Of a stretch of DNA of 42,684 nt, positions 1 to 42,684 are shown in pieces. The notes beneath the pieces were generated by a model. That model had not been told where the DNA came from, searched no databases, and worked only from the letters and a program-made list of their open reading frames with translations. The stretch covers positions 2,629,164 to 2,671,847 of the forward strand of contig CP070686.1 in the NCBI GenBank assembly GCA_020353055.1. The letters run 5' to 3'. How positions within the stretch are numbered: the stretch's first letter is position 1; the number at the start of each line of letters is the position of its first letter. This stretch comes from Caldifarciminota bacterium (GTDB taxonomy: Bacteria > Hydrothermota > Tepidihabitantia > SM23-42). Made by a program: the position numbers and the translations under genes.

Positions 1-1328
1 CTTCATTCCTTATCTACAATGAGAAGGATTATGGGATCCCCGGACCCCTACCGCTCGTCGATAGCATTCATCCAATGCCACAATTTGGTGATAGTACTGC
101 AACATCCGTTTTTGATCGGGAACTTGACCGCTCGCTCCTGGCGAATCTTAGTGTTGACCTGCAGATTACTGATAACGTCATGTGGCACGGTAAGATTCTT
201 GCCGACCGGAAACGTACTCTCTTCAATACAACCTACGCAGGGTGGTCTGGTGACACAATCAGCGAGGAATATGATTATTTGACTCATACCTTCGGCTTTA
301 ACACCATGCTGACCGCGCGTGCTGAGAGATTTGCTTTCACGCTCGGCTTGGACGCTACTTATGACACGCTTCTCACGAATACTATTTCAACACAGAGCGG
401 AGATACAACCTGGCATGCAAGTTCAAATAACTTCGGGATCTGGACCCAATTTCAATTGTACCTGACCGATGCGATATCGTCTACACCCAGTATCCGCTAC
501 GACCGCAATTCGGCTTTCGGCGAATTCCTATCACCTACATTCGGTATCTCCTGCATGCTGAACGAACTATTCTGGCTTAAGCTCTCAGTTGGTAAAACAT
601 ACCGCGCGCCAACCTTCAATGACCTTTACTGGCCACAGTTTGGGAATTCAGATCTCAAGCCGGAGCATGGCTGGGCTTATGAAATTCGAGCCGAGAGTTC
701 ACCGCGGCCAAACCTTTTTGCGGCAGTATCTTTTTTCCTGCGCAGTGTTAGGGATCGGATCGCATGGTTGCCTCAGGAAAACAACCTGTGGCAGCCACAA
801 AACGTCAATCTTCTTACGATCAGGGGAGTCGATCTCGAGTTGAAGCATCACATAGCAGATTTTGTCGAACACACCTTTGAATTCACTTTTTTGCACGCGC
901 GACAGAAGAACGATGAAATCGTGTATGACTTTTATGACTGGATAGCAGACACTTCTCTTACGGTTTCTGAAGAAGTAGAACGGCCAGCCGCCTTCACGCC
1001 GGATCTCACCATTTCATCCGTCTTCAATTTTAGATTACCCTTGGATTTTGGATTCAATATTTCCGGACAGTATGCTTCAAGGCGTGTCAATTATTACGCA
1101 AACTATGATGCTTACCCGGTTGTGACCATGGATACTAAGACTCTGGAAGATTATTTGGTAATCAACGCCGCTTTTAAAAAGATACTATTCAATAAGACAA
1201 CACTATCTGCCGGCATAAAGAACTTATTCGATGTCGACTATGCACTGCAGTTCGGCAACACAATAGAAGACCATGATTATCCCATGCCGGGTAGGGTGTA
1301 CTTCTTGCAATTTTATGTGAAATATTGA
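1..1328 (+). CDS. TonB-dependent outer-membrane receptor (BtuB-like), C-terminal part
   Basis: The reading frame is open to the left edge (codons in phase with position 3), so this is the 3' part of a longer gene; the signal peptide, TonB box, plug and first barrel strands lie outside. The visible 440 or so residues alternate short polar and aromatic strands, as in a 22-strand barrel. Characteristic blocks are RAPTFNDLYWP followed by GNSDLKPEHG, a late NLFDVDY, and PMPGRVYFLQFYVKY at the end, with an aromatic residue just before the final Lys-Tyr as expected for BAM-dependent barrels. These blocks are typical of cobalamin/siderophore receptors of the BtuB/FepA class. The substrate cannot be told from this part. 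The stop codon TGA lies inside the -35 box of the RNase P RNA promoter, so the two units are packed together. Confidence 0.9.
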   Translation, partial: SFLIYNEKDYGIPGPLPLVDSIHPMPQFGDSTATSVFDRELDRSLLANLSVDLQITDNVMWHGKILADRKRTLFNTTYAGWSGDTISEEYDYLTHTFGFNTMLTARAERFAFTLGLDATYDTLLTNTISTQSGDTTWHASSNNFGIWTQFQLYLTDAISSTPSIRYDRNSAFGEFLSPTFGISCMLNELFWLKLSVGKTYRAPTFNDLYWPQFGNSDLKPEHGWAYEIRAESSPRPNLFAAVSFFLRSVRDRIAWLPQENNLWQPQNVNLLTIRGVDLELKHHIADFVEHTFEFTFLHARQKNDEIVYDFYDWIADTSLTVSEEVERPAAFTPDLTISSVFNFRLPLDFGFNISGQYASRRVNYYANYDAYPVVTMDTKTLEDYLVINAAFKKILFNKTTLSAGIKNLFDVDYALQFGNTIEDHDYPMPGRVYFLQFYVKY

Positions 1329-1353
1329 CATAAATATTCGGCTCGATTATAAT
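1325..1353 (+). promoter_or_regulatory. Sigma-70-type promoter of rnpB
   Basis: TTGACA at 1325-1330, 17 bp spacer, TATAAT at 1348-1353: a full consensus match. The expected start point (about 1360) matches the 5' strand of the RNase P RNA closing helix. The -35 box overlaps the stop codon of the TonB receptor gene. Confidence 0.9.
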
Positions 1354-1356
1354 TCT

Positions 1357-1730
1357 ATGTGGGGTAATCGGATAGCCGCTCCATGCGAGAGGAAAGTCCG
1401 GGCTTCACAGGGCAGGATGCTTCCTAACTGGAAGCCCCGCACCAATGGTGCGGGAGGAAAGTGCCACAGAAAATATACCGCCTTGTGCCTATGGTGCCGG
1501 GTAAGGGTGAAATGGCGAGGTAAGAGCTCACCGCCCTGGTGGTGACACCAGGGGCACGGCAAACCCCATCCGAAGCAAAACCAAGCAGTTCCAGTCGAGG
1601 TGGCCCGCCTTTTTCTGCCGTCTATGACGGCCGGGACTGGAATGGGTAGGTTGCGCAGAGCCCAGCAGCGATGTTGGGACAAGAGAAATGGCTATCTATT
1701 ACAGAACCCGGCTTATAGATTACCCCACAT
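1357..1730 (+). ncRNA. rnpB: RNase P RNA (bacterial, A-type-like)
   Basis: This is the catalytic RNA that trims tRNA 5' leaders. The ends pair: ATGTGGGGTAAT at 1357-1368 is complementary to ATTACCCCACAT at 1719-1730 (helix P1). The conserved core is present: GAGGAAAGTCCGGGC near 1389-1403 (P4 5' strand region), the GGAGGAAAGTGCCACAGAAA block near 1451-1470, and the 3' ACAGAACCCGGCTTAT block near 1701-1716 (P4 3' strand). Length of about 374 nt is normal for type A. No protein is encoded here; the open frames across it are fortuitous. No hairpin/U-tract terminator is visible at the 3' end and the recJ promoter begins 10 nt later, so 3' processing by nucleases is likely. The ends are set by pairing and may be off by a few bases. 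Confidence 0.95.
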
Positions 1731-1739
1731 CTGAAGCAG

Positions 1740-1768
1740 TTGACAACCACGAATCAGATAGGTATCAT
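1740..1768 (+). promoter_or_regulatory. Sigma-70-type promoter of recJ
   Basis: TTGACA at 1740-1745, 17 bp spacer, TATCAT at 1763-1768. It starts 10 nt after the 3' end of the RNase P RNA. The predicted start near 1775 leaves a leader of about 50 nt to the ATG at 1824, and that leader contains a 7-bp hairpin. Confidence 0.75.
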
Positions 1769-1774
1769 ATGCAG

Positions 1775-1797
1775 GGTTCTGTGAATCTTGCAGAACC
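1775..1797 (+). repeat. Perfect hairpin in the recJ leader
   Basis: GGTTCTG (1775-1781) pairs exactly with CAGAACC (1791-1797) around a 9-nt loop. It begins at the predicted transcription start, so it would form the 5' end of the recJ mRNA. It has no U tract, so it is not a classical terminator; a stability or regulatory role is a guess. Confidence 0.5.
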
Positions 1798-1823
1798 GCA
1801 TTTTCATTTCACTGCATGAATTC

Positions 1824-3515
1824 ATGACCAAATGGCAACCTAAGAATAATAGTGACGAGGCAACTGCCCTGGAGATCCGGGGTAAGAGAGTGCCACGCGC
1901 AATCGTGCAGATCCTCCAGAACCGCGGCTACCGCACGCCCCAATCAATAGAAAAATTCTTCGCGCCTTCTCTTTCCGACCTCAACGATCCTTTTCTGATC
2001 CATGACATGGAAAAAGCGGTCACTCGGATCATCCGCGCCATTGAGAAAAACGAGAAAATTCTGGTCCACGGAGATTATGACACCGATGGAATAACCGGAA
2101 CCGCACTCTTGGTCAGAAATCTATCAACGTTGGGTTTACGCGTACAGCATTATATTCCCCATCGCCTCGAGGAGGGCTATGGCTTGTCTTCGAGCGGTGT
2201 CAACCATGCAGTAGAAGAAAAGTGCACCCTGATCATCACGGTCGATTGTGGCAGCAGCGCGCTCAGTGAAATAGCATATGCAAATGAGCATAACATCGAT
2301 GTTATCGTCTGTGATCACCATGAACCGAAGAAAAGTCTACCTGACGCTCTGGCTCTTCTAAATCCTAAACTACCGTCCAGTAATTATCCCTTTAAGGAAC
2401 TGGCCGGCGTCGGCGTCGCCTTCAAACTGCTGACCGCGCTGCATCAAAAGTTGAGTAAATCGCCGGAAGAACTGCAGCACGACCTTGATTTAGTGGCGCT
2501 CGGTACCGTGGTGGACGTTGTCCCTTTAATTGACGAAAACCGGATACTCGTGAAATACGGTATGAAGAGAATCCTCCAGAGCCGCAAAAAGGGTATCCAG
2601 GCTTTACTTAAAGAAACCGGCATACGCAAAGAACTGACCTCATACCATCTGGGCTTCATAATCGGCCCACGCATAAACGCATGCGGCCGATTGCACGACG
2701 CAAAAATCGCTCTCGAACTTCTTCTCACCGATAACATTTCTCATGCGCTGAAGTTAGCGCACAGTCTCTCCCTTGACAACGAGCAACGAAAAAAAGTACA
2801 GGACCAAACCTACGCTGACGCCGTTTCGATCATGAAAAAAACGCACCGTGAAAAAGACCGTATCATAATACTGGCTGACGAAGGATGGCATGAAGGCGTG
2901 CTCGGTATCGTTGCCTCAAGAATCGCTTCTGAATACTTCCGTCCGACCATCATACTGACATTCAAAGAAAATACTGCAAAAGGGTCAGCACGTTCCATCC
3001 CATCCTTCGACATCACCGCTGCTATCGGAGCCTACTCTGACTTGCTTGTAAAGTACGGTGGCCATGCTCAAGCGGCAGGGCTGGAGTTGACGAGGGATAA
3101 TCTCGAGAGCTTCAGGAATTCTATTAATGAACACGCCCGAAGTTTCGACAGCGCGGTTTTCGAGAAACAGAGTTATTATGACACAAAACTCGGTCTGGAC
3201 GAAATAACCCCTGACCTGGTACACTTCCTTAAGTATTTTGAACCCACTGGTCTGGCAAATCCGCAACCGGTTTTTCTTGGTGAAGATCTGGAGGTCGTCG
3301 GCATACCCAGAGTAATAGGCACGAACCACTTGAAGATCGCTCTGCGTCAAGGAGGTAAGGCGTTCCCTGCGATCGCTTTTGAACGCGCCGACGAAATTCT
3401 CGGTATCGAGATCGGCAAGACAAGGGTAAATTGCCTTTACTCCCTTGCCGAGGATTCTTACCTTGGCAAGAAAAAAACCAGTCTCAAGATAAAGGACTTA
3501 AAAAAGGTAACCTGA
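1824..3515 (+). CDS. recJ: Single-stranded-DNA-specific exonuclease RecJ
   Basis: A 563-residue 5'-3' ssDNA exonuclease of the DHH family, used in recombination and mismatch/base repair. The DHH domain shows motif I VHGDYDTDGITG near residue 80 and the DHH motif in VIVCDHHEP near residue 160. The DHHA1 part ends with GGHAQAAGLEL near residue 420, and an OB-like C-terminal domain follows. Length matches the family (about 560-580). The frame extends upstream to a TTG at 1788, but that codon lies in the loop of a leader hairpin. The ATG at 1824, giving MTKWQPKNNS, fits RecJ N-termini better; no clear Shine-Dalgarno precedes it. The stop overlaps the next ATG (TGATG), so the downstream laccase-domain gene is translationally coupled. 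Confidence 0.93.
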   Translation: MTKWQPKNNSDEATALEIRGKRVPRAIVQILQNRGYRTPQSIEKFFAPSLSDLNDPFLIHDMEKAVTRIIRAIEKNEKILVHGDYDTDGITGTALLVRNLSTLGLRVQHYIPHRLEEGYGLSSSGVNHAVEEKCTLIITVDCGSSALSEIAYANEHNIDVIVCDHHEPKKSLPDALALLNPKLPSSNYPFKELAGVGVAFKLLTALHQKLSKSPEELQHDLDLVALGTVVDVVPLIDENRILVKYGMKRILQSRKKGIQALLKETGIRKELTSYHLGFIIGPRINACGRLHDAKIALELLLTDNISHALKLAHSLSLDNEQRKKVQDQTYADAVSIMKKTHREKDRIIILADEGWHEGVLGIVASRIASEYFRPTIILTFKENTAKGSARSIPSFDITAAIGAYSDLLVKYGGHAQAAGLELTRDNLESFRNSINEHARSFDSAVFEKQSYYDTKLGLDEITPDLVHFLKYFEPTGLANPQPVFLGEDLEVVGIPRVIGTNHLKIALRQGGKAFPAIAFERADEILGIEIGKTRVNCLYSLAEDSYLGKKKTSLKIKDLKKVT

Positions 3516-4138
3516 TGAAGTGGCGCCTGACTTCCCAAGGGGAGATCCACTATTTTCAATTCACCTGGCATCGAGACTCGGCAATATACTCGCTAAAGAA
3601 AGGTCAGGATGCAATAATTCAGAACCTTGACCCCGTTTTTCTAAAACAAATCCATAGCAATGTCATCGTGGACATCGATTCGAAACAGGAACGAACCGGT
3701 GATGGTCTGATAAGTGCGGGAAGACACAATATCGGCGTAAAGATCGCCGATTGTCTGCCTGTTTATCTCTTCACGCCGGAGAAAATATGTATCATCCACT
3801 GTGGATGGCGAGGTGTCATTGAAGGCATCGCCAAACAAGCCCGAGAAATGCTAAAGGAGTTCCAATACGTGCTGGGTGCATCAATCGGGCCTTGCTGCTA
3901 TGAGGTCCAGCATGATGTTGCCGACCGTTTCATCCAAAGTCATCCGAATGCGCTGCAACAACGTGAGAGCCGCTACTACCTCGACTTGAAGACGGCGGTC
4001 ATCGATGATTTGGGGCGCAGAGCTCTGCTGGGGTCACTTAATTACTGCACAAGATGCCACCCCGAATATTTTTATTCACACCGGCGTGGCGATAGCGGAA
4101 GGAATTATGCAATTGCCACACGCAGGTTAACCGATTGA
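3515..4138 (+). CDS. YfiH/PgeF-type laccase-domain protein (peptidoglycan editing factor family)
   Basis: A 207-residue member of the multicopper polyphenol oxidase (laccase) domain family, DUF152/YfiH. Landmarks are KQIHSNVIVD near residue 44, DCLPVYLF near 84, HCGWRGVIEGIA near 97 and GPCCYEV near 127. The C-terminal CTRCHPEYFYSHRRGDSGRN is also typical; the Cys/His residues are the expected metal ligands. In E. coli the homologue PgeF removes mis-incorporated L-Ser from peptidoglycan precursors, and other members act as purine nucleoside phosphorylases or adenosine deaminases. The exact activity here is therefore open. The ATG at 3515 overlaps the recJ stop and is preceded by AAAAAGG; longer upstream frames lie wholly inside recJ and have no family similarity. 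Confidence 0.88.
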   Translation: MKWRLTSQGEIHYFQFTWHRDSAIYSLKKGQDAIIQNLDPVFLKQIHSNVIVDIDSKQERTGDGLISAGRHNIGVKIADCLPVYLFTPEKICIIHCGWRGVIEGIAKQAREMLKEFQYVLGASIGPCCYEVQHDVADRFIQSHPNALQQRESRYYLDLKTAVIDDLGRRALLGSLNYCTRCHPEYFYSHRRGDSGRNYAIATRRLTD

Positions 4139-4163
4139 CTCTACTACGTTTTCGGATTAGAAT
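4135..4163 (+). promoter_or_regulatory. Promoter giving a predicted leaderless mRNA (C11 peptidase)
   Basis: TTGACT at 4135-4140, 17 bp spacer, TAGAAT at 4158-4163. Only 6 nt separate the -10 box from the ATG at 4170, so transcription should begin at or next to the A of ATG. No Shine-Dalgarno sequence could be present in such an mRNA. Confidence 0.8.
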
Positions 4164-4169
4164 GACACT

Positions 4170-6236
4170 ATGAAGAGTTTCTGTTTTCTGATGCTGCTTC
4201 CTTTGTTTCTGATCGCTCGGGACTGGACGATGCTCGTATACGTCGCAGCGGACAACGACCTCGCTCAGTGGGCAGATTCTGATCTCGTCGAAATGGAACT
4301 CGTCGGTTCCAACCAGAACCTATCGGTTGTTGTTCAAATCGACAAACCTTACGTTGGTGCGAAGCGGTTGCTCGTCGAGCAGGGGTCATCTTTTGTCATA
4401 CAGGAACTCGGTATAATCGACATGTGTGCGTGGGAAACCTTGAATGACTTCCTCAGCTGGGGCATTACCAGTTTCCCCGCCGATAAATATCTGGTAATAC
4501 TCTGGGATCACGGGTCGGGATGGACCGCAGCGCCCAATCGATCTTTCGGCGCGGATTGGTCCAGCGGTAATGTGCTGAGCATAGCGAACGGCGATTTCGA
4601 AAAAGCGCTGAGCAATGCACATCAATATACCGGAGAGAGTATCGATCTCTTTGCGTTCGACGCATGTTTAATGCAGCAAATCGAAGTCGCCTTTGAACTC
4701 AAAGAATTCGCTCATATATTTCTAGCCCCGCAATCCATAATGCCGCTTCCTGGTTTCAGGTACGACGAAATAATCCAGGTTCTTCATGCGGACCCCGGCA
4801 TAAATGCCACCGACCTCTCCAGTAGCATCGCGCAAAGCACTGTGAACAATTACAAAAACATCCAGCCAATCGCCATTTCGTCGCTGAACTTGCTGAGACT
4901 GAACGAATTACAGAGTGACTTCGTCCGTCTCGCAGAAATATTGATGCTGGGATTGCCCACTGACGCATTGCGTGCGGCAAGGCAAAATGTTCAAACGATC
5001 CCGGCGATCGGATGCACCCCTGACACCAGTGACGATTTCATCGACCTGGGTGATTTCTTTTACAGCCTGGATGACTTCTACACTTATGATGAAGTGGATC
5101 GGCTCATCGATTCCTATGACCGTGCAATAACCTACAAAAGCCATTGGGGAGAATCCTTTGACCGTACTACCGGATCAACTGTTTGGTTCCCCGACATTTA
5201 CCGGCAATTCAAGCACCAGTTCGATGATTACGAAAACCTTAAGTGGACACGCTCGCATTGGTTGAGATTCCTTAACTGGTATTATGAAAGTGACGATATC
5301 CGACCAACGACCGTGTCGTTGCAGGCAACCACACCTGGCAATGACAATGACTTCAACCTTCGCTGGACAGATTCATATGATCTGTCACCGGTGAAATACG
5401 ACGTCATCGAGATGTCTGACATTATAACTGTTTTTAGTGACCCCTGCGAGGATTCCAGCCTTTGGAACTTTTCCGGCTTCGCTCTTACCTCATCGAATTA
5501 TCACACGGGTAATCATTCCTTCTTCTCCGGCAATGCCGGGAATCTGGACAACTACATCGAAACCAAGAATAACATATCCACTGAGTATCTCGGGATGATG
5601 CGGGTCTTCCTGCACCACAATACCGAGGATATGACTGATTCTTTGATCATACAGTACGGGCCCTTCCAGGATATACACTACGGATATTCGAACGGCTGGA
5701 TTGAAAGAAGTATGGTACTGCCGGCTGGGGATTATCCGATTCGTATCTCTTACCGGACTAACAGCACCAATAATCTAGGAGGCTGTTACATCGATGACAT
5801 TCAACTCTACGCACTATCGGATGCTCGTGTTGTCGGCAGGGATCTAAGGGAAACTCACCTCAACCTGTTCAACGTTACGCGAGGCGAACGTCTTTACATG
5901 GCATATGCAATGGACTCATATGGCAATTCCAGCAATTTGAGCAACACACTTGATGTTGAGATCGAGCAATATGCTGTCCCTTACTCGATCCCAAATCCCT
6001 TCCAGACATCTTGCTACATCGCTCTCGATTACCCCGACACCCTCAATCCAACGGTTGAGATATTCTCTCTGCGGGGTGTACGGGTCAAGGAATTCAATTC
6101 AGCTCTCATCGTCGACAAAAAGATATACTGGGATGGTAAAGATAAAGACAACCGTGACGTCGCGGCTGGGATATACTTTGTATCGGTAAAAGGGGCGGGG
6201 TTTACGAAGCTCGGGAAAATCGCAAGGCAGAGATGA
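4170..6236 (+). CDS. Secreted clostripain-family (C11) cysteine peptidase with C-terminal FlgD-like tail
   Basis: 688 residues. An N-terminal signal peptide (hydrophobic residues 4-16) is followed at once by WTMLVYVAADNDL, the first strand of the C11 fold. The catalytic His is H114 in LVILWDHGSGW and the catalytic Cys is C166 in FAFDACLM, as in clostripain and gingipain-like peptidases. Residues 400-560 look like beta-sandwich material. The last 80 residues (IPNPFQTSCYIALDYP, then YWDGKDKDNRDVAAGIYFV) form a FlgD-like Ig/T9SS-type C-terminal domain, common on exported proteins of FCB-group bacteria. The likely role is extracellular peptide breakdown. The promoter predicts a leaderless message, which fixes the start. 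The stop overlaps the ATG of the downstream asparaginase-like gene (ATGA), suggesting linked peptide and amino-acid use. Confidence 0.9.
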   Translation: MKSFCFLMLLPLFLIARDWTMLVYVAADNDLAQWADSDLVEMELVGSNQNLSVVVQIDKPYVGAKRLLVEQGSSFVIQELGIIDMCAWETLNDFLSWGITSFPADKYLVILWDHGSGWTAAPNRSFGADWSSGNVLSIANGDFEKALSNAHQYTGESIDLFAFDACLMQQIEVAFELKEFAHIFLAPQSIMPLPGFRYDEIIQVLHADPGINATDLSSSIAQSTVNNYKNIQPIAISSLNLLRLNELQSDFVRLAEILMLGLPTDALRAARQNVQTIPAIGCTPDTSDDFIDLGDFFYSLDDFYTYDEVDRLIDSYDRAITYKSHWGESFDRTTGSTVWFPDIYRQFKHQFDDYENLKWTRSHWLRFLNWYYESDDIRPTTVSLQATTPGNDNDFNLRWTDSYDLSPVKYDVIEMSDIITVFSDPCEDSSLWNFSGFALTSSNYHTGNHSFFSGNAGNLDNYIETKNNISTEYLGMMRVFLHHNTEDMTDSLIIQYGPFQDIHYGYSNGWIERSMVLPAGDYPIRISYRTNSTNNLGGCYIDDIQLYALSDARVVGRDLRETHLNLFNVTRGERLYMAYAMDSYGNSSNLSNTLDVEIEQYAVPYSIPNPFQTSCYIALDYPDTLNPTVEIFSLRGVRVKEFNSALIVDKKIYWDGKDKDNRDVAAGIYFVSVKGAGFTKLGKIARQR

Positions 6237-7120
6237 AAGGAAATATCGCTCTCATCGCCCATGGCGGAGCCGGCGGCATTAATTATGCACACCGACGCTC
6301 AAAAGGTCTAAGAAAGGCCGTAGAAGAGGGTTACGAGATCCTCCGTCAAGGGGGGTCGAGTCTCGATGCCGTCGAAGAATCAGCCGTCATCCTCGAGGAC
6401 ACACCGGTTTTCAATGCCGGCACCGGTTCCTATCTGAATTTATCGGGAGAGGTTGAGATGGACGCTTCCATCATGACCAGCGAAATGAGTTTCGGCGCAG
6501 TTGGTGTAATAAGAGACATAAAGAATCCGATACGCGTAGCGCGTATGGTCATGGAAAAAACCGATCATCTTCTGTTATGCGGCGATAATGCAATAAAATT
6601 CGCGCGCTATATGGGCGCGCCGTACCATAATCCAAAAACCAGAGAAAAAGAATTCATCTGGCGAAGAAGAAAGCGCAGAATGGAGAGTAGGTATTTCAAA
6701 AGAATCGGTGCCTTCGCTGATCATTTCGGAACGATCGGCGTAGTTGCGATTGACATGAATGGATTGATTTCCGTCGCTACGTCAAGCGGCGGTATCAACC
6801 TACGGCTGCCCGGGCGCGTCGGGGACACTCCGATCATCGGCGCGGGGACCTATGCCGACCGCAACGGCGGAGTAAGTACGACCGGGCATGGAGAAGAAAT
6901 CATGCGACAACTTCTAGCCTTTCGTGTCGTAACATTGATGTCAAAAATGCCGGCGAGCAAGGCGGGCAGGAAGACACTGGCACAAGCAACAAAGGCAGGA
7001 TGCCAGTGCGGTATGATCGGTATCGACAGAAAGTCGAGGATACTCTGTCTCAATAACACAAAAGCGATGTCCTGGTGCTATGTCAAGGGCGGTAGAATGC
7101 GCACTTTCCCGGCTGAGTAA
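6233..7120 (+). CDS. Isoaspartyl peptidase / plant-type L-asparaginase (Ntn hydrolase)
   Basis: A 295-residue N-terminal-nucleophile hydrolase precursor. It begins with IALIAHGGAGG, the family start, and contains VFNAGTGSYLNLSGEVEMDAS near residue 62. The autocleavage site is G166-T167 in HFGTIGVVAID, with T167 the predicted nucleophile after self-cleavage. Substrate-loop blocks GDTPIIGAGTYA and STTGHGEEIMRQ follow. The family removes N-terminal isoaspartyl residues from peptides and hydrolyses L-asparagine. There is no signal peptide, so it is cytoplasmic. It overlaps the C11 peptidase gene by 4 nt and so shares its transcript; a pathway from extracellular peptides to aspartate is plausible. 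The next promoter starts directly at its stop codon. Confidence 0.9.
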   Translation: MKGNIALIAHGGAGGINYAHRRSKGLRKAVEEGYEILRQGGSSLDAVEESAVILEDTPVFNAGTGSYLNLSGEVEMDASIMTSEMSFGAVGVIRDIKNPIRVARMVMEKTDHLLLCGDNAIKFARYMGAPYHNPKTREKEFIWRRRKRRMESRYFKRIGAFADHFGTIGVVAIDMNGLISVATSSGGINLRLPGRVGDTPIIGAGTYADRNGGVSTTGHGEEIMRQLLAFRVVTLMSKMPASKAGRKTLAQATKAGCQCGMIGIDRKSRILCLNNTKAMSWCYVKGGRMRTFPAE

Positions 7121-7148
7121 TTGACAAACCCACAGCCCTATATATAAT
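7121..7148 (+). promoter_or_regulatory. Promoter giving a predicted leaderless mRNA (zinc-ribbon protein)
   Basis: TTGACA at 7121-7126, 16 bp spacer, TATAAT at 7143-7148; the ATG at 7154 is 5 nt further on. Both boxes match consensus perfectly. The -35 box follows the asparaginase stop codon directly. Confidence 0.85.
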
Positions 7149-7153
7149 TACCA

Positions 7154-7351
7154 ATGGCTAAAATCGATAACGTATTGTGCCCGGTGTGTCTATTTACTTC
7201 GAATTACATCAATCTGATAATCACCGACGAGGAGTTCTACATGTGCCCTAAATGCAAGGCCACATTTTCCTATGAGGAACTCATGCAACTATACACGATT
7301 GGCCAGTTCACCTACGACATCAATAAAACGAAGCAAAAACCAAGCCCTTAA
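7154..7351 (+). CDS. Small zinc-ribbon protein of unknown function
   Basis: 65 residues with two CPxC knuckles (CPVC near residue 9 and CPKC near residue 34) about 22 residues apart, the layout of a single zinc ribbon. The C-terminal part is polar and helical. I do not recognise a family. The gene stands alone between the asparaginase gene and a convergent two-gene unit, and has its own full-consensus promoter, which argues that it is real despite its size. A small nucleic-acid or protein-binding adaptor would fit, but nothing in the sequence proves it. Confidence 0.75.
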   Translation: MAKIDNVLCPVCLFTSNYINLIITDEEFYMCPKCKATFSYEELMQLYTIGQFTYDINKTKQKPSP

Positions 7352-7375
7352 CCAACAGCAGAAAAGCTATTCAGT

Positions 7376-8338
7376 TCAGAACAAATCTTCAAGTTCCTGC
7401 GCAGAAGGCAAGCGCTGGTGTTTGTAGAAGAACATTTTACTATAGTCCTCTTTGCCGTTCTCGTATTCATCCTTACAGCACCATTCAAAGGAAATCAAAC
7501 GGCTATTCGCAATGATGCTGCCAGCGATGAATTCAACGAGCAAAATCCCGACTGCAACACCGATGGCAATCGGGGCGGCTAGGGATTTAATCGATATATT
7601 GATCTTCTGCTCCTTTTTGGCAGATGGTTTTGCGTATGCTACTTCAATCTGTCCGGTCGACTGCAAATGATACAGGCACGCATATGTGTGAAATTTACCG
7701 AGTCCTGATATCTCGAGAAGATCATCGACACTGCGCCTTTCGTCGATCAACGATAACACGCGTGCCTCGTCTTCCTTTAACTGTAATTTCAATTCTGGAC
7801 GATCCACACGTCTGAAAACGATATCGCCAGACGAAATTGCCTTGGAAATTCTTGGCCACTCATCGAGACGGCGCGCCGATTCCAGAATCAAACCCTCTGT
7901 ATGCATCCTGATCTTGATAACACTCTTCGGGTAGATCAACACGCCCTCTTCAAATTTAAACTCACCCTCGTTCCAGGTGAACAATTCATCCATTACTTCC
8001 TGTATTTTGAATTTTATGGTTCGCTCAATTTCTTCGATCGTCAGATATTTATCTTCGATAATTATGTTTATGACCGGCCGCTTCGTCTCACGATGAATAT
8101 CTTCGATCATCTCAAACAGATTCTTTCCGATCATACCCGACTTGACCAAGTACATTTCCAATCTTTCAACGCGCTCCCCCACTTCGAAAAAGGCACCAGC
8201 GACATCTCCGTCTATGAAGCCAACATCGGCGATCTCCGGATACTTCTTGATCTTGAGCACGCCGGTCAGTTGCTCTCGCGAGATCAACTGCAGAACGCTC
8301 GTAATATTAAGACTCCTCAGATCACCTTCAATTGCCAC
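7376..8338 (-). CDS. DUF4388 (PATAN-like) protein with a membrane anchor
   Basis: 320 residues. Residues 1-100 match the DUF4388/PATAN style: EGDLRSLNITSVLQLISREQLTGVLKI, then a GFIDGDVAGAFF strand pair and a helical segment. A winged-helix-like stretch lies around 180-235 (EARVLSLIDERRSVDDLLEISGLG), and one hydrophobic helix near 255-275 (IAIGVAVGILLVEFIAGSII) anchors or spans the membrane, followed by a charged tail. DUF4388 proteins are linked to signalling, gliding and polarity systems in other bacteria, but the function is undefined. The start is GTG at 8338, 11 nt inside the upstream membrane TPR gene, so both are made from one transcript. It converges with the zinc-ribbon gene with 24 nt between. 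Confidence 0.8.
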   Translation of the reverse strand: MAIEGDLRSLNITSVLQLISREQLTGVLKIKKYPEIADVGFIDGDVAGAFFEVGERVERLEMYLVKSGMIGKNLFEMIEDIHRETKRPVINIIIEDKYLTIEEIERTIKFKIQEVMDELFTWNEGEFKFEEGVLIYPKSVIKIRMHTEGLILESARRLDEWPRISKAISSGDIVFRRVDRPELKLQLKEDEARVLSLIDERRSVDDLLEISGLGKFHTYACLYHLQSTGQIEVAYAKPSAKKEQKINISIKSLAAPIAIGVAVGILLVEFIAGSIIANSRLISFEWCCKDEYENGKEDYSKMFFYKHQRLPSAQELEDLF

Positions 8339-10052
8339 GAGAACCCCTCATTGCCAGAAATGAATAAACATAAGCCAGCAAGGCGACGACCACTGCAATG
8401 GAGACGAAGATCGATGATAACGGTAGACTCACCCAACCGGCTGGTCTTACGAAGAATTGGGGAAGGAGCAACGGTGTATATGCCAGCATGACGATATACA
8501 CTACACAAAGGCCCGAGAAATTTCTGTTCATGTAAATCAATCCTGCACCCGGAACAATTATGTTAAGCAAATATGCAATTGTTGTCTTCATCCGGCGGCG
8601 GCGCTTGCCAAATGACATCCTCATCAGCTGTTCCATTTCGACGTTTTCCGTCGTCTTCAATCTAGTAAAACACTGCTTACATATTACATCACCCTCACTC
8701 TCCTCCTGACACTTGCTGCAAATCGCACGCCCACACGTTTTACAATAGAACGGCGAAGGGAATCTGAATGGAAGGAATGTGAGCATGAAGATGGCGAGGG
8801 AAGAGAAAAAGAAAATGGGATTTATTGTACCAAAAATGTTGAGTTTTTCCGAAAGTAGAACCCTGTAGTACTCCCTGGTGGAAGGCATGATGTCTAATGG
8901 TTCAGTAGACGATGACGAGAAACCTCGGTCTCTTGCCTCGGACATGTATCTCGATGACTCGCTGTACTCAAGGTTTCTCAATTTCAATAAACCCATGTTG
9001 AAGAATGGCTCGGCCTTTTCACCCGCTCGCATCGTGTAGCTATAAAGCGTCTCGGCTCTGGCAAATTCGTCATACATAAAATATATGTTGGCAAGATTAT
9101 TCACAACTGCGATCTCACGGCGTCCTGCATAGTACATTTCCTCGTATAAGGACATTGCTTTTTCAATATCACCGCGCTGCTTCAAGGCATACGCCTGGAA
9201 AATCCTCTCCTCTTCATTTCCAGAGTCAGCAAGTATGTTTGTATCATAATGGACCATTTCATATAGTTCGTAGTTCTTTGATTGCTTCTCAAGAAACCTG
9301 ATCAGATCGTGCAGGGGCAGTGAAAAAATGAAAATAACAGCCATGAGCATGGTAATACCACGCAGCCAGTTACGTTCACGTTTACTGAAGGTGAATAGTA
9401 ATAACAGTGCATAGCATAAAAAGATCAGAAATAAATTGCGGAACACCAGCGCCGGGAATAGTAAGATAACCAGACCGACGATACCCTTGAGCCTGCCATG
9501 TTCCTGGGGGTCAATCCGGTGACTGACCATCGGCAGATAGTGTATTGTTTTGGATACGACATACACAAATCCACTCATAAACAATGCCACGAAAACGAGA
9601 ATAATACCATTGGCAATGAAGAAAATCTGGCTTCTGAAATCCGTAAAAACCGGAAGCGCAAGTGCCGACATCAATGGGTCGATCTTTCGTGAGGTAACGG
9701 CCAGTGATAGAAATGAGAGAAAGTTCTCGACAGTCGATGAATCGAAGTGGCTGGCCAGATGGAGCTTGCTCATTGCTGTTTCATAGTCTTCAACCTCTTT
9801 CGCCTCCCATCGTAATACGGCCGAGAGATGGAAATTCCGCCTGATATGCATTTGTTTGAGTAGAGAATCAGCCTGTGCGTCGTGAGCGCTATTGCGCCAG
9901 TACCAGAGGACAATCGGATCATCCGCAAACTCGGAGATCTTGTAACGTCCCTGGGTAAGCCCCACGAAAATAGCCTCGCTCCTCGGGGATTGGAGAAAGG
10001 CTTCGTAGCGTGCGTCAAACTGAAAAAACAAGAGAATAGCTACCGCCAGCAT
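8328..10052 (-). CDS. Multi-pass membrane protein with TPR repeats and a zinc-binding segment, function unknown
   Basis: 574 residues. An N-terminal hydrophobic segment (1-12) precedes about 130 soluble residues. A cluster of membrane helices follows (roughly 140-165, 185-225, 230-250). TPR-like helices occupy about 280-385 (AYALKQRGDIEKAMSLYEEM, then ARAETLYSYTMRAGEKAEPFFNMG). Another helix is followed by a cysteine-rich zinc segment CKTCGRAICSKC...VICKQC near 440-465, and two or three final membrane helices complete the protein. I do not know a named family. It is the first gene of a two-gene unit with the DUF4388 protein, driven by a full-consensus promoter whose -10 box ends 6 nt before the ATG. 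A membrane scaffold or sensor is a reasonable guess only. Confidence 0.8.
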   Translation of the reverse strand: MLAVAILLFFQFDARYEAFLQSPRSEAIFVGLTQGRYKISEFADDPIVLWYWRNSAHDAQADSLLKQMHIRRNFHLSAVLRWEAKEVEDYETAMSKLHLASHFDSSTVENFLSFLSLAVTSRKIDPLMSALALPVFTDFRSQIFFIANGIILVFVALFMSGFVYVVSKTIHYLPMVSHRIDPQEHGRLKGIVGLVILLFPALVFRNLFLIFLCYALLLLFTFSKRERNWLRGITMLMAVIFIFSLPLHDLIRFLEKQSKNYELYEMVHYDTNILADSGNEEERIFQAYALKQRGDIEKAMSLYEEMYYAGRREIAVVNNLANIYFMYDEFARAETLYSYTMRAGEKAEPFFNMGLLKLRNLEYSESSRYMSEARDRGFSSSSTEPLDIMPSTREYYRVLLSEKLNIFGTINPIFFFSSLAIFMLTFLPFRFPSPFYCKTCGRAICSKCQEESEGDVICKQCFTRLKTTENVEMEQLMRMSFGKRRRRMKTTIAYLLNIIVPGAGLIYMNRNFSGLCVVYIVMLAYTPLLLPQFFVRPAGWVSLPLSSIFVSIAVVVALLAYVYSFLAMRGSRGN

Positions 10053-10058
10053 CGTGAA

Positions 10059-10086
10059 ATTATAGAAGAAATTCTATGCTTGTCAA
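10059..10086 (-). promoter_or_regulatory. Promoter giving a predicted leaderless mRNA (membrane TPR protein)
   Basis: On the minus strand: TTGACA (10086-10081), 16 bp spacer, TATAAT (10064-10059), then 6 nt to the ATG at 10052. Both hexamers are perfect. It diverges from the oxidoreductase promoter at 10156. Confidence 0.88.
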
Positions 10087-10155
10087 TACTTAATCGATAC
10101 TTAATTCTGATATTCGATGAATACCTACATAAGTGCCATGTTTCAAGCACTTTTC

Positions 10156-10183
10156 TTGACTTCTGCAGTTTATTGGCTATAAT
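10156..10183 (+). promoter_or_regulatory. Promoter of the 2-oxoacid:ferredoxin oxidoreductase operon
   Basis: TTGACT at 10156-10161, 16 bp spacer, TATAAT at 10178-10183. The predicted start near 10190 leaves a leader of about 64 nt with a strong ribosome-binding site (AAAGGAGG at 10241-10248), in contrast to the leaderless promoters nearby. Confidence 0.8.
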
Positions 10184-10253
10184 AGATTAGAATTAATTGT
10201 CAACTCCTGCACCAAGTCGATGAATTATGGCAGTCATCAGAAAGGAGGACTTA

Positions 10254-10463
10254 ATGCCTCAAGTTAAGATTTTGGAGGAAGTTTGCAAGGGTTGCGGCCT
10301 TTGTTGTGATGAAGTCTGTCCGGTTGATATCCTCATCCTGTCCCCGAATAGGATCAATTCCAGTGGTTACCATCCTGCTGAAGTCACTGATAACGGCAAA
10401 TGTATTGGTTGCGGGTACTGTTTCAAAATCTGCCCCGAACCAGCAATCGAAGTATACAAGTAG
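10254..10463 (+). CDS. 2-oxoacid:ferredoxin oxidoreductase, 4Fe-4S delta subunit (KorD/VorD-like)
   Basis: 69 residues, a two-cluster ferredoxin that passes electrons from the thiamine site to free ferredoxin. The second motif, CIGCGYCFKICP, is the normal CX2CX2CX3CP. The first, CKGCGLCCDEVCP, has one extra residue and a fifth cysteine, so its spacing is CX2CX2CCX3CP. The start is the ATG at 10254, 5 nt after AAAGGAGG; an in-frame ATG at 10227 has no ribosome-binding site and adds residues not expected in the family. It is the first gene of a D-A-B-C operon. Confidence 0.88.
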   Translation: MPQVKILEEVCKGCGLCCDEVCPVDILILSPNRINSSGYHPAEVTDNGKCIGCGYCFKICPEPAIEVYK

Positions 10464-10473
10464 AGGAGAATCA

Positions 10474-11541
10474 ATGTCTGAGAAGAAATTAATGTATGGT
10501 AATCACGCGATAGTAGAAGGCGTAATCGCTGCCGGGTGTCGATTTTTTGCTGGATATCCTATTACACCCCAGAATGAAATCCCTGAATTCATGTCCATCA
10601 GGATGAACGAAATTGGGGGTGTATTCATCCAGACCGAAAGTGAGATAGCAGCAATAAACATGCTGTTCGGCGCAGCTGCAGCCGGAAAACGTGCGATGAC
10701 TTCATCATCTTCACCCGGTATCAGCCTCATGCAGGAAGGAATTTCATATATTGCTGGTGCCGATATTCCCGTGCTCGTTGTGAACGTGATCAGAGGAGGA
10801 CCCGGGCTTGGTAATATCGCACCGGCGCAATCTGATTACTATCAGGCCACAAAGGGTGGCGGTCATGGCGACTACTTCACCATTACCCTTGCTCCGAACT
10901 CGGCCCAGGAACTATATGAATTTCCAAAGCTGGCCTTTGAGCTGGCTGAGAAATACCGGAATCCAGCGTTAATCCTGGCCGACGGTCTGCTCGGGCAGAT
11001 GATGGAACCGGTGGAGTTCACATACAAGCCGATCGATCCCGATACACTGTCAGAACCCTCCTATGCCTTGAGTGGATGCAAAGGAAGGGATCGCCGTGTG
11101 GTCCGGTCTTATGATCTAAAACCTGGGAAACTTGAGGAAATGAACTGGCAGCGGTTAAAAAAATATCAGAAAATCCAGGAGACAGAACAACGGTTTGAGG
11201 CTACGGACTGTGAAGACGCCGATCTAATCATCATTGCTTACGGAACATGCGCCCGCGTTTGTGACGCAGCGATCAGGATGGCACGTTCGGACGGCCATAA
11301 GGTAGGGTTATTGCGCCCCATTACCCTCTGGCCCTTTCCAAATAACGTCCTGGCTGGCATGTCGAAAACCGTTCGGAATTTCCTGGTGGTTGAGATGAAT
11401 ATGGGGCAGATGATTGACGACGTCAAACTGGCCACTGAATGCAGGAGCAAAATCCATTTCCACGGCCGGCCGGGGGGCGGCGTGCCAACACCACCTGAGA
11501 TATACGAAAAGATCCAAGCCATACTTGGAGGCGCACGATGA
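10474..11541 (+). CDS. 2-oxoacid:ferredoxin oxidoreductase alpha subunit (KorA/VorB-like)
   Basis: 355 residues. It carries the pyrimidine-binding domain (GNHAIVEGVIAAGCRFFAGYPITPQ at the N-terminus, ESEIAAINMLFGAAAAGKRAMTSSSSPG near 50) and a transketolase C-terminal-like domain from about 240 (ADLIIIAYGTCARV, later GRPGGGVPTPPEIYE). It belongs to the 2-oxoglutarate / branched-chain type rather than the large single-chain pyruvate enzyme. With the B and C subunits it oxidises a 2-oxoacid plus CoA to an acyl-CoA, CO2 and reduced ferredoxin. GAGGAGA at 10464-10470 just upstream fixes the ATG at 10474. The stop overlaps the beta-subunit ATG (ATGA). Whether the substrate is 2-oxoglutarate or branched-chain 2-oxoacids cannot be read from the sequence. 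Confidence 0.92.
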   Translation: MSEKKLMYGNHAIVEGVIAAGCRFFAGYPITPQNEIPEFMSIRMNEIGGVFIQTESEIAAINMLFGAAAAGKRAMTSSSSPGISLMQEGISYIAGADIPVLVVNVIRGGPGLGNIAPAQSDYYQATKGGGHGDYFTITLAPNSAQELYEFPKLAFELAEKYRNPALILADGLLGQMMEPVEFTYKPIDPDTLSEPSYALSGCKGRDRRVVRSYDLKPGKLEEMNWQRLKKYQKIQETEQRFEATDCEDADLIIIAYGTCARVCDAAIRMARSDGHKVGLLRPITLWPFPNNVLAGMSKTVRNFLVVEMNMGQMIDDVKLATECRSKIHFHGRPGGGVPTPPEIYEKIQAILGGAR

Positions 11542-12287
11542 AACAGCTTTTCGGCAGACCCAACGGTTTGACAGACGTCCTCCAGCGATATTGTCCGGGA
11601 TGTGGTCATGGGATAGTTCACCGGATAATCGGTGACCTCCTGATCAAATTGAATATTCGGGAGTGCACAGTCGGTATCGCACCGGTCGGCTGTTCAGTAT
11701 TTGCCGATGAATATTTTAACTGCGACATGATACAACCTCCGCACGGACGGGGACCTGCGGTCTCCACCGGCATCAAGCGCGCGCGTCCAGATTGCATCGT
11801 TTTCAGCTATCAGGGCGACGGCGATCTGGCGGCAATTGGCACGGCCGAGATCGTACACGCTGCTGCACGTAATGAAAACATAACCATTGTCTTTATCAAT
11901 AATGCCATCTTTGGAATGACCGGAGGTCAACTTGCGCCAACGACTCTGCCCGGCATGAAATCAACGACGTCTGTCCAAGGACGCGACATCAAGAAGCAGG
12001 GGTATCCGATAAAGGTTTGTGAGTTACTTGCAGGCCTTGATGGACCGTACTATCTCGTTAGAACTGCGGTTAACACGCCGAAAAATGTTATCAACACAGA
12101 AAAAGCGCTCAAGAATGCGTTCGTCAATCAAATTGAGAATAAGGGTTTCTCTATGGTTGAGATACTATCAATGTGTCCGACAAACTGGGGAATGACTCCT
12201 GTACAATCAAAGAAATGGGTCGATGATACGATGATGAAATACTATCCACTTGGCGAGTACCGGAACCGAGCAAAGGAGGAGAAATGA
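11538..12287 (+). CDS. 2-oxoacid:ferredoxin oxidoreductase beta subunit (KorB/VorA-like), TPP-binding
   Basis: 249 residues, the thiamine-diphosphate-binding subunit. It contains RYCPGCGHGIVHRII near residue 15 (cluster/TPP-loop motif), GRGPAVSTGIKRARPD near 62 and the TPP-Mg motif GDGDLAAIGTAEIVHAAARN beginning near 92. INNAIFGMTGGQLAPTT follows near 118. Length fits stand-alone beta subunits, which lack the extra iron-sulfur extension of the pyruvate enzymes. It overlaps the alpha-subunit gene and the gamma-subunit gene by 4 nt each, so the chains are probably made in equal amounts. Confidence 0.92.
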   Translation: MKQLFGRPNGLTDVLQRYCPGCGHGIVHRIIGDLLIKLNIRECTVGIAPVGCSVFADEYFNCDMIQPPHGRGPAVSTGIKRARPDCIVFSYQGDGDLAAIGTAEIVHAAARNENITIVFINNAIFGMTGGQLAPTTLPGMKSTTSVQGRDIKKQGYPIKVCELLAGLDGPYYLVRTAVNTPKNVINTEKALKNAFVNQIENKGFSMVEILSMCPTNWGMTPVQSKKWVDDTMMKYYPLGEYRNRAKEEK

Positions 12288-12817
12288 CCTCGGAAATCAT
12301 CATTGCCGGATTCGGAGGACAAGGAGTAGTATCCTCGGGCATTATTCTGGGTCACGCTGGATTATTCGAAGATAAGAACGTCACGTTCTTTCCCTCTTAC
12401 GGTGCAGAAATGCGGGGAGGTACGGCTAACTGCTCGGTCGTAATATCGGACGAACCTGTTGCATCTCCAATCGTTGCCAGTCCCGACGTTGTCATCTCTA
12501 TGAATGAACCATCTCTTCTGAGATTTGAACCAATGGTGAAAGCCGGCGGTATTCTATTTTACAATAAGACACTCATTAAGTCAGTTCCGACAAGAAAAGA
12601 TATTACGATAATCCCTGTCGAGGCAAACGCGATCGCTGAGGAACTCGGCCAAGGTCGCATTGCGAATATGGTCATGCTCGGCGCTCTCATCAAGAAAACC
12701 GGCATCCTCAAGCTCGAAACACTGAAAATGGCACAGCGTGAGCGCTTCACCAAAGCAGACGATGAGCAGCTATCATTGAATGATAGGGCGCTGGAACGCG
12801 GTTATGAACTACTATGA
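12284..12817 (+). CDS. 2-oxoacid:ferredoxin oxidoreductase gamma subunit (KorC-like)
   Basis: 177 residues; EIIIAGFGGQGVVSSGIILGHA at the N-terminus is the signature of the gamma (CoA-binding) subunit. FFPSYGAEMRGGTANCSVVISD follows near residue 36, and the C-terminus reads NDRALERGYELL, a normal family ending. It has a strong AAAGGAGG ribosome-binding site 5 nt before the ATG in addition to its ATGA overlap with the beta gene. It completes the complex. A 28-codon open frame starts inside its last codons and runs toward the radical SAM gene. Confidence 0.92.
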   Translation: MTSEIIIAGFGGQGVVSSGIILGHAGLFEDKNVTFFPSYGAEMRGGTANCSVVISDEPVASPIVASPDVVISMNEPSLLRFEPMVKAGGILFYNKTLIKSVPTRKDITIIPVEANAIAEELGQGRIANMVMLGALIKKTGILKLETLKMAQRERFTKADDEQLSLNDRALERGYELL

Positions 12818-12890
12818 TCCGGGAAGCTTTAAAGACATTCGCCGTGTAGTTCCCGCCTTCGAAATAGGTAAATTTATTTGCACACAATAA
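12804..12890 (+). CDS. Possible small protein (28 aa) between korC-like and radical SAM genes
   Basis: The ATG at 12804 lies inside the last codons of the gamma-subunit gene in another frame. The frame runs 28 codons to TAA at 12888-12890, 2 nt before the ATG of the radical SAM gene. The product (MNYYDPGSFKDIRRVVPAF, then EIGKFICTQ) has a protein-like composition but matches no family I know. Its placement would couple translation across a gap that otherwise has no ribosome-binding site. No clear Shine-Dalgarno precedes it. It may equally be a chance frame. Confidence 0.3.
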   Translation: MNYYDPGSFKDIRRVVPAFEIGKFICTQ

Positions 12891-12892
12891 AG

Positions 12893-15307
12893 ATGCTGGA
12901 CGAATTCTTACCCCTGGTAAGAAAACCGATTCGCTACACCGGTGGCGAATACAACATTACGATAAAGAAGAAACCCAAGATTCACATCGGGCTTGTCTTC
13001 CCAGAAATCTATGAACTGGGAATGTCAAATCTTGGGATCAAGATTGTATACCACCTCTTCAATCGCGAGCAAGACATACAATGCGAGAGGATCTTCGCTC
13101 CTTGGCCGGACTGCGGCGACAGAATGCGAGAATACAACATTAAACCCTATGGACTCGAGACCAAGCGAAGCATGCATGAATTCGACCTACTGGGATTCTC
13201 ATTGCAGACCGAATTATGCTATACTACTGTCCTGTACATTCTGGACATGGCAAACATACCATTCCGTGCTGTCGATCGTAGCACCAGTCACCCCATCCTC
13301 ATTGCGGGCGGTCCAGCGACCCTGAATCCAAGGCCTATGTCTACGCTTTTCGACGCATTTGTCGTGGGCGATGGTGAGTTGGCAGCAGGAGAAATCGCGG
13401 CAATACTCAAGAGCATTCCGGCGAAGAACAAGGAAGAAAGACTCCGTGCCATGTCAAAAGTACCGGGCATATGGGTGCCGTTGATCCACGGATACGATAC
13501 CAGAATACAAAAACAAACCGTCCTTTCACTTGATGAAGAAACAATGCCCTATCCACCGATATTACCGATCTGCGATATCACACACGACCGCTATGTCGTC
13601 GAAGTCATGCGTGGATGCACCTGGGGCTGTCGCTTTTGCCAGGCTGGTTACGCGAATCGCCCGTTAAGGGTGAGACCCGAGGCTGAGATCTTGAGAGCCG
13701 TAGAAAAAGGAATAAGACAGACCGGCTGGGAAGAAGTCTCGCTCCTTTCTTTCTCGATACTCGATTATCCCGATCTCCTTAATCTTATAAGAAAACTCAA
13801 TGAAATACTGAAAAAAAGAATGGTCAGCATATCGCTGCCAGCCATGCGTGGTGAACTGTTCACCGAGGATCTCGCCGTATTGATGAAGGAAATCAAGAAG
13901 AGCGGGCTAACCTTTGCCCCGGAAACAGCGAGCGACGAGCTCCGGCGCCGGCTTAACAAATCTTTCTCTAATGAACGGCTGGTTAATTCAATTCAAACGG
14001 CTTACCGGACGGGCTGGAAACAAGTCAAACTCTATTTCATGGTCGGACTGCCATTCGAAACCGACGCCGATATCAGTGAAATAAATAAGTTGAGTGAAAC
14101 AATCTTGAAAGCATGTCCCAAGGGGAGTATTAAACTCTCCGTGAGTTCATTTGTTCCCAAACCCCACACGCCATTCGAGTCTGTCCAGTTCGCGCCAATT
14201 GAAGCACTGAAATCCAAAATAGATTGCATCAGAGCGAATAAGAAACGCCGGCTCGAAGTAAAATATCAATCTCCTGAAACCTCGTATATCGAAGCTATCT
14301 TATCCAGAGCCGATGAAAAAATATTCCCTGTAGTCGAAACGGTTTACAGGAACGGAGGTAAATTCGAGGAGTGGCGCGAGGGTTTCGAATTCTCACGCTG
14401 GGAGAATGCTCTGCAGCAACACGGTATAGAACCTGTGAATTACCTCAGGCCGAAGACGGAATATCCATGGGACATCGTGACCATGAGAGTAAGCAAAGAA
14501 TTCCTGACCAAAGAATTTCAGCGATCTCGACTTGCCCTCAAAACAGAAAACTGCTTTTATGAAAAATGCGTAAAATGCGGAGCATGCGATGGAAACCGAC
14601 CTACTCATTACCAGGGTGAGGACAAATATCTAAGCATCATCCAGGAAGCGAAAACGCAGCGTCAGCAAGTGGTTTACAGGGTAAAATACTCGGTTGGTGA
14701 AGACTTTAGATACGCATCACATCTGGACATGGCAAGAACGATTTATCGCGCGCTGCGCAGATCAGACCTTCCGATTAAGTTCACCCAGGGATTTTCGCCA
14801 ATACCCAAAGTTGCGTTCTGCCCGCCGAAGAGTGTCGGGCAGACATCGAAGGGTGATTTCTTTGATCTCTATCTCGACGCGGAATATTTTGGTAACATCT
14901 CAAGAGAATTAAACACTCGGTTTCCACCGGGAATCCGAGTTCTGGATATTCGCGCGATCAAACCCAAAACACCCTCTCTCTCCGGTTCGATAAACCTCAT
15001 TCACTACGAGATCAATATTGAACAGAAAGATTTGAAGAATAAGATCGATCCGACTTCGGCGGCGCCGATCTACATAAATACGAGATCCGGCAAGAAGAAC
15101 ATCCTGGCCGGACTTGATTCAATATCGATTAATAATGGTAATCTTTCATGTGGTCTTTTCTGCGGCGGCGGGCAGATCAACGTGTATGACCTTATATCTT
15201 ATCTGACAGATCTCCCGTCCGACCAAGCCAAGCGCTTCAAGGTAACAAGGACCATGATGTTTATAAAAAAAGAAGGTGAAAAATTCTCTCCGATGGAGGT
15301 CAAGTGA
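12893..15307 (+). CDS. B12-binding-type radical SAM protein fused to DUF2344 (TIGR03960 + TIGR03936)
   Basis: 804 residues. The N-terminal part (residues 20-220) is the TIGR03960 region with a B12-binding-like fold (GLVFPEIYELGMSNLG, LLGFSLQTELCYT, LIAGGPATLNP). The radical SAM centre is C242-X3-C246-X2-C249 in RGCTWGCRFCQAG. A second cysteine group CFYEKCVKCGAC lies near 560. The last 220 residues are the TIGR03936/DUF2344 domain (VKYSVGEDFRYASHLDM, FTQGFSPIPKVAF). In many bacteria these two domains sit next to rng; here they are fused and rng follows with a 4-nt overlap. The substrate is unknown, and a link to RNA or ribosome maturation is inferred from context only. The ATG at 12893 was preferred over a TTG at 12878 because families start MLDEFLPLV-like. 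Confidence 0.88.
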   Translation: MLDEFLPLVRKPIRYTGGEYNITIKKKPKIHIGLVFPEIYELGMSNLGIKIVYHLFNREQDIQCERIFAPWPDCGDRMREYNIKPYGLETKRSMHEFDLLGFSLQTELCYTTVLYILDMANIPFRAVDRSTSHPILIAGGPATLNPRPMSTLFDAFVVGDGELAAGEIAAILKSIPAKNKEERLRAMSKVPGIWVPLIHGYDTRIQKQTVLSLDEETMPYPPILPICDITHDRYVVEVMRGCTWGCRFCQAGYANRPLRVRPEAEILRAVEKGIRQTGWEEVSLLSFSILDYPDLLNLIRKLNEILKKRMVSISLPAMRGELFTEDLAVLMKEIKKSGLTFAPETASDELRRRLNKSFSNERLVNSIQTAYRTGWKQVKLYFMVGLPFETDADISEINKLSETILKACPKGSIKLSVSSFVPKPHTPFESVQFAPIEALKSKIDCIRANKKRRLEVKYQSPETSYIEAILSRADEKIFPVVETVYRNGGKFEEWREGFEFSRWENALQQHGIEPVNYLRPKTEYPWDIVTMRVSKEFLTKEFQRSRLALKTENCFYEKCVKCGACDGNRPTHYQGEDKYLSIIQEAKTQRQQVVYRVKYSVGEDFRYASHLDMARTIYRALRRSDLPIKFTQGFSPIPKVAFCPPKSVGQTSKGDFFDLYLDAEYFGNISRELNTRFPPGIRVLDIRAIKPKTPSLSGSINLIHYEINIEQKDLKNKIDPTSAAPIYINTRSGKKNILAGLDSISINNGNLSCGLFCGGGQINVYDLISYLTDLPSDQAKRFKVTRTMMFIKKEGEKFSPMEVK

Positions 15308-16779
15308 GAAAAAAGGATATCATTGTCAATATTTCAAATACCGAAACGCGAATAGCGGTTATGCAAGACGGCAATTTTGCTGAATTCTATCTCGATCGCC
15401 CGGAGCGGACTAGCATTGTCGGAAACATATATAAAGGCAAGGTCCTGAATTTGATTTCCGGATTGAAGGCAGCCTTTGTCAATATCGGCATCGAGAAGAA
15501 TGGGTTTCTGCCGTTGAACGAAATACCCTTTGAGGAATTCTCTCAACTTTTTGAGAGCGAAATCGAAATGGAGCAGGAACGTCGTGCCGAAGAGATAAAA
15601 CTACGAGAGAATCAGGAAATTATCGTTCAGGTTACGAAAGATTCATACGGCATAAAGGGTCCGCGTATAACATCTTATATTTCTATTCCGGGCCGGTATG
15701 TAGTTTTGTTGGTCAATGCAAAGAATATCGGTATTTCACGCAAGATTCGCCAGCGCCGCGTGCGCGAGATGCTTTTCAGATCAGCAAAACATGTAAAACC
15801 ACCAGGCATGGGCCTCATAATCAGAACAGCAGCCGCGCGTGCAAAGCCGGAAGAGATCAGAAAAGAAGTTGAGGTCTTGAAACGCGACTGGGACAGAAAC
15901 ATGGAAAAGGCTAAGAATCCTGCACCCCTACTGATCTACGAGGAACCAGATGCGCTGATAAAGACCGTACGGGATATATTCAATAATGAGGTGAGGAATT
16001 TGTTCGTTGATTCTCCGCCGGCGTACAACAAGATAATCAGTTATCTTGGCAAGGTATCGCCCCGTATGCGCTCGCGCGTGAAGCTCTATCGAGACCCGCA
16101 GCCAATATTCGAGAAATACTCGGTCGAGGAAAAACTAAAAAGCATACTGGAAAGGAAAATTTGGCTGCCCAGCGGCGGGTACATCGTACTGGATCAGACC
16201 GAGGCATTAGTGACCATTGATGTGAATACCGGCAAGTCCTCAAAGGAGAAGCAGGCAGAGAGATTGGCGCTCTCGACGAATCTTGAAGCATTAAAGGAAA
16301 TCGTACGCCAATTACGCCTCAGGGATATTGGAGGCCTGGTTATTGTAGACCTGATCGATCTCACAAAAAGGGATAACACCGAGCGGATGCTACGGGAATT
16401 CAAATCCATGATCCGTGAAGACAAAGCGCGCTATCGAATAGGTGGAATCAGTGATTTCGGACTCCTGGAATTCACACGCGAACGTTCACGGTCTAGTATC
16501 ACCTCGAGTCTGAGCGAACCTTGCCCGGTCTGCAAAGGAAGAGGCCGAACCATATCCCGGACGAGCGCATTCGGCTATATCGAACGCTGGTTCATACACA
16601 ATGGAAAGAACATCAAGGGGAAAATGGTTGAATTACAGACATCCCCCAGGCTGGCAGATTTTCTCAGTCTCCAACACTCGGAAACGATAGCCTCAATCGC
16701 CAAGGAATACAACCTTATTCTACGCATCAAGGCCGATTACACCTTTAACGAGGGAGATTTCAAGGTAGTGGTACTCTGA
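15304..16779 (+). CDS. rng: Ribonuclease G/E family endoribonuclease
   Basis: 491 residues, length of RNase G. The S1 domain is at the N-terminus (GNIYKGKVLNLISGLKAAFV near residue 40, NGFLPLNEI). The catalytic aspartates are D306 in TIDVNTGK and D349 in IVDLIDL, spaced 43 residues apart as in E. coli RNase E (303 and 346). The zinc link is C407-X2-C410 in CPVCKGRGR, for dimer bridging. It lacks the long C-terminal scaffold of RNase E. Such enzymes mature 5S/16S rRNA and start mRNA decay. The start is GTG at 15304, overlapping the stop of the radical SAM gene (GTGA). The usual downstream rplU-rpmA genes are absent; transketolase follows. Confidence 0.95.
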   Translation: MRKKDIIVNISNTETRIAVMQDGNFAEFYLDRPERTSIVGNIYKGKVLNLISGLKAAFVNIGIEKNGFLPLNEIPFEEFSQLFESEIEMEQERRAEEIKLRENQEIIVQVTKDSYGIKGPRITSYISIPGRYVVLLVNAKNIGISRKIRQRRVREMLFRSAKHVKPPGMGLIIRTAAARAKPEEIRKEVEVLKRDWDRNMEKAKNPAPLLIYEEPDALIKTVRDIFNNEVRNLFVDSPPAYNKIISYLGKVSPRMRSRVKLYRDPQPIFEKYSVEEKLKSILERKIWLPSGGYIVLDQTEALVTIDVNTGKSSKEKQAERLALSTNLEALKEIVRQLRLRDIGGLVIVDLIDLTKRDNTERMLREFKSMIREDKARYRIGGISDFGLLEFTRERSRSSITSSLSEPCPVCKGRGRTISRTSAFGYIERWFIHNGKNIKGKMVELQTSPRLADFLSLQHSETIASIAKEYNLILRIKADYTFNEGDFKVVVL

Positions 16780-16802
16780 TACACAAAGAAAGGGATCAAT
16801 AA

Positions 16803-18698
16803 ATGCAGGGATTCAGTGGCACACTTACCGAAAAGGAAATAAAAAATCTAGAAGAACAAGCCCGGCTCTGCCGTGGCGATATTATCAAGATGACAACCGT
16901 CGCGGGTTCCGGACATCCTGGCGGTTCCATGTCATCAATTGACATCTACCTAACAGTATATAAACACGCAAGAATTTCCCCAGATACGGTCCACGATCTC
17001 AATCGCGACCGTATCATCGCCAGCCATGGTCACACATCTCCGGGTCTGTACGCATGCCTGGCTCGACTCGGTTTCATCAACCCGGATGATCTACTTGCTC
17101 TCTTCAGGAAAGCCGAAAGTCCCTACGAAGGGCATATCGAGCGACATGTTCCGGGGGTTGAATGGACTACCGGCAATCTTGGTCAAGGTTTATCCGCCGG
17201 ATGCGGTTTTGCCCTCGCCGCTCGGTTGAATGGATTGGACTATAATACCTTTGTCGTCATGAGTGATGGTGAACAGGCAAAAGGACAGGTAGGCGAAGCC
17301 CGACGGTTTGCCCGTAAATACGATCTCAATACGCTTACCGTGATCATCGACCACAACCATATTCAGATATCGGGTAGAACCGAAGATATCATGCCGGTCA
17401 ACATCAAGGACAATTTTCTCGCTGATGGTTGGCGGGTGCTGGAAATATCCGGCCATAATTTCAGGGAAATCTACGAAGCAGTAAAACAATCGATCTCGGA
17501 CAGAAAGAACCCCTACGCCATCATCGCCGAAACCGTCATCGGTAAGGGCGTATCATTCATGGAAAATAAAAGGGAATACCACGGCCGCGCCTTAAACATG
17601 GAGGAATGCAGCAAGGCCTTGAATGAATTGGGCGTAGAGAATGATGTCGACAATATCCGGCAGGCTCGGCGAGAAAGAAAGGCCAAGACCTACGAGTATC
17701 ACGCGGCGCCTCTGCCGGCGTTGAATGTAGGTTCGCCAAAGGAATACGACGATGATACACATCCCAGGGTTGTGTTTGGTAGTGTCCTGAAAGAAATCGC
17801 GCAGGCCAATCCGCAAGCCCCGTTCGCCGTACTCGATTGTGATCTGGCTGAGTCGGTGAAATCAAATGAGTTCGCCAAAGCACGCCCCCAGAATTTCTTC
17901 GAAGCGGGCGTAAGCGAACATTCGACGGCAACGACAGCTGGTGCTCTATCCATCAGTGGCGTCGTCACGGTCTGGGCAGACTTCGGTGTTTTCGCTATCG
18001 ACGAAACCTATAATCAAATGCGCCTCAACGACATCAACCACACAAATCTCAAGGTCTGCGCTACACATCTGGGATATAATGTCGGCCCTGATGGTAAAAC
18101 TCACCACTGCATTGATTACGTCGGCCTGTTAAAGAACCTGCCCGGATTCAAGTTTATCATTCCCGGCGATCCGAATCAGACCGACCACGCAGTGCGTTAT
18201 TTAATGACCCAGGGAGGCAATTACATAATAGGAATCAGCCGCTCGAAATTGCCGGTGATAACGACCCCTGAAGGAAGTCTCTTCTACGACGCGAATTACA
18301 AGTTTGAATATGGAAAATGTGATCTGATACGCGATGGCGCAGATTGCGCGATATTCACTTATGGTCCGACGCTGCCAATTGCATTGAGCGCCTGGACAAA
18401 CTTGAGGAGTGACGGCGTCAATGCGGCCGTATACAATGTCCCATGCCCCCTTGACATCTGCAGAGAGGCGCTGACAAGGGCAGCACTTAGCGGTTTGATC
18501 ATCACCTACGAAGATCACATTGCCGATACCGGACTGGGCAGCACGGTCGCTAACATGATCGCACGCGATCAACTCAAGGCGCGTTTGGTCAAAATCGGCA
18601 TAGACCAATACGGAGTATCTGACGAGCATGATACTCTATACAAGAAATATGGGTTAGACGCAGAAACTCTCGTCAGGAAGATAAAAGAGCACATTTAA
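16803..18698 (+). CDS. Transketolase-like enzyme
   Basis: 631 residues with the full two-domain chain. The TPP domain shows GSGHPGGSMSSID near residue 37, SHGHTSPGLYA near 75, TTGNLGQGLSAGCGFALA near 120 and the SDGEQAKGQVGEARRFARKY thiamine motif near 150. The pyrimidine domain shows GVSEHSTATTAGAL near 368, holding the glutamate that activates thiamine, then GYNVGPDGKTHHCIDY near 423. A C-terminal domain follows. The motifs differ from classical Tkt: SDGE replaces GDGE and DHNHIQISG replaces the DxN loop. The substrate range is therefore less certain, though transfer of two-carbon ketol units in the non-oxidative pentose pathway is most likely. AAAGGG precedes the ATG; it lies 23 nt after rng. 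Confidence 0.87.
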   Translation: MQGFSGTLTEKEIKNLEEQARLCRGDIIKMTTVAGSGHPGGSMSSIDIYLTVYKHARISPDTVHDLNRDRIIASHGHTSPGLYACLARLGFINPDDLLALFRKAESPYEGHIERHVPGVEWTTGNLGQGLSAGCGFALAARLNGLDYNTFVVMSDGEQAKGQVGEARRFARKYDLNTLTVIIDHNHIQISGRTEDIMPVNIKDNFLADGWRVLEISGHNFREIYEAVKQSISDRKNPYAIIAETVIGKGVSFMENKREYHGRALNMEECSKALNELGVENDVDNIRQARRERKAKTYEYHAAPLPALNVGSPKEYDDDTHPRVVFGSVLKEIAQANPQAPFAVLDCDLAESVKSNEFAKARPQNFFEAGVSEHSTATTAGALSISGVVTVWADFGVFAIDETYNQMRLNDINHTNLKVCATHLGYNVGPDGKTHHCIDYVGLLKNLPGFKFIIPGDPNQTDHAVRYLMTQGGNYIIGISRSKLPVITTPEGSLFYDANYKFEYGKCDLIRDGADCAIFTYGPTLPIALSAWTNLRSDGVNAAVYNVPCPLDICREALTRAALSGLIITYEDHIADTGLGSTVANMIARDQLKARLVKIGIDQYGVSDEHDTLYKKYGLDAETLVRKIKEHI

Positions 18699-18772
18699 TC
18701 GAAAACCCTGCCAGTCATTGGCCCTCGACTGCCCATTCAATTAGAATACTCATGCTCATAAGAGATATTTTC

Positions 18773-18802
18773 CCGTCAACAATTTTTCGCGTTTATTGAC
18801 GG
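18773..18802 (+). repeat. Inverted repeat overlapping the archease promoter region
   Basis: CCGTCAA (18773-18779) and TTGACGG (18796-18802) form a perfect 7-bp inverted repeat around a 16-nt centre. The right arm contains the possible -35 box of the archease gene. It could be an operator for a dimeric repressor, or a coincidence of two -35-like hexamers facing apart. No U tract follows, so it is not a terminator. Confidence 0.4.
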
Positions 18803-18823
18803 CAACATGAATATGGTTAAACT
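18796..18823 (+). promoter_or_regulatory. Possible promoter of the archease gene
   Basis: TTGACG at 18796-18801, 16 bp spacer, TAAACT at 18818-18823. The match is weaker than at other promoters here. The start would fall near 18830, leaving a leader of about 10 nt before the ATG at 18839, with AGGG close to the start codon. Confidence 0.45.
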
Positions 18824-18838
18824 CGTAGGGTTAGGCAG

Positions 18839-19252
18839 ATGAAAAAACCTTACCGGTACATTGACCACACCGCCGATCTGGGGATTGAAGTCTCTGGACA
18901 GGGACTCGAGGAATTATTCATCAATATCGGGCAGGCGTTATTCGATACTCAAATAGTCGGCACTATCCGAGACAAAAAAGAAATGTCAATAGATCTGCAG
19001 AGCGACTCGCTCGATGACCTTATCATTGATTGGTGCCGGGAATTACTTTATATCTTTGCAGTTCACGGCTTCATTCCTAAGGAATATACGGTTCGGATAA
19101 AGGACCATTCGTTGCAAGCGCAACTGCGTGGAGACAAGTTTGATGCACATCGCCACCGGGTGAAGCTAGAAATAAAAAATCCTACTTACCATAATTTTTC
19201 GTTGGAAGAAAGAAAAGGAAGATACAAAACCAGTATCATTTTTGATGTATGA
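18839..19252 (+). CDS. Archease (RtcB RNA-ligase activator family)
   Basis: 137 residues. It starts with the family signature YRYIDHTADLGIEVSGQGLEELF and has LDDLIIDWCRELLYIF near residue 60. DAHRHRVKLEIKNPTYHNFSL follows near 100, and the chain ends KTSIIFDV; conserved acidic ends bind the metal used to activate the partner. Archease speeds guanylylation and turnover of the RtcB RNA ligase in tRNA and RNA repair. No rtcB is present in this window, so the partner must lie elsewhere or the protein acts alone. The stop overlaps the longest possible frame of the next gene. Confidence 0.93.
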   Translation: MKKPYRYIDHTADLGIEVSGQGLEELFINIGQALFDTQIVGTIRDKKEMSIDLQSDSLDDLIIDWCRELLYIFAVHGFIPKEYTVRIKDHSLQAQLRGDKFDAHRHRVKLEIKNPTYHNFSLEERKGRYKTSIIFDV

Positions 19253-19263
19253 AAGGAGAAGAT

Positions 19264-19830
19264 ATGATGTCAGCAAATAAATCCACCTCTTTAGCGTTTG
19301 TTCTCATTTTTCTTGCGCTGACAACCTTTCCATTACGGGCTGAAGAACCAGCCGCAGGCGAAGATGAGCGCTGTACAGAGGCGCAATGCCACAAGAAATT
19401 CGCGGTTCAATCCAACAATGAAGTATGGGATTTACTCAGCAAGGAATCCAGAACCGAGCAGGAGGATGAGAACTTGGTCCATGCTGCTCATGCTTCACAC
19501 TATCACTGGAGCAAGATCGGAAAACCGATAAACGTGCAGCGGGGACACTGGCTGATTTCTCATGTTTACGCGGTCTTGAATGAACCTGACCAGGCCTTAT
19601 ACCACGCCAAAGAATGTTTGTCCCTGACCGAAGAACATGGTTTTGTCGACTTTGACCTGGCTTACGCCTACGAAGCGATGGCAAGAGCAAATGCAGCAGC
19701 AGGTAATGAATCAGAGACGACCAAATACCTGAAAATGGCGCGCGATGCGGCTGAAAAGATAGAAGCGGAAGAGGATCGCCAGCTCTTTAACAGTGATCTC
19801 AAGGCAGGGCCGTGGTACGGATTCGAATAG
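19264..19830 (+). CDS. Exported protein with TPR-like helical repeats
   Basis: About 188 residues. The frame is open from 19249, but AAAGGAG at 19252-19258 followed by ATGATG at 19264 sets the start. This gives MMSANKSTSLAFVLIFLAL, a clean signal peptide ending near LRAEE. The mature part has a Cys pair (CTEAQC) early and then helical pairs that read like TPR units: HAASHYHWSKIG-type, INVQRGHWLISHVYAVLN, EPDQALYHAKECLSLTEEHG, then FDLAYAYEAMARANAAAGNE. It looks like a relative of small conserved cytoplasmic proteins with the same helical core, here with an export signal. The function is unknown. It overlaps the longest frame of the downstream MFS gene but not its likely start. Confidence 0.75.
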   Translation: MMSANKSTSLAFVLIFLALTTFPLRAEEPAAGEDERCTEAQCHKKFAVQSNNEVWDLLSKESRTEQEDENLVHAAHASHYHWSKIGKPINVQRGHWLISHVYAVLNEPDQALYHAKECLSLTEEHGFVDFDLAYAYEAMARANAAAGNESETTKYLKMARDAAEKIEAEEDRQLFNSDLKAGPWYGFE

Positions 19831-19873
19831 GATCACATCGCATCACAGACACGGCACACAGAGCGATAAAAAC

Positions 19874-21163
19874 ATGATCACCGGGCCGAGATCAAAAAGG
19901 TCGACCCTGCTCAATCTCTCATCGTTTCAGATCCTCACGATGTTCCGGAGGGGTTTGTTCTACAGCTATCTATCGATATATCTCCGATTTTTCCTCGGTT
20001 TGAGCGTAACTGAAACCACCCTGTTTGCCACTCTGCCCATGGTGTTGAACATAGTCTTTCAAAGATTTGTGTGGGGAATAATATCCGACAAGTATCAAAG
20101 GAGAAGGACTTTAATAATACTCGGCGAAATTCTGGCTGCGATCGGCACGGTCCTTGTCTGGTATTTCCATAGAATCCCAGACAACAAACAGGTTGCAGGA
20201 TATGTAATCATCATCGGGCTAACTCTGGTTGAAATATTCTGGTCCATGTCCAACATCGGCTGGAGTGCGATCATTTCTGACCTCTATCCAGACGAGGAGC
20301 GCACTGGCGTGCAGGGAAGACTATCGAGCTTAGGTGCGTTGGGAAGAATTGTCGGGGTCTTGATCGGCGGGTTTGCCTACGATGGCCTATCGCGTTACTA
20401 TGAAGGATGGGGTTTTGACCATGGATTCCTGTTTTTCGTTGCCTCTGGAACGATGCTCATCTCTACGATCCCGATGTTATTCGTGCCTGAAGGAGGTGTG
20501 GCGTCAAAGAGAACTGTACACACGGACGGACACTTCTCTGGTACGGGAATCTACCGGGTTTTCCGGACTTTTCTACTGGCGATGATGTTCATCAATTTTG
20601 GACGCAATTCCATCGCTGTTATCAAAGCCCAGTATCTTTCACTGGATAGTGGTTTCAATGTATCAAGCCAACTTTTGGGCTACATAGTGAACATGCAGTC
20701 GGTGGGCATTTTTATCTTCGGTCTTTTTGTCACCCGTTTGTCGCGTCGCTACAAAGATGTAAACCTACTCTACGCGGGAACTTTTATCGCGATCATCAGC
20801 CTCCTGGGTTTTGCGCTGGCTTCAAACCTGCCGGTCATTTTTATCAGCAATTTCCTGGCCGGAATCTCCATGGTCGTGATACTGGCGGCGTCTTATTCAT
20901 ACGCCTCGAGATTGATCCCACCAGAGCATCGCGGTAAGCAATTCGCGTGGTTCAACGCTACGTTCTTCCTCAGCTGGGGAGCAGCCGGAACCCTCATCGC
21001 CGGTCCGCTCGTTGACCTGCTGCTTAGAGCCGGTGCTTCTCAGGTCTTTTCCTACCGGATATCCTTCCTGTCATCGGCGGCCCTGGTTGTTATTGGAATA
21101 ATCATTCTCTATATAGCAGACCGAATGAACCGGCGGGTGATAGAAACCAGAGGGCACGGCTGA
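19874..21163 (+). CDS. Major facilitator superfamily transporter
   Basis: 429 residues with about 12 hydrophobic helices and a cytoplasmic middle loop near residues 190-215 (FVPEGGVASKRTVHTDGHFS). The helix 2-3 loop has the MFS signature GIISDKYQRRRTL near residue 75, close to the GxxxDRxGRR consensus. The frame opens at 19793, but those first residues are polar and lie partly inside the previous gene, so the ATG at 19874 (MITGPRSKRSTLLNLSS) is preferred. No clear ribosome-binding site or promoter is seen. The substrate cannot be predicted; the pattern is like sugar or drug exporters of the family. It closes a small group with archease and the exported helical protein. Confidence 0.85.
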   Translation: MITGPRSKRSTLLNLSSFQILTMFRRGLFYSYLSIYLRFFLGLSVTETTLFATLPMVLNIVFQRFVWGIISDKYQRRRTLIILGEILAAIGTVLVWYFHRIPDNKQVAGYVIIIGLTLVEIFWSMSNIGWSAIISDLYPDEERTGVQGRLSSLGALGRIVGVLIGGFAYDGLSRYYEGWGFDHGFLFFVASGTMLISTIPMLFVPEGGVASKRTVHTDGHFSGTGIYRVFRTFLLAMMFINFGRNSIAVIKAQYLSLDSGFNVSSQLLGYIVNMQSVGIFIFGLFVTRLSRRYKDVNLLYAGTFIAIISLLGFALASNLPVIFISNFLAGISMVVILAASYSYASRLIPPEHRGKQFAWFNATFFLSWGAAGTLIAGPLVDLLLRAGASQVFSYRISFLSSAALVVIGIIILYIADRMNRRVIETRGHG

Positions 21164-21235
21164 TCACATGCCCATCTTTGCACATCAAACCCTTACGCTG
21201 GAAATAAGATAAATAACCGGAAAAAGCAGTCTGTC

Positions 21236-21263
21236 TTGACTTTGTTCCTTTTTTGCATAAAAT
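21236..21263 (+). promoter_or_regulatory. Promoter giving a predicted leaderless mRNA (V-ATPase operon)
   Basis: TTGACT at 21236-21241, 16 bp spacer, TAAAAT at 21258-21263, then 5 nt (AGGGT) to the ATG at 21269. The AGGG is too close to the ATG to act as a normal ribosome-binding site, so start at or beside the A of ATG is predicted. Confidence 0.75.
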
Positions 21264-21268
21264 AGGGT

Positions 21269-21589
21269 ATGAAATTGATCGAAGAAATCAAGAAAGCCGA
21301 AGAAAAAGGTGAAATTCTTAAGAAAAAGGCTGAAAACGAAGGGCTGGCATTGGTTGAGAAAGCCCGCGAAAAAGGGGAGAAAGATCTTGCGGCTCTTGAC
21401 GATCTAAAGGAAAAGCAACTCAAAAAGCAGCTGGATGAGGCACAGCGAATTGTAAGCACTGAAATCACCAAGATCGACGCCGAGTACAAAAAAATTCTGA
21501 AAAAAATTGATGAATCTTACAAGAAAAACAAGGAAAAAACAGTTAAAAAAATTCAAGAAATAATACTCAAATGGCCGTCCTCCCGGTAG
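21269..21589 (+). CDS. V/A-type ATPase peripheral stalk subunit H/G-like (coiled coil)
   Basis: 106 residues, almost entirely Lys/Glu-rich coiled coil (KKAEEKGEILKKKAENEGLA and so on), with no hydrophobic core domain. This is the make-up of the AhaH/NtpF-type (G) stalk subunit that pairs with subunit E. Identity rests on coiled-coil character plus position: it lies directly before subunit I and overlaps it by 19 nt. It is first in the operon, with a near-consensus promoter and a predicted leaderless start. Confidence 0.75.
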   Translation: MKLIEEIKKAEEKGEILKKKAENEGLALVEKAREKGEKDLAALDDLKEKQLKKQLDEAQRIVSTEITKIDAEYKKILKKIDESYKKNKEKTVKKIQEIILKWPSSR

Positions 21590-23658
21590 AGAAAATACAT
21601 ATCGTCGTTTACAAAGGTATAAAGGATGAATTCCTTAAGGAACTGCAAAAAGAAGGAATCGTCCATATAACTGAGCAGGAAGAATCAACTGCCAAGGTAT
21701 CAACCGAACTAAGCCGTATCGATGATGTACTCAACCAGCTGGCTACCTACAAAAAACGCAGTCCGCTTTCAATGTTCTTCAACATGAGACGTCCCATGTC
21801 CTACGAGACTTTTGTCGATTCAACCAAGTCCTATGACCACGAGAAAACCGTTGCCAGGCTTGAATCCATAAAAGAGGAACGCGAGAAGTTGCTGAGCCGT
21901 ACGAGGCAAATCGAGGATGAAATCAACCTGCTCTTGCCCTGGAAACCCTTTAAGTCTGACCTTTCGGCCCTACAAGAATTCAGACAGACCGACAGCATCC
22001 CCGCGATGATTCCTTCTCCAGAAGTGCTCAAGCGGCTGGGGGAAACCATTGCCGATATACCACACTCGGAGGAAAGAGTCAATACTGTAGGCACGGCTCA
22101 GTACCATCTCTTCTTTGTAAAAAGAGAACAGAGCGCTCAGCTACGTGCTCGACTTATCGAGAACGGCTGCGAAATCACAGATTTCCATTCCACCAAGGGC
22201 AAACCAGGCGAGCTGATCCGGCACCTCGGGCAGGATTTAGAAATCGCCCAAAAAAAGATCGCAGATCTCAACAATCTGGAAAAAACCCTTGCCGATGAAA
22301 TAGCAGATCTTGAGGCAAGTTCTGACCTGCTTTCAATTGATGAAAAGAAGGAAGACCTGGCTCAAGTCCTGCCGGAGACGATAAGCACCACAAACGTCAT
22401 CGGCTGGATACTCCGGCGGAATTTAAAACGATTAGATAACCTCGTCGATAAATTCGAATTTGTCTTCTATGAAAAAATCGAGAAAGACCCGGATGAAAAA
22501 CCGCCGGTCGCTTTACGAAATGTAACCATTAGCAGACCATATGAAATGCTGGTGAAATTATACAGCATGCCTGATCCGAAAGAGTATGATCCCACACCGT
22601 TTCTGGCGTTTTTCTTCCCGGTCATGTTTGGCCTATGCATTACCGATGCCTTATACGGAGTGCTTTTGATACTCATTTCCCTGTATCTGATGCGGCGTGT
22701 TACGGGTGATAAAAGTCTGTTCAGGATACTTCTCGTCGGCGGTATCCTAACGATATTCGCGGGGGCAATGGTTGGCGGCTGGGGTGGCGATCTCTTTGAG
22801 TATATTGGTTTCGGACCGCTTATTAGATTCCGGAGAGCGCTCATGTTATTCGATCCGGTGACCGATCCCATGATCTTCATCGCGATCGCGCTGGGGTTGG
22901 GTTTCATTCACATGATGCTCGGCATCGCCATAGAAATCTACGATGATATTAAGAACGGTGAATACGGCCAGGCAATTTTCGCCAATCTCACCTGGTTCAT
23001 AATCCTGCCGTCCATTATTCTGTATTTCAGTATTTTTTCATCGTCGCCTACGGCAAAAATGGTGCTTGAGGTCATACTCTGGACCTGCATCGTTGGCGTT
23101 GTTCTCGCCTCACACCCAGAAGGACAACCAAGGGTGATCGACCAGATCATATGGGCACCGATAGTTTTTCTTCTGTGGTATGCGATTACTAGTTTCGCGT
23201 TCGGTTTTCTCGGTATTGAATACGTCATCAAAGTCCCGGCCCTCGCCTACGTGCTGGCTATCCCGCTGCTCATATTGGAGTTTACACGCCGCAAGGAAAT
23301 GAAACAGGTATTAGCCAAGGCCGCTTGGGGTCTGTACAATTTGTACGGCATATCCAGTTATCTAGGAGTGCTCCTGTCCTATGTGCGGCTAATGGCGCTG
23401 GGTATGGTCACCGGTGTAATCGCCATCGCCATCAACAAGATTGCATGGATGATCACAGGCATACCGGTCTTGGGTATTGTACTGGTCATAATCATTCTCA
23501 TACCAAGTCATCTATTCAACCTCATCATTAATGCGCTCGGTGGGTTCATCCATACGATGCGTCTCCAATATATCGAATTCTTTGGCAGATTTTACAGTGG
23601 CGGAAGCAAACCGTTCAAGCCATTTCGTATGGAAACTGACTATGTTGAGATTAAATAG
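21571..23658 (+). CDS. V/A-type ATP synthase subunit I
   Basis: 695 residues. The N-terminal half (1-330) is a soluble coiled-coil arm starting MAVLPVEKIHIVVYKG, the normal start. The C-terminal half has seven or eight membrane helices with family landmarks FFPVMFGLCITDALYGV near 350, GGWGGDLFEYIG near 405, ISSYLGVLLSYVRLMALGM near 595 and HLFNLIINALGGFIHTMRLQYIEFFGRF near 650. The Arg in SYVRLMALGM is the expected essential residue facing the rotor carboxylate. The subunit forms the ion half-channels and the stator arm. It follows the H/G-like gene with overlap and precedes subunit K. Confidence 0.95.
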   Translation: MAVLPVEKIHIVVYKGIKDEFLKELQKEGIVHITEQEESTAKVSTELSRIDDVLNQLATYKKRSPLSMFFNMRRPMSYETFVDSTKSYDHEKTVARLESIKEEREKLLSRTRQIEDEINLLLPWKPFKSDLSALQEFRQTDSIPAMIPSPEVLKRLGETIADIPHSEERVNTVGTAQYHLFFVKREQSAQLRARLIENGCEITDFHSTKGKPGELIRHLGQDLEIAQKKIADLNNLEKTLADEIADLEASSDLLSIDEKKEDLAQVLPETISTTNVIGWILRRNLKRLDNLVDKFEFVFYEKIEKDPDEKPPVALRNVTISRPYEMLVKLYSMPDPKEYDPTPFLAFFFPVMFGLCITDALYGVLLILISLYLMRRVTGDKSLFRILLVGGILTIFAGAMVGGWGGDLFEYIGFGPLIRFRRALMLFDPVTDPMIFIAIALGLGFIHMMLGIAIEIYDDIKNGEYGQAIFANLTWFIILPSIILYFSIFSSSPTAKMVLEVILWTCIVGVVLASHPEGQPRVIDQIIWAPIVFLLWYAITSFAFGFLGIEYVIKVPALAYVLAIPLLILEFTRRKEMKQVLAKAAWGLYNLYGISSYLGVLLSYVRLMALGMVTGVIAIAINKIAWMITGIPVLGIVLVIIILIPSHLFNLIINALGGFIHTMRLQYIEFFGRFYSGGSKPFKPFRMETDYVEIK

Positions 23659-23706
23659 ACCTCGTTATTTGGGAATTTTACTGTTTTAGATGTTTTTTCT
23701 TTCTAG

Positions 23707-24219
<513 letters not shown>

Positions 24220-24220
24220 C

Positions 24221-24784
24221 ATGTCAACACAAAAAGTAACGGATAAAATCCTCCAGGACGCGCAGAAAAACGCCGAAGAGATTATTGCAGAATATAAGAA
24301 TGAAGCGGCAAAGGTCGCAGATGATTTCGCTCAACGCATAGCGCAGAAGAAACAACAAATCAACAACGAAATCCAAGAACGCAAAGAAACCGAAATAATG
24401 CGAGGGCTTTCTCAACACCGCCTTGCGCTTAACAGGAAGCAAACTGAGCACAAACAGAACTTAATCAAATCAATTGTCGAAGAAGCGACGTCAAAACTCA
24501 ACGACCATGCCGATTATCTCGCCTTTCTTAGATCTTTAATTAAGAAAAGCGGCGAGAATACAGGTGAACTGATGCTCAGCAAGGCTGATCTCAAAAGATA
24601 TCGCGAAGACATTAAGAAATTCTTAAGCAAAGAACGATTGCATTTGAATCTTGTTGAGGATAGCAGCATCAATGGTGGATTGAATATAAAGAGAGAAAAA
24701 ACGAATTACATCGGCTCACTCGATATAGTTCTCGAACTCCTGAGCGATGAACTTGCTATCGCAATTTCAAAATCAATGTTTTAA
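24221..24784 (+). CDS. V/A-type ATP synthase subunit E (peripheral stalk)
   Basis: 187 residues. The first 95 are a charged coiled coil (ILQDAQKNAEEIIAEYKNEAAK). The remainder is the globular C-terminal head (LVEDSSINGGLNIKREKTNYIGSLDIVLELL), which in this family binds the catalytic A/B head; the GGL and late aliphatic helix are typical. It starts one base after the K-subunit stop. In most operons C, F, A, B and D follow; here an EF-G-like gene comes next, so the head and central stalk must be encoded elsewhere. Confidence 0.88.
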   Translation: MSTQKVTDKILQDAQKNAEEIIAEYKNEAAKVADDFAQRIAQKKQQINNEIQERKETEIMRGLSQHRLALNRKQTEHKQNLIKSIVEEATSKLNDHADYLAFLRSLIKKSGENTGELMLSKADLKRYREDIKKFLSKERLHLNLVEDSSINGGLNIKREKTNYIGSLDIVLELLSDELAIAISKSMF

Positions 24785-24796
24785 AGGAGGTTATCT

Positions 24797-26830
24797 ATGG
24801 CTGAAAATGAAATCAGAAATATCGGATTATTCGGGCACGCGGGGAGCGGCAAAACTACAATTGCCGATGGACTTCTGTTTCTTGCAGGAGCGAATACAAG
24901 GTTTGGCAAAGTCACCGAGCAAACTTCGGTTTTCGATACCGAACCCGAAGAACAGGATAAGGTGTGCAGCCTCAACCTCGGGCTGGCATCATTTAAACAC
25001 GAAAATGTTCTCGTAAACCTCATCGACACACCGGGTTACGCGGACTTCATCGGCGAAGCGATAAGTGGCATCGAGGCTATCGACTGTGCGGTAGTCGTCG
25101 TAGATGCCGTCGGAGGCGTTGAAGTTGGAACCGAAAGACTGCTCGGCGAGATCACAGAGAAGAAAATCCCGGTGGCCTTTTTCATCAATAAATTAGCCAA
25201 GGAAAATACTGATTTTCAGAAAACGTTCTCCACAATCGGGGAAGTCCACAAGAAGAGTGTGGTTGCAGTCACAATCCCCCTCGGACAGGCAGGTAAGCTT
25301 AACGGTGTCATCGATATTATAAAAGGCAAGGCTTACGATGCTAATGGCAAGGAAATAGCAGTACCTGATGACATGAAGGATGTCGTACAAAATTATCGCG
25401 ACAAATTCGTTGAGGCCGCGGCCGACCTCGACGAAGGGCTGATGAACAAATACATCGAGGGCGAAAAAGTTGAGCTGGAGGAATGCATTGACCCGGTCAA
25501 AAAAGGCATCACCGCCGGCAATGTCGCACTATGTCTTGCGGGCGACGCCATGGCGTTAATTGGCATCAAAAGTCTTCTTGAGGTGGCGGTCGAATTCATG
25601 CCATCGCCTCAAATGTTACCAGATATCCAACTTGCTGGAAAGAGCATAAAAAGGGAGAACGCATCACCATTTCTCGGCTACGTCTTTAAGACCGTAGTTG
25701 AACCTCATCTTGGTGAAGTATGCTACACTCGCATCCTGAGTGGCTCTGCCAAGAGCGGTGACCTTGTCGACAATACGACCAAGTCCTCCGAAGAAAAGAT
25801 CAACCAGATATTCCTTATAAAAGGTAAAGAAAAAACAGAAATCGATGAGCTAAATACCGGTATGATAGTAGGTTTGGTCAAACTCAAAAATACGAATACT
25901 GGAGACACCCTCACAAAGGGACTGAATGCATCGCTGCCTCCAATAGAATTCCCGACGCCATCGATCTCCATGGCGATCGTTCCTAAAGAAAAAGGTGATG
26001 AGGAAAAAATCTCGACAGGCCTCACGCGCCTGCACGATGAAGATCCCACCTTTGCTTTCGCATTCGACCCGGAGATCAAACAGTTGATCATTTCCGGCAT
26101 CGGGGAGCTTCATCTTGATATCATCCTCTCACGCTTGAAACGGAAATATGGTGTTAGCGTAGACCTTGTCAAACCGCGTATAAAGTACCGCGAAACCTTT
26201 ACCAAGAAAACAAGCGCGCAGGGTAAGTACAAAAAACAAACTGGTGGTCATGGTCAATACGGCGATTGCTGGTTAAAGGTTGACCCTCTTGAAAGGGGTA
26301 CTGGTTTTGAGTTCGTCGACGAGATAGTGGGCGGTTCCATACCATCACGTTACATACCTTCGGTCGAGAAAGGTGTCAAAGAGGGTTTAGAACACGGCTT
26401 CCTTGCCGGATTTCCGTTGACCGATATAAAGGTTACAGTCTATGACGGTTCGTATCATCCGGTTGATTCATCAGACATTGCGTTCAAGATCGCAGCGTCG
26501 ATGTCGTTGAAAGCAAATGCAGAAAAGGGTGGGGTAGTACTGCTCGAACCGATACAGGAAGTCGAAGTCTATGTCCCTGAATCTTTCATGGGTGATGTCA
26601 TCGGTGACCTGAACAGCCGCCGCGGCAAGATCATGGGCATGGAAGGAGAAGGTAAGATACAGAAAATAAAGGCACTCGTACCTATGGCGGAAATGTACAA
26701 ATACTCAACAAGTCTCCGCTCCATGACACAGGGCCGTGGTTTCTTTAAAATGAACTTCAGTCATTATGAGGAAGTTCCGCGCGACGTAAGCCAGAAGATC
26801 GCGGATGAAGCAAAGAAAACGAAAGAATAA
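24797..26830 (+). CDS. EF-G-like translational GTPase with altered G4 motif
   Basis: 677 residues with the EF-G domain order. The G domain has P-loop GHAGSGKTT (residues 13-21) and G3 motif D77-TPG in DTPGYADF. Domain II begins near 290 (PFLGYVFKTVVEP), domain III near 385, domain IV near 470 (YRETFTKKTSAQGKYKKQTGGHGQYGDCW) and domain V to the end. It belongs to the EF-G-like/EF-G2 subgroup (GHAGSGKTT rather than AHIDAGKTT), not the main factor. The G4 motif reads N131-K-L-A134 where NKxD is expected, so the guanine-specifying Asp is replaced. Ribosome-linked GTPase activity is likely but unproven, and the role of such paralogues is unclear. AAAGGAGG precedes the ATG; lgt starts at the base after its stop. 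Confidence 0.88.
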   Translation: MAENEIRNIGLFGHAGSGKTTIADGLLFLAGANTRFGKVTEQTSVFDTEPEEQDKVCSLNLGLASFKHENVLVNLIDTPGYADFIGEAISGIEAIDCAVVVVDAVGGVEVGTERLLGEITEKKIPVAFFINKLAKENTDFQKTFSTIGEVHKKSVVAVTIPLGQAGKLNGVIDIIKGKAYDANGKEIAVPDDMKDVVQNYRDKFVEAAADLDEGLMNKYIEGEKVELEECIDPVKKGITAGNVALCLAGDAMALIGIKSLLEVAVEFMPSPQMLPDIQLAGKSIKRENASPFLGYVFKTVVEPHLGEVCYTRILSGSAKSGDLVDNTTKSSEEKINQIFLIKGKEKTEIDELNTGMIVGLVKLKNTNTGDTLTKGLNASLPPIEFPTPSISMAIVPKEKGDEEKISTGLTRLHDEDPTFAFAFDPEIKQLIISGIGELHLDIILSRLKRKYGVSVDLVKPRIKYRETFTKKTSAQGKYKKQTGGHGQYGDCWLKVDPLERGTGFEFVDEIVGGSIPSRYIPSVEKGVKEGLEHGFLAGFPLTDIKVTVYDGSYHPVDSSDIAFKIAASMSLKANAEKGGVVLLEPIQEVEVYVPESFMGDVIGDLNSRRGKIMGMEGEGKIQKIKALVPMAEMYKYSTSLRSMTQGRGFFKMNFSHYEEVPRDVSQKIADEAKKTKE

Positions 26831-27589
26831 ATGAGACCAGTGTTGATTGAGGTCGGCGGGATCGCGATCCCAGCTTATGGAGTAATGCTCGCGGTTTCTT
26901 TCCTTGCCGCACTGTGGTATGTAAAACGCAAGGCTCCAAAGTTCGATATTTCACCAGTGATAATTGAGAACCTTGCATTCTATGTTATGCTCGGTGTCGT
27001 GATCGGCGGCAGATTCCTCTACGTCTTATTCCACTGGGCGCAGTATCAGAACGACCTATTCGGGGTCATCAGAATATGGGAAGGTGGAATGATGTTCTTC
27101 GGAGGATTTCTTGGCGGGTTCCTGCTCGGCGCACTGTATATGCGAAAACAGAGGATTCCTATCTCCAAGATATCGGATCTGGTGGCACCATCTCTGGGTC
27201 TCGGCTTATTTTTCACGCGCATTGGTTGTTTTCTCAATGGCTGCTGTTTTGGCGAACCATCGGCGCTACCCTGGGCGATGCGCTTCCCGCCGGAATGCGT
27301 TGCCGGAACTTCACCGATCGGCACGCAGACACTCCATCCGGCACAACTCTACGAGTCAGCCTTCGGTCTTGCGCTGTTCTTCTTTCTCAACAACCGGCTG
27401 GGGAAATCAAAACACGCGGGCGTTATCTTTGCCCAGTTTTTGATATTCTACGGCATATTCCGCTTCGGTATCGATCTCATACGGTACTATGAAAACAGCG
27501 CTAATTACTGGATCAATCAAGTCATCGCTCTTGGTTTGATCGTCGCTGGGATTGTAATGCTCTTTAGGCCTGTCAAGAAGCCGTCTTGA
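26831..27589 (+). CDS. lgt: Prolipoprotein diacylglyceryl transferase
   Basis: 252 residues with about seven membrane helices. Signature blocks are YVMLGVVIGGRFLYVLFHW near residue 50, IWEGGMMFFGGFLGG near 82, the Lgt signature region TRIGCFLNGCCFGEP near 132, and TLHPAQLYESAFGL near 165. The RIGCFLNGCCFG form with three cysteines differs from the E. coli RIGNFINGE form but is seen in several phyla. The enzyme moves diacylglyceryl from phosphatidylglycerol to the lipobox cysteine of lipoproteins. A lipoprotein-like ApbE in the neighbouring unit would be a substrate. The ATG follows the stop of the EF-G-like gene with no gap. Confidence 0.93.
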   Translation: MRPVLIEVGGIAIPAYGVMLAVSFLAALWYVKRKAPKFDISPVIIENLAFYVMLGVVIGGRFLYVLFHWAQYQNDLFGVIRIWEGGMMFFGGFLGGFLLGALYMRKQRIPISKISDLVAPSLGLGLFFTRIGCFLNGCCFGEPSALPWAMRFPPECVAGTSPIGTQTLHPAQLYESAFGLALFFFLNNRLGKSKHAGVIFAQFLIFYGIFRFGIDLIRYYENSANYWINQVIALGLIVAGIVMLFRPVKKPS

Positions 27590-28323
27590 CCTTTTTCTCA
27601 GATGTTCTAAAAGCGGCGTTCGATTTCATCCTTCCTCAATCCTGTATACTCTGTAGCAAAGAGATAGAACATAGAATGATTTGTGATAACTGCCTGGAGT
27701 ATTTACCGCTTGTGAACCCCCCTCTCTGTACGGTGTGCGGCCGACCGACAAAAAACGGCACACGATGTGCTCTCTGCAACAGCGAATCGCCGCTCGACCA
27801 TGGACGAGCATGGATGCTCTTCATCCCACCGTCAGACAAGGTCATCCATCATTTCAAATACCGCAGGACGACTCGCCTCGCGCACCTGCTCGGCCGGGCC
27901 ATGGCAGGGATGATCAATGCCGACCATATTCTCTCGCAAGCCGATGTCATTGCACCAATTCCTCTATTCTGGTGGAAGAAAATACACCGTGGCTACAACC
28001 AGTCAGACATTCTTTCGCGGATCATAAGTCGAGAAACAGGCATCGGGCACGAGTATATGCTCAAGAGAATTAGAAATACCAGGACGCAGACACGTCTCAG
28101 CGAGAACGAACGTAAAAAGAATGTTTCTAACGCCTTTGTGACGTTCGGCAATATTGTCCAAGATAGGAAAATATTGTTGGTCGACGACGTTCTCACCACC
28201 GGTGCAACGATAAGAGAATGCGCCCGTGTTCTAAAAGAGCACGGCGCGACCCAGGTTTATTCATGTGTCGCGGCGATAACGCCTGATAAACCCAACACTC
28301 CTTCTCGTCATCGTCAGGCTTGA
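27586..28323 (+). CDS. ComF family protein (phosphoribosyltransferase fold)
   Basis: 245 residues. The N-terminal zinc-binding part has paired cysteines (CILC, CDNC, CTVC, CALC) between residues 20 and 66. The PRTase domain has DVIAPIPLFWWKKIHRGYNQS near 122 and the PRPP motif KILLVDDVLTTGATIRE near 192. ComF takes part in DNA uptake in competent bacteria and in recombination-linked steps elsewhere. The start is TTG at 27586, overlapping the lgt stop (TTGA). The last nine or so codons (NTPSRHRQA) lie within a degenerate palindromic sequence, so the natural C-terminus seems to have been replaced by repeat-derived residues. Confidence 0.9.
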   Translation: MTFFSDVLKAAFDFILPQSCILCSKEIEHRMICDNCLEYLPLVNPPLCTVCGRPTKNGTRCALCNSESPLDHGRAWMLFIPPSDKVIHHFKYRRTTRLAHLLGRAMAGMINADHILSQADVIAPIPLFWWKKIHRGYNQSDILSRIISRETGIGHEYMLKRIRNTRTQTRLSENERKKNVSNAFVTFGNIVQDRKILLVDDVLTTGATIRECARVLKEHGATQVYSCVAAITPDKPNTPSRHRQA

Positions 28324-28413
28324 CCGGACGATCCATGAGAAACGAAGTAGCATTGCACCTGGATTCCTCGATCAAGCATGTCCTCGGGTTTGGTCAGAGG
28401 GTTGGTGAATGAC
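28307..28413 (+). repeat. Degenerate dispersed-type palindromic repeat at the comF 3' end
   Basis: The left end GTCATCGTCAGGCTTGACC at 28307-28325, continuing through GATCCA, is mirrored by TGGATTCCTCGATCAAGC at 28359-28376 and a terminal AATGAC at 28408-28413. GTCAT/ATGAC ends with GGCTTGACC/ATCAAGC inner arms are typical of intergenic palindromic elements that occur in many copies in other genomes. Only one copy is in the window, so mobility or copy number cannot be judged. It overlaps the end of comF. Confidence 0.4.
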
Positions 28414-28423
28414 AAAAGCGACG

Positions 28424-28452
28424 TTGACACAACACTGATTTTCGAATATCAT
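28424..28452 (+). promoter_or_regulatory. Promoter of the aldolase operon
   Basis: TTGACA at 28424-28429, 17 bp spacer, TATCAT at 28447-28452. The start is expected near 28459, giving a short leader of about 14 nt before the ATG at 28473, with only a weak GAGA as ribosome-binding site. Confidence 0.7.
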
Positions 28453-28472
28453 TCAATCGTTAGAGAAAAAAT

Positions 28473-29393
28473 ATGTTGGTGAATCTAAACAAAATCCTTC
28501 CAAGAGCGCGCAGAAATGGTTATGCCGTTGGCGCCTTCAACACCTCGAATCTGGAGATCACCCAGGCAATAATCGGGGCAGCGGAGGTGCTAAAAGCGCC
28601 GGTTATCGTCGCGACGAGTGAGAAGGCTATCAGGTACGCCGGGATCGAGAATATCTCAGAGATGGTGATCGGCATGGCGAAGAGAACAAAAATACCGGTC
28701 ACCCTCCACCTCGATCACGGCAAATCTTATGACCTGTGCAGGGAATGCATAAAACACGGCTACACATCAGTAATGATCGATGCATCACATCTTCCATTTA
28801 AGGAAAACGTTAAGCTTACCAGGAGAGTCGTGCGCGTGGCACATGCAAAGCGGGTGACGGTCGAAGCCGAGATCGGCAGGCTCGCAGGCATCGAAGACGA
28901 CCTGGCTGTAAAGGAAAAAGACGCTCTGTACACCGATCCGCACGAGGCAAAGAGATTCGCCGAAGAGACAGAATGTGACGCGCTGGCAGTTGCGATCGGG
29001 ACTTCGCACGGCGCGTACAAGTTCAAAGGTAAACCAAGACTACGCATCGACATACTGAAGGAAATTGCCGGGCTGGTCCACATACCGCTCGTGCTCCACG
29101 GTGCATCCGGTGTCAAATCCAAATGGATCAATCATGTCAACAGATATGGCGGTCAAATGGCGCATGCGCGGGGTGTGCCCGACGACCTGATACGCCAGGC
29201 GGTAAGAAACGGTATAGCAAAGATAAATACCGATACGGATTTGAGGATCGCCTTCACCGCAGGGGTAAGAGAATATTTACAAAAAAGTCCAACTGACTTC
29301 GATCCACGAAAGATTCTGGGACTAGCAAGCGAATTCATCAGAGAGGTTGTGGCAGATAGAAATACCGTATTCGGCTCAAAAGGCACGGCATGA
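28473..29393 (+). CDS. Class II (metal-dependent) fructose-bisphosphate aldolase family protein
   Basis: 306 residues. AVGAFNTSNLEITQAIIGAA at the N-terminus, LHLDHGKSYD near residue 78 (zinc His and catalytic Asp) and VMIDASHLPF near 100 fit the family. VEAEIGRLAG near 130 follows, then GTSHGAYKF near 172, LHGASGV near 207 (second zinc His) and KINTDTDLR near 250 for phosphate binding. The family splits fructose 1,6-bisphosphate or related sugar phosphates; the short length fits GatY/FbaA-like enzymes, so tagatose bisphosphate cannot be excluded. It leads an operon with ApbE, a radical SAM enzyme and a DUF4321 protein, which do not share an obvious pathway. Confidence 0.9.
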   Translation: MLVNLNKILPRARRNGYAVGAFNTSNLEITQAIIGAAEVLKAPVIVATSEKAIRYAGIENISEMVIGMAKRTKIPVTLHLDHGKSYDLCRECIKHGYTSVMIDASHLPFKENVKLTRRVVRVAHAKRVTVEAEIGRLAGIEDDLAVKEKDALYTDPHEAKRFAEETECDALAVAIGTSHGAYKFKGKPRLRIDILKEIAGLVHIPLVLHGASGVKSKWINHVNRYGGQMAHARGVPDDLIRQAVRNGIAKINTDTDLRIAFTAGVREYLQKSPTDFDPRKILGLASEFIREVVADRNTVFGSKGTA

Positions 29394-30355
29394 CCGTCCG
29401 TCCGGTATCATTAATTATCTTCTTTTCCGTCGCGCTGGCGATCTTCTTTTCCTGCGGTGTACCGCCGAAGGAATATACCTACAGTAATTTCCTTTTCGGC
29501 GCGCAGTGTAACGTGAAATTTCAATTCATCCAAGAAGACCGGGCAAAAGAGATCATCGATGTTCTCGACCTGGAACTCACCCGGCTTGATTCGCTGCTCA
29601 ATTACTTCAGCGACAAGAGCCTGGTGAGCGAACTGAACCGCAATTCACGGGTCAAGGCTCCTGGCGACATAATCTTTCTCCTTACACTAAGCGATTCGGT
29701 CTCTCGATTGACAGATGGACTCTTTGACATAACCATCGCTCCATTGCTCGAAATCTGGGGTTTTTACAGCGGAGAGCCTAATATACCCGATGCGGCCGAA
29801 ATTGCACGCGCAATCGATCTTGTCGATTACACAAAAATTCGGGTAGTCAATGATTCAATTATCATCAAACCGGGCATGCGTGTTGATTTCGGAGGTATAG
29901 CTCAAGGCTTTGCTGCAGATCGTGCTGCGGATATTCTCAGGCAGAATCACGTGAAATCAGCCATAATAGATGTTGGCGGAGAGATCCTTGCAATCGGTCA
30001 ATCACCCGAGAAAAGACCCTGGCGGGTGGGTATACGTAATCCCCGAGGCAAAGGAGTAATCGAAACTATCGATCTGCAAGATTCCGCCGTTTCTACGTCC
30101 GGAGATTACGAAAAATTTTTCACCATCGATAATCAACGTTACCCACACATCATTGACCCACATGCTGGCTTACCGGCCAAGGACTTCGCTTCCGTAACTG
30201 TATGTGCTGACAATGCCGCATTTGCCGATGCAATGTCAACGGCGATCGCCGTCATGGGCGTTACACGGGGTATTCAATTCCTTGATTCGCTGGGGATAAA
30301 AGGTATAATATATCATGAACACAATGATGAATTGGAGCGAATTTCTAACAGATGA
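29390..30355 (+). CDS. apbE: FAD:protein FMN transferase, probable lipoprotein
   Basis: 321 residues. An N-terminal hydrophobic segment ends in FFSCG, a plausible lipobox with the cysteine near residue 24. Family blocks are RVDFGGIAQGFAADRAADIL near 163, AIIDVGGEILAIGQ near 187, RVGIRNP near 208, the STSGDYEKFF block near 230 and HIIDPHAG near 247, which coordinate Mg and FAD. The enzyme attaches FMN covalently to threonines of exported or membrane proteins such as Rnf/Nqr subunits. None of these is in the window. It overlaps the aldolase and the radical SAM gene by 4 nt each. Its presence fits a sodium/ferredoxin energy system, which is inference. Confidence 0.92.
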   Translation: MTVRPVSLIIFFSVALAIFFSCGVPPKEYTYSNFLFGAQCNVKFQFIQEDRAKEIIDVLDLELTRLDSLLNYFSDKSLVSELNRNSRVKAPGDIIFLLTLSDSVSRLTDGLFDITIAPLLEIWGFYSGEPNIPDAAEIARAIDLVDYTKIRVVNDSIIIKPGMRVDFGGIAQGFAADRAADILRQNHVKSAIIDVGGEILAIGQSPEKRPWRVGIRNPRGKGVIETIDLQDSAVSTSGDYEKFFTIDNQRYPHIIDPHAGLPAKDFASVTVCADNAAFADAMSTAIAVMGVTRGIQFLDSLGIKGIIYHEHNDELERISNR

Positions 30356-31335
30356 AAGTTGAAGCCAAATACTACACACCACAATCAAATCATATCGAAT
30401 GCAGAATGTGTCCTCACTCGTGTAAAATTATGCCAGATAAATGGGGGCTTTGCCGCGGACGTAAGAATGAAGCTGGTAAATTGTGGTCGACCAATTACGG
30501 GGAAACAACCTCTATTGCCATTGATCCGATAGAAAAGAAACCCCTCTACCATTATTATCCGGGATCACAAATATTATCCATAGCGTGCAATAGTTGTAAC
30601 ATGCGCTGTCCGTTCTGTCAGAATTGGGAAATTTCTCAAGGTGAAGTTAAGACCCAGTATCTGCCTCCTGAAATCCTTCAGAAAATGTTGAAAGATCATG
30701 AGTCGCTGGGCATTGCCTATACATACACAGAACCGCTGATGTGGTTTGAATATCTGATCGACGCGGGTAAGGCAATTCACCACGCTGGCGGCAAGAATAT
30801 TCTTGTAACCAATGGACTGATTAATGAAGAACCGCTACTCGAGTTGATGCCGCTGATAGACGCTATGAACATCGACCTCAAGACAATGAACCCGGATGTC
30901 TACAAAAAGACCTTAGGGGGCGACTTAGGTGCCGTAAAGAGAACTATCGAAGTAGCTCATAAGAATTGTCATGTTGAGATAACAAATTTGATCGTAACTG
31001 GTTTGAACGATAAAAAGAACGATATCGACAGTCTCATTGATTATGTTTCTTCGATTGACCCTAACATACCTCTGCATTTCTCAAGATATTATCCCAATCA
31101 TGAATACACAAAACCACCGACCTCGGTGAAAACGATTGAATACGCTTATTCGAAAGCGCGCGAAAAGCTGGCTTATGTTTATATAGGAAACATACCATCA
31201 GAAGAAGGTGCGCATACACTCTGCCCAAAATGTGGAAATATGCTCATCGAGCGCATGTATTTTCAGGCAATGGTAAAAGGGCTCGATGGCAATAAGTGTA
31301 ATAAATGCGGCGAGATAATTCCGGTCGTTGTTTGA
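30352..31335 (+). CDS. amrS: AmmeMemoRadiSam-system radical SAM enzyme (AmrS-like)
   Basis: 327 residues. An N-terminal CRMCPHSCKI segment is followed by WGLCRGRKN, EKKPLYHYYPGS and the radical SAM motif C82-X3-C86-X2-C89 (CNMRCPFCQNWEISQ). IAYTYTEPLMWFEY lies near 120 and NIDLKTMNPDVYK near 180. A C-terminal zinc ribbon has CPKC and CNKC. This is the pattern of the AmrS family, which co-occurs with Memo and AMMECR1 proteins; they are not nearby here. The target is unknown; relatives include pyruvate-formate-lyase-activating-like enzymes. It overlaps apbE (ATGA) and is followed by the DUF4321 gene. Confidence 0.88.
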   Translation: MKVEAKYYTPQSNHIECRMCPHSCKIMPDKWGLCRGRKNEAGKLWSTNYGETTSIAIDPIEKKPLYHYYPGSQILSIACNSCNMRCPFCQNWEISQGEVKTQYLPPEILQKMLKDHESLGIAYTYTEPLMWFEYLIDAGKAIHHAGGKNILVTNGLINEEPLLELMPLIDAMNIDLKTMNPDVYKKTLGGDLGAVKRTIEVAHKNCHVEITNLIVTGLNDKKNDIDSLIDYVSSIDPNIPLHFSRYYPNHEYTKPPTSVKTIEYAYSKAREKLAYVYIGNIPSEEGAHTLCPKCGNMLIERMYFQAMVKGLDGNKCNKCGEIIPVVV

Positions 31336-31353
31336 AATAAGCAAAGGAGGATT

Positions 31354-31614
31354 ATGGCAAGACGTAAGTTGGGTCACATAATTGCGGGGACGATCATTGG
31401 GGGCATCATCGGCTCAGCACTCTCGTCCCTGTTGAGTGGAATATTTCCAAGGGGGCCAGTAAAGAACTTTTTCTTCAGCGCGCTAAAAGTCGGATTCTCT
31501 GCCGTCGAAGTGAATCTGGGGTTTTTCAACTTTACGATCGGCCTGGGCTTGAACATAACACTGGTAACGATAATCTTCGTGTTTTTGATCATATATTTGT
31601 TACACAAATTATAG
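31354..31614 (+). CDS. Small membrane protein, DUF4321-like
   Basis: 86 residues. A Lys/Arg start (MARRKLGH) is followed by a glycine-rich helix (IIAGTIIGGIIGSALSSLL). A short amphipathic part with FFFSALKVGFSAVEVNLGFFN comes next, then a final helix (ITLVTIIFVFLIIYLL). This layout and the GFFNFTIGLGLNI stretch match the DUF4321 family of small conserved membrane proteins, whose function is unknown. AAAGGAGG before the ATG shows it is translated. It sits 18 nt after the radical SAM gene, so in the same transcript. Confidence 0.75.
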   Translation: MARRKLGHIIAGTIIGGIIGSALSSLLSGIFPRGPVKNFFFSALKVGFSAVEVNLGFFNFTIGLGLNITLVTIIFVFLIIYLLHKL

Positions 31615-31635
31615 AATTGGCAGATTAGAACAACC

Positions 31636-33042
31636 ATGTTTATCAAGGGAAAACGAATCTCAAGAGATAAAAAAGTCGAGGTCATCAATCCATTTAACGA
31701 TCAGGTTATCGAGACCCTCGGCATGAGTGAAAGCGCAGATGTCAACGAGGCAGTGGCAATTGCTAAAAAGGGTTTCGATATATTAAAAAAAATGCCAGCT
31801 GGAGAACGGTCAAAAATCTTAGAAAAAACAGCACACATCATAACGTCACGTAAAGACGACTTCAGTCGTTCAATCGCACTTGAATCCGGCAAAACAATCA
31901 ACGAAGCACGCGGAGAGGTGGACCGCGCTGCAAACACAATGAGGCTATCCGCCATCGCGGCAATGAAATTGGCCGGAGAAACTGTTCGTTTCGACCTTGC
32001 CGGGCAATCCAAGAAGATCGGTTTCTTCGTGCGCGTTCCACTCGGCATAGTCCTCGCGGTAACACCATTCAATTTTCCCCTTAATCTTTCCTGCCACAAA
32101 ATCGGACCAGCGGTTGCAGCAGGTAATTCCGTAATTCACAAACCGGCAACCAAAACACCCGTGTCCGGCATGTTATTAGCCGAAGCTCTGATCGAAGCCG
32201 GTCTTCCGATTGAGGGTATTTCAGTTCTCGTTGGACCGGGTAGAACCATCGGCATGATGCTTATAAAGAACCCAATCGTTAAGAAAATAAGTTTTACCGG
32301 ATCTCTTGAGGTTGGCGAAATAATCACCGCCAATTGTGGCATGAAGCGCGTGACGATGGAGCTCGGTTCCAATTCTGCGGTAATTGCCTGTGCAGATGCA
32401 CCGCTTGGGCTCGTCGCGAAGAAGGTTCGTAAGGGCGGATATACGCTGGCGGGTCAAGTCTGTATATCGATCCAGCGTGTATACATAGAAGAGAGAGTTG
32501 CGGATGATTTCCTCGCAATGCTCACTGAGGAAGTGAAGCAGATAAATTACGGGGATCAACTTCTTTCGCAAACCGAAATGGGTCCGATGATCGACACGGG
32601 AGCATTGGAAAAGGCAGAACTGTTCTGCAACGATGCGGTACAAAAAGGTGGCAAGATAATCACGGGGGGCAAAAGAGAAGGCAATATCTTCACCCCTACA
32701 ATTATCTATGATGTCCCCGAGAACGCCTTGGTTATTCAAGAAGAAGCATTTGCCCCGATCGTCGCCGTCAACAAATTCAGTGGTATCGAGGAAGCGATTC
32801 AAAAAGTGAATAACACAAAATACGGATTGCAAGCCGGGGTCTTCACGCGGGATATTACAAGAGCGCTTAAATGCGCGCGCGAAATCGATGCGGGTGGCGT
32901 ATTGATTAACGAAATGCCGACTTTCAGGGTCGACAACATGCCCTACGGTGGTACGAAAGGAAGCGGCATCGGCCGCGAAGGACCCGATTTCGCAATCAGG
33001 GAAATGACTGAAGAAAAACTTATTATTCTAGATCAGATATAG
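31636..33042 (+). CDS. Aldehyde dehydrogenase (NAD(P)-dependent, ALDH superfamily)
   Basis: 468 residues. Landmarks are TPFNFPLNL near residue 149, HKPATKTPVSG near 169, SFTGSLEVGE near 221, general base E242 in MELGSN, catalytic C276 in AGQVCISIQRV and EEAFAPIVAV near 370. The VCISIQRVY context is typical of the lactaldehyde/glyceraldehyde-3-phosphate dehydrogenase-like branch (ALDH21/GapN-related), often annotated as lactaldehyde or non-phosphorylating GAPDH. The substrate is uncertain. Position just after the aldolase unit would fit a role in triose or short sugar aldehyde oxidation (inference). Only 21 nt lie upstream, with no good ribosome-binding site. Confidence 0.9.
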   Translation: MFIKGKRISRDKKVEVINPFNDQVIETLGMSESADVNEAVAIAKKGFDILKKMPAGERSKILEKTAHIITSRKDDFSRSIALESGKTINEARGEVDRAANTMRLSAIAAMKLAGETVRFDLAGQSKKIGFFVRVPLGIVLAVTPFNFPLNLSCHKIGPAVAAGNSVIHKPATKTPVSGMLLAEALIEAGLPIEGISVLVGPGRTIGMMLIKNPIVKKISFTGSLEVGEIITANCGMKRVTMELGSNSAVIACADAPLGLVAKKVRKGGYTLAGQVCISIQRVYIEERVADDFLAMLTEEVKQINYGDQLLSQTEMGPMIDTGALEKAELFCNDAVQKGGKIITGGKREGNIFTPTIIYDVPENALVIQEEAFAPIVAVNKFSGIEEAIQKVNNTKYGLQAGVFTRDITRALKCAREIDAGGVLINEMPTFRVDNMPYGGTKGSGIGREGPDFAIREMTEEKLIILDQI

Positions 33043-33105
33043 CCTATACGCTGAAGTTTCTTTAAGGTATTGTATTATTGCGTAACGCCACGCCAGGGCC
33101 GTCTA

Positions 33106-33330
33106 TCACTCCCCGTGTGATTGAAGCTGCGCTTCTAGTTCTTGAATCCTTTCGACCAACTTTTCCTTTTCTCCCTCCTTCTCTTTTCTCCAGATTCGCG
33201 TAAGCATACCAAAAGCCATGAACATCAAGATCATTCCCCACCAAGGTGCGAACCAACTGAAGATGTCGAAGAAGTGAAGGATCAATCCAACCACACCGAC
33301 CAAGAATACAACAAGTGCCCATAGTGACAT
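33106..33330 (-). CDS. Small two-helix membrane protein with a charged coiled tail
   Basis: 74 residues. Two hydrophobic helices (SLWALVVFLVGVVGLILHFF and WGMILMFMAFGMLTRIW) lie around an FSWFAPWW loop, then a Lys/Glu tail (EKEGEKEKLVERIQELEAQL) likely forms a coiled coil. I do not recognise the family. Translation is supported by AAGGAGG just before the ATG, and transcription by a full-consensus promoter at 33372-33399. It converges with the aldehyde dehydrogenase gene. The open frames on the other strand here are by-products. Confidence 0.75.
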   Translation of the reverse strand: MSLWALVVFLVGVVGLILHFFDIFSWFAPWWGMILMFMAFGMLTRIWRKEKEGEKEKLVERIQELEAQLQSHGE

Positions 33331-33371
33331 AGAGCCTCCTTAATATCTTTGTCGTTCTGGTTAACTATTTG

Positions 33372-33399
33372 ATTATACCAATTATTCATTTATTGTCAA
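33372..33399 (-). promoter_or_regulatory. Promoter of the small membrane protein gene
   Basis: Minus strand: TTGACA (33399-33394), 16 bp spacer, TATAAT (33377-33372). The predicted start near 33365 gives a leader of about 35 nt carrying AAGGAGG, so this gene is read separately from ychF upstream of it. Confidence 0.85.
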
Positions 33400-33435
33400 C
33401 AAATTCCTCATTTACGTTCTTTATTGAAAGAGTGT

Positions 33436-34440
33436 TCACCCGCGGAATTTTATTAATATAATATCACCATCGCGCACTATATATTCTTTGCCTTCAATTT
33501 TGGTGTAACCTAAATTCTGGGCTTCGCCAAATCCGCCGGCTTTGATAAAATCATCATAAGCCAACACCTCGGCCTTGATGAACCCTTTTTGCATATCCGT
33601 ATGAATCTTCCCGGCAGCATCGAGCACCTTCGTCCCGCCGGCAACAGACCAGGCCCTTGCTTCTTCACCCTTTATCGTATAGAACAGGATGATCGATAGT
33701 TCCTCCATGCATAGCCTTACCAGACCATCAAGTCCCCGCGTATCCAATCCCGCATCTTCTCTCAATTCTACTTTTTCTTCCTCGGTAAACTCCGCTGTTT
33801 CCTCTTCAAGTTTTACCGACACCTTGAAACCGTCCGGTCCACCAGCGAACTTGCCTTCGTCATCCATGTTTAATACGACGATTTCCTTTTTGGTCGTAAG
33901 AAGTGGAATATCTTTATGAGTCTCACCTGGTGTTTTGCCTTGACCGAGTTCTTCTTTCATCCTATTCAATTTTTGCAGTTCTTCTCTGAATTCTGCCGAT
34001 TTTTTAATTTTCTCGATACGTCTTTCGACAATTTCCAGGTCGGCAAGTAGTAATTCTGTTCGAACGACCGAATAATCATCATTCGGTGAAAGCTGCGATG
34101 AAGTGTGGGCAACATCTGGGGCCTCGAAACATCTCAGAAGATGTACAATACAGTCAACGTCTCTTATGTGAGAAAGGAATTGATTACCCAGACCCTCACC
34201 CTTGTGTGCGTCTTTGATCAATCCGGCAATATCCAGGAACTCAATACTGGCATACCTCATCTTGGGGGATTTTGTAATACCCACTATGTGGTCAAGTCGC
34301 GGGTCCTGAATCGAAACCATCCCTACATTCCTGTCTATCGTTGTAAAAGGAAAATTCGCAACCTGAGCTCCTGCATTAGTCAGCAGATTAAAAAGGCTGG
34401 ATTTACCGACATTGGGCAGACCGACGATACCGATTTTCAT
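33436..34440 (-). CDS. ychF: Redox-regulated ATPase/GTPase YchF (Obg family)
   Basis: 334 residues. P-loop GLPNVGKSSLFN at residues 7-18 and DIAGLIKDAHKGEGLGNQFLSHIRDVD near 65-90 fit the family. A coiled-coil insertion (LADLEIVERRIEKIKK) follows near 130, and VVLNMDDEG near 190 lies in the NKxD/NMxE position that gives the family its ATP preference. A C-terminal TGS domain begins near 265 and ends IVRDGDIILIKF. YchF binds ribosomes and responds to oxidative stress. The frame opens upstream at 34476 but the ATG at 34440 (MKIGIVGLPN) is the family start, 7 nt after the pth stop. It is the last gene of the run with prs, rplY and pth; in other bacteria pth and ychF are also often adjacent. Confidence 0.93.
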   Translation of the reverse strand: MKIGIVGLPNVGKSSLFNLLTNAGAQVANFPFTTIDRNVGMVSIQDPRLDHIVGITKSPKMRYASIEFLDIAGLIKDAHKGEGLGNQFLSHIRDVDCIVHLLRCFEAPDVAHTSSQLSPNDDYSVVRTELLLADLEIVERRIEKIKKSAEFREELQKLNRMKEELGQGKTPGETHKDIPLLTTKKEIVVLNMDDEGKFAGGPDGFKVSVKLEEETAEFTEEEKVELREDAGLDTRGLDGLVRLCMEELSIILFYTIKGEEARAWSVAGGTKVLDAAGKIHTDMQKGFIKAEVLAYDDFIKAGGFGEAQNLGYTKIEGKEYIVRDGDIILIKFRG

Positions 34441-34447
34441 ATCGGCT

Positions 34448-35035
34448 TCAGTCGAATCGGTTTGAATCCTGCTCAATATCGGGCATTTTGAAAGAGTTAA
34501 TGTAGTTTTGTGCCTTCACAAATCCATCACTCACCAACATTCTGATTCCCTTCATACCATGTCTCAGCACGTCGTTGAATATTCTTATCTCGTCTGATTT
34601 GAAACTCTTGAGCACGTATTCTTCGGCATCCACTGAAAGCGGGGGCTGCCCGACCCCCAAGCGCAAACGCGGGAAATTACATGTCGACAACATATTTATT
34701 ATTGACCGCAACCCCAGATGCCCGCCATCGCTTCCCGTGCTTCTCAAACGCATTCTGCCGAGCGGGAGGTTTATGTCATCAAGGACAATAAGAAAGTCTT
34801 CTTTCTCATCCTGGAGGATATCACGGATCACGGTACCGCACTGGTTCATCCAGCAATCTGGTTTTATAAGCAGCACACGGCAGTTTTTAATCCGCAAGGT
34901 GGCAATTTTGTATCGTCGTTTATTGGAAAACCTCTTTCTTGAAGTTCTGGCTAGATTTTCAAGGAAGATGTATCCAGCATTATGTCGTGTTCTTCGATAT
35001 TTCAGACCTGGGTTACCAAGCCCAAAAATTATCAT
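34448..35035 (-). CDS. pth: Peptidyl-tRNA hydrolase
   Basis: 195 residues. IFGLGNPGLKYRRTRHNAG at the N-terminus holds the conserved Asn and the catalytic His. KPDCWMNQCG near residue 60 and VLDDINLPLGRMRLR near 85 (Asp of the catalytic pair) follow, then GSDGGHLGLRSI near 102. The last block normally reads GGHNGL; here Asn is replaced by Leu (codon CTG), although that Asn contacts the substrate in E. coli Pth. The enzyme releases tRNA from stalled peptidyl-tRNA. It overlaps rplY by 4 nt. Confidence 0.92.
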   Translation of the reverse strand: MIIFGLGNPGLKYRRTRHNAGYIFLENLARTSRKRFSNKRRYKIATLRIKNCRVLLIKPDCWMNQCGTVIRDILQDEKEDFLIVLDDINLPLGRMRLRSTGSDGGHLGLRSIINMLSTCNFPRLRLGVGQPPLSVDAEEYVLKSFKSDEIRIFNDVLRHGMKGIRMLVSDGFVKAQNYINSFKMPDIEQDSNRFD

Positions 35036-35763
35036 TTTTCGCCTCTGGGCGCCTCCTTACCTTTCTTCTCTTCCTTCACCCCTTTTTTCTCTTCCGTTGC
35101 TTCTTTCTTCTCCTTGCCTTCCTTTTCTCCCTTTGCCTCCTCTTCGCCCTCTTCTTCACCTTCCTCGGCGGCTACAACCTCTTCTTCGGCCGGCGCCTTA
35201 ACTTCAACCTCTAACGCACGCGGGACAAGGATAGAGACAACGGTGGTATCAGCGGTGAGCTCAAATTCCACGTTGGGCGCCTGGATATCCTTGATATGAA
35301 TAGCTTCACCCAGTTCAAGGTTGGAGATGTCAACATCAATGTGTGAGGGGAGAGCATCGGGCAAGCATCTTACCTGAACTTCATGTAGATGAATATCAAG
35401 AATACCGCCCTTTTTCACACCAGGAGCTTCACCAAGCGCATGAATGGGCACGGTTGCTCTTATTTTCTCCTTCTTGTGAATATGTTGAAAATCGATGTGT
35501 AGCAGCGTTTCCTCCAGCGGGTTTTGCTGCAAAGATTTAATTACACACGGAAAGCCTTTGCTACCAATTTTCAGATTAACAATGACCGTTTCGTCCTTCA
35601 TTGCATCCAAAACTTTTTTAAAATCCTTCTGCTCAACGTATATCTTTTTCGTTTTCTCCTTATGGCCATACAAGACGGCCGGAATTTTGCCTTCCCTGCG
35701 CAATCTTTTTACGTCACCCCTCTTCTCAGTTTTTAGGGTGGTCGCGGGCAAATCTATTTTCAT
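35032..35763 (-). CDS. rplY: Ribosomal protein bL25, long CTC form
   Basis: 243 residues. The N-terminal L25 domain (RREGKIPAVLYGHKEKTKKI near residue 23, up to about 95) binds 5S rRNA. The CTC domain (IHALGEAPGVKKGGILDIH near 108 to 185) follows. A low-complexity tail of Glu/Lys/Ala from about 190 to the end explains the long phantom frames on the other strand. AAGGAGG lies 7 nt before the ATG. The order prs-rplY-pth-ychF is common in bacteria. The stop overlaps the pth start. Confidence 0.94.
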   Translation of the reverse strand: MKIDLPATTLKTEKRGDVKRLRREGKIPAVLYGHKEKTKKIYVEQKDFKKVLDAMKDETVIVNLKIGSKGFPCVIKSLQQNPLEETLLHIDFQHIHKKEKIRATVPIHALGEAPGVKKGGILDIHLHEVQVRCLPDALPSHIDVDISNLELGEAIHIKDIQAPNVEFELTADTTVVSILVPRALEVEVKAPAEEEVVAAEEGEEEGEEEAKGEKEGKEKKEATEEKKGVKEEKKGKEAPRGEK

Positions 35764-36713
35764 GCTTGTACCTCCTTGAATAATGAACTTATCGACTCAG
35801 CGCGATGAATTCTCATAATTGCTTTGCCTAGGAGATTGGCAACAGACAGAATTTTTAATTTCTTAATTCTCTTTTCCGCCAACAAGGGTATTGTGTCGGT
35901 CACCACGAGTTCTTTAATACAGGATTTCGATAACCTTTGCGGAGCATCCCGGGAGAGAAGCGGATGTACTACGCAGGTGTAAATCTCCTTTGCACCTTTC
36001 TTCCGGATTGAATCAGCGGCGTCAATCATTGTCCCGCCTGTATCCAGCATGTCATCATAAATCAACGCAATCTTGTTCTCAACCTCGCCGATAATATTGG
36101 CTACCATTGATCTGTTTGGCCCGGTTCTCCGCTTATCGACGATTGCAATAGGCACATGCTTACCCAGGCGTCGCGCAAACGCTCGCGCTCTCTTGACGCT
36201 TCCCGTGTCAGGAGCAACTACAATAAGGGATGCGCCGCTAAACTTCTGGTAATAATCAATAAAAACCGGTGCCGCGTAGAGATGATCGACAGGAATATCA
36301 AAGTAACCCTGTATCTGCTCGGCGTGCAGGTCCATTGTCAACACCCGGCTGGCGCCACTTCTTGCAATCAAGTCGGCAAGGAGTTTTGCAGAGATCGGCA
36401 CTCTTGGTTCATCTTTTCTGTCCTGTCTCGCATAGCCGAAGTAGGGAATGACCGCAGTTACACGGTCAGCGGAAGCGCGTTTTGCGGCGTCGAGGAATAG
36501 CAAGAGTTCAAGGATATGTTCAGCCGGCGGGTGTGTGGATTGTACGATAAAGACATCACGCCCACGGATATTCTCTTCGAGTTTGATTTTCAATTCACCG
36601 TCTGCAAAACGCGTGATAGTACATTTGCTCACCGGAACCCGGATCGCAGATGCTATCTTCTTCGTCAAATCCTGGCTTGCGCTACCTGAAAACAATTTTA
36701 TATCTCTTTTCAT
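35760..36713 (-). CDS. prs: Ribose-phosphate pyrophosphokinase (PRPP synthetase)
   Basis: 317 residues from the ATG at 36713 (MKRDIKLFSG), which has AGGGGG a few bases upstream; a TTG one codon earlier is the alternative. Motifs are FADGELKIKLEENIRGRDVF near residue 36, RQDRKDEPRVPISAKLLADLI near 98 and DLHAEQIQGYFDIPVDHLYA near 127. The PRPP loop VAPDTGSVKRAR lies near 165 and the ribose-5-phosphate loop ALIYDDMLDTGGTMIDAA near 212. It makes PRPP for nucleotide, histidine and NAD synthesis. It follows the tRNA-Gln gene across a purine-rich stretch and overlaps rplY by 4 nt. Confidence 0.95.
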   Translation of the reverse strand: MKRDIKLFSGSASQDLTKKIASAIRVPVSKCTITRFADGELKIKLEENIRGRDVFIVQSTHPPAEHILELLLFLDAAKRASADRVTAVIPYFGYARQDRKDEPRVPISAKLLADLIARSGASRVLTMDLHAEQIQGYFDIPVDHLYAAPVFIDYYQKFSGASLIVVAPDTGSVKRARAFARRLGKHVPIAIVDKRRTGPNRSMVANIIGEVENKIALIYDDMLDTGGTMIDAADSIRKKGAKEIYTCVVHPLLSRDAPQRLSKSCIKELVVTDTIPLLAEKRIKKLKILSVANLLGKAIMRIHRAESISSLFKEVQA

Positions 36714-36852
36714 CAAACCCCCTTTTTGCCGAATGGTGAAAATGGATCCAAACCGATATCTCCTGTTGCACGCGGATCTCTCATATCCTGTCTCCTCATC
36801 TCAATCTCTTTGTTTCTTAACTTCTCCGCTTCTCAATCTCTCGGTGTCTCAT
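36714..36852 (-). other. Purine-rich leader between tRNA-Gln and prs
   Basis: On the minus strand this 139-nt stretch is strongly purine-biased, with GAGATTGAG occurring twice in a run of GA-rich words between the tRNA 3' end and about 36786. No hairpin or promoter was convincing. It becomes the prs mRNA leader after tRNA release. Confidence 0.4.
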
Positions 36853-36923
36853 CTGGGGCGGGAGGAGTCGAACCTCCGCGCCAGGATCCAAAATCCTGTG
36901 TCCTGCCACTAGACGACGCCCCA
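36853..36923 (-). tRNA. tRNA-Gln (anticodon UUG)
   Basis: Cloverleaf on the minus strand: acceptor TGGGGCG pairs with CGCCCCA, D arm GTC/GAC, anticodon stem CAGGA/TCCTG with loop TTTTGGA giving UUG, T arm GGAGG/CCTCC with loop TTCGACT, discriminator G. CCA is not encoded. It lies inside an operon-like run between ispE and prs, 68 nt after ispE, so it may be cut from a longer transcript. Confidence 0.95.
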
Positions 36924-36991
36924 ATAAAGATCGTCGAATGTTTTACGGTATCGATGATCGTTTCGCTACCGAACGACAATCAACGTTTTCG

Positions 36992-37822
36992 TCAAATAGT
37001 CACTACTTCGAAATACGTGGCACCGATGCTATTCAGGTACTTTCTTACCCCGGGAAGAGTACTGTCATCGATGACAGCAAAAATACATGAACCGCTACCA
37101 GACAAAGACACAAAAAAAGCACCCGTGCCCAGTAATTTCGTCTTTACATCCAATAGATCTGGGTGATGCTGGAAAATAACCCTCTCGAAGCTATTCTCAA
37201 GCTGAAAGCCCTTTTTCGCCGGTTTACGCTTGTCCGGTATAATATTATCCACATCCGGCTCATGTGTCAACAGCATCTTATCATATTGCTCGTATGCCCA
37301 TTTGGTGGATATTGAATATCCTGGATAGTACAGTGCTAGCTCCATCCGCGGTAATTTGAAAAAACTCAGCTCATCGCCTTTACCGCGCGCGTAGGCCGCG
37401 CCGCCCCTGATAAAAAAGGGTACATCAGAACCTATTTCCTGGGCCAACTCCATGAGTTCTTCGTCCTTAATGAACATGTCGAAGAGTTTTCCAAGTCCTT
37501 TTAGCACCGCCGCGGCATCTGCAGATCCGCCCCCTAATCCAGCGCCAACCGGGATGTTCTTTGTCAAATGGATTTTGACCCCTCGGGCTATTCCATATCT
37601 CCGCCTGAATAGTTCCGCGGCACGATAACAAAGGTTATCGGTTTGGTCAATCTTAAGATTCGCGGCTTCAACAATGGTGCCTGACGCGTTTTCTTCGAGG
37701 GTCAAAAAATCAGAAAGATTTATCGTCGCAAGGGTAGTTTCAAGATCATGGAAACCATCGTTCCGTTTGTTGAGAATTTTTAGTCCGATGTTTATTTTCG
37801 CCCACGCTTTAAGTTGTATCAT
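36992..37822 (-). CDS. ispE: 4-diphosphocytidyl-2-C-methyl-D-erythritol kinase
   Basis: 276 residues, a GHMP kinase of the MEP pathway to isoprenoids. AWAKINIGLKILNKRNDGFHDLET at the N-terminus carries the catalytic Lys and the substrate His. The ATP loop is PVGAGLGGGSADAAAVL near residue 91, DVPFFIRGGAAYARGKGD follows near 130, and FVSLSGSGSCIFAV lies near 245. The ATG overlaps the rlpA-like stop by 4 nt (ATGA). Presence of ispE means isoprenoids come from the MEP route. Confidence 0.95.
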   Translation of the reverse strand: MIQLKAWAKINIGLKILNKRNDGFHDLETTLATINLSDFLTLEENASGTIVEAANLKIDQTDNLCYRAAELFRRRYGIARGVKIHLTKNIPVGAGLGGGSADAAAVLKGLGKLFDMFIKDEELMELAQEIGSDVPFFIRGGAAYARGKGDELSFFKLPRMELALYYPGYSISTKWAYEQYDKMLLTHEPDVDNIIPDKRKPAKKGFQLENSFERVIFQHHPDLLDVKTKLLGTGAFFVSLSGSGSCIFAVIDDSTLPGVRKYLNSIGATYFEVVTI

Positions 37823-38166
37823 TTAAGTATCTCGATTTTAACTCTTACCACTCCCGACCCAATCATGTCAATCTTTTTTGCTGCGGCGTATGATAGATCG
37901 ATTACCCTTCCGCGTACCCACGGCCCTCGGTCATTCACCCTAACGATCACCGATCTTTTGTTTTTGAGATTAGTGACCTTAATGCGCGTTCCAAATGGAA
38001 GTTCCTTATGGGCGCAGGTGTAATCCCATTGATTAAAGATTTCGCCCGAAGCCGTCTTTTTGCCGTGGAATTCTGATCCATAATAGGAGGCCAGACCGTA
38101 TGTCGAAGCGTTAGTCGCGCCACCAAAGAGACAACAACATGAATAGAGACATAGCACTATGGCCAT
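37819..38166 (-). CDS. RlpA-like exported double-psi beta-barrel protein
   Basis: 115 residues. A short hydrophobic leader with CLYSCCC (possible lipobox) is followed by the RlpA fold: ASYYGSEFHGKKTASGEIFN near residue 26, CAHKELPFGTRIKVTNLKN near 50, VNDRGPWVRGRVIDLSYAAA near 75 and VRVKIEI at the end. Relatives are septal lytic transglycosylases or lipoproteins that act on glycan strands lacking stem peptides; the SPOR domain of the E. coli protein is absent here. The ATG at 38166 is 7 nt after a perfect -10 box, predicting a leaderless mRNA. A second ATG at 38170 is out of frame. It heads the run rlpA-ispE-tRNA-Gln-prs. Confidence 0.88.
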   Translation of the reverse strand: MAIVLCLYSCCCLFGGATNASTYGLASYYGSEFHGKKTASGEIFNQWDYTCAHKELPFGTRIKVTNLKNKRSVIVRVNDRGPWVRGRVIDLSYAAAKKIDMIGSGVVRVKIEILK

Positions 38167-38173
38167 TCATTCT

Positions 38174-38201
38174 ATTATACAACGATTTGTTTTGATGTCA
38201 A
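38174..38201 (-). promoter_or_regulatory. Promoter giving a predicted leaderless mRNA (rlpA-like/ispE)
   Basis: Minus strand: TTGACA (38201-38196), 16 bp spacer, TATAAT (38179-38174), then 7 nt to the ATG at 38166. Both hexamers are perfect. Confidence 0.85.
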
Positions 38202-38212
38202 CGAAGTATGTT

Positions 38213-38911
38213 TTACTGAATTTTCATGAAAATCTCTTCTAGTATTCCGTCTTTCGAGAATACCCGGTGTTCGCCTTTATAAACACACTCGGAACGGCCA
38301 TCGTCGTCAACGCTCAAAAAAATTCTACCCCTTTTGCATGAAATGCAGACAGGAAACAGATAATCCCATGCAATCATTTCATCAAGATCGTAGAAATGAA
38401 GGTAATCCCACGTCTTCCCCCCATGTGGGTTTCTTGTGTGGAACAAAATGTAGCGCCCGTTTGGCGAAACCCTATAATCCACGAGCTGCTGCCAATCATC
38501 CTTCTTTATGACTTTGATCTTTTCGCCGTCTTTTATCACAGAAACGTCTGGATAGCTGCTCATCCTGTCCCAAACAGTGATGACCAGGTGGCCGTTGTAT
38601 ATCCCAGAGAAATCATATGAAATATTTCTCTCTCCGTCCGTTTGCTCGACCCACAGAAGATTATTGCCGGCATCGTAGAATGCTATTTTTGACTGCAGCA
38701 CTTCCTCGCTGTCTCTGTGTACGGCTTCGTAGATCAAGTAATGCTTATTATCTTCCGATACTTTTCCCTGGCGAACGACTATCTGCTTTAAGGTGTCGTG
38801 ATACTGACTATTCTCGAGGATTATTATGTCAACAACGGTGGTGTCATCCTTAAATTGAAGCGTGTCACCGTTCTGATAGACAAGTAGACCAACCAGAAAG
38901 AACGTTAACAT
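38213..38911 (-). CDS. Exported protein of unknown function
   Basis: 232 residues from the ATG at 38911. MLTFFLVGLLVYQNGDTL is a short signal-like helix. The rest is rich in beta-strand-like repeats of the kind seen in six-bladed propeller or WD-like proteins (KVSEDNKHYLIYEAVH, DYRVSPNGRYILFHTRNPHG, LHFYDLDEMIAWDYLFP, then CISCKRGRIFLSVDDDGRS). I recognise no family. A longer frame begins at a TTG at 38926, but that codon overlaps the perfect -10 box (38918-38923), so it cannot be in the mRNA. The ATG lies 6 nt after the box, giving a leaderless message. The gene diverges from dnaA and shares its upstream region. Confidence 0.8.
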   Translation of the reverse strand: MLTFFLVGLLVYQNGDTLQFKDDTTVVDIIILENSQYHDTLKQIVVRQGKVSEDNKHYLIYEAVHRDSEEVLQSKIAFYDAGNNLLWVEQTDGERNISYDFSGIYNGHLVITVWDRMSSYPDVSVIKDGEKIKVIKKDDWQQLVDYRVSPNGRYILFHTRNPHGGKTWDYLHFYDLDEMIAWDYLFPVCISCKRGRIFLSVDDDGRSECVYKGEHRVFSKDGILEEIFMKIQ

Positions 38912-38917
38912 AACTTT

Positions 38918-38946
38918 ATTATACAAAACTTCAATCGGTCTGTCAA
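38918..38946 (-). promoter_or_regulatory. Promoter giving a predicted leaderless mRNA (exported protein)
   Basis: Minus strand: TTGACA (38946-38941), 17 bp spacer, TATAAT (38923-38918), then 6 nt to the ATG at 38911. Both boxes are perfect, and the position rules out the upstream TTG as a start. Confidence 0.88.
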
Positions 38947-39031
38947 CGGCCTGAAAATTTTTTTATTCTTTTTATTTTTTCTACAATGCAAATTTTGTGC
39001 CGATAGAAATCACCTGCTTTCCACTTTTTTC

Positions 39032-39059
39032 TTGACTTCCGCACTTTTTTGGATAGACT
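39032..39059 (+). promoter_or_regulatory. Promoter of dnaA
   Basis: TTGACT at 39032-39037, 16 bp spacer, TAGACT at 39054-39059. The start near 39066 gives a leader of about 110 nt containing two DnaA boxes and a short open frame. Confidence 0.6.
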
Positions 39060-39132
39060 TTACTCGCCGGTAAAGAAATTATTTCTGGTTCTTTTTTTTC
39101 TCACTAACATGTCAAAATATAAGGAGAAATGC

Positions 39133-39186
39133 ATGCTTTCCATGTGGATAACTTTGTGGGTTTCTGTGGATAAACAAAATGACTGA
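39133..39186 (+). CDS. Short upstream open frame overlapping the dnaA start (17 codons)
   Basis: AAGGAG at 39121-39126 lies 6 nt before an ATG at 39133, an ideal spacing. The frame (MLSMWITLWVSVDKQND) ends with TGA at 39184-39186, past the dnaA ATG at 39179, which itself has no ribosome-binding site. Another ATG at 39129 opens a 14-codon frame ending at 39173. Either could couple translation to dnaA. Confidence 0.4.
   Translation: MLSMWITLWVSVDKQND
39143..39173 (+). promoter_or_regulatory. Two perfect DnaA boxes upstream of dnaA
   Basis: TGTGGATAA occurs at 39143-39151 and again at 39165-39173, same orientation, 22 bp apart (about two helical turns). This is the exact complement of the TTATCCACA consensus. 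They lie in the dnaA leader, so DnaA could repress its own gene and the area may be part of oriC. A T-rich tract lies at 38957-38980. Confidence 0.75.
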
Positions 39187-40501
39187 ACAAGCGAAAAAAA
39201 CCTGGGACGACATCCTAAAATATCTAAAGGAAAGAATCAACCCGCAATCATTTGCCACGTGGTTCGGTAGCAGCTCTGGAGTTGAACTTAAGGATGATGT
39301 TCTTCTCGTCGAATTCCCAAACGGGTTTTTTATCGACTGGATCGAAGAACACTATTACAGCATCCTGGAAGAGGCCGTGAATCACGTGAACGGCACTAAG
39401 TTACGGCTTGCTTTCAAGGCAACAAAGCAGCAAGGGGACCGCCCGATTCGTAAAAAGAAGAGGATCATTCTCTCCCATGCGTCAACCAAGCTGCAGGAAC
39501 GCTATACTTTTGAGAGTTTTGTCGTAGGCAAGAGCAATGAATTCGCTCATGCTGCAGCGCTCGCTGTTGCCGAAGCGCCCGGACAGGCATACAACCCCCT
39601 CTTCCTGTACGGCGGCGTGGGCTTGGGCAAGACTCATCTTATGCAGGCAATCGGCAATTTTGCGCACCGTCAATATAAGAATTTGAGCGTGTATTATACC
39701 CAAGCGGAAAACATAATGACCGAACTTATTGAGGCAATACAGAAGAATCAACAGATGACATTTAAGAAGAAGTATCGCACTAAGGAACTACTCCTAATCG
39801 ATGATATTCAATTCCTTTTTGGAAAAGAACGGCTGCAGGAGGAGATCTTTCATACCTTCAACTATTTGTATACCCAGGGCAAGCAAATAGTCATTAGCTC
39901 GGACCGACCACCAAAAGAGATCCCAACAATTGAGGAGCGTCTCACGTCCCGCTTCCAGGGGGGTCTTGTGGTTGACCTTCAACCGCCGGACCTTGAAACC
40001 CGCATTGCAATCTTGCAGAAGAAAGCGGAATTCGAAAACATCAGGATACCGAGCAATGTGGCTTATTACATTGCATCTCGAGTTAAATCGAATATTCGTG
40101 AGCTTGAGGGTTGTTTGATCAGACTCCTGGCAATGTCGTCTTTGTCTGGCGAGGATGTGACTGAGCAGCTAACCGAAGCAGTATTGAAAGACCTCTTGAA
40201 TCATGGTGGTAAAGTGACAAAAGAGATGATCCTGCGTAATGTTGTCGACGAGTTTGGCTTCACAGAGGTGGAACTCAAAGGCAAACGCAGAACTCAGAAG
40301 CTTGCTCTGGCGCGCCAGACTTCCATGTACTTAATCCGGAATTTGCTGAGTCTGTCTCTCACCGAAATTGGAGATTTCTTTGGGGGGAAAGACCATACGA
40401 CAGTCATGCATGCAATAGAAAAAGTCGAGCAATTGAAGAAAGCAGACTTTGAATACAGCCAAAAACTTCAGGGGATAATGACGAGGATAAACAGTGTATA
40501 G
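39179..40501 (+). CDS. dnaA: Chromosomal replication initiator protein DnaA
   Basis: 440 residues. Domain I is at 1-75 (WDDILKYLKERINPQSFATWF) and the linker is short. The AAA+ domain has Walker A LYGGVGLGKTHL near residue 142, Walker B LLLIDDIQFL near 205, sensor I ISSDRPP near 240 and box VII ERLTSRFQGG near 257. The C-terminal DNA-binding domain has GDFFGGKDHTTVMHAI near 400. Length is typical. DnaA melts oriC and loads the helicase. The ATG at 39179 has no Shine-Dalgarno, and in-frame codons upstream run into a stop at 39149, so the start is secure. It lies upstream of dnaN, the order found at many bacterial origins. Confidence 0.97.
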   Translation: MTEQAKKTWDDILKYLKERINPQSFATWFGSSSGVELKDDVLLVEFPNGFFIDWIEEHYYSILEEAVNHVNGTKLRLAFKATKQQGDRPIRKKKRIILSHASTKLQERYTFESFVVGKSNEFAHAAALAVAEAPGQAYNPLFLYGGVGLGKTHLMQAIGNFAHRQYKNLSVYYTQAENIMTELIEAIQKNQQMTFKKKYRTKELLLIDDIQFLFGKERLQEEIFHTFNYLYTQGKQIVISSDRPPKEIPTIEERLTSRFQGGLVVDLQPPDLETRIAILQKKAEFENIRIPSNVAYYIASRVKSNIRELEGCLIRLLAMSSLSGEDVTEQLTEAVLKDLLNHGGKVTKEMILRNVVDEFGFTEVELKGKRRTQKLALARQTSMYLIRNLLSLSLTEIGDFFGGKDHTTVMHAIEKVEQLKKADFEYSQKLQGIMTRINSV

Positions 40502-40694
40502 TCTGTGGAGATATAATTGAGAAAATTAAAGCCCACACTTTGTGCACATGAAATCCACCCCCTTTTATGGATATTCGACAGAAGTTTGTTGCAGAATTTT
40601 GGGGGTTTGGGAACCTATCAACATTTCCACTCACCCAACAACAACAGCAACTATATATTTATATATTGTTGTTGTATTTATTTAAGGAGGATAC
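40502..40694 (+). other. dnaA-dnaN intergenic region with AT-rich near-palindrome
   Basis: 193 nt without a gene. At 40648-40671 there is a near-perfect palindrome: CAAC, one mismatch, ATATAT, TT, ATATAT, one mismatch, GTTG, preceded by CAACAACAACAG. A weak DnaA-box-like TGTGGAGAT occurs at 40505-40513. AAGGAGG for dnaN follows at 40684-40690. The element could be a duplex-unwinding stretch, an mRNA hairpin or a processing site. Confidence 0.5.
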
Positions 40695-41789
40695 ATGGAA
40701 TTTAAAATCGGTAAAGGCGCATTGGAGAAAACGCTGAATAGTGTCGTGCGGATAATTCCTCCAAAAAGTACATACACTGTTTTACAAAATATCATACTGG
40801 AAGCAAAAGACAAAGAACTTTCGATCGAAGCAACCGATTTAGATATTTTCATAAAGAAAGTCATTCCCGCTGAGATCAAAGACACCGGAAAAGTCTTAAT
40901 CCCAGGTAAGAAGATACTTGAGATAACAAGAGAAACAAACGCGAAAGAGATCGGGTTCAAACTGAAGGAACTTAATCTACAAATTTCCGCAGGGAATGCG
41001 CATTTTAATATCCCTTCTTTAGACCATCAGGAATTTCCAGAGGTACCGAAATTCCCCGAGAAGAAATGGTTCGATATTAAGATCGGCGAAATCCAGGGAA
41101 TGGTTGAATCAACCATCTTCATGGTTGCCAAGGACATAAGCCGCAGGCCGATGAATGGTGTTCTCGTTCAATTAAAAGAAGGAGAGCTGAAATTCGTGAC
41201 CACCGATGGCGCTCGTTTAGCTATGTGTAGGGCCGAGAAGAAAGAAGCGTCGGGCGAGATTATTGTTGCGCCGAAATTGTTCGATCTCGTTGGCTACGAT
41301 AACCCCGACGAAATGATTGAGCTTTTCTCAGAAGAAAGAATGCTCGGTCTGAAATTTGCTGATACAACCGTCATTGCGCGGCTCATCGAGGGACCCTACC
41401 CCAACTATGAAGGGGTGATCCCGAAGACATTTGTCGGCAATTGTACTATTGAGAAAGATATTCTGGATGGTGCCCTAAAGAGAGTTTCTCTGGTTTCAAG
41501 TCCCCACATCAAAAACGTAAAGTTTGACTACAGTAGCGGGGGTATTGTTTTATCTGCTTCGTCGCCAGACATAGGTGAAGCAAAAGAAGAAATTCCCTGT
41601 GTGTATGAGGGTGAGAATCTCGCCATATGGTTCAATGCGAGCTACATAATTGAGATCCTGCGCCATGTGACCACCAGCGAGGTGGTTATGCAACTAACAT
41701 CGCAGTCAACCGCGGCTCTGCTCGGACCAAAAGCACAGGAAAATATATTGTATCTACTGATGCCTTTAAGGATCGAAGGGTGGGAATGA
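40695..41789 (+). CDS. dnaN: DNA polymerase III beta subunit (sliding clamp)
   Basis: 364 residues, the three-domain clamp length. Blocks include EFKIGKGALEKTLNSVVRIIPPKSTYTVL at the start and the DLDIFIKK region near 53. Later blocks are FMVAKDISRRPMNGVLVQLKEG near 140, TDGARLAMC near 170, LIEGPYPNYEGVIPK near 235 and the C-terminal LLMPLRIEGW, with the normal clamp ending of P-L/M-R. It forms the ring that tethers the polymerase. AAGGAGG lies 4-5 nt before the ATG. Its stop overlaps the ATG of the next gene by 4 nt, which ties a small exported protein to the replication genes. Confidence 0.97.
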   Translation: MEFKIGKGALEKTLNSVVRIIPPKSTYTVLQNIILEAKDKELSIEATDLDIFIKKVIPAEIKDTGKVLIPGKKILEITRETNAKEIGFKLKELNLQISAGNAHFNIPSLDHQEFPEVPKFPEKKWFDIKIGEIQGMVESTIFMVAKDISRRPMNGVLVQLKEGELKFVTTDGARLAMCRAEKKEASGEIIVAPKLFDLVGYDNPDEMIELFSEERMLGLKFADTTVIARLIEGPYPNYEGVIPKTFVGNCTIEKDILDGALKRVSLVSSPHIKNVKFDYSSGGIVLSASSPDIGEAKEEIPCVYEGENLAIWFNASYIIEILRHVTTSEVVMQLTSQSTAALLGPKAQENILYLLMPLRIEGWE

Positions 41790-42253
41790 TGAAGAAAATA
41801 GCAATTCTCTGTATTCTAGTCGTCCCGGTTATATTATCTGCTCAAAACCTGGGGCTTGGTATTATCCTGGGTAGCCCAACCGGGCTGTCGCTAAAATATC
41901 TATTAACAAAAACTTCCGCTTTCTCGGCACACGCCGGCTGGTCTTTTCATGAGGACCCGGGAGTTCATCTGACCGGGGATTATCAGCATCTCTTCCCAAT
42001 GGTGATCGAAACCGCGGAGGGAGCATCAATAAGCGATTTCACGCCGTACATAGCAGTGGGCGGTCGTTTTCGATTCAAGAAGGACGAGGAAACCGATGAC
42101 AATGAATTTCACCTGGGGATACGCATCGGCGGCGGCGTTGAATATAATATTTCCAAGTTCGGGATATTCGTCGAACTGCTGCCGGTTGTCGACCTTGTCC
42201 CCGAGACCAGCTTTGACCTGGAAGGCGGGCTGGGCTGCCTGTTTTACTTTTAA
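41786..42253 (+). CDS. Small exported beta-rich (outer-membrane-like) protein
   Basis: 155 residues. A signal peptide (MMKKIAILCILVVPVILSAQ) is followed by alternating strands (LGLGIILGSPTGLSLKYLL, AFSAHAGWSFH, YIAVGGRFRF, LGIRIGGGVEYNI, GIFVELLPVVDLVPETSF) ending GCLFYF with a terminal Phe, as in small eight-strand outer-membrane barrels. The function is unknown. The ATG at 41786 overlaps the dnaN stop (ATGA) with AAGGGTGGG just upstream; GTG at 41780 is an alternative. It lies between the clamp gene and a 23S rRNA promoter. Confidence 0.75.
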   Translation: MMKKIAILCILVVPVILSAQNLGLGIILGSPTGLSLKYLLTKTSAFSAHAGWSFHEDPGVHLTGDYQHLFPMVIETAEGASISDFTPYIAVGGRFRFKKDEETDDNEFHLGIRIGGGVEYNISKFGIFVELLPVVDLVPETSFDLEGGLGCLFYF

Positions 42254-42294
42254 TTCCCCGCGGCAACGGATTGTAAGAAAGTCTACATAGGGTA

Positions 42295-42322
42295 TTGACA
42301 ACGGAAGAAAAATGTCTATAAT
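42295..42322 (+). promoter_or_regulatory. 23S rRNA promoter P1
   Basis: TTGACA at 42295-42300, 16 bp spacer, TATAAT at 42317-42322. Full consensus, first of two tandem promoters before the rRNA gene. Confidence 0.85.
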
Positions 42323-42337
42323 AATAGGCTGTAGGTA

Positions 42338-42364
42338 TTTCGTCCCTTGACAGAAGGGGCGAAA
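42338..42364 (+). terminator. Strong hairpin between rRNA promoters P1 and P2
   Basis: TTTCGTCCCTT (42338-42348) pairs with AAGGGGCGAAA (42354-42364): 11 bp with one G-U pair and a 5-nt loop GACAG. The -35 box of P2 lies within it. In P1 transcripts it would form just after the start, but no U tract follows, so an attenuator or processing site is possible rather than certain. Confidence 0.45.
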
Positions 42365-42375
42365 ATGCTTATAAT
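42347..42375 (+). promoter_or_regulatory. 23S rRNA promoter P2
   Basis: TTGACA at 42347-42352, 17 bp spacer, TATAAT at 42370-42375. Full consensus. Downstream, TGATCTTTGAAAAC at 42400-42413 resembles the leader word (boxA-like antitermination region) found before many rRNA genes. Confidence 0.88.
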
Positions 42376-42433
42376 ATAATGCATAGATAAGAATCTATTT
42401 GATCTTTGAAAACTTATTTGGCGGAAGGTAACG

Positions 42434-42684
42434 GGTCCAAGTTAATAAGGGCGCATGGTGGATGCCTTGGCTTCTGGAGGCGATGAAGGGCGTGGTAGGC
42501 TGCGCAAAGCGTCGGATAGGTGCGAACAACCTTTGATCCGGCGATACCCGAATGGGGAAACCCATCCTGAAGAAATTCAGGATATTCTGTCGCAAGACAG
42601 AAGGTCAACCAAGGGAAGTGAAACATCTCAGTACCTTGAGGAAGAGATATTCCGAAAGTAGCGGCGAGCGAAATCGGAACAGCC
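42434..42684 (+). rRNA. 23S ribosomal RNA, 5' part
   Basis: The 5' end of 23S rRNA is recognised by TTAATAAGGGCGCATGGTGG followed by ATGCCTTGGC (about 42441-42470), then GGCGATGAAGGGCGTGG, GCTGCG and, near the edge, GAAGTGAAACATCTCAGTACC followed by the AGCGGCGAGCGAAA-type block. The gene runs off the right edge. There is no 16S gene upstream: a protein gene ends at 42253 and two promoters lie between. The exact 5' base is approximate. Open frames across it are meaningless. Confidence 0.95.

Follow-up and report, generated by a model that had tools for sequence, protein, structure and literature searches.

Does the 23S rRNA gene that follows dnaA and dnaN at the end of this stretch of DNA belong to a transcription unit of its own, apart from the 16S rRNA gene? 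The stretch (referred to as the window, 42,684 bases) corresponds to bases 2629164-2671847 of a 2,688,361-base sequence containing 100-N joins, and is exactly one contig with such a join on either side. It comes from the candidate phylum WOR-3, named Caldifarciminota by NCBI. We conclude with high confidence that 23S and 5S form a genuine transcription unit here, which is not linked to 16S and follows dnaA, dnaN and the gene of a 157-residue protein (P157) in an order of this phylum. For the coordinates of all features see Table 1.

Table 1. Features around the start of the 23S rRNA gene (positions in the window)
Feature	Position	Strand	Remark
Two perfect DnaA boxes, 22 bp apart	39143..39173	-	directly before dnaA; probable origin region
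dnaA	39179..40501	+	Pfam Bac_DnaA, 3.9e-69
dnaN, DNA polymerase III beta clamp	40695..41789	+	Pfam DNA_pol3_beta domains
P157, 157-aa protein	41780..42253	+	no Pfam match; between dnaN and 23S, kept in the order
Promoter P1, TTGACA-16-TATAAT	42295..42322	+	predicted; 12/12 consensus match
Promoter P2, TTGACA-17-TATAAT	42347..42375	+	predicted; 12/12 consensus match
BoxA-like antitermination element TTGATCTTTGAAAACTTAT	42399..42417	+	core TCTTTGA(A/C)AA in 16/16 leaders
5' arm of 23S processing stem TTGGCGGAAGG	42418..42428	+	in 16/16 leaders; pairs with 23S trailer in 5S contig
5' 250 bases of 23S rRNA gene	42435..42684	+	RF02541, 211 bits, model 1-269; truncated at contig end

The 23S gene and the dnaA-dnaN neighbourhood

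The 23S match begins at position 1 of the Rfam model, directly behind the promoters and with no 16S or tRNA spacer, as the earlier note had read it. The Rfam scan found no 16S in the window, which covers 42 kb upstream of 23S, and the sole tRNA of the window lies at 36853-36923 on the minus strand. Over its 250 bases the window copy shares 96.4% identity with the complete 23S gene of G003, a relative of the same genus. Because the window is a single contig between two 100-N joins, the 23S gene was broken by the assembly and its apparent truncation is an assembly break. No further 23S was found past the join downstream of the window. The last 112 bases of 23S together with the 5S gene are located at 1185373-1185638 of the same assembly, on the minus strand, and abut another 100-N join. 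At the other end of the window (1360-1731) we observed a bacterial class A RNase P RNA gene.

The placement behind dnaA and dnaN was confirmed by Pfam, with P157 between dnaN and 23S; its reading frame ends at 42253, where the last protein gene had been said to end. In relatives, P157 has tblastn matches at the same place. Every locus of the order whose sequence extends to the start of 23S, 16 of 16 with the window counted, shows the gene order dnaN-P157-23S, and dnaA is in view in 15 of them; the contig of the remaining one (L097) starts inside dnaN, so that dnaA is out of view. Two further loci (L095 and L096) end inside dnaN and are uninformative on gene order. The same order was present in all eight genomes found by their 5S gene (G003, G008, G015, G017, G019, G023, G024 and G025, families f1 and f2), which were therefore not picked for dnaN. 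Nine 23S loci from other families of the class (L062, L064-L067, L080-L082 and L085) do not adjoin dnaN. In one of the genomes, G047, a weak relative of P157 (31% identity; L082, 547-996) is located about 2.5 kb before 23S without a neighbouring dnaN.

That the locus lies near the probable origin is supported by the cumulative GC skew and by the two perfect DnaA boxes before dnaA, identified with a pattern that we take to be the DnaA box. In the window the skew minimum falls at 40 kb, at dnaA. The 5-kb bin with the minimum in G003 is the one that holds dnaA, and for G015 it is the bin that spans dnaA and ends at 150 kb. This is supportive but not proof, because gene direction also turns at dnaA. 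The same pair of boxes precedes dnaA in G003, and a third perfect box is found approximately 1.9 kb further upstream in both the window and G003. When up to one mismatch is allowed, five other 2-kb bins of the G003 contig have DnaA boxes at least as dense as the bin at dnaA; on the G015 contig the density peaks in the bin next to dnaA. The replication origin is thus probably located beside dnaA, a position from which 23S may gain a gene-dosage effect.

Promoters, leader and processing stem

The two tandem promoters at 42295 and 42347, described before as full-consensus, indeed match at all 12 positions and both lie upstream of 23S. A site of 12/12 did not occur in 2000 mononucleotide shuffles of the 185-base spacer of the window, and a scan at 9/12 yielded 3 sites in 895 bases compared to 1.1 (sd 1.0) in shuffles. 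We aligned 16 leaders running from P157 into 23S, including that of the window. A site of at least 10/12 at the P1 position is present in 14 of them; the leaders of G008 and CSMAG_2245 have no P1 at this level and thus one promoter only. A site of 11-12/12 at the P2 position is present in all 16. The 23S gene is directly preceded by a conserved predicted promoter of its own, as expected for an independent 23S-5S unit.

The genes dnaA, dnaN and P157 are on the same strand as 23S and separated by short gaps, and 23S could instead be mainly read through from them, with the tandem promoters being secondary. We consider this unlikely. P2 is kept in every leader while outside the kept elements the spacer has diverged, and its length differs as well (the extracts measure 184 to 325 bases); in addition, terminator-like sites precede 23S (4 at two places, the nearer at 42222-42245, versus 0.9 expected, sd 1.0).

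An independent 23S-5S unit is also in line with the remaining leader elements. The element behind P2 has a core of TCTTTGAAAA or TCTTTGACAA in 16 of 16 leaders, as counted from the alignment and by pattern match; we presume it to be a boxA, a name that rests on likeness to the bacterial consensus. Identified in this way, a boxA-like motif is present in these 23S leaders and in the five 16S leaders of the order, and NusB is encoded in 27 of 27 relatives (24 above the curated cut-off), the genome of the window included.

The stem arm TTGGCGGAAGG is fully complementary to CCTTCCGCCAA just 3' of 23S in the genome of the window and in G003, and other relatives keep most of CCTTCCGCCAA behind 23S. 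Co-folding of leader and trailer resulted in -37.9 kcal/mol for the genome of the window (shuffles -19.1, sd 3.1) and in -31.4 to -45.6 kcal/mol for seven relatives. The predicted stem joins the leader in the window to a trailer carried by the 5S contig, which supports both contig ends belonging to one gene. RNase III was found in 22 of 27 relatives (21 above the curated cut-off), again including the genome of the window; the search gave no match in the other five, among them G008 and G031, both with an unlinked 23S. The predicted pairing together with an encoded RNase III is consistent with a 23S stem of the RNase III type.

Linkage of 16S and 23S in the class and the phylum

No 16S match was found in the assembly of the window, so we infer the place of 16S in this genome. 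The named relatives are metagenome-assembled genomes; 23S places in the relatives were located with 996 bases of the G003 23S. Our linkage table comprises 66 16S places (all above 1000 bits, partial ones excluded), 80 of 123 23S places (those left out are mostly partial or at contig edges, and also include G007 and G075) and most, not all, 5S places.

The 23S gene that the contig end interrupts in the window is intact in G003, where the 23S-5S unit is complete (23S 2729 bits, model 1-2925); the 16S of G003 is located on a separate contig, and the 12-kb stretch that holds it contains no 23S. A full 16S together with a 23S place is available for 26 genomes of the class (24 from the table, G042 and G055 by hand). 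Twenty of these are clearly unlinked, with the two genes either on separate contigs that leave 1.5 kb or more of room, or on opposite strands. None is linked, and for six (G032, G044, G046, G055, G118 and G119) contig ends or contigs of unknown length preclude a verdict. In G031 and G041, 16S and the 3' third of 23S are on opposite strands with 381 and 275 kb between them. The genes of G056 are on opposite strands 321 kb apart, with no N in 12 kb around 16S or 8 kb around 23S; the distance itself means little, because the single sequence of this genome may be joined like that of the window. In G037 they are divergent with about 1.9 kb between the gene starts; there (L063, 1697-9921) dnaA and 16S share one strand and 23S-5S starts divergently from it.

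The window and the 20 clear genomes of the class thus show the unlinked arrangement, with no 16S within 1500 bp of 23S or with 16S on the other strand. The central claim of the earlier note, that 23S is unlinked from 16S, is borne out by 42 kb of upstream sequence without 16S and by the separate places of the 23S-5S and 16S units in relatives; a rearranged operon with 16S downstream was not found either, within about 10 kb downstream of 5S (L007). As far as gene order in these assemblies goes, the separate 23S-5S arrangement recurs throughout the relatives examined. Of the 40 class genomes tabulated, 33 have the 5S gene at a distance of 28-158 bases downstream of the 23S match; in the six of family f4 it is 1.3-1.7 kb from 23S or on another contig. 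An apparent 23S/5S split in G016 proved to be an artefact, as a 39-base match beside 5S had been omitted from the table.

We scanned 15 16S leaders for promoters over 260 bases. One site of at least 10/12 was present in 13 of them and two in G028 and G035. In the five 16S units of the order (G003, G008, G015, G017 and G024), a promoter of 11-12/12 lies ahead of a boxA-like element, and folding without shuffled controls predicts that leader and trailer of each form a long stem of their own. In four members of the window's family with enough sequence behind the gene (G003, G008, G015 and G017; stretches L068, 6415-8987, L069, L070 and L115) 16S is located directly before rpsP-khpA-trmD-rplS-rnhB, encoding S16, a KhpA-type KH protein, TrmD, L19 and RNase HII (Pfam names from G003 only). 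A UPF0102 protein comes next in three of the four; the G008 listing ends earlier. By tblastn, S16 is beside 16S in all four and in no other genome among 44 16S stretches, many of them short; G024, from the sister family, has no S16 cluster behind 16S. A further promoter-like site was observed between 16S and S16 in G003, G015 and G017. Some apparent 16S pieces have breaks near model position 873.

The absence of 16S from the assembly would also fit a reading in which this 23S is a surplus copy and an ordinary 16S-23S-5S operon was left unassembled; we regard this as very improbable. The genome of the window has a single 5S, as does each of the 50 (of 61) relatives with any; 28 of the 38 (of 61) with any 16S match have one, the other ten having several, mostly partial; and a linked copy was seen nowhere in the class. 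Least probable of all is an assembly artefact across 42254-42434, with a 23S fragment wrongly joined to the dnaN contig: the window contig does end inside 23S, and the contigs of bin1351 (G007) break at the same two 23S positions, 252 and 2931, which suggests a shared assembly problem, but 15 further loci, drawn from several records, have the same junction, complete with P2, the boxA-like core and the stem arm, and three loci of the order (L048, L053 and L056) are complete 23S-5S units by Rfam. The shared break positions suggest that near-identical 23S genes of co-occurring species broke the assembly.

Beyond the class, the genuine, unlinked 23S-5S unit can be compared with other layouts. A search of 147 genomes of the phylum yielded 53 with a full 16S and a 23S place (49 from the table; G042, G055, G062 and G093 by hand). 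Both genes are on the same contig and strand in three (G084, G099 and G145), on the same contig but opposite strands in four and on different contigs in 46; the bins of the linked-looking G084 and G099 have two or more 16S matches each. Outside the class there are 3 linked genomes and 24 with different contigs, 17 of the latter with at least 1.5 kb of room. Canonical 16S-tRNAIle-tRNAAla-23S-5S operons were observed in single genomes of two families: G145 is linked with tRNA-Ile and tRNA-Ala, as is G063, where the operon is cut at the 16S side. Between the two tRNA genes in the 16S-23S spacer of G063 lies a 389-residue open reading frame (L116, 413-1582).

In 10 of 20 5S stretches outside the class (L119, L122, L123, L125 and L129-L134) no 23S was found in about 7 kb of N-free sequence upstream of 5S. 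These represent ten families with one genome each (G072, G087, G088, G103, G121, G127, G133, G136, G138 and G141). The 16S, 23S and 5S genes are at three separate places in seven of the ten (G072, G087, G088, G127, G133, G136 and G138), with a firm 16S-23S verdict in five and too little room in G133 and G138; G121 and G141 are without a full 16S and G103 is without a 23S match. Since canonical operons and splits that free 5S also occur in the phylum, WOR-3 shows, on the layouts compared here, several stages of rRNA operon break-up.

Several 23S genes of relatives carry inserts (L057, 2738-3446, minus strand; L058, 4250-4951, plus; L135, 11040-11321, plus; L128, 2711-4187, minus). Group I introns were identified among them by Rfam in G017, G019 and G145, and LAGLIDADG endonuclease reading frames in G019 and G116. 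A putative intron is also reported for the WOR-3 strain sy37 in the accessible part of its description (PMC12285271).

Proposed mechanism and relation to known systems

Based on these data we propose the following route to the two rRNAs. RNA polymerase would start at P1 and P2, both of the sigma-70 type. The boxA-like element would recruit NusB-type antitermination, so that the untranslated 3 kb are read to the end. Leader and trailer of 23S are predicted to pair into a local stem, at which RNase III would cut. The 16S rRNA would be made from a separate unit at another place, equipped alike with promoter, boxA-like element and stem, as seen in relatives. That both units share this equipment suggests that each rRNA is produced, guarded against premature termination and excised independently. 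With separate 16S and 23S-5S units, subunit balance must come from something other than co-transcription, and could be set by promoter strength, chromosomal position and shared regulation.

Split rRNA operons had been said to be known from several lineages, and unlinked rRNA genes are indeed described. They are defined by a 16S more than 1500 bp away from 23S (Brewer et al. 2020, ISME J 14:597, as cited in the accessible parts of PMC7761764, PMC11261877 and PMC8172020). The present locus shares this separation; it differs in its position after dnaA-dnaN and in the leader elements, and WOR-3 was not found named in those parts. According to the sections of PMC7761764 at hand, Wolbachia and Helicobacter pylori likewise have 16S apart from a 23S-5S unit, with separate maturation of the split units in H. 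pylori, Buchnera has 16S without 23S, and most unlinked genomes belong to symbionts with reduced genomes, in contrast to the 2.7 Mb of the window's assembly. CPR genomes, as far as the excerpt of PMC8172020 goes, have unlinked 16S and 23S and sometimes 23S and 5S; the clade-specific patterns, including 5S apart from 23S, resemble those found here in another phylum.

No description of rRNA layout in WOR-3 or Stahlbacteria was found in the literature searched, a limited library, and neither was the name Caldifarciminota or anything on split rRNA units of Thermus. In the available text on strain sy37, which belongs to the same candidate phylum as the window (PMC12285271), the word operon is absent and rRNA layout was not found discussed; a word search of the available text of a WOR-3 survey (PMC12542636) gave no 23S, operon, unlinked or 5S rRNA.

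The locus is a real, well-conserved and new case of a known phenomenon, unlinked rRNA genes; the lineage it contributes has an ordinary-sized genome, and the anatomy is clean. More tentatively, a stepwise operon break-up may be preserved in one phylum, with both units of the window's family at fixed, meaningful addresses; we regard this as possible rather than probable. If true, the split into 16S and 23S-5S would be the stage of the class, and ten other families would have freed 5S as well. The 23S-5S unit, mostly with two promoters, would have its address beside the origin behind dnaA-dnaN, and the 16S unit, with a single promoter, ahead of the S16/L19 ribosomal protein cluster. How many promoters each unit has and how far it lies from the origin would in that case determine the balance of the subunits.

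Amplicon methods that span 16S and 23S would miss such genomes. The natural series of linked genes, two units and freed 5S offers a handle on how 16S and 23S are balanced without co-transcription, a question that is testable because, according to the accessible part of PMC12285271, a WOR-3 isolate has been cultured and its genome published.
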